Of a stretch of 64,000 bases of DNA, positions 1 through 64,000 are shown piece by piece. Source of the DNA: Bryopsis sp. KO-2023. Its lineage: Eukaryota; Chlorophyta; Ulvophyceae; Bryopsidales; Bryopsidaceae. Positions within the stretch are counted from its first letter, which is position 1; the number at the start of each line of letters is the position of its first letter. The position numbers and the translations under genes are program-made. The notes beneath the pieces are model-generated. The model was not told the DNA's origin. It worked only from the letters and a program-made list of their open reading frames with translations, and searched no databases. The stretch is taken from NCBI GenBank assembly GCA_030272585.1, contig BSYQ01000009.1, forward strand, positions 3,844,001-3,908,000, in the 5' to 3' direction.

Positions 1-121
1 TTTATATAGATTCAAGAGTATCTGCCTCCAACAATAAAAGGAATTTATTTTTACTTTTGAAGAGGAAAAGCAGTCTGCTCCGTTTTCGCACACATGTGTA
101 GTGACTTCTCTCCATGCACAC

Positions 122-3100
122 CTGATTCTCCAGGGCCCATGGCTCGATCCTCCCTCTCGAAATTCACAATGCCCCATCCTTTGATGGTACCTCCCTCCAG
201 GAACTGGATTCCTTCCAGGTTCCATGCACCTCGGGTGCCGGTGTCCAAGCTGCCGGGCCGCGTGTATTCCAAGTGCGGTTGAGGAAGAACACGGCCTTCC
301 AACTGAAACCACCACCGTAGCACACTTTATTTGTAAAATACCAAAACCCAAACAACAACAAACAAATCCCGGAAAACAACACTGCCCAAATCATAATTCA
401 AGCATTCAAAAAATTAACATATATAATATATATGCATGTATGGATTGTATTAAGGATGAGGTCTGGGAAGGTAATATACTCTTCTGAGGAATTTAATCCA
501 TCGCTCTTTCAATCCGTTTTCGGTGCCTATGTTTGATTTTATTTGAGAAAATAAAATGGGTTTTAATTTTTAATCTTAAAAATATTTTTAAGACATAAGA
601 AGAAAGTAAAACCCATCCCCAGCTCACCTCGACCATTCTGTTCTGCACATCGATGCCGAAGTTCCTGGTGACCCCGTCTCGAGTGATCCCGGATTGACCC
701 AATGCCCTCTCGATCCCTGCTTTCCTTTCGTGCGGCTTTTTTGCAGCGAAAGTGATGATTTCCCTCGTTTGCATGTCAGTCAGCTTTGTCTGACGCTGAC
801 CAGGAACCACCCTTTGTAAAAAGAAAATAAATAAATAAGTAACAAGAAAGTTTCGTGCACGAAAAACAAAACATAAAACCTTTACATATATATATATCCC
901 CAAAAAATAAAAATAAAAAATGAATCAGAATTTGCTCATTGAGAATGAGAAGGTACTTCAACAGGAAAAAAAGCAAAAAAATATTACGTGTATGTTTAGA
1001 GAAATAGATATGGTAATGCTGGGCACTCACTCGCAAACTTCAGGGGGCAAGTAGTTGATCTTTGGACCTCTCGACACATCCAAGCAAGGAAGGAAATCCA
1101 GCTTCAAGGGCCCATAAGCACTTTCCCAGTACTGAGCGACAGACTGACTCTTGCCATCTTGACTTTGGAACATCAAATCCCTGGCAGCACCTTTAGTCAA
1201 CCCCTTAACTTTTCTCTTTTGATTCCTGCCCTCCCTGTGAGTGGTGATCACCTGCAACCCAAACAAACCATGCACAAAAATCAATCAAACCTCAACAAAG
1301 AAACCAGATCCATACAACTCATTTTCATTTTCACTTATCAAATCCGGAAAAAAATGGGACATAAATCGTTTTTTGTTCTTTTCGGAAAAGAAAGAAAAAT
1401 TTATGTGTAAGATTTGATCTGGGGATATACGATGTGCCATTTTTATTTTATTATTTTCATTTTTTTTGTGATTGCTGTTTAGAAAACTGTTCAATGAATG
1501 AATGGCTTTTGGGGTGGTTCGATTAAGTGAGTGGCCGACAATAAATGGTAAAATGGTAAAACGCACATGCCATACATTTCCCAAATATCCACAGCACCTA
1601 CCATTAATCCACACACGGCCTTTTTCATTTTTCTGATCTGCTGGTCAGACATGCCCCTCGCCATCTGGTGAATATCTCGGACCCCGGCAGCTTCCATCAT
1701 GACATCCACCAGACACCTCTTTGTCAAAAATGCCCCAGCGGTCGTATCGATATTCAAGGTCAAACCCATTTGACATGGCTTCACAGATTGATGGTACCCC
1801 AGCCACAGCTGCAACATTTCACAAAATTTCCCGAAACCTCAAAAAAAAGCTCAACATTTTTTTATCAATTTTTTTTTATTTTTCACATAGGAAATAACAT
1901 CACTGCTGAAAACCACATCATTTCTTCATCCAGATGTGCATATCTGAAAATGTGGATTTTTTAAAAAAGAAATGCTGTGGCAATGTTATTTTTGCCTTCA
2001 TTCTCAAGGGGAACCCTTGTCTGAATGCAAAATCATTGCACTGTTTTGTTTTATTTCCTCGACCTTCACCCTCCACACCACTCGTTTTTCCCCCCCCCTT
2101 CCTGCGTACCTCAGCACCACCAGGAAGGCTTTTGTTGGAAACCCTGTCATCAAAATACAGGGACCTTCCAGCAGAGAAGCAGTTTGGCATCATGGAGGCT
2201 CCAAACCGTAAAGCCACTTCCAATGCTTGGATGCAATCTTGGGGCAGCACGATGTCGCTTTGCTTGATGTATCGACAGAGGTCCATCAAATTTATGATGC
2301 TGGCCAGCTGGGTGGTGACCTGCAATAACGATATTTAAAAGCAAAAATCAAAAATCCCACCTCCTTTAAAGGATTTGTGAAAATTTATAGCGATTAGCTG
2401 GGAAAGGCAACGTCGGGTGATCCAAGAAATTGGTGCAGTTATGTATTACTTGTTTAAAACTCAAACTTTTTATTCAAAAGCTGTTGAAAATAAATAAAAT
2501 AAATAAAAACTCTATTAATAGAAAACATAAGGAAATGAACAGTTGCATTGGTTTGGCAGTACCCTGAATTTCCTCTCTTTTCGATTTCCAGGCACCATCA
2601 CTTCGAATTCCTGCTTTCCTTTCGCCAAAAATTCCTCGGGGGTGAACACGTTCTTTTTTCCATCGAAAGCATATTTGCCCTCCGGCCAACAATTTTCCTG
2701 GGCACATTTGGTGACGATTTCTTTGCAAAGCGTGATTGGCAGGAGCTGAGGCCCGGAAGGTTCCATACCATCTGAGCGAAAACCACAAAAAACAATACAA
2801 AAAAAAAATCAATTAGAAAAGAAAAGAAAAAAAAGCCAAAACCAGTGAGAAAACGACATTGTTTCTGAGTTTTAACATAATTATGGGTTGTTTTTTTCTA
2901 GATGGGGGGTTGTTTGAATCGACGGGTCTGGCTGGCTGGTTAACCTTAACCTTTTGGTTACCTGGCAAAGGATTGTCAAAAATGGGTTTGATCTCCAGGT
3001 CATAGTGGAAGGCTTGGGTGGCTGAGCAGTTAACAATGAAATGATTGGCAAAAAGGGCCATTCTCCTTCCCGAGGAACCTCCGGAATCGGGCCGCTTCGC

Positions 3101-4077
3101 AAGCTAGCAAAAACACATCCAAAACCAGCCGATTTCAGCAAAAAAACACACACACACAAAAAGTTGAGCCAACCGCTTGGCACACATGTGGTGGAACAAA
3201 AATATACCCCTAACAAAAAATAAAGAAAAAAAAACCTTCCAGGGAAAGCCCTTGAAAAAACCAACCCCTGTAAGTCCATTGCATTCCACCTCTGACAAAA
3301 TGCCATTCACAGGAAACAAAAACCATTGGGTTCATCAGAATAGCAAAGCTGCATGTAGATGATATTAATGGTCATGAGCCCACCACTCCAGGGACGGTCT
3401 GCTGGGGGGTCGCTGCGAGTTGAAGGTTTTCCAGAGCTCTCGTAATGGCTGCCATTCCAGCTTCGCTGCTTTGCCACCCTTGCTCGGGATTTCCCCTGCC
3501 TCTGCCTCCACCTCGCCCCATGAAACCTTTTTAGCAGAAACCATTTATTCAAAATCAAGTGTGTCGTACAGTTTGATCTGGTGATTGGCCACTTGAGACT
3601 GACCGCAAACAGACAACAAAGAAAAAGGGATTTTCGATATGAGTGTGTGTTGGGGGGATTTCCCACGCGCAAGTTGTTTTTTTTCACGAAAAATGAATGC
3701 AACGCATTAACGCATTCACGCAATAACGCTGTACAAATGAATCAACAGCCTGTCGGGGAAAAAGAACACCAGGGGGCCGAAAACACCCCCCCAGCACACA
3801 CATCGCCATCGACGCACACACGCCAGAAATATAAACTTAGGGGATAACCAGAGCGAGCCACAACGCAAAAACGGTTAAAAGGCACAATACGAAAACAAAG
3901 CGATCTACTGTAGCGCGATCCGAGACAGTTCCCACCTCCTCCTCCTTCCCCTCCCCGAAACCTGCCCCCACCGCCGAAGCGATCGCCTCTGCCAGACCTT
4001 CCATAGCCGTTGGAGTAGCCGTTGTGGCCTTCCGTGTCGCCGTTCATGTTTCTGCGATCCGATCCACCTGCTGACAT
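122..4077 (-). CDS. Argonaute protein, N-terminal two thirds (partial)
   Basis: Small-RNA-guided silencing protein. Exons (minus, gene order): 3936-4077, ~3387-3526, 2962-3103, 2563-2771, 2110-2319, 1602-1808, 1031-1251, 628-811, ~122-302; phases agree throughout, giving at least 545 codons. The first ~70 residues are Gly/Arg-rich with RGG/RG repeats, a known site for arginine methylation in Argonautes and Piwis. The N domain follows (ALFANHFIVN, YDLEIKP, LLPITLCKEIV, AFDGKKN), then the L1/DUF1785 signature (LPQDCIQALEVALR, LWLGYHQSV) and a PAZ domain (AQYWESAYGPLKL, LPCLDVSRGPK, YLPPEVCEVVPGQR, KLTDMQTREI). The last exon is the start of MID (GRVLPQPHLEY, GAWNLEGIQF). MID-PIWI and the slicer residues lie outside the window. 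The donor of the last visible exon is the least certain border. Nuclease competence cannot be judged here. Confidence 0.93.
1351..1540 (+). repeat. Dispersed repeat, copy 1 (inside an Argonaute intron)
   Basis: About 190 bp within the intron 1252-1601. It matches, in opposite orientation, the stretch 53179-53335. Shared blocks include ACATAAATCGTTTTTTGTTC, TTTTCGGAAAAGAAAGAAAA, GATTGCTGTTTAG and CTTTTGGGGTGGTTCGATTA. Identity looks like roughly 85% with a few small indels. It contains no ORF and is probably an old copy of a non-coding mobile repeat. Confidence 0.8.
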
Positions 4078-5284
4078 ATGAGATATTTTGAGCGCCAGCT
4101 CGATCCCCGTTCAAAAACCCAAAATAAAAGAGAAAGGTAAAGAACTAGCCAAAGTAGACGAAAGAGGATGCGGGAAAACTCGACGACTTGGAGGAAAAAG
4201 GATAGTGTTGCGCGGGAATAACGATCCTAAGTTAGAAAACATATGATCTCCGAAAGCCGTGCACTTCAAGGAGCCCCAAGGTTATCAGGTGTTTCAATCC
4301 CCCCCCCCCCCCCTGAAAGTCGTCGCCCTATAGGACGTCCGCGTCGATCAAACCGCTGGGGAAAACCGCGTTGCTCAAGGTGAAATAGCCTAAAGGATCG
4401 CTATCACGGCAAGACGGGTGCATCCGTTTCCACCTTCGCAAGGGAAAGACGCTTTCACTCTGACCCGGATCCTTTGGCACGTTTGCCTCTTTTAGCGAGG
4501 ATCGCGTTTAAGGTTCAAGAACAAGGGAGCTACAATAGGAACAGGGAAACTGGGGAGCCAGTTGGTTTAAATAACCACTGGTGGCATTGAAAAAAACAAA
4601 GATCAAATTACATTGGCGTTGAGACAGCCCCGTTATTGTTCATCCGCCAACAAACGAGTTCTGATGACTTGAATTGCAGCATGATTGCACCCGATTGAAA
4701 AAGAAATACATGAGTCTTGTGAAATTTGATGCATGATGCACGTGAATTTGCTTGCTGGAAATGAGCATCCGTTTACAGTGGATGATGCCTTGTGTTAATC
4801 CCATCTGTTTTTAAGAGTGTTTTTATATTGGGGTTCAAAACAACAAAATTGGATTGGGTCAATATTGTGGACGGCATGTAGTGCAACAAAATGGAACCAC
4901 AGTCATTTTGGTGGTTATGCATGTGAACGAAGTTTTTTGACAGATTTGACAGTGTTTGGTAGGTTCCTGGGTTGTGTGTCCATTTTCTGGTAGACTTGGA
5001 ATGTAAAAGCCACCAAAATGTTATCACTTGAATAGGGCACGCACCAGCCCAGGATTTTCTATCCGAAGCATTTTAGTTGTGACAACTTAAGGCAAACTCA
5101 ACGACAGTGCAGAAAATTGTGTCTCTCAATGAAGTTCACAGCGATTCACACCCTACCAACGCCAGAGTAAATCTGCAGTTTTTACAAGCCTTTAAAATGC
5201 CCCAAAAGCTTGTCCCAATGTGCAATAATTACAATAATTACCCAAAACAGCAAAAGACAAGTCGACAGTGACGACTCGGATCAC
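4078..5284. other. Intergenic region between the divergent Argonaute and polycystin genes
   Basis: No convincing coding exon. A run of 15 C lies at 4299-4313. The stretch ~4320-4520 is more GC-rich than its surroundings and is the best candidate for Argonaute promoter/5' UTR sequence; I see no specific motif that proves this. An extra upstream exon of the polycystin-like gene ending near the CAG at ~5245 cannot be excluded. Confidence 0.5.
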
Positions 5285-8200
5285 ATGGGCGAAGCCATTG
5301 AGTTTGACTCAATTGCTTTCGACGATTATAACCACCACCAGTTTTCCACACGGAGCATGGTCCACGCTCCGAACAAACAAGGAAACATGCCGAGGACGAG
5401 CGAAGACGATGAAAGGATGAAGGAAAAGCGCTTAGAAATGAGAAAGCGGCACCGCATCCGACTCCGGTATGCAAGCGAAAAGCTCAAGAAAAGCACTTGG
5501 GCGAAAGAGGTCTTACAAACGAAGTGTGCTTTGTGCGTGTTTTTAGACAACCTTTGTTGCAGAGAGGTTTCGTGGAAAATCCAAAACGCGATTGTCGTCA
5601 ATTGCAACGCGACTTCTTGGCATGAAATGTTGGCATTGGTTTTGACTCGAGATATTCTCCACATTGCAGGATTGTCGTGTGCTTGGTGTGTGTGCTTGCA
5701 TGCACACCATCGAACGCATCATTCACAGCCACCCTTGGGGACTGGCAGGAGGCTAACTCCTTCCCATCTGGGGTCATCAACTGGGACGCCAAAAGAGACG
5801 CAGGAGACTTCGTGTGCTTTTCGCCATCCTGGACGGGAATAATTTGTACCGGATCGATTCCCCAAAGAGTAGATCTGGAGGTGGGGGGCTTGTCGCTCCC
5901 AGGACCACTGGATGACCTGGCAGACACCGGTTTCTTTAAACTTGAAGTCTTGTGAGTTGGCACAGAAGCCTTATGATAGTTGATTAATTAATAATTTCAT
6001 GTTCCTGTGTGAAAACCGATTCCAATGGTGAAATTGTCAGCTCCTTTTTGCTATCGATGTACACATATCAGCTTATTCTACATTGTCAAAAGGTAAACTA
6101 AGGTGGAAGAGATTGCTAGATGCCGGACCTGCACTCCCAATGTTACATTAAGAAATGGAGAATAAAACATAAAACAGTGAGCTGAAAGAACCATGATGCT
6201 TTGAAGGGATCTGAAGGACAATTTGCTGACGGGAACGCTCCCGTCTAGCTGGAGCCGCTTGACCACCCTGACGAAAATCGACTTGTCTGGAAACAGTCTC
6301 TCTGGGCCTCTTCCTGACCAATGGTCGCGTCTTGAAAACTTGCGCGTCCTGAAATTGACGTCAAACCACGCAATATATGGAACGATCCCTGCCGGCTGGA
6401 AAACCAACATGATGCATCTACAAATGTAAGGTCACACATACACAGGCCAAACACCGTTGGGGGCTTAACAAAGGTCTTTTTTTTAATTCTTCATTCTTTT
6501 TTTTTGTGTTCGTTTGATTAGAAAAGATGTCAACACAGATACAGAGTTTTGCAACAAAAGGCCAAAAAGAAACTGGGAAAACAACATACATGTTGGCTGT
6601 CTGGATTAGTGAAAATGCAACTATGCCACATTTGCAGTTGTACAGTTGTATGACATAGTGCCATCCAGTGGATGCGGTTTTGCTGATTGATGAGGCTGGA
6701 CATTCTTGCAGTAATAAAATGCAGCGTGTGGCTGTTCTTCTTCATTGACTTAGGTTACAGATCACCCAGACTTCGATATGTGGGTTGACAGCAAGCAGTG
6801 CATCAGAATTCAAGGCAGTAGCGGGGCTTACTCTTGAAGCAGATCATATGGCATGTTCACCCCCACCCGCCCCAAGGTGAACCAGACGCTTGTCAATAAA
6901 AAAATAAATCTACTCAACTCTCTACCATAAAAAAACAAAAAGAAGCAAAAGTAGGCCATCATCCCCCATGACGCCATATGATACTAAAAACTATATCATA
7001 TAATACGAAAACGGGTGCAGGAATCGAATTGATTTCATTAATCAAACTGAACACTGATATTCAGCCATTTGAAATTATGTCCGCGGACAATTATCTTGAT
7101 AAGCGAGCTATAGCATCCTTATCACTGCTGATGGTTGTATGAGGTAAAATCACCGAGGTTTTGTGAATCCTCTCGGTTTACTCCTCCATATTTCCCTAGC
7201 ACATAAACCGCCCAAGGCCATAGTACTCTTGGATCCTAAAAAGGCCCATGATCCTATTGCCACGAGAAATACAATTCTATACACACCATACATGCTGGGA
7301 AAATACTATTATCCGCAAATAAAAGCACGAAAACGAAGTTTTGAATTGTCGGGAAGGAGTCGATTCTTTGGTCAACTTAGTTCTCAATTTTTTTTTCAAC
7401 TTTCCCCTTGCCCCCGATCGAGATCCCCGTCAATAAGGAACACAATAATGAGAACTTTTTTGCAGCACCAACGCATGTGCGTGGCCTCGAGGCCATATTG
7501 TGCAAAATGTCGCTGACTGGCAAAATAGTGTAAGCCCTTCATATTGGGCGAAGAAAACGTATCTTTTCACAAAAATCAGTTGCAACCTTCAACCTCAGCC
7601 AACGCCCAACAAATTACTGCCAAGAGCACTATCGTATTAATACTACTTATGTATTTCTAATTTGTGGACTGACTTAAACGATTGTTATCATTCCAGCCCT
7701 CCACTTCCTCCCAGTCCCCCGCCACCACATCCCCCATCCCCGCCATCTCCACCTCCACCAACCCCTCCCAATCCTCCTTCTCCACCACCTCCACCACCTC
7801 CACCAACCCCTCCCAATCCCCCACCACCACATCCCCCTTCTCCGCCACCTCCACCTCCGCCAATCCCTCCCAATCCCCCACCACCACATCCCCCATCCCC
7901 GCCAACTCCACCTCCACCAACCCCTCCCAATCCCCCACCGCCACATCCCCCTTCCCCGGCACCTCCACCACCCCCACCCCCGCCACCCCCGCCTCCACCG
8001 CCGCCGCCCCCGCCGCCCCCGCCGCCCCCGCCGCCTCCACCGCCACCACCGCCACCGCCACCGCCGCCACCACCGCCCCCGCCGCCTCCACCACCGCCCC
8101 CGCCTCCTCCATCACCGCCACCACCGCTGCCTCCACCGCCTCCACCTCCTCCACCCCCGCCGCCACCCCCGCCACCCCCGCCTCCACCGCCGCCACCCAC

Positions 8201-11200
8201 TCCATTCAATCCCCCACCTCCACCCCCTCTTTCCCCACCATCTTCTCCTCCTTCACCTCCTCCCAATCCCCTGCCGCCACGTCCCCCTTCCCCACCATCT
8301 CCACCTCCACCAGGCCCGCCCAGTCCCCCACCGCCACATTCCCCTTCCCCGCCATCCCCTCTTAATCCCCCACCACCATCTCCAGCTCCTGATCCTCCAC
8401 TACCACCTTCGCCTCCTCTCCATCCTTCGGCACCACCACCAAGGTAGGCTCTTTCCATACCCACTCCCAGGACTTCACTGTTTGTGTAAAAAAAAGGGTT
8501 CACGAAACGAGTACCTTTCAGCCCCAACACTGAGGGTGGTTTGTTACCAGCCACCACAATCAACACAAACTAATAGTTTCCTGGTCTAACAATCTGCTGC
8601 GTAGCCCAAGTCTGTCACCGAGCCAGCCATCCTATATCGAGAGTCTACTGAGATCGAAGACAATTCAGGAAGTTTGCCGAGATCACTATGAGATGGACCA
8701 GGTGCGAAGCTCCAATAAAGAAAAATCACGATTCTTCCTTCGCCATTACTATTCAACATAATACACCATTCCAAAAAGCACCGCGGCTTGCCAAGTCCAG
8801 TCCAAATTAATTGTCAACGTGAATGATTCTTGTCGAGGCTGCATCGTAATTGCAATTCTGTCCCAACCTTCTGGGTAGTACCTTGCAAATCGTGTAAGCA
8901 AAGTTCAATTTAGTGTAAGGTCTGAATTGTGCCTACAGGTGGGTAGAGCTCAGATATTGATCTTGTTGGGAGACAGATCTGGATCTGTGCATATCCAGGA
9001 TCATACATTCATGGAACCTGGAGCTGTACTCATTGATATTGCTACACGTTCAACGACTTTATTAGCTGGAGAAGACCTCGGTGTCTTTCAACAGGAGCAA
9101 AATGGTGTGCATTACATTCTGTATTATGCAAGGGACAGCAGCGACAAACCGCACGTCGCTTGCAGGCAGCTGATAGCGGCCGTGGATGTCTGCCATTCAC
9201 TCGATTGCGAGATTCAAGAGTTAATAAGGGGAGGACACGAGACCACTCAGATTTCGATCACAAGCTTGAGGGAAGCGATACCATACCAGCAGCTTACCAC
9301 AACCCTTACTTGCACAGATTCCTCCATGGCTTGTGCTCGAACACAAACCGAAATATTTGAGGAGATCCTTCAAGGAACAGAGTGGACAGCCAGTGATCAT
9401 CACGAGCTTGTTGGTTACAACACTTCCCTCGGACAAGGGGTAGACGGGGTTGGAGATCTTTGGGTTCAGGCGTTTGGTGCTGCAGCTGTGGACACGTACG
9501 AACCAACACCACCATCGACGCCCCACATGATCACCTACGACACTCGCAACAGCTACTGCCTACAGAAACAAGAGGAACCTAAAAAGCGCTGGGTTGCAGT
9601 CGTATGTCCAAAAGGCACATCGCTCTGCGATACACTCGGACAGTACAGCTGCAGACGGGAACTGGAATGTAAACTTGGTGTGGGTTCCACAGAAAACGTG
9701 GTTAGAAGGCTGCCATCTAAGCCTCATGTTGTGTTGATTGGAGATCCGGTTGTGGAGGTGCTCGAGGGAACGCCGTACGTTAGATGTCCGCTGTGCTTCG
9801 ACAACCCATTCGACTGGCCTTTCCCATGCGATCCTGGAGCAACTGCTTGGGATGAAATGGATGGGGACCTGACCGACAGGGTCGAGGTTTGCTCGAAAGA
9901 TGGTGTCAAGAGTTTATTCCATGACGGCGGTCTTGTTGGATGCGATTACAACACTAGTGTACCAGGGAGCTACATCATCGATTTCAAGGTTGAAAACAGT
10001 GGTGGTGGAGAAGGGAGTGCATCTCGGGTTCTGACGGTGCTTCCGCGATGCGATGAAGGAGAAATTCTTTGCAGGGATTCCAACATTTGCTCCACGTTTG
10101 GAGTGTGTGCACATTCAAGCATAGTCGTTACCTCTCAAGATAACGCAAGCGGAGAGCAATTATTCTTGCATTTGCTGCACCCACACAATGTGCTTAAAGG
10201 ACCAACCATCGTAAAGATTCCGCAAGGTTCTGTGTACAAGAAATGCGCGGGAGCAGAGGATTCTGAAATATGTGAGCTTGGGGCTGCGGTTTCTGACGGC
10301 CGAATGCAGGGAGTTTACACGCTTATGGCATGTCCATCAGAGGAGTGCCAGAGCAACATTTGGATGTGTGGACCTTACGTCTTTCAGCAACAAGGCCTAA
10401 ATGGATGTAAGTTGGATACAAACGCTCCCTTAGGCACAGTGCTGAGGGTGAGATTTGTCGCAATGCCGAGGGGCAGTCAACTCCCAAGATTGGAGGCGAC
10501 AAGGTATTTGCACATATCACTGAAGTGCTCGGAGCAAGAATTCTTGTGCAACGATACGTGCACTCCCATACGATGCGATGCCATGGGAGTGGGCCCTCCA
10601 AAGCTCCGACTGGACAACACATTGCCCCTGGTCGTACCCTATAAACTGTCTTGGGAAAGGTATGCTCCAGCATGCACCGATGGTGGATATGGGTACATAT
10701 GCAAAGCGAGGGCATGGGATGCAGATGGGGAAGATCTAACAGACCGGGTCCGCATTCAGAGTATCACAGGATGTGGATCAGAAAACTGTAGCTTGTGCGA
10801 CTATGAGTTGATTCTAAAAGGAGTGTGCTCACCTGGCGTGTATAAATACCGCTTCGATGTCCAAGACTCTGGTGGAAACAGTGCAGAGCCGGTCTACCAT
10901 GAGGTCCACATAGTACAGGCAGCCACACTTGCGATGAAGTTGGTGGGGCTTGGAAAAGGGCAAGATCTTCTTTCGATTGCTTCTCAAAGCCCAGGAGTTA
11001 AAACAAGCATGCAAGCGGCTGTTGCAAAAGTTCTCCAGTCGAGAATGACGGAAATTCGACCCGAACTTGACGATTTAGTGGTAAATGCACAGCACGTTGG
11101 GTTGGAGGTGCATCTCCCATCCCCTCCATCTCCATGGGCGAATACATCCATCTTTATCTACGGGAACTCAATCCTGCAGTTGTCTGGACCTTCCCTTGAA

Positions 11201-14200
11201 GATACAAGCTGGGAAAACTCGACTGTGTGGGGGGATCTTGACCGATCAACCGGGTCCCAGAGTGATTCCATGAAGCGGCTGTCACTAAAACGCCGCCTGC
11301 TTACTTTAGAATCAGAAAAAGATGACATGGGCTCCTCTCTGGAGTCCATCTCCACCGGTTTCGACTTGAAACTAACGGAGGAGTTGCGGAAACGGTTTCC
11401 AGTTGTGTTGAACGACAATGAGCCAGCTTTCACGACATCTTTCGATGTCACAGTGCACACCCAATCGACTGACGATCTCACAGCGGCCGTGAATGATGCC
11501 TCGGCGTTTAACACGGTCCTGAAGCTTTGGCTGGGTGAGATTCAAAACAAACATCGATCATTCATGCCCCATCTTGACAGGCTTGTGGGGGAGCACACGC
11601 AAAATATTTTGGAGTGGATACATGACCAGCTTGGATTTCTATCGGAAATTGATGGAGGCTTACAAAGCCTAGATTTTGAAGGATTGGCCAACATATTTTC
11701 GGAGCTGGAGAATTCGTCCACGGCAGCCATTGATGAAATCAGGAAACGAATCGAAATGCAAGTCCTGGCGCTAACCCGAACTGTGGTAAGCTTTGGTCAC
11801 AAGCCAATATTAAAAAAAGAGGAATGCATCTCTTTGTAAGTATTATGATTTGTTGCATCCTCTCACACAAAACGGTGAATTTTTGGTGCTAGGATTTGCA
11901 CTTTATGACAACCACGTCCACAGCCTGCTTGTCCAAAGACGGTGAAAGGGTCTTCGAGTTTGTACTCGACACGTTCCAGGAGAGTACATCTGAAGATGAA
12001 GAAAAAGAAATTGTTGTGCAAGGAGAAGCGCCCATTGAAAGCGATCAAAAGAATTATCGAAATCGAAGGAGCCTTCAGAGCAAAGCTGCGAAGTCATCAT
12101 CGTCTTCATCAAGGGATGCAGCCACGGGTGCCAGAAATGCAGCAAAACTGGGGGAATATGATGGATATCTTGTCGACCAGATTGTCCCAACGACACGCCT
12201 ACCAAAGCTGAAGGGAAACCACACCCAGATGAGGACCATCGGTGAAAGAAGTGTCATAATTGGCGGCGCGATGTTGTGGCAGGACAGAAGACCTAGGATA
12301 GCTGTTTGTTCCAGGAGATTCAACAACGTACAAACCTCCTGCACATATGACTGGATGGCCACCAAACGGGCAGGTGAGCAACTCAAAAGAATGCTTCTTG
12401 GAAATTGGGAATTGTGGTGAAACCAAGAGACCATGCGATGTTCCTTGCATATGTTTGTACCACCCCTGGGTGAGTGATTGTGTGGTTTCACAGAATTTGA
12501 CGGACGAGCGGGACATGGCCACGATCCAACTTTTTCCCTGTCCTCAAATTTATTCAATCCAGAATCTGCGTTGCAAGTCGAAAGACTTTACAACACAAGT
12601 TCTGAGCTCCAAGATAGTGGACTCCCATACGGATTCATCCATGACAATGACACAAGATTTGGAAGGCGTGCCTCGGTATATTTTGACATTGCCCTTTCCC
12701 AGAGGAGATCATTCGACCTTCTTTCCTATATGGCCGACGGTCAGTTCTTAGATCAGGACACTTCGATCTTTGGGATTACCGTCGTTGCCTACAACCCAAG
12801 GATGGAGGTGTTTGGTTTGATCAACACGGAATGTTCCATGAAGAGCGAAATCGTTTGCAAACTTGGGCCAGATGCTGCTGCTGATGTGGTTTTGGGGAAA
12901 TCGCATCCAGTTGTCTTCACGACATTTGTCGTGTTGGTAGCGATGGCGGCAATCACCGCTGTCTTCTGGGGCGGCTTGACTCGAGCGTCTGGGGATGCCC
13001 GTCGAGGTAAGTTGTCTCTTGCAAGAATCAAATATGGCCAATACCTAGGCAAACTGTTGATCACGATCACCATGTGCTATGTTGAAAATGTCACAATGCT
13101 TGTGAAACTTGAAACATTGTTCAGCTCGATTACAACTACATTGGTCATCTACAGCAATGAATGGCCCCTGAACACAAGTGTTGTTCGCATACATTGCAAG
13201 AGAAGTTCCTGTAGAGGGACTCAGTGTGGGATCTTTGGTCGCAGGCTCCAGCAGCATCACCCGCTGCTGGGACTTTGCAATCCTCGCTGCTCAAGTCGCA
13301 AGCCTGTGCCTTTTTTTATGCTACGCGCATTACATGGGCACCAAATTCAGTGACAAAGTCAGATATGATATCTACGAGTCACTGGATTTCGATGGAGGAC
13401 GATGGACGCTCACAAAGCGTTCAAACACGCTGGGAAACGCTTCTGTGTCTGGTGAGAATTTTCATCGTTCTGCCCACATCGTGTCGTTCGTCAGTCAACG
13501 GAAAGCATCCAAACAAGTAGTTTCATCAGTCGCACCCGAAACTACAAAGCTCTTCTGAGACAGATGCAATGAAACTTGATCTTCGCCTGCTCTGATGACA
13601 CATACACCAACCATCGCCGTGTTTTGTACTTGTCGTGGCTTGCTTGATAACAAGCAACAGATTATTCAGATGATATGTACCTGACGAATAGAACTGGTTG
13701 TAATTGAATGACACAGAGTCATGGCAAGCAAGAGAGGATCCCGAAGACATCATTGGCATAACGAATCTTCAGGATGATATGAAAACGCAAGTGAGCTTGT
13801 ACTCACTGTACTGTTTCGTACAATGCGTTGCGATATCATTGATGATTCCAAGGATGGTGCAAAAGTCATCTTTGAACCTCCAGGTATCTCCATTAATATC
13901 CCTTAAGACTTTCACACTACCGAATTTTATTTATCAGATAACCATGAAATAGTCTATGTTGTCGATTAGTCCTGAGCATTGCCCAATCAACTATCTTTCA
14001 TAGATTACTATCTTAAATCCTGTCATATGTCTGCGCACTTGGTGGTGAAAATGTTTTTTGATTCCAAAGGGACGGCGGGTCGTTCGCACCCTCGCTGCCG
14101 CCACACCGCACCTCATTGACCTTGCCTTGGCTCTCGGTGTTGTTGTAATCGGGCTTGTTCAGTTGGGGAACCTTGCTGTTGGAGACCAAGTGAAGAAACG

Positions 14201-14960
14201 GTCCAGTTTTAAGCGATCGCTCGCAGCAGAAACGGAATCCATCCTGGCATCAGGGGGAACCGGTAAAACACCCCGCTTAGTTCTATTCAAGTGCTGGACT
14301 CTATGGCAAAACACCTTTCATACATTTTGATATTGTGTACACCTTCTCCCCTTTTTATAGCTCTTTCATATTTGTCTCACAGGCGCCCTGCATATCCATT
14401 TCTTGTAGTTGAAATGGCTGAGTTTGGTTTTTACAGAGACCCTAGCGTACACCTCTGAGTCGGGCATTGAGGAGAACAAGGCGCAGAACACGCTTAGGAT
14501 TTTGTTCGGGATATCCGTCCCGATCTTTTGTGTCTTCATCCTCATGAACTTCTTCATGGCTATTCTCGGCGACGCTTTTGGAAAAGTGAAAATACATCAA
14601 GAAACCGGCCGCACGACAGAGCTGAAAACTCTTATGGACCCCCGACTCCGCTGTGTGAAAATCACACTGCATTCCATTTTGGAGAAGCATCGTCGAGAAA
14701 AGAACATCCTCTACAAGCGAAAGCTCTCTTCCCAAGGAAGTGGAGGGCGGATCACTGCGTGGCTGGCACCCAACAGGGCGCAGAGATGCGAGAAAGCGGC
14801 TCAGGGTCTAATAAACGACATGGTATGGGGTGCTTCTTGGGCTCGAGATGCAGTGCGCCAAACAGAGCGAGACATGTCCATATTGACATCAAATTCGAGG
14901 GTTGCTGGGGCGTGGGCGAATCACCTAACTAAACGACTTAGAGGGATGAGGAGAACGTAG
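5285..14960 (+). CDS. LRR / Pro-rich / Ig-like polycystin-type channel protein
   Basis: Predicted polycystin (TRPP-family) cation channel with a huge wall-type ectodomain. Exons: 5285-5532, 5670-5951, 6207-6425, 6754-6876, 7697-8443, 8605-8701, 8939-11785, 11893-12373, 12494-13006, 13179-13451, 13717-13883, 14070-14262, 14437-14960; all phases agree and sum to 2,237 aa. Order: basic cytosolic head; TM1 ~80-94 (ALIVVCLVCVLAC); plant-type LRRs ~100-250 (LTGTLPSSWSRLTTLTKIDL, SLSGPLPDQW); Pro-Ser rod ~291-540; Cys-rich ectodomain ~573-1520 with Ig-like modules carrying D-x-D-G-x-D-L-T-D-R-V; helical segment; polycystin domain ~1600-1810 (YGFIHD, FGITVVAYNPRMEVF); TM2 ~1819-1841, TM3 ~1882-1905, TM4 ~1971-1992, TM5 ~2014-2035, S6 ~2085-2111 (CVFILMNFFMAILGD). 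That is six helices, as in PKD2, so LRRs and rod sit in the TM1-TM2 loop. The pore stretch (~2036-2080) is divergent and lacks the usual LGD filter, so conduction is uncertain. ATG 5285 is the first in-frame start seen. Confidence 0.85.
7697..8443 (+). repeat. Pro-Ser coding low-complexity tract (rod exon)
   Basis: A 747-bp exon of imperfect CCNCC(A/T) repeats encoding about 249 residues, nearly all Pro with Ser, His, Asn and Thr (SPPPPHPPSP-type units). There is an uninterrupted poly-Pro stretch in the middle (~7965-8200). The plus strand is almost free of G. Such rods resemble extensin, LRX and pherophorin linkers that are hydroxylated and O-glycosylated in the secretory pathway; that modification is inference. 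Long open frames on the other strand (Gly-rich, Val-Ala-rich) are by-products of this composition. Confidence 0.9.
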
Positions 14961-16330
14961 ATGTTAACATAGACAAATAGTTCAAAATTCTGAAGCTCAG
15001 TTGTGTCTCTGCGTCTTCTGACATCAAGTGTGCGATGGAAAGAACGAAAAGGACAAACTCCAGGAAAATGTTTTCTGGGTGTTTTGTTCATCGTCCCAAA
15101 TGCTTTCGGATCCACAAGCGAAGCCTGAAACCAAATGCCACAAGGACTTCGAATTGTTTGGGAAGAGAGAAAAGAAATTTTTCAGAATCATGGAATGACA
15201 GAGCCTCTGCAACTGTTCAGCTACACTTTTTTTTGTATGAAAACGAAGAGCCGAAGTCCCCGCACATATCTCTCATTAACTCCCCCCTAAATCGAATAGA
15301 TTTCTGTACAATCAGTACTGGCCTCCTCATAATCTACGTACTCAGGATCCAATCGCCACACATCTTGCTGCCCATCTTGTTTTTTCTTACTAGCAACACT
15401 GGCGCCAACTCAGGCAACCAAACTTTCTGGAAAAGGGGATCACAAATCTGGAACAGACATCGATGTCTGGATGTAACACCCATCGAGTATTACAATCCCA
15501 CACCTGGGATGTTGTACCCACAGCCAAAAGTGATTGGTGGGGTCGAGGGTTTCTCAGCAGGTAGTGCACAAAGCCGCTAGTCAACTCTGGACGTGAGTTG
15601 TTGAAGTTAAAAGTTTCACCACTCGGTCCTGAATTTGGGAACCATTTTGGGGACACCCAAGTTTTTCCAGGATATATATTTCGTTCCGACTCTGCCTCCT
15701 GGCCTTTGATGGGAGGGCGATAATGTCTTGCACTTGAAACAAAAATTGGGCCATTTTTTGATTTTATGGGCCGACAGTTTTTTTAAATATGGGAGAAGTG
15801 TTTTTTTGATTTGGAACAATCATTGGGGTTTTGGATTGGGCCAGGAACAAAACAAGGGCAAAAATCTGCACTTTTTTCAATCCAGCTGTGGAAACATGGT
15901 CTCGGTTATTATTCACAGTTTTTTTTGGAAAGTCTTGAAAGTGAAACGAGGGACTTGGTTTTTCGAACAATATGTAAATTAATGTCTGGGAGAGACAGAG
16001 AGAATTTACCATTGTTTTTGTTTAACAGAGGTGGCCTAATTTTCTGTTTATTTTATTATGCACCAAGGAGATGTATTAAATAGCATTTTTTTCAACCATT
16101 TATTTGGATACAATCCACTGTCCCTCAATCAAATTTGCACACACACAAACCCACATTGAGCTGGCACAGTATCAAAATGTAGGAGGTGAATTCCATGTAC
16201 ATCCAAGGATGGAATTCATTACAACAGCCAGGTTTGTTCAAATTTGATCTTGAAAAAATTCCCATACCTCCAAAAAAACAGAATTCTGGGAAATCTACCT
16301 CTTTTGAAAAAAGAAATAAGTAATGAACTT
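14961..16330. other. Intergenic, no supported gene
   Basis: The only longer open frame (15035-15580, plus) has no recognisable domain, no good splice context and an ordinary non-coding look. Likely 3' flanks of the two converging genes. Confidence 0.5.
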
Positions 16331-17535
16331 TTAGCACTTGCAGGATTGATTGGAACCGTTTTCCCTCCACCCCTCGACAGAACCAATGTTGTTTCTGCTG
16401 TAATTTCCACAGAAACTGTCGTTCTGAACGCCGCAGCAGGCGGCGGCATCGCCGGAGCAAACGGGCCACCTCTGGGCGAAAGTCTCCGCATTGGCGTCGG
16501 CGTCGGCACTGCTATCCCCCGAAACATCGACGTTGGTGTTGGCGTTGGCGTCGTCCTCCTTGGTATCCACTTGAACATCGGCCACGGCTCCCGCACCAGT
16601 CTCGGCACGATCTGGAATCGTAAAACGGCATCCTTACTACCTCTTCTAAAAGAAATCTTTTCATTACCCAGGCGATGCTGTCTGAAACAGGAACTCACTG
16701 TTGACAGTGAAGGCGATGGCTTCCCCAATGGCCTCGACCACAACTGTTGCGACGACCCTTGCTGTGGCCTCCGAGGTGGCTTTGGCGAATCCTTGGGTAG
16801 TCGACAGTTTGACCTCCACATTCGCGGTGGCTCGCACGATCGCAGCAGCCACGTCCTCGGCGCGCACAGCGGATCCAGCAAAGTTCTCCCCGTTCACGGC
16901 GTCGGCAACGGCGCCAGCAATGGCCTTACCGAAGATCTCGGCTTGGGCTTCGGCGCTCGCCCTGCAAGTCATCAACCAGCAACAAGAAATCATCCAGCAT
17001 GGGTAAACGAGGGAATGTTTTTTTGTCGAGAGGACGCAACGAACGCTCCGACATACCTGGCGCGGGACTGCGCCTGCCCATTCCCCTCCACGAAAACGGA
17101 CCCTCCGGCTTTTGCCCAGGCCTCAGCAAATGCCTCTCCAACTTCACGTGCGGCAGCACTGGCGATGGCATTCGCGTCGCCGCCTTCCGCCCTTGCTTTT
17201 GCGAAAGCCTCGGCCACGAGGTTCTTAGCACTCGAACCGGAGCTACCCTGCACGGATTGACACGCTCCGTCTCAGCAACACGTTTTCCCTCGAAATAATG
17301 TACGAAACGAAAGAACCAAACTCACTCCCGAAGACGAGAAGGAGGTTGAGATGGCAACGCTGCGGTGCAAGGTCCTGGCACCTGAGCGACAAACACCAAG
17401 ATCTCACAACGAAATCACCACCACCTTCCCCTCGAAAAAAAAAATATGATCAAACCACAAGCGTTACTTACCGGAGACCAAGGCAACGCCCATGAGGGCC
17501 AAGAAAATTACTGCGCCGACTCTTTGCATGGCCAT
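16331..17535 (-). CDS. Secreted Ala-rich protein with Cys-rich C terminus (284 aa)
   Basis: No family recognised. Exons (minus): 17472-17535, 17326-17381, 17057-17247, 16699-16961, 16331-16611; phases agree and the frame closes at TAA 16331-16333. Residues 1-21 (MAMQRVGAVIFLALMGVALV) are a clear signal peptide. The centre (~45-195) is built of Ala-rich amphipathic segments such as AKNLVAEAFAKARAEGG, AFAEAWAKAGG, AEIFGKAIAGAVADAVNG and ARVVATVVVEAIGEAIAF, which look like degenerate internal repeats. An acidic Asn/Asp stretch follows, then a Cys-rich tail (VCSGDAAACCGVQNDSFCGN ... CKC). Secreted and probably disulfide-bonded. The gene at 42245-43645 has the same plan and shares the word RASAEA, so the two may be distant paralogues. 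Possibly a matrix or adhesive component (inference). Confidence 0.8.
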
Positions 17536-18952
17536 GTTGCCCCGATATATTTCAAAAAAGTATTTCGGTCTTTGAAAAGATCACAGCAACAAGCCTCAAC
17601 GCTTGGGAAAGAAAACGATTACAGAAAGAAGAAAACTCAAGAGTTTTTTTTTTGTGATCAAAACCCGAGCGGAGTTGGTATTTGTATGTGGCTGCCACCG
17701 AAAAAGTGTGATGGTTGGTCGACTGATGGCGATACGACGTCTTTTCAACCGATGCCTCCGCGATCTCCCCCAGCTCTTTCAAATCAAATCAAATCATGAT
17801 TACACGAATCATGATTACCAGTCAATTTTCTAGTTTTCTTGGGGGTGTTTTTTCTAATTTGTTTTTTTTTTTTAATCTTCTAGGTTTTCAAACTTGGTGG
17901 TTGCTCGTTGGTGGATTACACGAAGAGTCCGTTCAGACTCCCCAAGCTTCTATTGCGGAAAAATCGAGAAACCCGTCCAAAAAACGAACAAACAAACAAC
18001 CAAACAACCAAACAAACCAAACCTTCAAATGTTATCAGAAGAACCAAAACCTTTGTCACCCCTATTGAGAGAATAATAATTTCCAGCTCTTTCACCAACA
18101 AGAATGAATACGTTCTGGACCAGTCAACCCGAGACCATGTTTTGTGACAAAACTTTTGTCCCCATCTTTTGGAGCAAAAAAGTGCGAAAGGTGTTGGGAG
18201 ATGGGTTGCCTCCACATATAGATTTTCTGGGAAAGCTGGTGCTTACAACACACACACAGACACACAAATATCCCACCACCACCACTCATCTTCAAACATT
18301 GTTTTTTGATTATCGCATCACAAACTATTGTTTTCTTCCCCTTTTTCTCTCTTGCCAAAATTTGAGAGTCATCTCGCATCTTTCTTTTTGTATTTTTAAA
18401 ATATAAATAGATTCATCTACAGCCAAAGTATGAACCCAAGCCAAATCCTTTCTTGTTTGTCTCACTTTTGCATGTTCCCTCAACCCCGAATAACATTTTT
18501 TTTTCTGTATTTATCTGTATGTTTGCAGAAATTTGATCCCATGCAAGCAGTCTGTTTAAAAAAAAAAAAAAAAAGTTCATCCCTCCATGATAAGAAAAGG
18601 AAAAAAAAAAATGTATTTCTCTCTCTGCCAAAACTTTTCGTTTCTTTTTCTTTTTCCCGTTACTTTTTTTTCCCTTTGCTGGAAGAAAAACAGACAAGAA
18701 CCCTAATCCCCCCATGAAATCAAGAAGATATTGAAAACCGCTGAAGAAAGCATAATGACCCCTCCCAAAGAAATATAAACACACACACGTGCAAAAAAAA
18801 ACCAAAACAGAAATAAAGCCAGAACTTCATTGTGAAACGTCCAGGCCATATGACGGAAAAAAAAAAAAAAAACGACGATGACGACAAGCGGAATAAACCC
18901 CAGAATTAGTCATGATTAACAGATAAAAAAAACCTGCACAAAATTAAATATT
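17536..18952. other. Intergenic, AT-rich with homopolymer runs
   Basis: Upstream of the Ala-rich secreted gene and downstream of the Kelch gene. Many A and T runs (for example around 18555-18610 and 18855-18875). No coding exon or RNA gene seen. Confidence 0.5.
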
Positions 18953-21900
18953 CTAGTTCCCATCGACCAAGAAAACATCCGGGTGGTCGACATCGAAGAA
19001 AGCTTGGACCTCGTCCGTTTCGGGGCAATCCACCGATCCTTCTTCTTCCCCATCCACGCAAATCGCATGACCACCGAACAAAAACACCACCCCATCCACG
19101 TGAGCAGCGGCGGTCCTGAATCTGGAGAACAGGAGGGGTGCCTTTTCGATCCAAACGTCGTGTTCGCCGATATACTCTTCGACGAAATGAGTGGCGACTT
19201 GGGTGCGCTCCCCACGGCTGTGGGTTTCCCCTCCGATGGCCAGAAGGCGATCTCCCGGCAGGGAAATCAGGGCCTTGTCCCCACGAGCGTTGGGCAGAGG
19301 AGCCAACGCCTCCCACTCTTCAGATTCCTGCATCGGAGAATATCAGGCTAAATGTGGGTCGCGAAAGCAGTGATATGCATCCCAGACATGTTTTTGAGCA
19401 TCTGTGGATCTGGCCAAACCGCCTCATTGTGGGGCAAACCACCAGCATTAGTCATAAACGATCTGCTGCTCAAGGATTTCTGTATTGTGGATTTCTGGGG
19501 GGAACACTATCGTGCAGGCCAGCTTCACAGCAATGACAGGGTTTCTGGAAACCAAACCTCGAAGCCCCCCCTCCCCGACATTGAATGAATGTCTACTCAC
19601 CGGATTGAACGCCTCCACCTCGTCCCTGAAAGAATCGCTCCTCCATTGGTTTTCCTCGTCGTAGTAGCCTCCCACCACAACGAACCGGCCGTCGAGGGCT
19701 GCAGCTTTGCAATCTCCACGGGGAGTGGGCAGCTCGACGCCTTCCTCCCATTCGCTGCCCTTTTCGAGGTCCAGCACCTCGACGGAGCCCAATGTCTCGC
19801 TGAAACCGGTGGGCCAGCCCCCAGCGATGTAGATTTTCCCATCCACGTACGCTCCGCAAAAGTCAGACCTGTGGGAGGGTAAGACAGAGGGTAATTTTCG
19901 AAAGACTGAACAGCTTCACTGTCGAGAATGAAAATCCAAATGCATTTGGGAAAACAGGATCTGGGACGGTGATTTTATTCAAGGCTACAAACCCTGAGCA
20001 ATATTGTTAAAATAATACTCTTAATTTTTTAATTTTAATTTTTTCTTTTGGGGGGATTGCAGGCTTCTCGTAGTGACATGTGGCATCAAAAATGTTGGTT
20101 TGCATCAGAAGAGAAAACAAAATGTAGAAACAAAAGTATTCGGAAAATATCTGGGGATTGATTTTTTATGTCAGTCACTCCGGGAACCTTTTCTTATTAC
20201 GAAAAGGAACCATACTTATTATTTTTTTGGGCTGTATTTCTTTACAGCCCACAAAACGTGAACTGGAAACATTTGGGGCCTGGCTTTTTTCAATTTGAAA
20301 TCGGGAAATCTGCAATCGGGACACATGCAAAAAACGAAATTTCCCACACCAAACGAACCAAAATGAAAGTCACATGACAACACGCACACAGGCACACAAA
20401 CACAACCCCCCCCCAAAAAAAAAGACAACAAAAAATTCACCTTGGTGTGATGATCTCTGGACCCTTGGACCACTTCTTGGTTTTGATATCCAAAATGTGG
20501 ACCTTTCCGGAGGCATCCGCATCCGCCACTTCCATGCCACCGATCAAGTACAGTTTTCCTGCATCTCCATCGGGAACATATACTTGGACGAAACGAGTCA
20601 ACGTCACCGGCATTTTCGGACCCTTCGAGAAGGAGTTCAAGAGGGGGTCAAAGATGGTGATGTCGTCGGTGGCCTCGCCAGCTTCATCGTTGCCTCCGAC
20701 AATGTACACCAAATCACCCACAGCTGCCACCTGTAAGCCGAAGAGGGGCATGAAAACAGCATCCCAAGGCAGCGATTTTTAATTTTTTTTAATTATACTA
20801 AATAAAATTGATTAATTAATTAATGATTGATGAATTGATTAATAATAATCATTTCAGGACTTTGATTTCAAAATTTGAAAAATAAAGAAGGGGGGGGGGG
20901 TCGAAATTGCAGTGGGAAAATATCCTCCAGTGGGAAAACGAAATGATGGAGAATAACAGAATCGAATGCAGAATGCATGGCCTGGTTTTAGATGTGTGTA
21001 CCAATTTCATGATCTTCTAATGTCCAGAAAAAAAAACCTACAAAGCCAAAAAAGCCCCTCCCCCCCAAAAAAAAAAATCTTGTTGCTCAGTGAGCACAAT
21101 TAAAAAAAATGCAATTGTAAAGCGTAGCCACAGGGTTTTTTTTTTGCCGCTGTATATTTCCGTACATGATGATCGCTCCTTTTGAAAGGGAGATTTCCAC
21201 GGAGTGACCAATATCCAGTGCCTTGAAACACAGGGCTGATGGAGGAGGTGTCAGCCTTTTCTGGGATCGAGCTGGTCAGCTTGAATTCCTGCAGAAAAAC
21301 CGTCCAGAAAATTCTTTGAGGGAAGCTGTATCGACACAGCACATCCGGAAACTACAACTACAGGGACCTTTAACAAAAAGAAAAAACGCTGAAGGGTGGT
21401 AGCGTTTCTTTCTTTCTTTGTAAAAAAAGAAAAAAAAAGCAAGTGCCTTGGCTAGACTAGAGATTCACTTATAATTCGCTTAAAAAGATGTTATTCAAGA
21501 CTTTTGGTCTTTGTTTTTCAATTATTAATTCTAGATGCCCAAAAAAATCTGATGGACTTGCCTAATTCCACAATTTTTTTGGTAGAACTCAATAATTCCC
21601 ATGAAGTTGTTTTCCAGAGCACATGTGGAAAATTCTCCTTCTCTTTTCTGTAGAGGGAAGAATAACCAAAATTAAAATTAAATTAAAATAATACGCATAC
21701 ATATGTTCAAAACTAACCTTGGTGGTACCGGCATCCGAGTCTCCCGAAACCACTCCTCCAGTCCCACCCATCTTGAGTTTATCGATGTCGTCGTGATTTT
21801 CCGTGGCCAGCGTTCCTGCCCAAATCAACATTCCAGCGCACACTACGAATAGAATGCTCAGGACCACGACGGCCACCACCAACGCTTTGAACAACTGCCT

Positions 21901-21969
21901 GAACTTCAAGAATCCCTCCCTGGTGAAAGGTTGGGCTTCGAGGTCGATACTGAGCGTCTTGCCGTCCAT
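18953..21969 (-). CDS. Membrane-anchored Kelch-repeat protein (~465 aa)
   Basis: Exons (minus): 21718-21969, ~21558-21647, 21166-21288, 20441-20730, 19601-19868, 18953-19327. The second exon needs a weak GTCC donor; the other borders are canonical, and the total of 1,398 bp closes the frame. A short basic head is followed by one strong membrane helix at ~26-52 (ALVVAVVVLSILFVVCAGML) with no signal cleavage context, so a type II single-pass protein with the Kelch part lumenal or extracellular is likely. From ~145 to the end come Kelch blades with the diagnostic Gly-Gly pairs: RSDHHVAAVGDLVYIVGG, LYLIGGMEV, GKIYIAGGWP, GRFVVVGGYYDE, DRLLAIGGET, GVVFLFGGHA. About six blades fit one beta-propeller. 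Kelch propellers bind proteins or glycans; the partner is unknown. No enzyme motif seen. Confidence 0.85.
20406..20423 (+). repeat. C(9)A(9) junction tract
   Basis: Nine C followed directly by nine A, in a Kelch-gene intron. Further poly-C-to-poly-A junctions are at 21060-21077, 50308-50341 and 54414-54436, and the reverse form T(25)G(17) at 55493-55534. Confidence 0.85.
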
Positions 21970-24108
21970 CGTGTTTTTTTTTGGCTGGGGGAAAAGCGTT
22001 TTCGGATGTGGAGTGCAGTTCTAACGCAGAACTCCGTCCCAGAACTGCGGAAAGGTGGACGAAGGAGGTAAACCCAAAGAAACGCGGCGCGTGAAAGAAC
22101 TTGGACCACAGATGGGAAATATGAAGGCCCCGACTCGATTGTACGACCAGAGTCGTACGCCCAAAAATGCTTGAGCTGCAGTTTTGTGTGTATTTTTCTC
22201 CTTGTCAATTCCTGTGGCTTTGATACTTTTTCAAGGTCATTTGATGGTTTGTCATCAAGATAGGCAATTGGCAGCCTCTCAATTGTTCAAAACATAGATA
22301 ATACAGGAAACATTCCAACAATTGAACCGCCAGGCGGCGAGGCAAGGTGTTGCTTGTGCATATTCAATTGCGCAATTGTGCATAAGGTTTTTTTCTTCTT
22401 TTTTATCTTCTTCTTCTTCTTTTTTCCCTTGTTCCAGCATCATGGAGGGTGACAGCTCTGTTTGTTTGTTTGTTTGTTTGTAATTATTGATTGATAATTA
22501 TGTAATTATGTTATGTTATGTTATGTTATTGTTGATTGATTGATTGATTAGATGGTGTGCATGCAATTGCGTCAATAACATCGGATGTGGGAATTTTGCT
22601 CAGTACATTTGAATATTGTCCAGCCACCAGTTTCCCTCTGGGTGCCCATCTGGGATCGCCCCAACCCCGATAACGAGGGTGGTTTGCTGAACGGCTGGGT
22701 GTCGACTATTCGATACCAATTCGCCCTTCTGTTCCACATAAGCAAAATCGATGCGTTCATGAAACGAGTTCATCTGGTCCCGACTGCAGTTTTCGTCGTC
22801 TTTGAACGTTTCACGCCAAGTTTGGCAGTTCCCCTCAAACAGTCACACTCATTCCTCCCCGCCAAAAAAAATTTAAGAACTGGTTTAAGGAAAGAGCATT
22901 CCCTTTCCGAATCGCCTGGTATCGCTGGCACGTGCCAGCGGTGGCCCCACCAAGTTTTCAAAGTCTTCGTTCACTCAGCGGGTCCCCTCAGCGTTCGAAG
23001 AAGGAAACGAGATAGCGATGGGTCGGACGCGCGCCCGATTTCTAGATCGACCGCCACAAGTCGATCCCTACACGTCTAAGTCAAACCTTCGGGAAGCATA
23101 TATGCGCAAGGCCAGTGACAGCGCTGAGTCTCGCAACACTGTCCGCGTTTCATACCAGATCCCACTATCGGTGTTTTTGTCTCCCTGGTTTCTTCCCGTG
23201 TGCAGGGCGTTCCCTCGTCAGGCGGTGAACTGCTTACTGAACAACACTTCATCGAGGTATGAGTTTGGCCATGATAGCAACAACTATTGAGGCTTTACGA
23301 ACTTGATAAGTTGTTTCGCGCGTTACCCCCCCTCCTTTTTTTTGGAATTGGAGGGGGGGAATCATGAAAGTTTGTAAAATAGGGCGAAGTAATCGAATTT
23401 TGAAATTTTGAAAGCGGCCCGAGCCTTCTTATCCTGTGAGGATGCTAAATATGCCTTCTTTCCGGTCAATTACCCTCGGGGTGCTTCTGTGGGGGGACCA
23501 TTCTAAATTTCTGTCAGACCCGCACGCTAGGGTTGACGTGGAAAGCCTTACTACAAAATGAGTTTCTCCAAAAACGATCATTCCGAACGTACGAGCATTG
23601 TACCGCAACATTTCTGTGTCAAACCTATCCACTTTCCTTGCAGCCCTGCAAATTCGAACGAGATATCAAAGTGGTTCTCTTCCACGTTCATGACGGCGAG
23701 CATAAGTCTCTTCAGCGTCCTTTAACGTTGAGATTTTGTTATTTTATGATGGATTGAAGGACTCTCTTGTTGAAACTTTCGATATTGTGGTCTTTTTGGA
23801 AATAGTCAGCAGTTCCTTGGATATTTTTAAGGAAATTAATCCATTTTGACTCATTTTACAAAAACATCCGTTTTACAACATCCCCCCCCCCCTTCAAAAA
23901 AAATAGGATCGTTATGTAACGCGAAACAACATATCAAATCCGTAAAGCCTGAGATGTTGGTCGCGTGAGGCCAGCAAGAGTGTAGGTACGCTGGTACGTA
24001 CCAACTCGCCAACGGCGCGATCCACGCGACTCGCCCGCCTGGCGTCCCCTCATGCCATTGAAAATTCTATACTAAGCAACGCTCGAGATTCCTTACGAGG
24101 CTTCCTTC
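21970..24108. other. Intergenic, left flank of the retrotransposon nest
   Basis: No supported gene. A cluster of simple repeats lies at ~22460-22555 (GTTT)n, (TTATG)n and (GATT)n. Open frames at 22585-23079 and 23533-23757 have no recognisable domain or splice-consistent extension. The first ~100 bp left of the Kelch ATG are its likely 5' region. Confidence 0.5.
22460..22555. repeat. Microsatellite cluster
   Basis: Three adjoining simple repeats: GTTT units, then TTATG units, then GATT units, within about 95 bp. Confidence 0.85.
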
Positions 24109-24170
24109 CCCATTAAATCACTTAGTTTGCTTCTTTTCCTTTCCCGAAACCCAATAATAATTTGAATGCC
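24109..24170 (-). repeat. Split direct repeat B2
   Basis: 62 bp, begins CCCATTAAATCACTTAG on the plus strand; same sequence as B1 at 24445-24506. Outer (3') end of the element in its own orientation. Confidence 0.9.
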
Positions 24171-24290
24171 TTACACTTGCTTTGATCGTTCGTTCAAACA
24201 TCTCACAAAATCTGTCCCAATAATACTCTAATAATACTTAATACCTAACAAGAGAAACAAACTAAGGGGATCCAAATCTGGGTGGGTGGG

Positions 24291-24453
24291 AGAAAACGAG
24301 ATGAAACTACAGCTCCCAACTGTGAATAAATACTAACTGCTGCTCAAAAGCACACTGCCAGCCTATCACATCTTGGAACTAGTCTTTTCCCACCCTGGAG
24401 CCGAGACTCACTCGTTCTTTAATCTCCTCTACTTAATGTAACGTCCCATTAAA
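24291..24453 (-). repeat. Split direct repeat A2
   Basis: 163 bp, same as A1 at 37428-37590 apart from one substitution (CGTTC versus CGTTA near the right end). Overlaps B1 by the 9-bp core CCCATTAAA. Confidence 0.9.
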
Positions 24454-24506
24454 TCACTTAGTTTGCTTCTTTTCCTTTCCCGAAACCCAATAATAATTTG
24501 AATGCC
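24445..24506 (-). repeat. Split direct repeat B1
   Basis: 62 bp, same as B2. Lies directly 3' of the recombinase ORF in element orientation and shares its first 9 bases with A2. Confidence 0.9.
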
Positions 24507-24521
24507 ATATGTCCCACTAAC

Positions 24522-25649
24522 TCAAACCAGCCAAGAGAAAATAGCCGAATCCAATGGATGAAAAATTTGAGAAAGCTTCAAATACTTATGAATTGATTTT
24601 GAACCCACAGCCCAACCTCCCCAATCTCGAATGCGATCCAGAGGAACCTTTGCCGAAAACATGGCAGTACATCCTCCCCTACGAAACGTATGTGTGCCCA
24701 AAAAATCCCCTGATTGTAAAACCCCAGCGGAACGCAATGCTGGTAACACACGCAACAGCGCTAAGCGCATACTGCTCGGAGAAGGCACACTTTCGGAAGG
24801 CAACTGCCAAAAATAATTGCTCCTTTGCATCGATACCTCTTGAAAAGCCTCACAGCATAATCGATTAAATTCCTGTAAGAGACTGGGAAGCTGGGGTAAT
24901 CCTTTCGAAAAAAATTTTCGCTGGCGTCGAAGCTCTTGACGGTTCTTTCCTTTGGCGCGATACTCCACAAACGACACACTGACTTCCTCCACCGACCATG
25001 ATAAATCGCCAACCTGGATGTTGGCGTAGGTATCTGCTCGCGAAAAAAATATGAACGCGATAACAGCCGCCAGTCCGTCACGCATTGCGCGTAAATCCCA
25101 ACCCCCCACTGATTCATGGAGCCAACCCACCGCTTGAGAAGGAAACGGTGTATGCTCCGGCGTTGGTGGGTCAGACTTCGCGCTCTGCAGTTCCCAACTG
25201 GATATAACCCTTGACGTCAACTCATCCTTGGCAGCATAATGTGTCTCCCCAAACCACGCGTGAGCGGTAGTAATCGCAGCCAGATATTGCGGTGCTGAAA
25301 CTGCCGATATTTCTGAAGTCCTGCGCAGGTGGAGAAGGTACTGATACACTAACTCCCTTGAAGCCGGAATGGGGCTCTGTTGCCGCTCCACTGCAAATTT
25401 CCAAAATTTTCCGAATTTGGACCAAATTGTCTTGCGACCCATAATAGCATTGCTGGACCACAACTGCTCGAGCAGCTCCATTCGCTCCTCTGCTGAGAAC
25501 TCTTTAAAACGCGTCGCAACCGCGCTTCCAACACTCAAAAGGGTGTCCCACTGTAAATTTGCAGGTGGCTTACCCAACTCTGCATGCAATTTAGCAATTA
25601 GTGCTTTATCAAAAAACACTCCATCGGCCACCTTGGTATAAACGGCTGC
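24522..25649 (-). CDS. Tyrosine recombinase of the DIRS-order retrotransposon
   Basis: Catalyses insertion of the circular cDNA by site-specific recombination. The open frame runs minus from the LTR insertion point at 25649 to the stop at 24522 (about 370 residues from a GTG at 25631). The C-terminal half has the phage-integrase-type catalytic set: the box I Arg in FSRADTYANIQVGDL, HTFRRGG (the H-x-x-R pair), WGGWAVGSKSIHKYL with the presumptive nucleophile Tyr. All key residues appear present. In the uninterrupted element the RT frame ends a few codons inside this gene in another frame, so the two ORFs overlapped. The nested LTR element now separates it from its own promoter and start region, so it is probably not expressed from this copy. 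Confidence 0.9.
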   Translation of the reverse strand, partial: AAVYTKVADGVFFDKALIAKLHAELGKPPANLQWDTLLSVGSAVATRFKEFSAEERMELLEQLWSSNAIMGRKTIWSKFGKFWKFAVERQQSPIPASRELVYQYLLHLRRTSEISAVSAPQYLAAITTAHAWFGETHYAAKDELTSRVISSWELQSAKSDPPTPEHTPFPSQAVGWLHESVGGWDLRAMRDGLAAVIAFIFFSRADTYANIQVGDLSWSVEEVSVSFVEYRAKGKNRQELRRQRKFFSKGLPQLPSLLQEFNRLCCEAFQEVSMQRSNYFWQLPSESVPSPSSMRLALLRVLPALRSAGVLQSGDFLGTHTFRRGGCTAMFSAKVPLDRIRDWGGWAVGSKSIHKYLKLSQIFHPLDSAIFSWLV

Positions 25650-25654
25650 GTCCC
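25650..25654. repeat. Target-site duplication GTCCC (left)
   Basis: GTCCC directly left of the left LTR; repeated at 34667-34671 directly right of the right LTR. Confidence 0.9.
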
Positions 25655-26295
25655 TGTAACGACTCTGCCCCTGCAGATCGCTTTTTCTGCTTCAATACAC
25701 TGAAGACTGCGACCCTGCCGGTCTGCCAGTCTGAACTGCCGTTCTATTGAACGACCATGGGAGAGACACTTGAACCTAGCAAGGTTCAAGGGCGAGATCA
25801 GGTTCCAAACTAAGGTTACAAGAATGTCCAAGCCCCAACAACTTATACCGTTTCTTCCAACCCTGATCCAAACTGATCCTAAGCCATAACATCAGTCTGC
25901 ATCAGTGTTGCAGACCATCAAACTACCAAGTCCCTTTCAGTCCTCTTTCATGACATGCAGCCTCAGACACCTTGCACGGTACTGCGGTCCTGAGTCTGCC
26001 ACCTAAGACCTTCTAGAACTTTGTGCCTACCAGCTCTGCAGCCCACGTTCTGCAGCGCTGTCAGCACCTGTCTGTCGTCAGCAAACCTGCCAGCCCGACT
26101 ACTCTGCCACTTCGTCAGTCTGTCAATCTGCTGACTGCCAGCCTATTAGTCTGCAGGTCTAAAGGACCTGAACCATTCCTGCTTCTGCTGAATCATAGCA
26201 GTCAACCTGCAGCTCTAACCTGTCAGCCCAATCACTGCCAGTCTGCAAGCCTGCAGGTCTGCCTGAATCTCCTTTGATTCTGCCGAATCCTTACA
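25655..26295 (-). repeat. LTR (left; 3' LTR in element orientation)
   Basis: 641 bp. Starts TGTAACGACTCTGCC and ends GAATCCTTACA on the plus strand. Differs from the right LTR at about 8 positions, all within the first ~50 bp. Confidence 0.95.
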
Positions 26296-26304
26296 TTCCT
26301 CCCC
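26296..26304 (-). other. Polypurine tract of the LTR element
   Basis: GGGGAGGAA on the minus strand, directly before the 3' LTR (TGTAAGG). Expected primer for plus-strand DNA synthesis. Confidence 0.75.
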
Positions 26305-29300
26305 ATCTAGTTGGCAGTAGTCCCTTACTGCCCTAAGAGAACGATAACAACCTTGTCCCTTGGATTTCAAACACCCAAAGAAACACTCAAAGTTCAGTTT
26401 GAAAAGTTGCTATCCCATCTTGCCAACTGCCAAACACCTTTTGGAAGGACTGACCACTGAAAATATCTTTTCGACAAAAATTGCAAAATAAAATATAGCC
26501 TCTTTCTCAACATTCTGATGTGTACCTTTGAATTGCCTAGAAAACTGCTCAGAAAAATCCCAATAACACAAACAAGAAACCCGAATGAACTTCTCTTTCG
26601 GAATTGTACTGTGCTACTGAACAAAATTCAATTCCTTTCTGCAGCCTGTTAACTCAACAGATTTTTATTTTGACCATAAGAAAATCCAACAGAAAAATAG
26701 CAAAAATCTGCTGCAGCTTTCAGAGTCTCAGCAATTCACTTTTCTGCCTTCTTTAAGATAAGAATGTTGCTATTCTGCTCAAATATTTTGCAACTACCCA
26801 AACTTCTGAAACTTCATGTTGCCCCATAATTTCAAAAGCAACATTTGCATATTGAAAACCTGCAAACTGCCACTACCACAATCTGCAAATTCTCTGCAAC
26901 TACTGCCACAGTCTGCAACCCAGCAAACTGGTGCTGCCACAATCCAGAACTCTACAAACTGTTGCTGCCAAAATTTGCAACTCAGCAAAATACCACTTTC
27001 ACAATATGCAAACTGTCTTGGAGTAAAGAAGAAGGTTGAATGACTGAAGTTCTGTCTCCCAAAAGAAGTTTCCAACCTTTTGAAAACCAAGAGATCACCA
27101 GTCACTCCAGCAGCTCCTCAGAGTTGAAGCTCCTTGCTGCATACTGAGCTGCCACATGTCTCCACCAAGTTAGCCTTCCGCATAGCAATGAAAAGCGAGC
27201 GATAGGATCTTGCAACAACAAGTCTCCAGATGTTCTTCAATGAAGAAGTGAGCTTGCTCCTCAATTTTTCCCTGAAGCATGCTCCCTTCTGTTCCTGCTT
27301 CCTCTCTCCTGAGTCATGAATGTTCAGAGTACCTACAGATTGATTGCATTAATTGTTCCCGAGTTCTTCCATGCCTTCTCCGGTTTTCCCATATATGAAT
27401 CTATACAAACCAGAGTATATGAAAACCCAGAAACTCCACTTGGCCTATCCTGACTTAATGAAATCAACCCTTTCTTTCAACCAACAAGACTTCACTCAGT
27501 GACATTTCCTTTTTCTTTTGAACTCTGCTGCTCAAATAAATATCCTACAACTGAGTGCTGAAAGAATCCATACCAATGTACCCTCTGAAATTCAGTAACC
27601 TCAAGTGAGCACCAATCCAACTGACTCAATCAATGGTCCTGCAAACTTCTGTAAATTCCAAACCAACTAAATCCACAGCAAAATATGTGTCACGTACCAG
27701 AATATTTCAGTCCACCAGAAACACCCTTGCTAGACTGCAAATGTTTTAATTCTGCATCGTCCCAAAGTAGTGAACTATGCCTAGTTGCCTAATCCACTCT
27801 GCAAGAATAGTAGAACTGAAAACACATATTTACTGACCACCAAGATATTGCAAACACTATCCATCAATTCCCATCAGCTCTGAAAGAGTACTACTAACAA
27901 CCTCTTCCTTTCCTTAGAAACCTTGATGAAAACATCTGTCTTTTTGCAACACCTACTGAAATAAATGCAATTTTGGAAAAACAAAAACGAAACGCATCGG
28001 TTCAACCGAGGCCTCCTCCCCATCTGAAATGGAGCTTGTCCTCAAGCAAAACCATGCAACCATGCAAAACCATATCACTGTCCCAGCTACAGAAAGTTGA
28101 GCTGTTCGGAGCAGCCAAAATAACCCCAAACAACTGAACAAACTACTTCAGAAAACAAGCTTGAAAAAACTGAAGGCCTGAATGTGCTCTGCCAAAGTCA
28201 GAAAAATCTGCTGCCCCAGATTGTAACCAAATGTTCAGTTCTCAACCCTTCTGAAATATTTTGTCCTCACATAAATATTCACCAACCATGCTACCAAAGA
28301 TCAAGGCTATTTCTGTTCCATTGACCCGAAAAGAAATAGAAAATAAAGAAAACACAGAAAATTTTGCAGCCCTGCAAAGTATCCCTGCAGCTAACAGGTT
28401 CTGCACCTGCAATTTACCAACTGCCCATAACATTGCCAGATCTGCCTGCAAAAATTTTCACAGTCCCTTGTGTTTCTTCATATGTAGAGCTGAACCTGAC
28501 CATCGAATGTCATAACCTTCAGCTCCTGATCTTTGACACCATGCTATCCATGCATCAAGTTCAAACACTAGCCCATTGTGTTTACTAGTACATCGTCATG
28601 AAATAAGAGAGCTGCCAACTCATGATACTTCATGTCTAACCACTGCAAACAAACTCAAGAAGAAATCCACCTGAAAATCTGAATCCTACCTGAAAATCTG
28701 AAAGAACTATTCTTTTCTTTTCTTTAACTCTGCTGATTTCCACTGATTCAAACACCAAATCAGAGATAGATCTTCAGAAACTGAAAATCCTTTTGCTTTT
28801 CCTTCTGAGCTTTATATTTCTCACAATAATATTTGAACTACCGCTGGTCCACGTATATATATACTTCTCAAAGAAATCAGACATATACACTTCACTCCTG
28901 ATTTTCTTTCTTGATCTCCTGAAAATCTGCAACTCAAACCAGATCTAATGTATCGAATCAAAATAAAGCATTTTCCAGATTTTAGTCACTACCAATTAAG
29001 TCCAAAAGTGACTGCAACAATACCAAACTCTGTCACTGAAAATTGCTATCTCTGATGCCCTTTGGCACAATCATAAGTTTTCTAGGGAACCCTGAATGTC
29101 CCTCAGAAATGTTTCAGCCCAACAACCAGTCTATGGACCTGTAAAATAGAGATCAGAGTCCTCCTTTCGAGTACAAAACTGCAACTCCATCTGCAGTCTG
29201 AAATAGAGCCCAAATCTCTCATTTTCCAGCCTTTTAAATGTTGTCATTCTGCCACTGATTTGCCAAACCAATTTCCATATTCAAAACTGAAATGAAAGCT

Positions 29301-32300
29301 CTTATGTAGGTGGTTGTATCTGCCCTTTTTATCAGCCATACTCAGGTGGCACCAAATACTAACACCACAAAGATAAATCTCATAATGCATCAGATATTTT
29401 TCTAAACCAATACTCTGATCCTCTTTCCTTTAGAGCTGAGGTCTTGCATACTCTGCAACTCCTAGAAAAGATCATTGTATTTTCCTTCGACTCAACTACC
29501 TTCCTTCATCAATCTGAAAAGGTGATATCAGATGCAGCTCACATGTTACTGCATCCACTGAAAATTTCTCTAGCCAATTTCAGAATCCTAGCTAGCTTCT
29601 AGTTTGTAGACGAGATGTAGCTATTCTGATTCTACATCCACGCCTGTCGTATAAACGATTTTTCTCCACGTCATGAAATCACCGACAATCAAAATTCAGT
29701 TCCTTCTCAAAGCATCAATCGCACGCCGTACACAATCTGCCTGGCATGTATTCTCATTTCAGCCGCACGCCGCACACGGCCTGCCTGGCATGTACACTTC
29801 ACTTCGAAGTTTGGACTATGTCCTTTAAAGTAGACTTCATTAGGTCTACCCAGCCCATAACTCCTCGCTCACAAAAACAAATCTGATGTGCCTGCAGAAC
29901 ACATCATGCAGGTCAGGTGTGGCCCCACATGACCACACACACCCTGCCTCCGAGAGCTGAGCAGTCGTGGCTACACTCGGCCCAACAACCCCCTCAAGCT
30001 CAGAATCCTCCTCCAAAAATTCTGCAAGTCAGTACTCCCCGCACTGCACCTCAGAACTTTTCCTTGAAAATCTGCAGATGCTGCGACTCCCCGCCCAGCA
30101 TCTACCAACTCACAGTCTGCAGGTCCCACGCGTCGCCTAGTGGGTACCTCCTGCAACACTGCTCACCTTCTCCTCAAGGTCTCCAGAATTCCCTGCACCA
30201 GTGTCCTTGCCCGGACCACCACCTGCAGAAATTCCATCCACCAGACTTACACACTTCTCCGTAGTTGCGGCTGCACCGGCACTCCAACTTTGGAATGGAC
30301 TCCGCGCCCATAGGCTACCCTCCCCTGAGGTAACACCCTGTGTGAGTGGCTACGCCGGCCTTCTCACACTCCACTTCTGTCCTCCTTCGCCTCTTTTCTC
30401 ACTCCTGCAAGTCCTCCCTGGACTTCCATCCCCGCGAAAACTTGGGGCTGAGCAACTTTCTTGAGGGATGCTGATCTTAGCTTCCCCGCTCAGTTGTCCT
30501 ACATGAGTGTATGCTTCCCATGGCACTCCACTCATGCACCATCTCCTCAGATGTAGCTACACATGGCTTTTCATCTGCAAGAGATATCTGCAAGTCTTGC
30601 TCTCCTTTTCTCACTTCACAACCCATAAGCACCACCTGGTGCTATCACCTTAAACTCTCTTTTTTTTTTTTAACTTGTACTCTTCTCGTAAAAAGCACCT
30701 GACTACAATGTGGCTGCAAAAAGAATATAAAACCTGCCACATTTAACTTCCTTTCTTTTCCTCCTATTTTACCCTAATAAATCAGCAAAATACTGAGTGC
30801 ACCTCTTTCTTTTGTCACAACAAACCACTAAGTATATTATGGCAGTCCAAACACAAAAATCTGCCACAGTTTCTTTGTGTAAAGAATGCATGAAAACTTC
30901 AGGTGACTCCAGCATATCACTAATATACTTTCTATCGCCAACAGGATAGAAACTCTACCAAAATAACTATCAGAAATATACTCCCTTTGAAAATCAGCAA
31001 CCACTCTGCATCCAAATGAAAAAGGAAGAACAGAACTATACCAAACAAGCAAAGAAAACTTCTCTTTTGTTCAGCCATCTGCCCTTTAGACTGCTGCCCT
31101 TTTTCTGTGCCTCAAGAGTACCACTGCTAGTTCAATAACTGACCTGAAATTTTCTGGAAACCTGAATAAACTTCCAGAATGAGATATATCCTGAAAACCT
31201 ATTTTCCAACACCTCAAAGACAAATAACCAAGAGTGTAACCAGAAATTTCTTTTCTCTAAGACCAAGCTTCTTCAACCAACTCTGCTACCACCAAAGTCT
31301 TGTTGAAATAAAAACCTAGTACCGAGAAAATGCTGCCATCAACCAAAGAAAATACCCTCTTAATCAATGGGTAGGATGTGGCTGCTTTATCACTTCAACC
31401 TCCCCATCTGATTTCTTTTCTCTTTGAAAGACAATCAGTATTTTCAAACAGCTTAATTTCCAGAATTCCCTACACTATCTTTGAAAATTCAGTCTCTAAC
31501 AATACTACCACAATTGAGTATTGTTCCCTTCCAGAAAATTCTCTAATCACTAGCAACCGTTTACTGCTCAATAAGGGGCATCCTTGAACAAAATAACCTG
31601 CCCTCATATCAATGTATCTGACTGAAAATTTTCTGCTAGCGAAAATAGAAGATGTCCTATTTCAGAACACCCATAATAGAAGAAAAGATCAGCTACTGCT
31701 GTACCAAACATTTCTTTACTTCACCACTATCACTCAGCCTACTAAAGAAGAGTTCCATGGACCTATTGGTCCCTTCAAAAATCTACATCTTTTCCTGACC
31801 TGAAAAGCAAGGCTGCCACAGAAAAATACCTTGCCAATACATCTAATATTTGCCCTGCCAACAACAGAAAATGATCTGCCACTGATCTATAAAAAGATTG
31901 ATATTCTGTCATTTGTCCCACCAAACAACAGAAAATAATCTGCCACTAGTCTATTATAGAACGAAAACTTCATGTCATTGACATTCTTCTGAGAATAACC
32001 TGCCACTGGTCTATTCAGAAATCAGAGCAATATACCATAGGGTCCATCAAGAAAAAGACAAGACAACCCTTCCACAGAAACACAAACACTATACCTCAAC
32101 TGACCAATAGAGTAGAACTGAAAAGTGCCTTAGCTTTCTGCAAGCAACTCTAAAATAAGTTCTGACCTTCAGTTCTCCTCATTTCAAGTTCAGAAACGAC
32201 TCTGAAAAATTCCCTCAAGCTATTGTGCATTCACTGAAACACCTGAAAATGTTCCCACAATCAACACAAATGTAGCAAGTGTTCCTGATGTACAAACATC

Positions 32301-34009
32301 CAAAATATGTATGCACAATCACATCAAAGCTGATGTGACACATGTTCTGACCTGCCACTAAAGCCAAGAATTTTTTTTCCACTGCAACCTTCCACACTCT
32401 GAAATGCTGAGTCAACCACTACTGCTCAATCCCACTGAGCCAAGGATAATATTCCACTAGAAGATGCACAAATCCAAGCAATCAAGAAGAGACCTTTATC
32501 TCATATCAGCAAGGAAAAGCCTCTGATCAGAGAATCCCAACTTCTGACCAATAAAGCTGTCAAATATCACCACCAGACTTTTGAAAGAATATATCAAAAC
32601 TTCCTGAAAAATCTGCCTGGTCTCAAAGACTCTTTCCAGAATTTTCCCCACTGACTTGTAATCAATCAAAGCCTTTCAGAACATCTCCCTCACTTCAGCC
32701 TGAAAATTTGACTGCAACTCTGAAATCCTTTATAAAGTGATCAAACATCTTTTCCAGAATGTGTACTGCAATCAGAAGATCATAGATCACCTGATCCTGA
32801 AATCAATCTGAAGCTCACTACTTCTAAAGTCACTTCAATCAACCAACGAAATGATCAGATCACTCAAATGTAACCCTGCAAGCACGTAACACTCTTGCAC
32901 CTCACGTCTGCGCTCAACTTACGCTCAATCTGCGCTCAACCTGAGTCAGTTAAGCGATGCCTGCATCAGTCGCACTCACTGCGCACACTGCAACTCTTCC
33001 TGATCGCAACAACTTAATTTGTGCTGCGCAATTCTCACTCTCGCACACATCCTGCCACGTTCTGTGCAAGTCCATCAGATCCTGCACCTTGTGCCGACCT
33101 TGCACAGAGCTGCGCGTTCCTGCGTCAGCTGCGCGATCCCTGCATCAGCTGTTCCTTCAATCGACACGCAGTCCCAACATCGTCTGCGAACTTCCATCAA
33201 GAGCTGCACAGTTCCATAAACACTGCGCAGTCCCTGCATCCTGCATAGGCTGCCCAGCCTGCATCTGCGCGAAATGTCCCATCGACATTGCAATCCGCTG
33301 CACGCAGCGTAACTCTGTCGTCTGCAGTGCAATTTCGCATGTGCAGCGCTTTCCTGTGGCTGCTGCGCGTCACATCATCCACTTACGCAGTGCCAACATT
33401 CGCTGCGCACTTCCAGCAAAACCTGCGCACGTTCTGTCTGCGACGCAATCCTGCCCGCGGTACATTTCCATATTCGCTGCGCAACCTTGTATCAACAGCG
33501 TAATTCCACATCTGCGGTACAACTCTGCATCTGCGGCGCAATCCTGGATCTGCTGCGCATTCCTGGATCTGCTGCGCAGTTCTACACCTGCGACGCAATC
33601 CTCCAAATGCTGCGCCACCCAACGTCTCCTGCGACGCTGCATAGTCGTGCTGCGCTTGACAATGCTGCGCGCCTGTGTGTAAGCTGCGCTTCTACATACT
33701 CCAATGTATTGCCCTGCGCTCTACACATCACTTCTGCGAAATCTGTCTGCCGCAGTGTTCTTACACACACTGCGCCCATTCTACTCCTGACGCTGATTCA
33801 GCGACTTTCCTTCACACAGCACACTCGAACACTCCAATAGATAACTGCAAATCTGCAAAGCACTGGCGTTTGTCTGCCTTGCAAACCTCTGCTTTGCACT
33901 GTGCTGTGTGCCTGCTAGTGTCCTGCGCCTCTGCGCCTTCTCACTGCGCGTCTGCGCGCATACTGCTGCCTCTGCAGCCTGCCAGACTCGTTTGTGATCT
34001 TGTCACAAG

Positions 34010-34024
34010 CCTGCTCCGAAACCA
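34010..34024 (-). other. Primer-binding site of the LTR element
   Basis: TGGTTTCGGAGCAGG on the minus strand, one base after the 5' LTR. Its complement ends in CCA like a mature tRNA. The tRNA identity is not determined. Confidence 0.7.
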
Positions 34025-34025
34025 A

Positions 34026-34666
34026 TGTAACGATTCTGCCCCTGCAGATCGCTTTTTCCACTCAAGTCCATTGAAGACTGCGACCCTGCCGGTCTGCCAG
34101 TCTGAACTGCCGTTCTATTGAACGACCATGGGAGAGACACTTGAACCTAGCAAGGTTCAAGGGCGAGATCAGGTTCCAAACTAAGGTTACAAGAATGTCC
34201 AAGCCCCAACAACTTATACCGTTTCTTCCAACCCTGATCCAAACTGATCCTAAGCCATAACATCAGTCTGCATCAGTGTTGCAGACCATCAAACTACCAA
34301 GTCCCTTTCAGTCCTCTTTCATGACATGCAGCCTCAGACACCTTGCACGGTACTGCGGTCCTGAGTCTGCCACCTAAGACCTTCTAGAACTTTGTGCCTA
34401 CCAGCTCTGCAGCCCACGTTCTGCAGCGCTGTCAGCACCTGTCTGTCGTCAGCAAACCTGCCAGCCCGACTACTCTGCCACTTCGTCAGTCTGTCAATCT
34501 GCTGACTGCCAGCCTATTAGTCTGCAGGTCTAAAGGACCTGAACCATTCCTGCTTCTGCTGAATCATAGCAGTCAACCTGCAGCTCTAACCTGTCAGCCC
34601 AATCACTGCCAGTCTGCAAGCCTGCAGGTCTGCCTGAATCTCCTTTGATTCTGCCGAATCCTTACA
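34026..34666 (-). repeat. LTR (right; 5' LTR in element orientation)
   Basis: 641 bp, TGTAACGATTCTGCC ... GAATCCTTACA on the plus strand; same as the left LTR beyond the first ~50 bp. Confidence 0.95.
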
Positions 34667-34671
34667 GTCCC
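34667..34671. repeat. Target-site duplication GTCCC (right)
   Basis: Second copy of the 5-bp duplication; 5 bp is the usual stagger of LTR-element integrases. Confidence 0.9.
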
Positions 34672-36648
34672 TTTCAGAAACGTCGACGAATCCATCGGGA
34701 GGAGAAGGCGCTTCGTTGCCATCATGCACAGATCCCTGTACCAATGTTTCGCTTCCCAACGCGGAACCACCAGTAATGCCTCGATCGGTTTCACCTCCTT
34801 GATCAGTTGGATTAATTGAGGGACCAGGCCGAAGGGAGGGAAGCAATAATTTTTCTCCAAACTCCAAGCTTGATGGGTTTGCCTCAGCGCGTCGATATTC
34901 TCCGCTTGAGGGTCGGCCGAAATTGCATTGAATCGGGGTAACTGTGAATTGTGCAGAGCCGCGAATCTGTCCACAGTTGGACGAAATCGGCACTCCTGGC
35001 ACAGCCATCGAAAAATTGCCGGATTGAGAGCGATATCCCCCGCCTCGACCATCCTTGATAACTGATCGGCTCTGTAATTCTCCAAAGTTCCCCACCACTT
35101 CATCTTCCACTCGATATGCTTGGCTTCGCACACCTCCAAAATCTGCCCCAGAACCGCTCTCAGCCTCGGAATATTGGTATACACGCCTCGAAGTATGTGG
35201 TAACAAACTTGGGAGTCCGTCACAATCTCCAAGCGTTGGTCCTTTACCACTTCCTTGAAGGCCAGTAGTCCCAACAAAATCGCCTTGAGTTCCTTGAAGT
35301 TGATGGAACGTGGACGATCTTCGAGAGTCCACAATCCCTTGGCGATCAGATAGTTTGGTTCCTTGGAAGGGCGTGTCTTGGAAAGGGTGCTGGGCGACCC
35401 CAAAGCCACCCCCCAGCCCACCTCTGACGCGTCCGACTCCATGCGTATCGATGGAACCCACTCCATGGCCCGACCGTGCCAATGTTGCGGGATTTGCTGC
35501 CACCAAACAATTTGTTTGATGGCTTTCAAAGGGATTCGCACCCAACTGGTCCATTTCCTTTTTCCTTTCAAACTGAGAAAAAGTTCCCCTAGGAAAAAGC
35601 GCGCCGTGGGAATCGCGGCTAGAACTGAGCAAGCTTTCCCGACAAAACTCGCTACTAAGCGCGCTGGCGCCGAACCCTTGTTGTCGCGAATCACCTTGAG
35701 AAGTTTCCCCGCTTTCTCGAATAACTGGGTTTCGACGTGCGAAGGCACCAAAATTAACCCCCTGTCCAAATCCAATTGCAGACCGAGGTGCATCACCTGA
35801 CGCTGCGGCGCAAAACAACTCTTCTCTTCGCGTATGGTGATCCCCAAAGCTTCCACCACGTCCCTCACCTGAGAACCCCATTCCTTCGAAGCATTCGGAT
35901 GTCCTCCTAGGATGTCGTCCAGATAAAACAGAAAACTTCCCGAACTCCCCTGGTGCCAATACCTTGCTAACGCTGGGGTTGAAGGGCAAGGCACACTGTG
36001 GGGATTTCTCAGAAAGCGAGCAATCGGCTTGGTAAACCGACTGAAAATCCTTGGACTGGATGTCCATCCGAACGGGAGGGAGGGAACTTCGTAAACCTTG
36101 TCCTCCACTCGAATGCAAAAATGACGACGGTCCTCCTTGTGAATCGAAACGTGGTGGAACGCCTCGGCGATATCGAAGGCTATTAAACCCGAACTGTCCC
36201 GGATCCAGGGAACCGCTTCCTTGAGTCGTTCGTATCTCATCGACCGCTTGACCGTATGTTCGTTCACATGGCGGAGATCGATCACGAGACGAAACGAAGT
36301 AATCCTCCCCTCGCGGTACTTCGGAATCAAAAACCCGCGAGAAATGAAGCGGGCGCAACGCGCTGGCCTCAAGCCGCCCGTCTCTAGGTACTTCGGTAAT
36401 AGCTCCTTCCATGCTACGCGCTCCTCCTGAGTTTTCAATATCGTGGAACCCAAATCGAAGGGCTCCAACGGCTTTTTCCATTCGATCCTCACCCCCTGCG
36501 CTATCCACTTTAGCACATTTTTGTCTGCTCCGATCTCCTTCCACTGAGCCAGCTGACGGCGGACTCGAACATAATGAGGAGGCTTCTGAATACCAAATTT
36601 CGTCCTCAGCCGTGCTTCCTCGCGCTGTGCCCAAGCCCACTGCGCCAT
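34667..36648 (-). CDS. Reverse transcriptase / RNase H, 3' end cut by LTR insertion
   Basis: Copies the element RNA. The frame starts at ATG 36648, 11 bp after the gag-like stop. RT motifs: FRLVIDLRHVNEHT, FDIAEAFHHVSIH, LPFGWTSSPRIFSRF, and the catalytic FYLDDILGG (about residue 230). RNase H follows with the acidic set in MESDASEVGWG, FKELKAILLGL and IVTDSQVCYHIL. Downstream is the block typical of DIRS-order polyproteins (VDRFAALHNSQLPRFNA, CFPPFGLVPQLIQLI, VVPRWEAKHWYRDL). Native coding ends at the LTR insertion (34667); the open frame runs on ~60 bp into the LTR by chance. In the intact element it would have ended just past 25630 on the left side of the insertion, overlapping the recombinase ORF. 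The long frame 34586-36805 is a shadow. Confidence 0.93.
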
Positions 36649-36659
36649 CCGACACTGCG

Positions 36660-37424
36660 TTAGGCTTCGTCGGTTGCAGGGGGTGGTTTTGCTGGATCAC
36701 GTCCCTTCTTTCCGCCACGGGACTTTCTTCGTCCTCCCTGCTTCTGTCCGTCTTGGGCTGCCTTTCGGATACTCTCTTTTTCGGTCCTGGAGCGCAACCC
36801 TTCATAAAACGTACGAACCACAGGAGGCAACAATTCCTGGGTAGAACCCCACAAATGAATAGCGGTTTGCAAACCGCTTGCAGCAGGTTGACCGTTCTGG
36901 TCGAATTCCCCTCGAGTTTTTAGTACCAAAAATTGGGAGGCCGCCAAATCAGTTGTACGCGACAATGCCACAAACCAGCCTACCAAGGCGCCACGCAACT
37001 CGTCCGCCACTTCGTGATGGGCGAGAAAGGCCGCAATAAACCCAGTGAGATCGAATAAGTAACTCACAACAGGGGCCCAATTTGATGCCTCGTGGGCAAA
37101 CGACGACCTATCTCCCAATTGCGTTAACAACCGACCGCCCCTTGCTGTAGACCCAATATCGAACCAATGCCCAAATTGCACAGCTCCTGCAGGGCGATCC
37201 ACTGGATTAGTGCGCAAGTGAGGCACACCGTTGGGCTCCACAGCGAACGACGTAACGTGCTCAGGCAACGAAAAGCCGTAAGAGCTCGCAGTCTCCAAAA
37301 AAAGCCGGCCTCCAATTCTGGGGAACGTTGTGCTGCATACGACAGAACACCGCAATAACGGGAGTCGTAGAAACGAGACACTCAAGTCTCGAGAGTTTAA
37401 ACACGCAAGTGTATACGTTTTCAA
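36660..37424 (-). CDS. Gag-like ORF1 of the tyrosine-recombinase retrotransposon
   Basis: 254 codons, first ORF of the element, starting just inside A1. No zinc knuckle or other domain is visible. The C terminus is strongly basic and disordered (GGRRKSRGGKKGRDPAKPPP), suited to RNA binding. The call rests on position (5' of RT, 11-bp gap to the RT start) and on the basic tail, not on sequence similarity. Confidence 0.65.
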   Translation of the reverse strand: MKTYTLACLNSRDLSVSFLRLPLLRCSVVCSTTFPRIGGRLFLETASSYGFSLPEHVTSFAVEPNGVPHLRTNPVDRPAGAVQFGHWFDIGSTARGGRLLTQLGDRSSFAHEASNWAPVVSYLFDLTGFIAAFLAHHEVADELRGALVGWFVALSRTTDLAASQFLVLKTRGEFDQNGQPAASGLQTAIHLWGSTQELLPPVVRTFYEGLRSRTEKESIRKAAQDGQKQGGRRKSRGGKKGRDPAKPPPATDEA

Positions 37425-37427
37425 AAA

Positions 37428-37590
37428 AGAAAACGAGATGAAACTACAGCTCCCAACTGTGAATAAATACTAACTGCTGCTCAAAAGCACACTGCCAGCC
37501 TATCACATCTTGGAACTAGTCTTTTCCCACCCTGGAGCCGAGACTCACTCGTTATTTAATCTCCTCTACTTAATGTAACGTCCCATTAAA
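37428..37590 (-). repeat. Split direct repeat A1
   Basis: 163 bp at the 5' end of the element (minus). Its outer edge, CCCATTAAA at 37582-37590, is 68 bp from the ATG of the solute-binding-protein gene. Confidence 0.9.
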
Positions 37591-37658
37591 ACACGCGCCA
37601 GATAAGGAGTTCATCCTGCCCATCCCGTTTTTCAACACAGCAGAGCCGGCTCCCAACC

Positions 37659-38432
37659 ATGAACTCCCTACTCTTGGTCTGTTTGGCAGTCTGTGCGATC
37701 GCGGCCAATGGCCACTCCGTCAACGGTATTCCACAAACACACTGGAAGGTCGCCATGGTGAAGGATGCGCTCCCTTTTACAGACTATGACGAAGAAGCAG
37801 GCGCGGTTGGGATGGATGTGTCTATTCTCAAGCTCGTGGGGGACCAGTACCGAGATATCACGGTTGACTTCCTCGCAAAGGGGTCGTTCGCCGAAGGCTT
37901 GGGTGCCACGCTCTTGGGACCCGTTCACATCGCTGGCGGGATCTATCCGACCAAGAAGATGAAGCAGTTGGTCTCGTTCACGAACCCCTACTTCAAAGAC
38001 GCTTTCGTTCTGGTAGTTAAAGAAGGAAACGACACGATCACATCCCCATCCGATCTTGAGGGGAAAGTCGTCGGCATCCTTGAAGATACGGATCTGGCCT
38101 CGGTGTCGTCCGAGTTCGACGGAATCAAGAGAGCAAAGGCATACGGCGATATGAAAGAGTTGATCAACGGCGTTATGATCGGGAAAGCTGCCGCGGCAGT
38201 GGCCTCGAAGCACGCTGTCGCATACGGCCTCGGCGCAGGAACTATTGAGGGCGTCAAGATTGTCGGGGAAGACATCGCGCCCCGTCCCCTTTCTTTCGCC
38301 GTCCAGAAAGAGAAGCCCGACCTCGTGGAGCGCATCAACGAACAGTTGAAATGGATGGTCGCTGACGGGACCGTGGAAGGCTTTTTCCGTGAGTACTTTG
38401 GGACGGACGCCGAGTTTCCAGCTCTGGAGTAG
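37659..38432 (+). CDS. Secreted bacterial-type solute-binding protein (SBP_bac_3-like)
   Basis: 257 aa, one exon. Residues 1-18 (MNSLLLVCLAVCAIAANG) are a signal peptide. The mature part follows the family-3 periplasmic binding fold of polar amino-acid ABC importers: WKVAMVKDALPFTDYDEEAG, GMDVSILKLVGDQY, ITVDFLAKGSFAEGLGATLL, SFTNPYFKDAFVLVVKEG, a hinge LEGKVVGILEDTD, and the C-terminal FAVQKEKPDLVERINEQLKWM. Length is normal for the family. Bacteria use such proteins to catch amino acids for a membrane permease; no permease is nearby, and in eukaryotes the fold is otherwise mostly found fused to glutamate-receptor channels. Lack of introns, the prokaryotic family and a GC content above the flanks suggest horizontal acquisition. 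The YR retrotransposon ends 68 bp upstream, so its original promoter has been displaced or replaced. Confidence 0.85.
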   Translation: MNSLLLVCLAVCAIAANGHSVNGIPQTHWKVAMVKDALPFTDYDEEAGAVGMDVSILKLVGDQYRDITVDFLAKGSFAEGLGATLLGPVHIAGGIYPTKKMKQLVSFTNPYFKDAFVLVVKEGNDTITSPSDLEGKVVGILEDTDLASVSSEFDGIKRAKAYGDMKELINGVMIGKAAAAVASKHAVAYGLGAGTIEGVKIVGEDIAPRPLSFAVQKEKPDLVERINEQLKWMVADGTVEGFFREYFGTDAEFPALE

Positions 38433-39277
38433 GGAGTGGTAATTTCTGGCTGTTGCGGTACCAGTCAGTCAGTGGTGAAATGCAGGGTGTGATCGGTTTT
38501 CTTAGTAAACGAGCACAACAATGATGGTGGTTTCAGACGATTTCATATGTGGCAGAGTTTTGGGGTTAGGGTCCATGGTAGGGCACACAGCTTGGAACTC
38601 TTGATCGTGTTATTTCTAATTTTCGTTTTCTCCTCTCCAACTAGGCGTTTGTGTTTTCATTTTCAAGTTTTAATATTCAAAACGGTAGCAGTTGGGTGGC
38701 TGACATCACATGTAACCACAAGGCATTTCGTTTTTTCAATGGGGTGCTGGGCACACGTGCAGTTTTCGTGGATAGACATATCTATTTGGCCAGGCTCGAG
38801 TTCGATGTCAACGAGCGAAACACATTTTGCTATGGCTAAAACCAAACCATTGCATTCGTATACAATTCATGCGCGAGGTTACCATGCGCATGCGCACCCG
38901 CAGCTGGGGCCAATGCATGTGATCCCACAATTTTCCATCCCAGAAGAAACCAGACAAAATTGTGTTGTCTGTATGTAAACTCCTCATATCTCAAACAGAT
39001 GTCTTTCAGTTCCACTGACACTGACACTCGAGTTTTATTCCGCCTCCGTTGGTTGTATTGGTTCGTAGTAGCATGGCACCCTTCCTGGTGTATGCAAGAG
39101 ATTACTCAATCTGTACTGTAGTCATGCCAGAAATCAGTCGCGTCTTTCTGCTCTCACAGCAGGCTCACAAAAAGCATCAAATTGGGATGAACTTTCTATT
39201 GTCCCGACAGAGATATCAAAGAAGAAGAAAGGTCGATACATTCCAATTGCTGCCGCCGCCAGTAGTGATTTTTGAAA
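38433..39277. other. Intergenic, nothing recognised
   Basis: 3' flank of the solute-binding-protein gene and 5' flank of the coiled-coil gene. Short frames only, with no exon-like structure. Confidence 0.5.
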
Positions 39278-42007
39278 ATGAGCATTCACGCTGTGGGTAC
39301 GTCGCTTTCGCGCCTGGTCTACAAGGTATCGTCGCTGGAGAAAGAAATGGCTACCGCGGCCGCCGAAAAGCAAGCCCTCGTGGAGGAGTTGCAACATGCC
39401 CAAAAGGTAGGCGATCGTCTATCCCGATTCTCTCGCTGCCTTCTTGGCGGTTGGATAGATTTCGCTGAACAAGAGGCCGGTTTTTGTACGATAGGCGCGA
39501 GACGTCGCGGAGGAGGGACTCCACAAACAGCAAACCATCGTTCGCAAACAAGAAGCTGGATTCAGGGAAGAATGCTCGCAGATCAAGTCGCAGGCGAGGC
39601 CTCCGCTCTGTTTCGAAAAATCGCAGAACCAAAACGATATCGCAAAGCAACACTGCAATTGGAAATGAATGACGCGACGCTATGGGCCTTGCAACCAAAT
39701 CGATGGCTTTTTGCGATCCCTGCTTGAGTCGCCTTGTTTGATTTCCACCCCATCCCAATAGATTCAATCCTTGACCGCTGAGAACGAAGAATTGCGTCGG
39801 CGTCTGGGCGCTCGCCACCAAGAATTCGATACATTACTGGATTCGAGGAGCAACGAAATGAAATCCTTGAAAGCGGAGAACCACGCGCTTAGGAGGGACG
39901 TCACCGAGGCCAGGCGCGAGTCCTCTGCGCTCAATGCACAGCAGGAATCACAGGCAATGACCCTCGATCGAAAAAACGGCTGTTCCCCACACCGCGACAT
40001 CAAATGTCAGATGTACGATTCGATTAGAGAGTGTCGGTGGAGCTGATATGCGCTTTCGTTATGTGTGTGTCTGCAGATGCTGCTGGTCAATTCTCTGGAA
40101 AAGGAGATCGATTGCTTGCGGGTCAGTGTTGGCGATGTCAAGGATCGAACAGGGAAGAATGACACGTGGCTCTCAGAGCTGCAAAATAAGATTCAAAGCA
40201 AATTGGTCGCCGAAGAAGCGTTCGTGAAACGAATCGAAAGACAACAGGCGAGCACTCGTGTGTGGATTGAACTCACCGTGCGGATTTTCTTTTCCTTGTT
40301 CAGCAAGATCCTGGGGGAAAATTTCTGTTGTGGCATGGGGGAATTCGATATTCTCTTGCATGCTAGGCTGCATTTGCCATACTTCACTTGCCAAAATCAG
40401 GGAATTCCCCAGTAAAATGGTTGAATTTCGTGTGCTTTTTTCCTGTTTTCACTTGTGCTATTTTTATGGGTGAACCCAGATTGTAATTCTAAGACAATGA
40501 TTTAGGGAGAAATTGAAAAAAAGGGGAAAAAACCTGGGAAAAACCCGGTTTATTGCAAATCGTCGCTCTGAACCTGAATTGCTCTGGATTCAGAGCGATG
40601 TGCAAATGTGAACAGGATGTTCTCGGCAAACTGAAAAATAAAATAGATGAAATGAGAGCAAGGGAAAGAACCAAGGAGCAGGCCGTGGAAAAGCTCGAGT
40701 CGGAACTCAAAAGGGTCCGCGAAAAGAACGACAGTGTGGAAAGGGACAGGAAGCAGATTCGAGAAAGGCTGGCAGACGAAGAAGAGGATAACAAAAAACT
40801 CGTGGGGTCGGTGAGAAGAGGCGACGTGCTTTTGCAGAAGGTGGGAATCGGAAAGCGGACCATGAATACACTTCGCTTGGTTTTATATTGTATGTTTTTT
40901 GCTTCACAAAAGGAGGAGAAACAATTCAAAAGCAATGTATACATGTACATAGGATACATATTAATCTATTTTAAGAGGAATGAATTCTACTATCCGTTTT
41001 TTAATACTAAAGTCATTCGAATCCTTCCAGTTTCTGACCTCCCCTGCTATTGCGATTTCTTCCAGCTTCACGGATCGATTCTTGAACAACACAAGACCAT
41101 CGACGAGATGAGGGCGAGATTGAAGCAGCTCCAGGCAATGTCTCCAACCGTGGAAAAAGGAGTCATGACCACACCTGTGGTGGAACGCAGCACTAGTACT
41201 TCTCGGCCAGACAGTCTCGGTATCGCAGCTGACAAGATGGCAGACATGAGGGATCCTGACGATGAAGGTTTGGAAGCAATGAATGATTTGGAAGCCGTAA
41301 ATTCTGGGCCCCAGTTGGAGTACGGTCTTTCTGAGAGGAGAACTGAAGCAGTGCAAGCCACCGATAGTAGCAAGAGGGAGGACGGGGCGAACAGAGAGGG
41401 TATGGATATATTAGCGACAGTAGAAAAACCTTGCAAAGATGGAGCGGAACAATCGGAGCCCCCAGTCGAGGAAGAGTTGAAGGATATAGTCAGGCATCCA
41501 GTGCCATTCTCAGAAGAAGTTGATGAGGATAGTCATTTGAGTGACAAAGAAAATGATCAGAGGTGGGGGCGAGCCGTGGAGGCGATCGATGGTGCGAGAG
41601 GAAGAATCATGGCGGGGATGAGGAAAGAGAGCGGAAAAGGCCACGAAGAGGGGCTTAACGATGAAGTTGCTGGTTTGCCAACTCAGAATCGTGTGCGAGA
41701 TTCGAACAACGAAAGACGGGTCGTGGAAAATAGCCTCAGAATATCTGCAAAGGGGTCTGGAATTCCGCGAGGTTCGGACTCTGCACTGTTCCCATTGATG
41801 AGGAAGAGACCCACTGTGGGCGCCGCCGCGACCAATGGATCCAAAATACCAAGATTTCTGGAGTCTATTGATAAGAGGGGAAAGGAGGCTCAGAGGTCTG
41901 ACAGCATGAAACAGTCTTTTGGGGAGGGGGGAAAAAGGAAGAGCGGTTCAGAAGGTCGACAGAGAGAGTCCAGGGGGGGGCTGGGGGGGCTTTTCAGTGC
42001 CCTCTGA
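39278..42007 (+). CDS. Coiled-coil protein with disordered tail and KEN motif
   Basis: No family recognised. Exons seen: 39278-39406, 39495-~39670, 39762-~39990, 40077-~40258, 40616-40840, 41066-42007; the 3' borders of exons 2-4 are unsure. Roughly 620 aa. Exons 1-5 encode almost continuous heptad-rich coiled coil (LEKEMATAAAEKQALVEELQ, ENEELRRRLGARHQEFDTLL, SLEKEIDCLRVSVGDVKD, EKLESELKRVREKNDSVERD). The last exon begins with one more heptad block, then ~280 disordered residues: acidic first (EEVDEDSHLSDKENDQ), basic later (SKIPRFLESIDKRGKEAQR, GGKRKSGSEGRQRESRGG). The KEN tripeptide is the anaphase-promoting-complex degron type. A basic tail on a coiled coil would fit a cytoskeletal or spindle protein; this is inference only. 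Confidence 0.7.
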
Positions 42008-42244
42008 GATCAGGGGACCTATATTTGGCTTCGAAATAGTTTCTGCTGACTAGCAGGCGATATAGTTTTGGGGATAGAAATCGCTTTCAAAATATAGAGA
42101 GGACAAGTCAAGATTCATGAATAGCTGTTGATCAGCAAGACTCTAGAGTCCATATCTGTGGGGCTGTGTTTTAGGGAATAATATTAAAAGTCTTGTTTCA
42201 AATCCACCTGGACCTGATACTGATACTGATGTTAGAACAAAATT

Positions 42245-43645
42245 TTATTTCGTCCTTGTTGCTGAAGAGGAGCTCGCTGATGAAGAAGCCGCCGCATTCT
42301 TGCCCGAAACTACCGATCTCGCTCGAACAACAGCTCTATCAGAGTTCCGATTCGCTCTGTTCTTGCTGGACACGTCTATGAACCCATTGACATCGCCATC
42401 GGCGCTGAATGACGCCGACCCACTTCCTGTGGTGGTTCTTCGTGCTGCTCCGAATCGATCTGAGCAAAGTCCACAAACATTTAATTCATTGATAGTCACA
42501 AAAGGACTATCTCAAGCTTGCGCCTCAAGGCACATGTGCTGTTATTTACATCTAAAACTGCTTGAAAAAGTGGTGTGAAGTTTGTGTTTCAGATTCACAG
42601 TGGCATTTGCTAGGTGAATTTGGCCAGCAGCCTCACACAACGGGGACTTACCCAACGCTTCAGCGAGAGTTTCAGAGTAAGCCTCCGCCGATGCCCGTCC
42701 TCGGCTAGACACCACAACTTGCATTTCAGAGGCGGTGCTCGCTCGGCTATTTCTCACGCGGGTATTGGCGTTGCTGACTACGTTAGAGCGACCATCGCTG
42801 ACCGCGACTGCGCCATTCAGAGATGCGATGGCCTCGATCACGGCACCAATGTCTTCCCCATCGAGCACCACGTTGGGCACCCTCTTGGACGTAGACGAGT
42901 GCACGATCTGCGCCGCCAACATTCCTTCAGATTCGACACTCAAGTCAGCTTGGTGCTCGTTTTCAGCTAGATTTTTCTCCCTATCGCCAAGGCTTTCGTC
43001 GACCACCACGACTTCCCCCACAACTTGTCCAATCTCTCCAGTCAAGAATCCAGCGAGAGTGGAGGTATCTACGAGCAAACGGGTTCCTGCAAACAACGTT
43101 GCAACTGTTGTTTCAGCACCACGAATATAACGTCTCAGCATTTTGCTGGCGCTGCCAATAAAACACCAGGATTAAAACGCAACTCCGGAAGTTGTCCACA
43201 GACCTTGCTGATCGTCATCGATTTCCAGTAGAGCAGAGGTTTGCGTCTGAGCTTCCCCTTCACCCTCCCCATTGACAGTGGCCTCTCCTTCCACCAAACT
43301 CCATGCCAAGCCGAGCGATTCCTCCACTTGAGTGTCAACAAATGCCTCGGCCTCTGCTTCGCCCGCATTTATGCTGGCAGTGGCATTTCCGCTCGACGTT
43401 ACAGTTGCTTCGACTGGCGAGCCTGGAGATACACACGTCGCAGGGAGCAGAGATAAGTCCACACGCAGCTGGGAGGTTTCAACCCGTACACTGGCCCAAA
43501 TCGATCTCAACCTCACAACCTCAATTGAAACTCAAGATGTAACTTTTCGGGTGGACCGCCTTCTACCTTTCCTTCCTCCTTCTGCACAAGCCGTAGTCAC
43601 ACAAACCACCAGTAAATACGCCAGTCTCCAAGAGGATTTCCGCAT
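42245..43645 (-). CDS. Secreted Ala/Val/Ser-rich protein (315 aa)
   Basis: No family recognised. Exons (minus): 43567-43645, 43204-43422, 42652-43086, 42245-42459; all junctions phase 1, total 948 bp, closed at TAA. Signal peptide at 1-21 (MRKSSWRLAYLLVVCVTTAC). The mature chain is rich in Ala, Val, Ser, Gly and acidic residues: SSGNATASINAGEAEAEAFV, GQVVGEVVVVDESLGDREKN, VLDGEDIGAVIEAIASLNGA, SSRGRASAEAYSETLAEALG, then a Ser/Ala/Arg-rich end. Only one Cys lies in the mature region (SPLCEAAGQ). The overall plan (signal peptide, Ala-rich helices, several phase-1 introns) is like the gene at 16331-17535. Both could be structural matrix proteins. Confidence 0.75.
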
Positions 43646-45202
43646 CCCAACATACATTGGGGAAGGGCGTGCGACGCACTGGCCAGTGCCCTAGATAGGT
43701 TAACAATGTTCCAACGATGCAACCCAGAGACTGGGGGTGTGGAGGGGAATCCATCGGATGGATCCAAAACACCCTATTGCGCAATATTCACGAGACCCCA
43801 GAGGGCCAGGATAACTCTGTAGAATTCGACTTGCTCCCACAACTCGGGGAAGGAGCGATCAGGGCAAGAGTTCTGGTAGGCTTCCTGAAGTTCGAAAACA
43901 CTGCTTTCTTGTAGTCTACTGTATCGACTGCAGATCAGGCCCTCCTCTCAGTTCATTTTTTCAGCACGTGTACCTTATCGTATATGCCGTATGATCGTAC
44001 CCCCACAAGATACAACTGGTTTTGCTTTTTGAATAACTGGTGTGTCGTATCATTGAGTGCTGCACTGCTGAAAACCCCAAAGAAGAAAGACACTGGTCCA
44101 AATACAGCAACATAATTTTCAACACCAAAACCACCACCACTACTAAAGTGCAATTATTGCCATCGATGGCCATGGCCACATCGTCACAAAAGCCCAACCA
44201 ACAACTCCCACCTCTTCAAAAAAGGAAAAAAAAAACAGTTTCCAGCTGTATCATTTTTGTCGATCCCTCTCTTCTTTACTTGGAATCCATCAACATTTTC
44301 AGACATGAACAGAAATTGAAATACGCTCAACCACAGTCAATTACGAGAAAAAAGTCAGGCCATCACAGGTGTTGTGGAATTAATGTCCAGACTACATATC
44401 AGTTCGGGTTGCAAGCATATCGTCAAACTATAAAAATGACAGAAAAACAAAACAAAAAAACAACAAAGAAAGGAAGGAAGAAAAAAAAGCCAGCAGCCAG
44501 AGATGACCAAGTCTATAAGGAAACAACAAAAAAAACAACTCTGGATTCCGAAACTTGGACATACCCTGCACCCAACCCCACCCTTTGTCGATTCTTTTGA
44601 TTTTTTTACAAGTCATATTTTTTTAGCCACAGCCACACTTTATTAACAGATCATGCACTCCAAACGTAATCACGTAAATCTCTGTGCCCTGCAAAACCCC
44701 CAGGAATAAGAAAAAGCAGAAATGTGCTTTTTTCAGAAACATTCGTCAGAAAAATAAAAGACAGAAGAAGAAGATTTGAACACTGCTGAATCATACTCTA
44801 TTTTTATATCCATAAAAACTGCAAAAACTGCAAAAACATGTAAGGCATAAGGAACGATCCCACTCAAAATCCCAAGAACAACCATTTTCTACATTTCCAA
44901 CTTTTAGATTAACAATCAAACAAGAAAAAAAAAACAAGACTGAAGAACGAACAAACCTGTCGCTGAAGAAAAATGACCATCCCCAGGGATAATCATCCAT
45001 AAAAGGCCGACGTATAATTCTAAACAGAAAAACTGGTAAAAAGAAAACAACAGAAAAAAAAAGCAGCCCTATCTGCCTTTTTGAATACCAATGTTACCTT
45101 TTTAATATATATCTTTCTCTATCTACTTTTATTTGCTTTTTTGGGGAGGTTGTCAAATGGGTGCATACCTAAGGTCAATAGGACGATAAACTCGGCCTGT
45201 GC
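43646..45202. other. Intergenic, A-rich, nothing recognised
   Basis: Long A and AC-rich runs. The plus frame 44040-44600 is low-complexity (poly-Thr, poly-Lys) without exon signals, so it is not called. Confidence 0.5.
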
Positions 45203-46110
45203 TCATGGCATGTTTTTGATGCGCTTCTTCAACAGTTTCGTCCAGGCAGTGGCCACTGGGAAAGGCCACTTCGAAAACGGCAAAAAGACTACCGTCGAAC
45301 CATCAGACACATTGATGATTTCTGGCTTCACCGTGATGTCATTCTCTGCATTGCCGCTTCCAGGGACATTGAAAACAGGATTGTTCTCCACCGAAACAAT
45401 AGCTATGAGGAAAAAAACAAAAGGTATGCTCATGACTACCAATCCATTAATCTTTCTCCAATTGCTTGAGCTGGCTGTGATGGATTAACACTAGCAGCAT
45501 TGTCAAGAAAAATGGAGTCTTTTCAATGGACTGGCTGTTTTTTTTGGTGGTTGTATTGTCAGGATTCATATTCCCTACATTCCACCGCACTCCACACAAA
45601 ACGACATTCTGATACGATCGTATCAGAAAAGCTGAAAATCAAATTCAGCTTGAAGTACCAAAATTATTTGGTCCCCCCCAAATCCTAAAAACTTGGTAGC
45701 CAGAACGTCCAAAAAAAATGTAGGAAAAAAGAATTCAATCTTACTTCCATCCCGGCTGGCCGTCCTCGCGACAGCAGTGTCCGCAGGTCCAGTTTCAGAT
45801 TCGGCACCAGATGTAACCACATCCCCCGACACACCCGATGCGAAATCTGTGATCGCATCCACCACGACGTATTCCTGCAAGAGCCGCCTGGAGGGGCGCC
45901 CCAGAACTCCTATGATCCAGAAAACGGGAAAAAAAAAAATCAACCACAAAAACCTGAAGGGAGGTAGTCTCCACCACTGATCCAGGTAAGAACAGCATCA
46001 AGCGGAAAAAAGGAAAGAGGACTGTCACCAGCGCTAGTGTCGGCGTGGACATTGACGGCCACCAGGCCCGCGATCAGACATGCGATCATCACAAAGCGCT
46101 GCACCTCCAT
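45203..46110 (-). CDS. Small secreted protein, ENNP-module family (148 aa)
   Basis: Exons (minus): 46029-46110, 45745-45909, 45203-45402; both introns phase 1, total 447 bp, closed at TGA. Signal peptide 1-23 (MEVQRFVMIACLIAGLVAVN). The last exon (VSVENNPVFNVPGSGNAEND ... GSTVVFLPFSKW) resembles the last exon of the gene at 46670-47571 (VSIENNPIVRADQ ... GGTAIFEPFAGG), with the same intron phase in front. The two genes point away from each other with 560 bp between them, which suggests duplication by inversion. No Cys in the mature region. Function unknown. Confidence 0.75.
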
Positions 46111-46669
46111 GGCGGCGGACTCGAGCAACCAGAGCTGTTTCGGGGAGAACCAATCCGGAATTCCTGTGGTGAAGGTTGGGTCCTTTGACGTATTTCTCAT
46201 CGCCAAAGAGACACCTGACGTGACCTGCCGTGTTTGCGCAGGCTGGCGGATGGGGCTGGGCTGTGTCAGACTGGCTTGCACATCGGTTTTGGACCTGGTG
46301 AAGGTTGCAACCAAAAGTGTGCTACTGCACATCCAACGCAAGATATTCGTTCTTTAAGGATGAAACTAGCTGCAACAGAACGTCGGAACACATTTCGACG
46401 TATTTTGTATTTTGTGTGAGACACAGAATTCTGTGTTTGGATTCGAATCGAAATTGCCCACCAAGTACACGAAGAACAGTTCTGGTTTTTGGTAATATTT
46501 TGGACGAGAACAAAGACCGAGTAACCGTGGCTTCATCGGCCCAAGGATGTCCCCATCGATGAAAGATTCTATCAACCACTCGACCCTTAAACACATTTCC
46601 CCCGATGTCCAGCACCTGCAAGTGCCCAAGCAGTAGTTTTCTTGTTCCTTTCCGGGAAGATAACGCACG
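46111..46669. promoter_or_regulatory. Shared 5' region of two divergent secreted-protein genes
   Basis: 559 bp between the ATGs of the genes at 46110 (minus) and 46670 (plus). It must hold both promoters. No specific element can be named. Confidence 0.5.
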
Positions 46670-47571
46670 ATGGGGTCTCCCGCATTGATCTGGGGTGTCC
46701 TTGCATTGACCGTCGTGGCGGCGGCGGCGGAAGGCCATCATCATGTTGGCTATCGTGGTATCGATCAACAGGCCTGCCTAGGCGTGGGAACGTTTTTGTG
46801 TTACTTCTCAGGCTTGACATGGTTTTGTTTTGGCGCTGATCGAGATCGTCCGTTGCAGGGGAGCTACTGTTTGGGAGGAAGGGAAGGGTGCTGCGGCAAG
46901 ATGATGCGACCACCAGAAGCGTCAGCGAGGATGGACGTAAGGGCTGAAATTTGTATTTTCCCCTTGAGCACGGTGGCGCTGTCGCTGACATCTTCTCTTT
47001 GCTTCTACCTTCCGTTTTTTGTTAGGAATTTCTCGCTTTTTTGTGATAAAATTGTTGATCGAGAGTTTGCAAAGTATTGAGAACCACAATTGTGCGATCT
47101 TAACGTTAACGTGTGGAGTTGTTAAAATTAATTCCCTTTCAAGTGATGGCACTTCGTGTGTTCTTTCCACCCAATTCAATTGAGTTGATTCCAAAAAAAA
47201 AACATCCTTGAAGCGAATGTACCATCCGTTCCAACCCCCAACCCCATTTTAAGTAGAACTGCACGAAGCTTTTATTCTTGTTTTTATGTCAAAACGCAAG
47301 AAATGATTTTTTGTATTTGTGTGTTGTTTTTTGCTTGCCCTTTTCCCTTCCTGGCTCTACAGTGCTGGTGTCGATCGAAAACAACCCAATAGTGAGGGCA
47401 GATCAGACCATCGCAAGAAACCTCATCCTGTTCGAACCCACAGTGTCGAGCGTCGGGGACACCAATGTGTTTTCTGGAGTGACTGACGATGACAGCAATC
47501 TTGGGGGAGGGACTGCCATCTTTGAGCCATTTGCTGGCGGCCGGCTGGGCTGCTTTTTGTTTGGATGCTGA
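46670..47571 (+). CDS. Small secreted Cys-rich protein, ENNP-module family (163 aa)
   Basis: Exons: 46670-46952 and 47363-47571, phase 1, closed at TGA; the first donor (GTATTT) is weak, so the exon-1 end is tentative. Signal peptide 1-20 (MGSPALIWGVLALTVVAAAA). The first exon adds a Cys-rich block (ACLGVGTFLCYFSGLTWFCF, YCLGGREGCCGK) that the paralogue at 45203-46110 lacks. The second exon has the shared module starting VSIENNPIV and ends GCFLFGC. Probably secreted and disulfide-bonded. Function unknown. Confidence 0.6.
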
Positions 47572-49218
47572 GGAACTTGTTCACTGGGCCGTGATTTGCC
47601 AAGATGTCGATTCCACAAGGTTTGTTTCCAGATCAGTGCAAGAGAAATGTGGTTTTAAAACCAAATTTGTTAAATTTGACATCTCTGTTTGCAAAATGGA
47701 AATGAAAATTCAAACAAACTATTGCGAGTGAGAGTTTTTTTTTCAAATTTTATTGTGTTTCATCACTTCCATGTGGCTTTATTTCATGTTTCCTTGATTT
47801 GATTTGATTTGAACAAAAAGTGTTTTCTTTCCCCACATTCTCACGTTCAGACGAAAAATTTCTGGGGTTCATTGGAAAAATTATTTCTGCGTCTTTTCGG
47901 CAGGATCAAGACTCAAAATGTGCGGATTCTGGAACGTGACTTCTGTTCGACTGATTTTCTTGACAGCCGCCACAGCGAATCCCTATACGAACAGAGGGAG
48001 TGGGGACTAGTCCTCATGATTGAATAAAGGAAGCTAATCATCTGTGCATGGAACCGTACCTTGTATGACCAACCTTAAGCAATTGATGTTTTGTCGACTG
48101 TGACTGCCCTGGTTGGATGCTGAACTTTATGATTGCTGTGTAGAGTGTTGTTTTGGGGGGGGGCCAGTGTTTGCATTAGGATCTGATGTTGATTCCTGAT
48201 AGTGCTGCCTTGTTCCAGTTGGTCGAGAATCGAATCACTGCCGGGGTAGATGAGAAATATGAGTTTGGATGTGACCGTTATATTAGTGATGTAACTGTTA
48301 TTGACTGGACTAGAATTTGTGTATCCACGAGAACATGTCCCTGGAAAAAATCCAGCACTGCAGGAGGAAACAGGAAACCAAGCGTTCCCTACAATTTTTA
48401 CCTTAAAATGAATCCAAATGAAAAAAAGCTTCCAGCGACTTGAGATCCTAACACAGCAAGGGCAACGAACCTCCAGTCTGACAAAAGTTTGTGCACTGTG
48501 TGAAAAAAAACAAAGCAAAAAGTGGGGTAGCTGAATCAACAATCAACGCTCGACACTGCATACTGTCTGCTGCATTGGAATGCTCATTTTCAACAATCTA
48601 AATCAATATTCCAGATATATTTTGAGTGAAGTTGACAAAAAGGGTGATGCTATCTGACAGTACATCACGTGACCAATTGAACTACACACATGGCAAGAAT
48701 TTTCCAAACATCATCAGCCATGCAGTCCAATTCCCATCACCCATCGACGGTGAACCACCCCGTTTCGTTGTCTTCTGTCCAGGTGCCCAAAGGAAAGAAA
48801 AGAAAACACCGCTACCGACCAATCTATAACCTCGAAGAATCTGTTCTAGCGAGTTCTATGCCCATTTCCTCTTCTGCACCCACCACCGCCACTACCAGCC
48901 CCCAACTAATCCAAAAACAAATGTACAAAAAGGCAATACCAATTTCAATTTTGAATGATGCACTTTTTCCTCTCCAACCCCCCCCCCGCCCATTTTTTAA
49001 AAGACCCAAAACCAAAATAAGAAAAAGTGAACACACCACTCTACACTTCCACTGCGGAAATCCACACCCCTTCAAGCCCCAAGAAGAAACCCTAATGGGA
49101 AAATGAAGTCCTTTATTTATATTCCAAAAAGAAAATAAAGGGGGGAAGATCAACCCTTTCAACATCACTTCAGTCCCTTTTTTTTTGCCCCCTCCCTCAG
49201 GATTGTGGCTTTCTTGGA
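47572..49218. other. Intergenic, nothing recognised
   Basis: Converging 3' flanks. Open frames at 48186-48443 and 48690-49106 show no domain; the first follows a plausible acceptor but leads nowhere. Confidence 0.45.
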
Positions 49219-51474
49219 TCAGGCTCCACTATCACTGGGGGTGTCGGTGGCAGGTTCATCAGTCACTTCGGGCGCCCCTGGATCTTCTGTCTGGTTCGTT
49301 GGCTTCACTATTTTCTGTTCCACGGGTGATTTTGGTTTTGCGGCCGTAGCGGGGGGTGCTTTGGGTGCTGAAGCTGGCTTTGGGGCCGGAGCTGGAGGTG
49401 CTTTGGGTGCTGGAGCTGGAGCGGGGGCTGGAGCGGGGGCTGGAGCGGGGGGTGCTTTGGGTGCTGGAGCTGGCTCTGGGGCTGTAGCGGGGGGCGCTTT
49501 GGGTGCTGGTGTAGGTGCTGCTGCTGCAGCTACAGCTGCAGCTGCAGCCGCATCCTCAACCTGTGGCTCAGGAACTGGCTCAGCAACTTCTGTTGTCGTT
49601 GCATCCTCAGTGCTGGCGTCCCCTGCAAAAAGTTGAATGGACACTCACCCACCACCACACGCAAATCTACATTTCTGCGAAAGGCACACCATTCCAAACT
49701 CTTTTGGAGGATGAAAAGATCTTATTTCTTCGTTCTGTAACTTTGCAACCGTTTCTGGTTGCTCCACCTCCAAGGCTGTTTTGGACCACGGCAGTACCTT
49801 CCAGTCCCCCTCAATCCTCTATGGGATTTCTCTTTTTCTTTTCAGGCTCCCCACCACCCACCTTCAGGTTTCTTCTCTTTTCCATCCTTGACAGGTTCAG
49901 TCTTTGTTGCCTCCTTGACAGGTTCAGTCTCCGTTGCCTCCTTCTTGGCAGGATCCGCAGCTTTCGATGTGCTGTCCTCACTGGGCGTTTCCCCATCCTT
50001 CGAATCGGATGGCTCTTCTGCATCTTTGGGGGCCTTTTTGTCGCTGTCTGGAGAGGGTGCTTTCGAAACAGGGGCAGCATTCCCTTCATCGGGTTTCTTG
50101 ACGGCTTCTGCAGCCTTATCAGCGGCCACCTTTTTGGATTCATCAGCTTTTTCCAAATTTGATTGCTCCCCGGGTTTGATGCTCTTCGTTTCTGTATCAC
50201 CGTCTCCATCATCTGAAATCATATATTTAACAAGATAATCAAGCAAACAAAAAATAATAAATGTGAAAAGTAAAAAACGAACACGTCTGTGAGACTAGGA
50301 ATGCATTCCCCCCCCCCCAAACAAAAAAAAAAAAAAAAAAAGAGTGACCGGAATCTTAGCAATGCCTTGTATCACTCATTTCCATCACAGACAGGGTGGC
50401 TTTAAGCCACATTTAAAAAAAAAAAACATTTAGAATCATCAGGGCTTATATTTTGTTTCTCATTTAGAATCATCAGGGCTTATATTTTGTTTCATACATA
50501 AAACAAGGTCATCAATGATTTTTTATTATTCTAAAAAGAATTTACGATCGCTAGCTGCACAACTGCCCACTAGCTCCACATTTTGCCGGGAAAATCACTG
50601 CTTGAATCTTTTCCATTAACGTTCCTTGATTTCCTTTCTATTTTCTTAGTTTTCTTTTCTATATTTCTTTCTTTTTGGGGGAGGACAATGGAGGACAACA
50701 TCCTGATATCAAATTCAAAACAGGAAAAACTAGTGGGAAGGGGAGTCTTGTTTTTTGGAGTGTGCCTTACATAATGAGTGAGTTTTTCCTTGAGGCCCGG
50801 GGGGCCCTGATTTCACGATCAATATTAGTAAGAGGACTACTGCCACGATGATGCCTCCCGTTATGCAAACGTTTTTTTTCAAACTGTTGGCCTTCCTTTT
50901 GCTTCTTTGCTCATGCATTCTGTCTTGTAATCGATCGACGCCTCCCTGCTACCAAAAATAATATTTTGAAAAAAAACAAAAGAGATATGTGAACTCAGGA
51001 AACTCAATTCAAACTAATTAATCAGTAACATACATTGATGTATATGGTGTCCAGAAAAAAAAAGAATCTTCCCTCCTGCAACTTTTCAATGATTTTTCCC
51101 AAGTGTCAAGATTTTTGAACTAAGGTTGAATGTCAAAGGAACCGTCCAACTTCATTTTTACTTCCACAATTTTTTCGATTCGATCAATAGACGTCAATTA
51201 TCAACTTCAACGCTTAACACGTGCAAGTTCTGGTGCGCTAAGGACGACTTTAGAGAAAGCTGAGGGAAAAAGAAGAAAACACTTACAAAAAAACACGAAA
51301 CAGATCTCCACCCAGCCATCGTTTCGAAAACCAATAACACGCTGGAAGGACCGCAGCGCTCACCTCCACGTCGAAAGTCCCTCGCATCAATCGCTGGTTT
51401 TCTCGCTCGCCATCAGGATTCAAGCCCTTTTTCTCGAGCTCCTCCTCGATGTAGCGCGACAGTTCGCTAGCCAT
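49219..51474 (-). CDS. Type II membrane protein with Ala-Pro-Lys-rich ectodomain (347 aa)
   Basis: No family recognised. Exons (minus): 51364-51474, 50771-50948, 49862-50212, 49219-49622; phases agree, total 1,044 bp. The N-terminal ~75 residues are charged and cytosolic (ELSRYIEEELEKKGLNPDGE, QEQ/KRK-rich). One membrane helix lies at ~65-85 (ITGGIIVAVVLLLILIVKSG), followed by a short collagen-like GPPGPQG. The rest is disordered: a Lys/Glu/Ser stretch with PVKEATKTEPVKDG repeats, then Ala-Pro rod repeats (APAPKAPPAP, PAPAPAPAP) from an imperfect DNA repeat at ~49350-49560, and an acidic end. It has the look of a plasma-membrane protein with a glycosylated stalk. It shares a 318-bp divergent promoter region with the oxidoreductase gene. 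Confidence 0.75.
50427..50494. repeat. 34-bp tandem duplication
   Basis: Unit CATTTAGAATCATCAGGGCT plus 14 bp, present twice in direct succession inside an intron of the membrane-protein gene. Confidence 0.85.
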
Positions 51475-51792
51475 CGTGTGCGTGTTCCGATAGTCTGTTC
51501 GGCGTGCGTTTTAAGAATCGAAAGGATAACTTTTGGCTTCTGGCTGCCTGGCGAAACTTCCTTCGTTTTCTGCTGCTCTGGTGCGAACTGGTGGACAGGT
51601 GTGAGACATGAGTGTGGTGTGACGTTGAACTGCCAAATCTTTGTCAATGTTGGGGTGACGATTTTTGCCATGACAATTTCGAGGGTTTTTTTGCCTCACC
51701 TGTGGAAAAACACACACACTACCAAACACACGAGGGTTTTCGATCGATTTCGGCAAACAAAAGTTCGTGGCCGGCGCTAGTTACGAACAAAA
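51475..51792. promoter_or_regulatory. Divergent 5' region (membrane protein / oxidoreductase)
   Basis: 318 bp between ATG 51474 (minus) and ATG 51793 (plus). No motif can be named with confidence. Confidence 0.45.
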
Positions 51793-52923
51793 ATGGTACT
51801 TACGACGCGGGTTTGGCAAGGCCCGAAAACCGGCAGCATCGCTGATCTCCGTCTCGTGGAGAAAGTCCTGGCAGCTCCCAAACCGGGGGAGTGTCGAGTC
51901 AGAGTGAAAGCAGTGGGGCTGAACTTCGCGGATGTTTTCACTGCTTTGGGTCTCTATTCGGCGGCGCCCAAAGGGGAATATACTCCAGGGCTGGAGTTTT
52001 CTGGCGTTGTTGAGGAGGTCGGGGAGGGGGAAGTGGAGAGCTTGACAGTGAACGGGTATGATCTCGGTCCAGAAGGATCAAGAGCCGCAGCTGCGGCGTC
52101 GGCGGATCTGAAACCGGGAACTCGAGTCGTTGGGGTGACCCGTTTTGGATCTTACGCGAGTCAATTGAACATCCCCTGCCATCTGGTCAGGCCGTTGCCG
52201 GCGGGATGGACGTTTTCCCAGGGGGCAGGCTTTCTGGTTCAAGGACTGACGTCTTTGTACGCGCTACGAGGTCTGGGAGACGTCCGTCCAGGGAGCACGG
52301 TTCTAGTGCACTCGGCGGCTGGCGGCTGCGGTCAGTTCGCAACAAAAATTTGCCAGAAACTCGGTGCGAAAGTCGTCGCAACCGTCGGCGGGGCGTCGAA
52401 AGTGGATTTCTTGACGACGAACTTTCCTGGCTATCTGACGCCCGAAGTCGTCATCGTCCGAAACAAGTCAGACTTCGGTCGTCAGTTGGACGAGGCGTTG
52501 GGAAGTCTGGGGGTGAGCTCGTTCGATGTCGTGCTGGACGCTGTTTTGGGGGACTACTTCCGTCCAGCGTACGAGCGCCTTGGACCTGGGGGTCGTCACG
52601 TTGTGTACGGTGCGGCGTCCATGATGCCGTCAGGCGACCGACCGAACTGGTTGAAACTCACTTGGCAATTTCTGAAGCGCCCGAAATTGGATCTCTTGAA
52701 AATGCCTACGGAAAACCGCAGCGTTATGGCGTTCAATCTGATTTGGATGTTCGAGAAGTATGGCCTGCTGAATGAACTGTTGGAACAGCTTTTCGCGCTG
52801 GATTTGTCACCGCCCTATATTGGACAATCGTTCGACTTCGAGGACGCTCCGAGCGCCCTCAGGAAGTTCCAATCAGGGAAAACTGTGGGGAAAGTGATTT
52901 TGGAACTGGATGAGCAGCAATAG
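51793..52923 (+). CDS. Quinone-oxidoreductase-like MDR protein
   Basis: 376 aa, one exon. Zinc-independent medium-chain dehydrogenase/reductase of the quinone oxidoreductase / VAT1-like branch; would reduce quinones or enones with NADPH. N-terminal GroES-like fold (VKAVGLNFADVFTALGLYS, YTPGLEFSGVVEEVGEG), then the Rossmann domain with the family loop VLVHSAAGGCGQFATKICQK followed by LGAKVVATVGG. The C-terminal end has the usual GKTVGKVILEL. The Cys/His zinc ligands of alcohol dehydrogenases are absent, as expected. There is a ~20-residue insertion (EGEVESLTVNGYDLGPEGSR) in the catalytic domain. No signal peptide, so probably cytosolic. The single exon stands out among intron-rich neighbours. 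Exact substrate unknown. Confidence 0.9.
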   Translation: MVLTTRVWQGPKTGSIADLRLVEKVLAAPKPGECRVRVKAVGLNFADVFTALGLYSAAPKGEYTPGLEFSGVVEEVGEGEVESLTVNGYDLGPEGSRAAAAASADLKPGTRVVGVTRFGSYASQLNIPCHLVRPLPAGWTFSQGAGFLVQGLTSLYALRGLGDVRPGSTVLVHSAAGGCGQFATKICQKLGAKVVATVGGASKVDFLTTNFPGYLTPEVVIVRNKSDFGRQLDEALGSLGVSSFDVVLDAVLGDYFRPAYERLGPGGRHVVYGAASMMPSGDRPNWLKLTWQFLKRPKLDLLKMPTENRSVMAFNLIWMFEKYGLLNELLEQLFALDLSPPYIGQSFDFEDAPSALRKFQSGKTVGKVILELDEQQ

Positions 52924-53178
52924 TTGGGGTTGAGACACTTTTTTTCTGTGGTTTGATCGAGCGCAGTCGATTCACATTGTGGGGTTCCAAAGAACTTTTT
53001 TTTTAATTATTGGAGCCGCCTGAATGACCCAAGTACCACCTGGTCAAGCTGTATCTGTCATTTATCGACAAATTCACAAAGCAAGGTGCAACATCGTGTA
53101 TTAAGCCTTTACAGAAAAGACATGGCTTGACATGCGTTTCGCTTGTTTTTTTTTCCCCTTTTTTTTCTCAACTCATAA

Positions 53179-53335
53179 TGTCGGTCACTTACTTAATCGA
53201 ACCACCCCAAAAGCCATTGAACAATCGTCTAAACAGCAATCAAAATGACACATCATATATCCCCAGACCAAATCTTGCAAATATATTTTTCTTTCTTTTC
53301 CGAAAAGAACAAAAAACGATTTATGTCCATTTTTT
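53179..53335 (-). repeat. Dispersed repeat, copy 2
   Basis: About 157 bp, reverse complement of the stretch 1351-1540. It lacks two short segments present in copy 1 (a T-rich stretch before GATTGCTGTTTAG and an AATGAATG duplication). Confidence 0.8.
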
Positions 53336-54413
53336 TTTTCTCGACAGTTTTCCGAAACCATGGGAAAAAAATTTTTAATTCTTATTTATGCGTGTTTCTT
53401 TTTTTTATGGTTTTTTTTTGGGCAAAAGAATGAAAAGAATAATTCATTCTTCATTTTTTTTCCAAACTCTTGCTGCATTTATCTGGAGTGGAAGATTTCC
53501 CACAAACACCACAACCCCTCATACCCACTTCACGGACAAAAAATATAATATAATACTATAAACAACCCATACTGATCCTAACACAATTACCTGCACAACG
53601 AGACGGGAAACCCTCCACTCCCGCCCCCCAAACAGAAAACAAAACTAAAAAATAAAATGCCAGACAGGATATCCCCATATTCAAAAAAAGCACAAAAAAA
53701 ACCTTCTGCAGGAGTTATCATCAAACCTACGTTTTCTCTCCTTTTTTTTTTTCCAAACTCCTTTCAGAAGCAATCTACTCAACCCAGCCAAACGTTGTCA
53801 TAAAAACACACATATGATATGGACAAATAAACCTCGATCGGCCAATTTTCCCAGCCGAAAAAAAGCAAAAAAAAAAGCAACTCACTCGTAAAAATCACAA
53901 GACATCCCTTTTGCTCATTTTCAATTCTTTTTTTCACCACAAATTCTCTCTACAAGTAATTATGTAATATACGAAATAAATCTAAATATAGACAGAGAGA
54001 GAAAATGCCGAAAAGGTCCATATCATACGCCACCTCTTCGCACGCCAGTTATGCAAAACTCTGAACCAATCAGACAGCCAAAATAGAAAAAGGCTAATCA
54101 CGAAAAATCCGCGATTGGGAGTTCACAACAAAAAGCATCATTCAACCCCTACTGTTTTCAACGCAGCGATTGTGCTGCATTTTCTTTTTACACTTGCGAA
54201 AAAGAAAAAAAAAAGTCTTTTCCTAACTCTTTTTCACTCTTTGTTTTCGTCATTTTTTGTTTTGAAATCTCATACGCCAGACTTGGGACACCACTATTTT
54301 TTTAATATCACCCATGCAAACAAATTATATGCATGACTAATACTCCTCTCTCTCTTATGCCCTCGCCCAATGCAAATCATAAACTTGCTAACCGGACTTG
54401 TCTGTCGACCTTT

Positions 54414-54436
54414 CCCCCCCCCCCCCCAAAAAAAAA
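54414..54436 (+). repeat. C(14)A(9) junction tract
   Basis: Fourteen C followed directly by nine A, 130 bp beyond the stop of the oxidase gene. Confidence 0.85.
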
Positions 54437-54563
54437 CAACCTTTCCAAAAAGGCTTGAAATCCACTGACCCCAAACAACCATCAAGCGACCGAATCTTCA
54501 TTGTGCGTTTTCGCGCCGCCACCTCCCTTTCTCCTCAAAACGCATGCGTATTTCTCGATAATT

Positions 54564-57500
54564 TCACCTATCGGTGTAGAACGGTGCGGGCGGGCACTCC
54601 TCGAATGTTTTCAAACGCCGCACGTTGCATTCGCACCCCTCGATGGAGCGATCGTAGCCGTTTTCCTTGCAACAGTACTCCAGATCCGCGCCATCCCAAT
54701 TCCACCTGCTCGCCGCCGAGTCCACGAACTTTCCTTCAGGGTCGAGCTTCTGGACGGCGCACCCGAAGTCGCACCACGTGTCTGGGTATTCGTCGGCTCC
54801 GTGCCAGCAGCCAGATTCTGGCCAGCCGGCTTTTCCCCAATGCAACCTGGCGGTTGCGCAAGCAGGATTCGAACGCAAGTAACCGATCACATTGGCGAAG
54901 GCCTCGTTTCTGTTACGTCCCCTGTTGCAACATAAGTAGAAACAAAAGTCATAAAAAATATAATCGAATGAAGAGGTGGCGTTTCGCAACATAAGTGGAA
55001 ACAAAACAAAAGTCATACAAAAAGAATCGAATGAAGAGGTGGCGGTAAGCACTAAGGTTGCCCTTAACACTTCTTGTCCAGAAGATTTTCGAATCAAATT
55101 GGTTGCAATAAAAGAGAAAAAGCCAGAAACCTGGACATAGTCTGATTAGTCAGCGAAGGAATTAAACCTAAACTTGCATGGGGCTTACTTGTTGTAGAAG
55201 AGGTAGTCTTCCAGATTCATGTACATCCTGGGCATGTCATTGGTCGCCGACAAAAAGGCATCTTCTTTTCCAATAAACCGGATAAGCGGCGCCGTTCGGA
55301 ATCCTTTGTCAAGCTTCCTGTGCAGAATGAACAGACCAATTTTCAATAACACAAGAATCCAGTTTGATGTGAAAAATAAAATAGATAGAAAAAAAAGGAA
55401 CATTTACCTGCCCCCTAGATTCAATATTTTTACGTCGAAAAAACTCATCAAACACATTTATTTATTATTCTTTCATTCTTTTCTTCCTTTCCTTTTTTTT
55501 TTTTTTTTTTTTTTTTTGGGGGGGGGGGGGGGGGTGCATCACCTCTTTTTGGCATCCTCTCCAAGCACATCGTCGCCATAAACAACATCAAGCAAGCCCT
55601 CCATGCAGTCTGCCATTCTGTCGACAGGGATGGCCACCTCGTATTGATCGTACAGGGTGCCTCTGACGAGAGAAGGCATCAGGGCCTCCGGCATAGATAT
55701 GTAGGAGAGATGAGCTTCGACGGTTTCGTTTCCAAGCAAAGAGGTCAAGGCAGCCACGTTCGACGAGAAAAGAGGGGTTGCGCTCAGCTGGCTGCCATAT
55801 ATGGCTGGAAAATTTTGAACGGCACAGAAACACAATATTCAGCACAAGGTATAGGCTGATGGAAATAAATCTCATTTAGGAAAAAAAACGAAAGAAGAGC
55901 AAAAAGCGTGTTTTATTTTATCGATGGGTAAAAAAAACAAGCTTGTTGGGCTTGTTTTTCGTGGAGATTTTTGTGGAGGGTGGATGCCTTTTAAAAGAGC
56001 AGTAACAGTGCATTGCTTGTACAAAAATATACAAAAATATATATTTGAGAAAAGAAATAGGAGACCTACGATTTGCAGTTTTCTTTCCAGGCTCCTCCCA
56101 TTTCACTCCATCGGCAACGCTCTTGCCAGTTTCCGTGCGATTGAGGTCCAATTTCTTTTGAATTTTGGTGGTGTCCAGCTCCTCCAAGACCTCCAGGGCG
56201 CTTTCGAAAACGCCCTTTTTCAATTTGGAGCCCTTGTCTGCCGCTATTTTTGGATCACCGGTCACCTCGAGCATTTCCATCAGACTCTTGTACTGCGTCG
56301 TTTCTTCGGGCTCGAAATCTTTCAAAGCTTTTGTTCTTTCGGCTGGGTCGGCATCGTCCCCACGATGGAAACTGTACACCATGAACTGCAAAATCCCACA
56401 AGTTTTTTTCCACCCCATTCTCGACAAAAATTAGAAAATTCAGGGAGGTATCTCTTTTTCTTACTGATTTGGTGTGCTATGCCATGGAAAAAAAAACGCT
56501 CGCCAAAGGGAACACGAAAGTTGAAAAAGGAAAAACGAGGCAGGATTGGTAGGAGTGGAGACGGCTCCTCAGCTGATGGAAAACAATTCCAGTAACTGTA
56601 TGCTTTTATCCGTCGAATTGAAAGCTAAACAGTCGATGCAAGACCCCCCCAAAACACGCTTGACCAATATTTTCTGCTTTCTTTCACATATTTTCAATCC
56701 CAGCCAAGAATTTACGGCAACTTTTCAGATGCAGTTCAATAATTTTTACCTCATGGATTTGCACCAGCCAAAAGATTTGCGATTCGACCATCCATTCTGG
56801 AAGAGACCTATTTTTGATGTACATTTCTTGGGCCTCCCTCAGCATGAATAGCAAGTCGATCGGGGTCAGCCCTCTCCTCAGGGAACGTTTCACTGGGACT
56901 TCCACCATGATTTGCATTTTCAGGGCAGTTATTATGCCAAGCTTTCCGACGCTCACACGCATGGCCTAGCATGGTTTGGAAAACCACAAACATTCTAAAA
57001 AAAAGGAGAAAAAAGAAGCTCCGAAGTGGTGGCAGACCCTTGGTTGACATTGTGCATGCTTGAAAAAAAACTTAAAACTCCACTGAGGCCATGATCAAAA
57101 GAAACTTCAAAAAAGTGAAAAAGAAGAGGTTTTTGCTAATTTTTCCACCAGATTGAGGATTCATTGCAACAGAAGAGTGGCATACCGCCCCTTTCCCCAA
57201 AAAGAGTGAAAAGTCAAAAAATAATGACAAAAAAATTAAATCAAATCGAAAAAAACTCACTTTCATTTCAAACGGATGGGTTTCTTCGCTGATTTCCGCC
57301 AAAGTCCCATTCGCAAGCACAACGCGGAAGGCCAGCACTTGGCTGGACAGAGAGTTATATTTTAAATTGCTCCCATGAGTGCCCGTCGCCACGGCTCCCC
57401 CGATTGTTTGAAACACAAACCAAGGGGGTGCCAAAAGGGTGTATCCAGCAGGAGCTTTTTTGGTCACGTAATTACCCAGGTAGCGGAGCAAATCCCAAAC

Positions 57501-58910
57501 CATAACACCGGAATCCACCCAAATAAAAGGAGCCTTGCCACTTTCGTCGACTTCGATTTTCAAGGGTCGGATCGCGTTCATAGCAATATTAGCAGCGGTT
57601 GGGGCGTCCTTCTTCTGAAAGATTCACAGGAGTATGAATTCAAATTCTTGCTGGTGTTCTGAACTGCTGGGGGGGAAAAAGACACTGTGGGTTTTTTTAT
57701 TGTGATCAAATTGATCCAGAACATGAATCGAAAACGCTTATAAGCATTTTCTGACTCATAGTATATATGTAGATCCAGCTTTATATATTTGGTGAGTGCA
57801 TGCTAGAAAGTCATGTTAATCGTAGACAGGCTTTTGCTTTTTTGCGAAAAGAGAGGTGTGTGTGCTGCTCCATCCGAATAATTTTCACTATTTTTCCCTT
57901 GATTCGAATACCAATATTATAATAAGGTTAATTTATCCTCTCTGGGCGCCATTTCTTCCGATCAACATTTTTCTTTTCCTAAATTTCTCACCATTTTTTG
58001 CAAGAGTCGACGTCCTGTGGAGGGGACATCTTCTTCCTCCCCTTCCTTGCTTTCTTTCCCCTTTTTTTTGGATGCATTCTTTTTCTTTCCTTTTTTGCCA
58101 GTTTTTGCTTTTACTTTCTTGACATCGGACTCTTCAGCTTCACCAGTCAAGCTTGCACAAAAAAATCCCTGACAAAAATTTGCCACCAAATTAAATAACA
58201 TAAAAAGAAACTACACAAGTTATCGTTTGTTTTGAGTTCGGTCCCCACTTTGGGAAACGACTCCCAAGAAAACCAAAAAAATAGAGCCGATCAACAATCA
58301 CCCAGTTTGCCAGTCAGACATACATATCTTTTGCGAGATAGAATAGTTTGAACATAGTTTTCGAAACGGCTTACCTTATTCCAGCTGTGGCCTTCACCCA
58401 CAGGAATAACACTAGCATGTTTCCTGACGGCGCTCTGAATATCCTCCACTGTTTCTGGCCTGATTTAAAGAGAAAAAATGGCAACATATCACATCCGCAT
58501 TTGTTTGTGGAGTTCAGTTCTGAGCAACACTGGTCAAGAAATACAATCCAAAAAATCCTTATATACAAGCTTTGGCTCATTTCTTTTTCAGTTTTCAGAT
58601 GCAATTGATTCCTGGTGGGATTACTGAGCATTCCAAATTAACCCTGTTGAGCAGGGTGGATGATAGAGACAGGATGGCCAGTAAATGCCAACATCTGCAG
58701 CTTTTATAGGACTCTTCCTCAGACAGCGAATTCGCAAGAAAAGAATAGCTGGGGTTTTGCGGTAACAATATACCTCACGAGACGAACGTGGCTGTCGCAC
58801 ACGAATTCGTTTTGGAAATTGCTCAGATCTTCAGGTGGCGGCGCCACCGCCGCCACAATTAAGGCAGCCAAGCATGCCACCGGCAGCCACCATCGGCAAG
58901 CCATTCTCAC
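54564..58910 (-). CDS. Secreted L-gulonolactone-oxidase-like flavoprotein (677 aa)
   Basis: Aldonolactone oxidase of the FAD-binding PCMH/VAO superfamily, nearest in layout to plant L-gulonolactone oxidases; would oxidise a sugar lactone with O2 or another acceptor. Exons (minus): 58774-58910, 58375-58459, 57992-58168, 57261-57614, 56750-56965, 56070-56385, 55543-55804, 55189-55317, 54564-54921; phases close over 2,034 bp. Signal peptide ~1-23. FAD domain: PETVEDIQSAVRKHA, VGEGHSWNK (~69-74), TIGGAVATGTHGSN (~203-216). Catalytic domain: SVGKLGIITALKMQI, YDQYEVAIPVDRM, KGFRTAPLIRFIGKEDAFLS, and the Cys-rich plant-type tail (CCKENGYDRSIEGCECN). At the usual covalent-FAD His position the residue cannot be assigned by eye. 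Exon 3 inserts ~59 residues with a Lys/Glu-rich stretch (KKGKKKNASKKKGKE) within the FAD domain, unusual for the family. Confidence 0.88.
54926..55045. repeat. Imperfect ~60-bp tandem duplication in an intron
   Basis: Two copies of GCAACATAAGT(A/G)GAAAC ... AATCGAATGAAGAGGTGGCG. The left copy touches the splice acceptor of the last oxidase exon, so the second copy holds a near-duplicate of that acceptor region. Confidence 0.8.
55493..55534 (+). repeat. T(25)G(17) tract at a splice donor
   Basis: On the gene strand (minus) this is C(17)A(25), starting only 8 bases into an intron of the oxidase gene (donor at 55541-55542). Confidence 0.9.
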
Positions 58911-60979
58911 CAGAGGTCAAGTGTTTCTTGAGAAACGAACCAAGACTCTCTTGTGAGGTTCCTGTATGTGTGACTCGAGGGTATTTTCCTTTCACGCGAA
59001 TGCCCGTTGCGACTCTCTGCGCTCCTGGTCCACAGCCTCGGAGTTGGCGAAAATGTCGGGGTCTGGTGGATTTGTAGGGGGTCACGGGCGATGTTGGATA
59101 GTAAGGGGTGCCGCTGCGAAAGTATGGAGCGAGAGTCCCTGAAACCAACGAGAGTGAAGTGTCCAGTGTCCAGTCACATCGACGGATTTGCAAGCATGGG
59201 AACTACCTCGCGAAGTGCTCGGATCCACCACCAGTGACAGTTGGATGCGAACACATTGGTACTGTTTCGTCATTGCGTCCGGGTGTATGGGAGTGCATAC
59301 AATGCACTATGTAGGTTCGCTTGTACCCACCTCGGCTACTAACAAGCAGGCGAACTCAGGAATATTGAAAGGTGTGAATTTGCTCCCAAAAGGTGTTCTG
59401 TTAAGACAACAGAACAGAACAGTACTGTACTGTGCCCCGATGTCATAGGACCAGTTGTACAACTCTCGTGACCAAAATCGCCTGATTTCGGACACGCAAA
59501 ATCATTGTCACAGTCATTGCATCAAAAGAGGACTTGAATCGATGTCTTTCGATTTGAAAATTTGGCAGCAATTTTTTCAAGTGTTTTCCAACACGTCTCC
59601 AAATGTTTATGATTTTTGGATTGTTTGGTGTGTGTTTGTTAGGGGCCTAGATTTTTCCTCTCTTTTGCTGTGGGGGTTCCAAATCTAGCCTCATTTTTCA
59701 TTCACTTCCTGAATCAAATTTCACTCAAAAACATGCCCACGGGGTTGTGGTTCTTTCAAATAAATTGGCGCACTTCAAAAATACCAAAAACAATACCCAG
59801 CACGGCGGCAACAGACACGAATTAATGGCGAAAAATCGACGATTCAGACGATTTTTCGCCTAAATTAAGTCACGATTCGTCGATTACTCACAATTTACGC
59901 AGGCAATCGAAACGAAACTTTGATGGTGGCTGTGCAATGTTTTTACCATACTACAGTTAAAATTTCGAGGCGTGTCAGAAAGTGGTTGCCTAAAAATTTG
60001 GGATAGAAAAATAGTCTCTTATTGGCCACTTTTTGGTCACGAGAGTTGTACAACTGGTCATAGGGTTTATGGTTTGGGTGGTGGTTTTGCGCTAGGTTCT
60101 GCTGCGAGGTGGGAACCCCACCACAATTTGAGTTTATGTTGGTATTCAGTATACTGTTGGGATTTCACAAGGCAAATGAAATGCAGACAATATCAGCTTC
60201 AGAGAAAGAGGCAAGAGACAGGAGGCGGCTTCATCAAATATCAATCACGTCTTGAGCGAGACTTACACATAACTCTTTTGGAAACACAAGGTGAGAGCCC
60301 GAATCAATTTATTAACGACATCCGCATCTAATTCAATCCCACAAAAGTCCACAAAACACTGCTTTCTGAACCCACTCCATCAATATATATATATATAAGA
60401 TATATGCATAGATAATATATCGACCCTCCAAAAAGAAATCAATGATAGACAGCGAATCCCGTGAACGAGCACTACGTCTCATTTATAATTTATGAAGATG
60501 CCTTTTTCTCGAACAGAGAAAACCGGGAATCGGAAAGGATACCCAAAAAGAAACATTTTTTTGGGAAAAAAACAAAAACAAAACCCTTTCCCAAACCACT
60601 CTCCCCTTCCAAGCCAAATCAACTCTGGTCACAAACGCACAGCACATAAAAAGCATGATTCTAGGGCCAAAAAAAATTGGACTCCCTATCGACTCCTTTT
60701 AAGGTATCCCTCCAAAACCCCGAAGACAATGACACAGGTGGACGCCTCAATGACACGATATGGGATCTCGATGGGAAAACCCCAAACCGATTTCTCTAGC
60801 CCCCTTTTTTTCTTATATCGCTGTCTTTTTTAAGAAGTAAATTCGACAGTTCATGGTACCTCTCCCCCTTGTCGTTTTTCTCATGTACCTGCTCCGCTTT
60901 TCCCGACCCCTCTTTTGAGAAGCTCCAACAGAAAAAGGAAGCAAACATGATGGGGACAGGCAGAGCACCACTTGTCATT
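58911..60979. other. Intergenic region carrying a MITE-like element
   Basis: No gene seen. 58911-59443 is the 5' flank of the oxidase gene; 59450-60058 is the transposon; 60059-60979 is the 3' flank of the next secreted-protein gene, with AT microsatellite sequence near 60380-60420. Confidence 0.5.
59450..60058. mobile_element. MITE-like non-autonomous DNA transposon
   Basis: 609 bp with perfect 28-bp terminal inverted repeats (59450-59477 and 60031-60058; outer end ACCAGTTGTACAACTCTCG). The 6-bp sequence CATAGG lies directly outside both ends (59444-59449 and 60059-60064), as a target-site duplication would. No transposase frame inside. The interior contains a strong hairpin with 12-bp arms (GGCGAAAAATCG ... 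CGATTTTTCGCC) near 59827-59861. The superfamily is not assigned: a 6-bp duplication with these ends does not match one I recognise. Perfect repeats suggest recent movement. Confidence 0.85.
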
Positions 60980-61991
60980 TTACAACCTTTGGAGGACATC
61001 CCGAGCTTCTTGGAGTTTTCGTCCATAGGCATAGGAATAGGCACTAGCCGGCGGCTGACAGACTTCGACGGTCTCACCATTGGCAATGCACCCGTTTGGT
61101 GTATTGCAGCAAACTTGGCGGGTGGACTGGATCCAACAAAACAAAATATTTCCATCAGAAAATCGTTGCAAAACAATAACAAGACGGATCGACTGGGGCC
61201 GCTTCTTAGCTGAAACCTGATCGAGTCATTTGGCAATAATTTGGCGGTTCCATATTACAGAACTGCACATGCCTCTGATTCAATCAATACCAGGAAAATC
61301 TTCAAAAAAGGATTACTCAATAAATTGCAATATGCAACATAAATGGCTGAGCCCCACCGGATCGCAGTGTCTGTCGCAAGGAGGTGGTGCAGGGGCTGGG
61401 GCTGGAGCTGGAGCTGAACCCGAACCCCTGTTGCGGCCCTTGTTCCCTTTGCGACTGGGGGCAGGATCCAAAGTGAATCCGAAAGGTCCCAAATCGACCT
61501 CCGCCTCAATATCGTCGACCTCCGCACCCAAACCGAGCCCAAACCCGATGCTGAATCCATCTGAGCGGACGAAAAAAACACCCCGAAAGAGTGTGTCAAA
61601 TTCTTGACATCGTTTCATATCAACGGCACTGCAACGCTTCGTAAAACGTAAACGACTGCTTCGATTCTACTTTTGCGGCGCGAAATGAACGGGAAAACGA
61701 GAAAACGGGAAAACTTACTCGGATCCTGGCCAATGAGCTTCGAGAGAAGCAGGGGCTGGCGGACACCTGTTAGGGGGAAAAAGAACGTCAGAATGTACCG
61801 ATCGTAGCTCAGCTTTCACCGCTGGTTGTCAATTCGTTGGTTTGGGAAATCTGGACACAAATACAAGAGGTCGGGTCGAACCGCCCCATGATCAGCCACT
61901 CACCCTTTCCGTTGATCAACTCCTCGCTGCTTTCCGCAAAAACCCCAACGACTGCCGCAGCCAACAAGCACACGATCGCGAAAGACCTCAT
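60980..61991 (-). CDS. Small secreted Cys-rich protein with Ala-Pro linker (161 aa)
   Basis: No family recognised. Exons (minus): 61904-61991, 61719-61766, 61358-61560, 60980-61126; phases agree, total 486 bp, closed at TAA. Signal peptide 1-19 (MRSFAIVCLLAAAVVGVFA). Then a Gly/Asp-rich stretch (FSIGFGLGLGAEVDDIEAEV), a short basic part, an Ala-Pro linker (APAPAPAPAPPP) and a Cys-rich module with seven Cys in ~30 residues (CDRHCDPSTRQVCCNTPNGC ... VCQ), ending SYAYGRKLQEARDVLQRL. If the GTGGGG donor at 61356-61357 is not used, the third exon would instead run to a stop at 61313 (127 aa). Secreted, linker plus disulfide knot: an effector, lectin-like or inhibitor role is possible but not shown. 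Confidence 0.75.
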
Positions 61992-62846
61992 TTTTCCAGG
62001 GTATATCCGAGCAAACGCAATCAGCGACCTAACACAGAAGGAACTGCGTGTTTTTTTTCTTTCGAAGTTCCTTCACCACCACCGCCTGCAAACCGATTGG
62101 CCTCTGGATGAACACCTGGTGCTGCAACGTTCGCTCTGGAGACCGCGATCGAGTTTTACTAGCATCAGCAGTGGGTTGCGGCTTGATTGATTCTCTCGAT
62201 CCACAGGCATGGAAAGGACCTTTCGATCGACACCTCACATCAGAAGGAAACGTCCCTTCGGCGAGCCCAAAAAAGCCTTTCGTGCGTAGCACGTAGCGCT
62301 ACGCCATCGAACATCTGGGCGCTGGCGCCGCCCAAGCTCGTCCAGTGTTCCGGCTGCGTTCTGCGTGTGTAATCATTGTTGTTGTTGTTGTTCTGCGGAT
62401 GCTGAAATTGAAATTTGAAACTATTTGTGGAGAACCGATGGTGAATACCGCTATTGCCCATCTGCGCCGATCAACAACGCTATACACGAGCCAAGAAGCG
62501 CACAAGTGGCACTTGTGTTAATCGACGCAAACGCTTTTGTTTCCTTGTGCTATCACCCTTAGTGATGCTGGAACAAGGACAAAACAGAAAACCTTATGCA
62601 CGTAAACCTGTTACCCCTTTTTTCAGTGAAAAAACTGCTGTTTGTGGGGGTTGCGTCGACATATCAAATGGTTTTTTCGTGCCCCAAACCAATCACACTT
62701 CATCAGCCAGGCTTGGTTGAGGTTACCTAAGATTCTGACACAAAACCCCAAAGCAGTCGACAACCCAACCACACAAGACATCATTTCCAAACACATATAT
62801 GTGTTTTGAATATATTCTGCCTCTTTGCGTCGAGTTTTGTTATTGG
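61992..62846. other. Intergenic 5' region of two divergent genes
   Basis: Between ATG 61991 (minus) and ATG 62847 (plus). Short frames only; a (GTT)n run lies near 62375-62392. Confidence 0.45.
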
Positions 62847-63845
62847 ATGGTCGACAATCTCAGACGTATTTGCGCTTACGTCTTCGTGGCCGTTCTTGTC
62901 GGTTGCCACGTCTCCGCTCAGGAAAGAAACGCCACGAGGCTCGTGCCTAATTTCTCCGACTCGTTGGAACCGATCGTGGCAATCCTGTACCCTCCCGAAA
63001 TCCTTGAATCTGACGCCGCGTGCGATACACTATCATTGTTACGGTGTTAGGATGGAATCACTTCGTGGTGTGCGACCCTGAGAACAAGGCATTGGCCTTC
63101 TGGGGGGAGCGGATCCAACTGGCCGACGACATGTGCAAGGATCCCCAAAGGCCTGGTGAATTGTTCGCATATTCGATGCTAGCATCCGCCGCCCTCAGCG
63201 CTGAGGGCGGCGGAGCAAGAATCCCCAGAGGCTATGGTACCGTATGCACAGAAAATGGAGGAACTGGGGTTCGACCCCGAGGATCGATCGACGGACACGT
63301 CGACTGCGATAGGTTTCGCTAACGTTGATGGCGGTCGTCTCGCCGACTGGCTGGCAGTCGATGGATGGAATTCTCGTGGAGACCTTTCGAGAAGCGATTT
63401 CCCACAGCGATACGAAGACTACACGGGTTATACACCCCTCAATACCCCCTGGACGTTACGCTACCCCAACAGATGGCAGCCGTTGGTCCAACCTGACAGC
63501 AAAGTCGGTCGATTCAACGCCCAGACACACGTCGCACTTTTCCTAGGTCAGATTCGCCCGCTCGTTCTAACCAAGGAGGAAGTAGAATCCCGACGGGTCA
63601 ACTTTCCTTACAAGAACAAGGGTGCCCGCAGTTTGAAGGGAGAAGATGTCAAGATGGACTTGTTCGACATCTCGGCAAACCTTACTCCTAAACAGAGGTT
63701 TCTAGATCCTACATATTTTCTCTATTGCAATGTGTGTACTGTAATGGTTGTCGCGAATATATTTGGGTTGTTTTGCAGGGGTAGAGCTAGAGGTAGAGTA
63801 ATGGGCTCCTTCTCCTATTTTGTAGCGTTGTTTTGTAGGCTTTGA
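62847..63845 (+). pseudogene. Vanadium-haloperoxidase-like secreted protein, two frameshifts
   Basis: Related to the vanadium-dependent haloperoxidase-like proteins of the PAP2 fold (DUF6851 type). ATG 62847 starts a signal peptide (RRICAYVFVAVLVGCHVSAQ). Frame 1 carries PNFSDSLEPIVAILYPPEIL and ESDAAC; the family next expects an R-Y, found in another frame (RYTIIVTVLGWNHFVVCDPE), so one base is missing near 63020. A second shift of the same sense occurs between ~63180 and 63214, inside the palindrome, where AYSMLASAALSA passes to AAEQESPEAMVPYAQKMEEL. The third frame then carries the hallmark WLAVDGWNSRGD, YEDYTGYTPLNTPWTLRYPN and RWQPL, and stays open past 63690. The C-terminal region with the vanadate ligands would lie further right. 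Neither shift fits an intron of usual size. Either a pseudogene or two sequence errors. Confidence 0.7.
63185..63214. repeat. Perfect 30-bp palindrome
   Basis: TCCGCCGCCCTCAGC followed at once by its reverse complement, no spacer. It lies on the second reading-frame break of the haloperoxidase-like gene. Confidence 0.95.
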
Positions 63846-64000
63846 ATCATTGTAGGGAAGATCATGGACAAATTTCTGAAAAAGCAATGTAATCTAGTAC
63901 AAAAAGAGTTGAAGAAATATAGGAAGTATCAATTCACCACACACACCATGGGATGTGGTTCAAAGAGGACTGAAATCGTGTGCTTTCTTCTAATTGTGCT

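Follow-up and report, generated by a model that had tools for sequence, protein, structure and literature searches.

Bryopsis is a siphonous (coenocytic), giant-celled green alga of the ulvophytes. In the genome of Bryopsis sp. KO-2023 (91 Mb, 28 contigs), we analyzed a 64-kb stretch of DNA, hereafter the window, in which a gene on the forward strand extends from position 5285 to 14960. The gene is split into 13 exons (Table 1); all introns are of the GT-AG type, the exons join in phase, and the frame closes with a single terminal stop. The initial annotation had described the same 13 in-phase exons but counted 2,237 residues, and the spliced chain in fact translates to 2,193 amino acids. Read from the N terminus, the chain opens with a basic segment and a short hydrophobic run; the LRRs, the Pro rod, the Cys-rich Ig-like ectodomain, and the TOP domain follow, and the membrane helices S2 to S6 come last.

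Table 1. Exons of the LRR-rod-polycystin gene, with positions in the 64-kb window
Exon	Position	Strand	Content
1	5285..5466	+	Basic N-terminal segment; candidate starts 5285, M25, M35, M52
2	5670..5951	+	Signal-peptide-like hydrophobic core (5671-5718) ending in S-N-A; LRR N-terminal cap (by eye)
3	6207..6425	+	Plant-type LRRs (Pfam LRR_8, LRR_1)
4	6754..6876	+	Final LRR-like stretch (by eye); Pro rod begins
5	7697..8443	+	Pro rod; same frame open in the close paralog
6	8605..8701	+	Last part of rod, leading into the ectodomain; dN/dS 0.16 in 32 codons compared with the paralog
7	8939..11785	+	Ectodomain of 949 aa, Cys-rich and Ig-like; homology to MST3 residues 4662-5229 in three stretches
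8	11893..12373	+	Stalk; first TOP (polycystin) domain strand from ~12238
9	12494..13006	+	Remaining TOP domain and S2 (~12910-12978)
10	13245..13451	+	S3
11	13717..13883	+	S4
12	14070..14262	+	S4-S5 linker, S5, and pore loop with ILASGG replacing the acidic LGD-type filter
13	14437..14960	+	Remainder of pore loop; S6 (~14511-14576); basic tail in the cytosol; stop

In the spliced chain, the LRRs exceed the Pfam cut-offs (LRR_8, E 5.7e-12; LRR_1, E 3.6e-9), and the ectodomain contains one Ig-like match (PF16403, E 6.3e-7). The rod that separates them comprises 264 residues, with 201 Pro (76%), 27 Ser, and no Tyr, and would measure about 82 nm at full extension, taking 0.31 nm for each residue. 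The initial annotation had named LRRs, a Pro-Ser rod of about 250 residues, and a Cys-rich, Ig-like ectodomain of about 950 residues, all of which are borne out by the Pfam matches, the rod, and the length of exon 7. A structure prediction of exon 7 from a five-row alignment gave a mean pLDDT of 27.6 and was discarded. Plant LRR-extensins (LRX) also have an LRR part followed by a Ser/Pro rod, the same succession as in the Bryopsis chain; they are not known to have a channel. Seven SPPPP motifs in the rod agree with its earlier description as extensin-like, but the YxY cross-link motif is absent, which makes the term a loose one; despite the SPPPP motifs, the lack of YxY and the presence of a channel part place the chain outside the LRX proteins.

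The ectodomain recurs elsewhere in the genome, where a 287-residue query found it at five places. At least four copies are tipped with LRRs and bear a rod: the window copy, its close paralog L021/L028 (deposited as BSKO_10507), and the two divergent copies L022 (C11) and L032 (C9). The close paralog is on the opposite strand, and its 5' end is some 58 kb distant. L022 and L032 each hold the LRR part, Pro rod, Ig ectodomain, TOP domain, and channel in the same succession as the window copy, all on one strand and within 10 kb, and their Ig ectodomains are about 30% identical to that of the window copy. The fifth locus, on C1, has LRR matches upstream of the Ig matches and, farther downstream, a TOP domain and S2. 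An exon-by-exon search of the genome with PKD_channel yielded 20 matches, and a PKD2-like gene is situated around C15:149.8-152.2 kb.

The C-terminal third had been assigned to the polycystins, and we examined this assignment for the absence of a PKD channel match. Such a match was found by Pfam in the spliced chain (PKD_channel, PF08016; E 1.1e-9, with 38.6 bits where the cut-off is 22.4), and PKD2L1 was matched in a search among solved structures (E 8e-6). In the exon-by-exon genome searches, the locus fell short of the E 1e-3 threshold with PKD_channel and was not listed with the TOP family PF20519, which also gave no match at E ≤ 1 on the spliced chain. The TOP domain was read from alignments, namely a 48-bit stretch shared with the Chlamydomonas protein MST3 just before S2 and a weak match to the TOP domain of PKD2L1 (4.1 bits); the first TOP helices are not seen in the alignments of the Bryopsis chain. 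Hydropathy gives five membrane helices in the C-terminal part, S2 to S6. The locus thus has the PKD_channel S2-S6 part and the preceding TOP domain of a polycystin, and it has neither an S1 in cis beside the TOP domain nor the acidic LGD-type filter. An alignment of 10 pore regions places an acidic filter residue in PKD2L1, the Bryopsis PKD2, and a further Bryopsis polycystin on C8. The filter is without acid in the window copy, L021, and L022 (ASG or AGG) and in MST3 and two Volvox proteins (other residues); the window copy and L021 both read ILASGG, and in L032 a Glu occupies the filter position or one close to it. A non-acidic filter fits an accessory subunit like polycystin-1 better than a self-sufficient channel and may be taken as a sign of such a role, not as proof.

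MST3 provides the closest comparison for both halves of the chain. It is the one significant match of the ectodomain among solved structures (9b4h chain X; E 3.6e-29, in three collinear stretches), and the same structure is the best match of the C-terminal third, covering TOP and pore (E 3.9e-17). MST3 (Cre06.g309951) is the central, axial protein of the Chlamydomonas mastigoneme, the hairs on the cilia (PMC11015965). Its authors describe MST3 with poly-Pro regions and a signal peptide that is likely cleaved; they state that it lacks S1 and two TOP helices and that this region is encoded by SIP, and they propose a channel of PKD2 and MST3:SIP at 3:1, which they liken to the polycystin-1 channel (PMC11015965). 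SIP is reported with 361 residues and one membrane helix, from various green algae, including species without MST1 or without cilia, and as undetected outside green algae (PMC10846610). The Bryopsis chain and MST3 are homologous in the Ig-like ectodomain, the TOP domain, and the pore, and they share poly-Pro in the ectodomain and, probably, a signal peptide and the lack of S1. They differ in build, as MST3 is reported with 8,572 residues, 42 poly-Pro repeats, and a C-terminal tail of 1,600 residues (PMC11015965), whereas the Bryopsis chain has 2,193 residues, a single 264-residue rod, and LRRs at its tip.

Related proteins are present in other green algae. Seven more Chlamydomonas proteins with incomplete PKD domains are predicted SIP binders (Fig. 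S7, PMC11015965); they are described with a large ectodomain, a missing S1 region, and poly-Pro in six of the seven, and LRR is among the domain abbreviations in the figure legend (PMC11015965). Compared with Bryopsis by this legend description, their LRR and poly-Pro parts may be on one chain or on different chains. Two Volvox proteins, Vafri_7273 (P0003) and VOLCADRAFT_89514 (P0004), resemble the Bryopsis chain in an Ig-like ectodomain with 27-28% identity and in a TOP and S2-S6-like part recognized by blastp and hydropathy; P0004 also has a Pro rod ahead of the ectodomain, and its channel part was matched by blastp at E 3.6e-7. Unlike the Bryopsis chain, neither has an LRR by Pfam, and P0004 opens with a short stretch that is LRR-like by eye only. 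PKD_channel lies just below the cut-off in P0003 (22.0 versus 22.4 bits), and Pfam gives none in P0004. Both Volvox models look N-terminally incomplete and are therefore silent on an N-terminal S1.

Judged from these sequence comparisons, the Bryopsis gene probably encodes an MST3-type split polycystin subunit and not a self-sufficient channel, because its closest relative among solved structures is MST3, which lacks S1 and for which SIP is proposed to supply it. This reading depends on the nature of the N-terminal hydrophobic segment, which resembles a signal peptide more closely than it does S1, as assessed by eye and by run length in the four copies. The uncharged run has 12 residues in both the window copy and the close paralog and 11 and 7 in the other two, and its end is marked, by eye, by a motif of small residues (S-N-A, S-N-A, S-E-A, and P-A-A), whereas the uncharged runs of S1, also assigned by eye, have 15 residues in the Bryopsis PKD2 (C15) and 17 in the C8 polycystin. 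The start of the TOP domain follows S1 in these two proteins, and the LRR part follows the run in all four copies; in the window copy, the run sits some 1,500 residues upstream of the TOP domain. The N termini of L022, MGENLVYLLFWVFLIRSEA, and of L032, MYYWLQACLFFLFPLLAPAA, both located before the LRR part, look like ordinary signal peptides. Hydropathy alone cannot tell the segment from S1, as 19-residue values of 1.83 (window), 1.43 (L021), 1.46 (L022), and 1.73 (L032) are not separated from those of S1 in the Bryopsis PKD2 (0.99, by eye) and the C8 polycystin (2.22).

If the segment were instead a signal-anchor S1 with a cytosolic N terminus, the loop between S1 and S2 of a complete, single-chain channel would hold the LRRs, rod, and Ig domains, as the initial annotation implied when it described them as threaded into the TM1-TM2 loop. 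A basic segment does precede the hydrophobic run, and the hydropathy of the window copy is within the S1 range. Translation from 5285 would place 51 residues ahead of M52, which would fit a signal anchor and speak against the split subunit. The ATG at 5285 reads GTG in the close paralog, and translation may therefore begin at M25, M35, or M52. The layout is possible in this genome, since the C8 polycystin carries S1 in cis, separated from S2 by about 1000 residues. The short runs in four of four copies, the cleavage-like ends, the signal-peptide-like starts of L022 and L032, the lack of a TOP start after the segment, and the report of MST3 without S1 (PMC11015965) make this arrangement unlikely. 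The threading into a TM1-TM2 loop is accordingly not upheld, and a single-chain wall-to-channel sensor becomes unlikely as well, because S1 is unsupported and only five membrane helices remain.

The main gap in the split-subunit reading is that SIP was not found in Bryopsis, in searches that are weak because their queries were not the SIP sequence itself. With PF20519, the N-terminal half of the domain was seen only in the PKD2 gene (one of four matches); the S1-TOP region of Bryopsis PKD2 as the query recovered only itself; and a related query gave no match among 246 candidates in the protein database. Used as a query, the S1 region of the polycystin on C8 returned the C8 gene only, and the S1-TOP piece of Bryopsis PKD2, searched against the PDB, matched nothing but PKD2L1, and that weakly (E 0.36 and 0.4). 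The Glu that L032 keeps in the filter region also counts against the split subunit.

LRRs, rod, Ig-like ectodomain, TOP domain, and channel very probably belong to one gene, in agreement with the initial annotation. The deposited protein of the same locus, BSKO_10522 (P0001), is identical to the 13-exon model except for a 23-residue gap and a later start; it begins at model residue 575, an in-frame Met in exon 7, and so has neither LRRs nor rod, and BSKO_10507 (P0002) begins at the residue matching 548, an in-frame Met in exon 6. These starts would suit two genes, an LRX-like LRR-Pro-rod gene and a separate channel gene beginning in exon 6 or 7. The frame between the two parts is free of stops, though, and exon 6, which links them, is conserved as protein. 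A comparison of 12 exons with the close paralog (exon 7 was excluded from the splice-site and dN/dS comparisons because the paralog has an insertion there) showed AG at 11 of 11 acceptors, GT at 11 of 11 donors, and length differences in multiples of 3; the exons are 68-96% identical in DNA, as in a recent duplicate, so part of this conservation is expected. The order is also kept in the divergent L022 and L032, and in Volvox a single deposited model, P0004, has a Pro rod and an Ig ectodomain as well as a channel part recognized by blastp. In addition, the deposited exon 9 starts at 12563 rather than 12494, and this acceptor is probably wrong, because the 23 residues it drops align with MST3 and resemble the C8 polycystin; their lack in the deposited models also counts against the two-gene reading. 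Separate LRR and channel transcripts, the case that would count against a single gene, are opposed by the conserved splice sites and the three further copies of the same order, and we regard the two-gene reading as very improbable. Public gene models can thus cut off LRRs and rod and hide the domain order from database searches.

The coding sequence appears constrained over most of its length, with dN/dS against the close paralog below 0.6 in 11 of the 12 exons (0.47 for exon 1, 0.57 for exons 2-4 together, and 0.27 for exons 8-13 together); the rod exon gave 0.07 with synonymous sites saturated, and exon 3 alone gave 1.46, which counts against our reading of that exon. The low ratios also speak for a deposited model that is too short. 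A 2.7-kb insertion in exon 7 of BSKO_10507 indicates that some copies may decay, but, given the absence of a frame break and these ratios outside exon 3, it is most improbable that the window copy is a duplicate that has fallen silent or is decaying within a multicopy family.

As an MST3-type split subunit, the protein could work as follows. The signal peptide would be cleaved and would send the N terminus outside, so that the LRR tip, the polyproline-II rod (presumably hydroxylated and glycosylated), and the Cys-rich Ig-like domains would stand between the surroundings and the membrane. S2 would be the point of membrane entry, preceded by a TOP domain without its first helices, and the chain would provide S2 to S6. 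Another small protein, the role proposed for SIP in Chlamydomonas, would contribute S1 and the TOP helices that the chain lacks, and PKD2 subunits would supply the pore in a heterotetramer. Rod and tip may anchor to the wall, to surface material, or to another filament, and we infer that a pull or the binding of a ligand at the tip could be transmitted along the rod as far as the TOP domain, where it would bias the opening of the channel. Alternatively, the channel part may serve mainly as the membrane anchor of the rod.

Animal polycystin-1 (PKD1) has LRRs and Ig-like domains outside, together with eleven membrane helices, GAIN/GPS, and REJ; it is not known to have a Pro rod. The likeness to polycystin-1 drawn in the initial annotation finds support in the LRRs and Ig-like domains predicted to lie outside. 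Cilia of Bryopsis are known only from its swimming stages. LRR-tipped MST3-type subunits might have turned from mastigoneme anchors into receptors of wall or surface ligands, plant-like counterparts of polycystin-1 that possibly act without SIP; we put this forward tentatively, as conceivable but rather doubtful.

The literature search, whose coverage excluded most subscription papers and which is no proof of absence, showed no title on polycystins in Bryopsis among those listed. The fusion of LRRs, Pro rod, and polycystin is real, and it extends a known kind of protein from the hairs of Chlamydomonas cilia; it founds no new family, because MST3 already provides a published case of a polycystin with a poly-Pro rod (PMC11015965). 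The design of a poly-Pro rod joined to an incomplete polycystin now spans Chlamydomonas, Volvox, and a siphonous ulvophyte. Its occurrence in an ulvophyte suggests that the design predates the volvocine mastigonemes, and the Bryopsis protein offers a natural relative of the huge MST3, of 2.2 kilo-residues, for structural work.

The exon 9 acceptor of the window gene lies at position 12494 in our model, whereas the deposited BSKO_10522 uses a later one at 12563. The later acceptor is common to deposited BSKO_10522 and its close paralog BSKO_10507 and costs 23 residues; these residues, which have no place in either deposited model, match the Chlamydomonas mastigoneme axial protein MST3 and are similar to the polycystin on contig C8. 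In BSKO_10507, the insertion in exon 7 is flanked on either side by a short direct repeat, and the residues surrounding it are absent from the deposited protein (P0002).

Features in the window and on contigs C8 and C9 of the Bryopsis sp. KO-2023 genome (G000)
Feature	Location	Strand	Remark
Reverse transcriptase ORF	window 34603-36696	-	RVT_1, E 1.8e-13
ORF resembling tyrosine recombinase	window 24522-25691	-	by eye
Unbroken ORF	window 37590-38432	+	SBP_bac_3, E 1.1e-17 (Pfam)
Polycystin L029	C8:333500-342500		S1 in cis, assigned by eye
Paralog BSKO_10507 (L021/L028)	C9:3776500-3792400		exon 7 interrupted by ~2.7-kb insertion

Two ORFs 9 kb apart in the window, the reverse transcriptase and the tyrosine recombinase-like ORF (the latter with no Pfam match), are perhaps remnants of DIRS-like elements. 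The unbroken ORF encodes a solute-binding domain of bacterial type, and its start resembles a signal peptide by eye; acquisition by transfer from bacteria is possible.

The C8 polycystin, in which ~1000 residues separate S1 (placed by eye) from S2, has the same layout that the initial annotation had proposed for the window gene, with S1 in cis and a long S1-S2 stretch. Judged from 20 PKD_channel matches, two of them within a single gene on C15 and few of the genes behind them read, the polycystin family in the Bryopsis genome is large.
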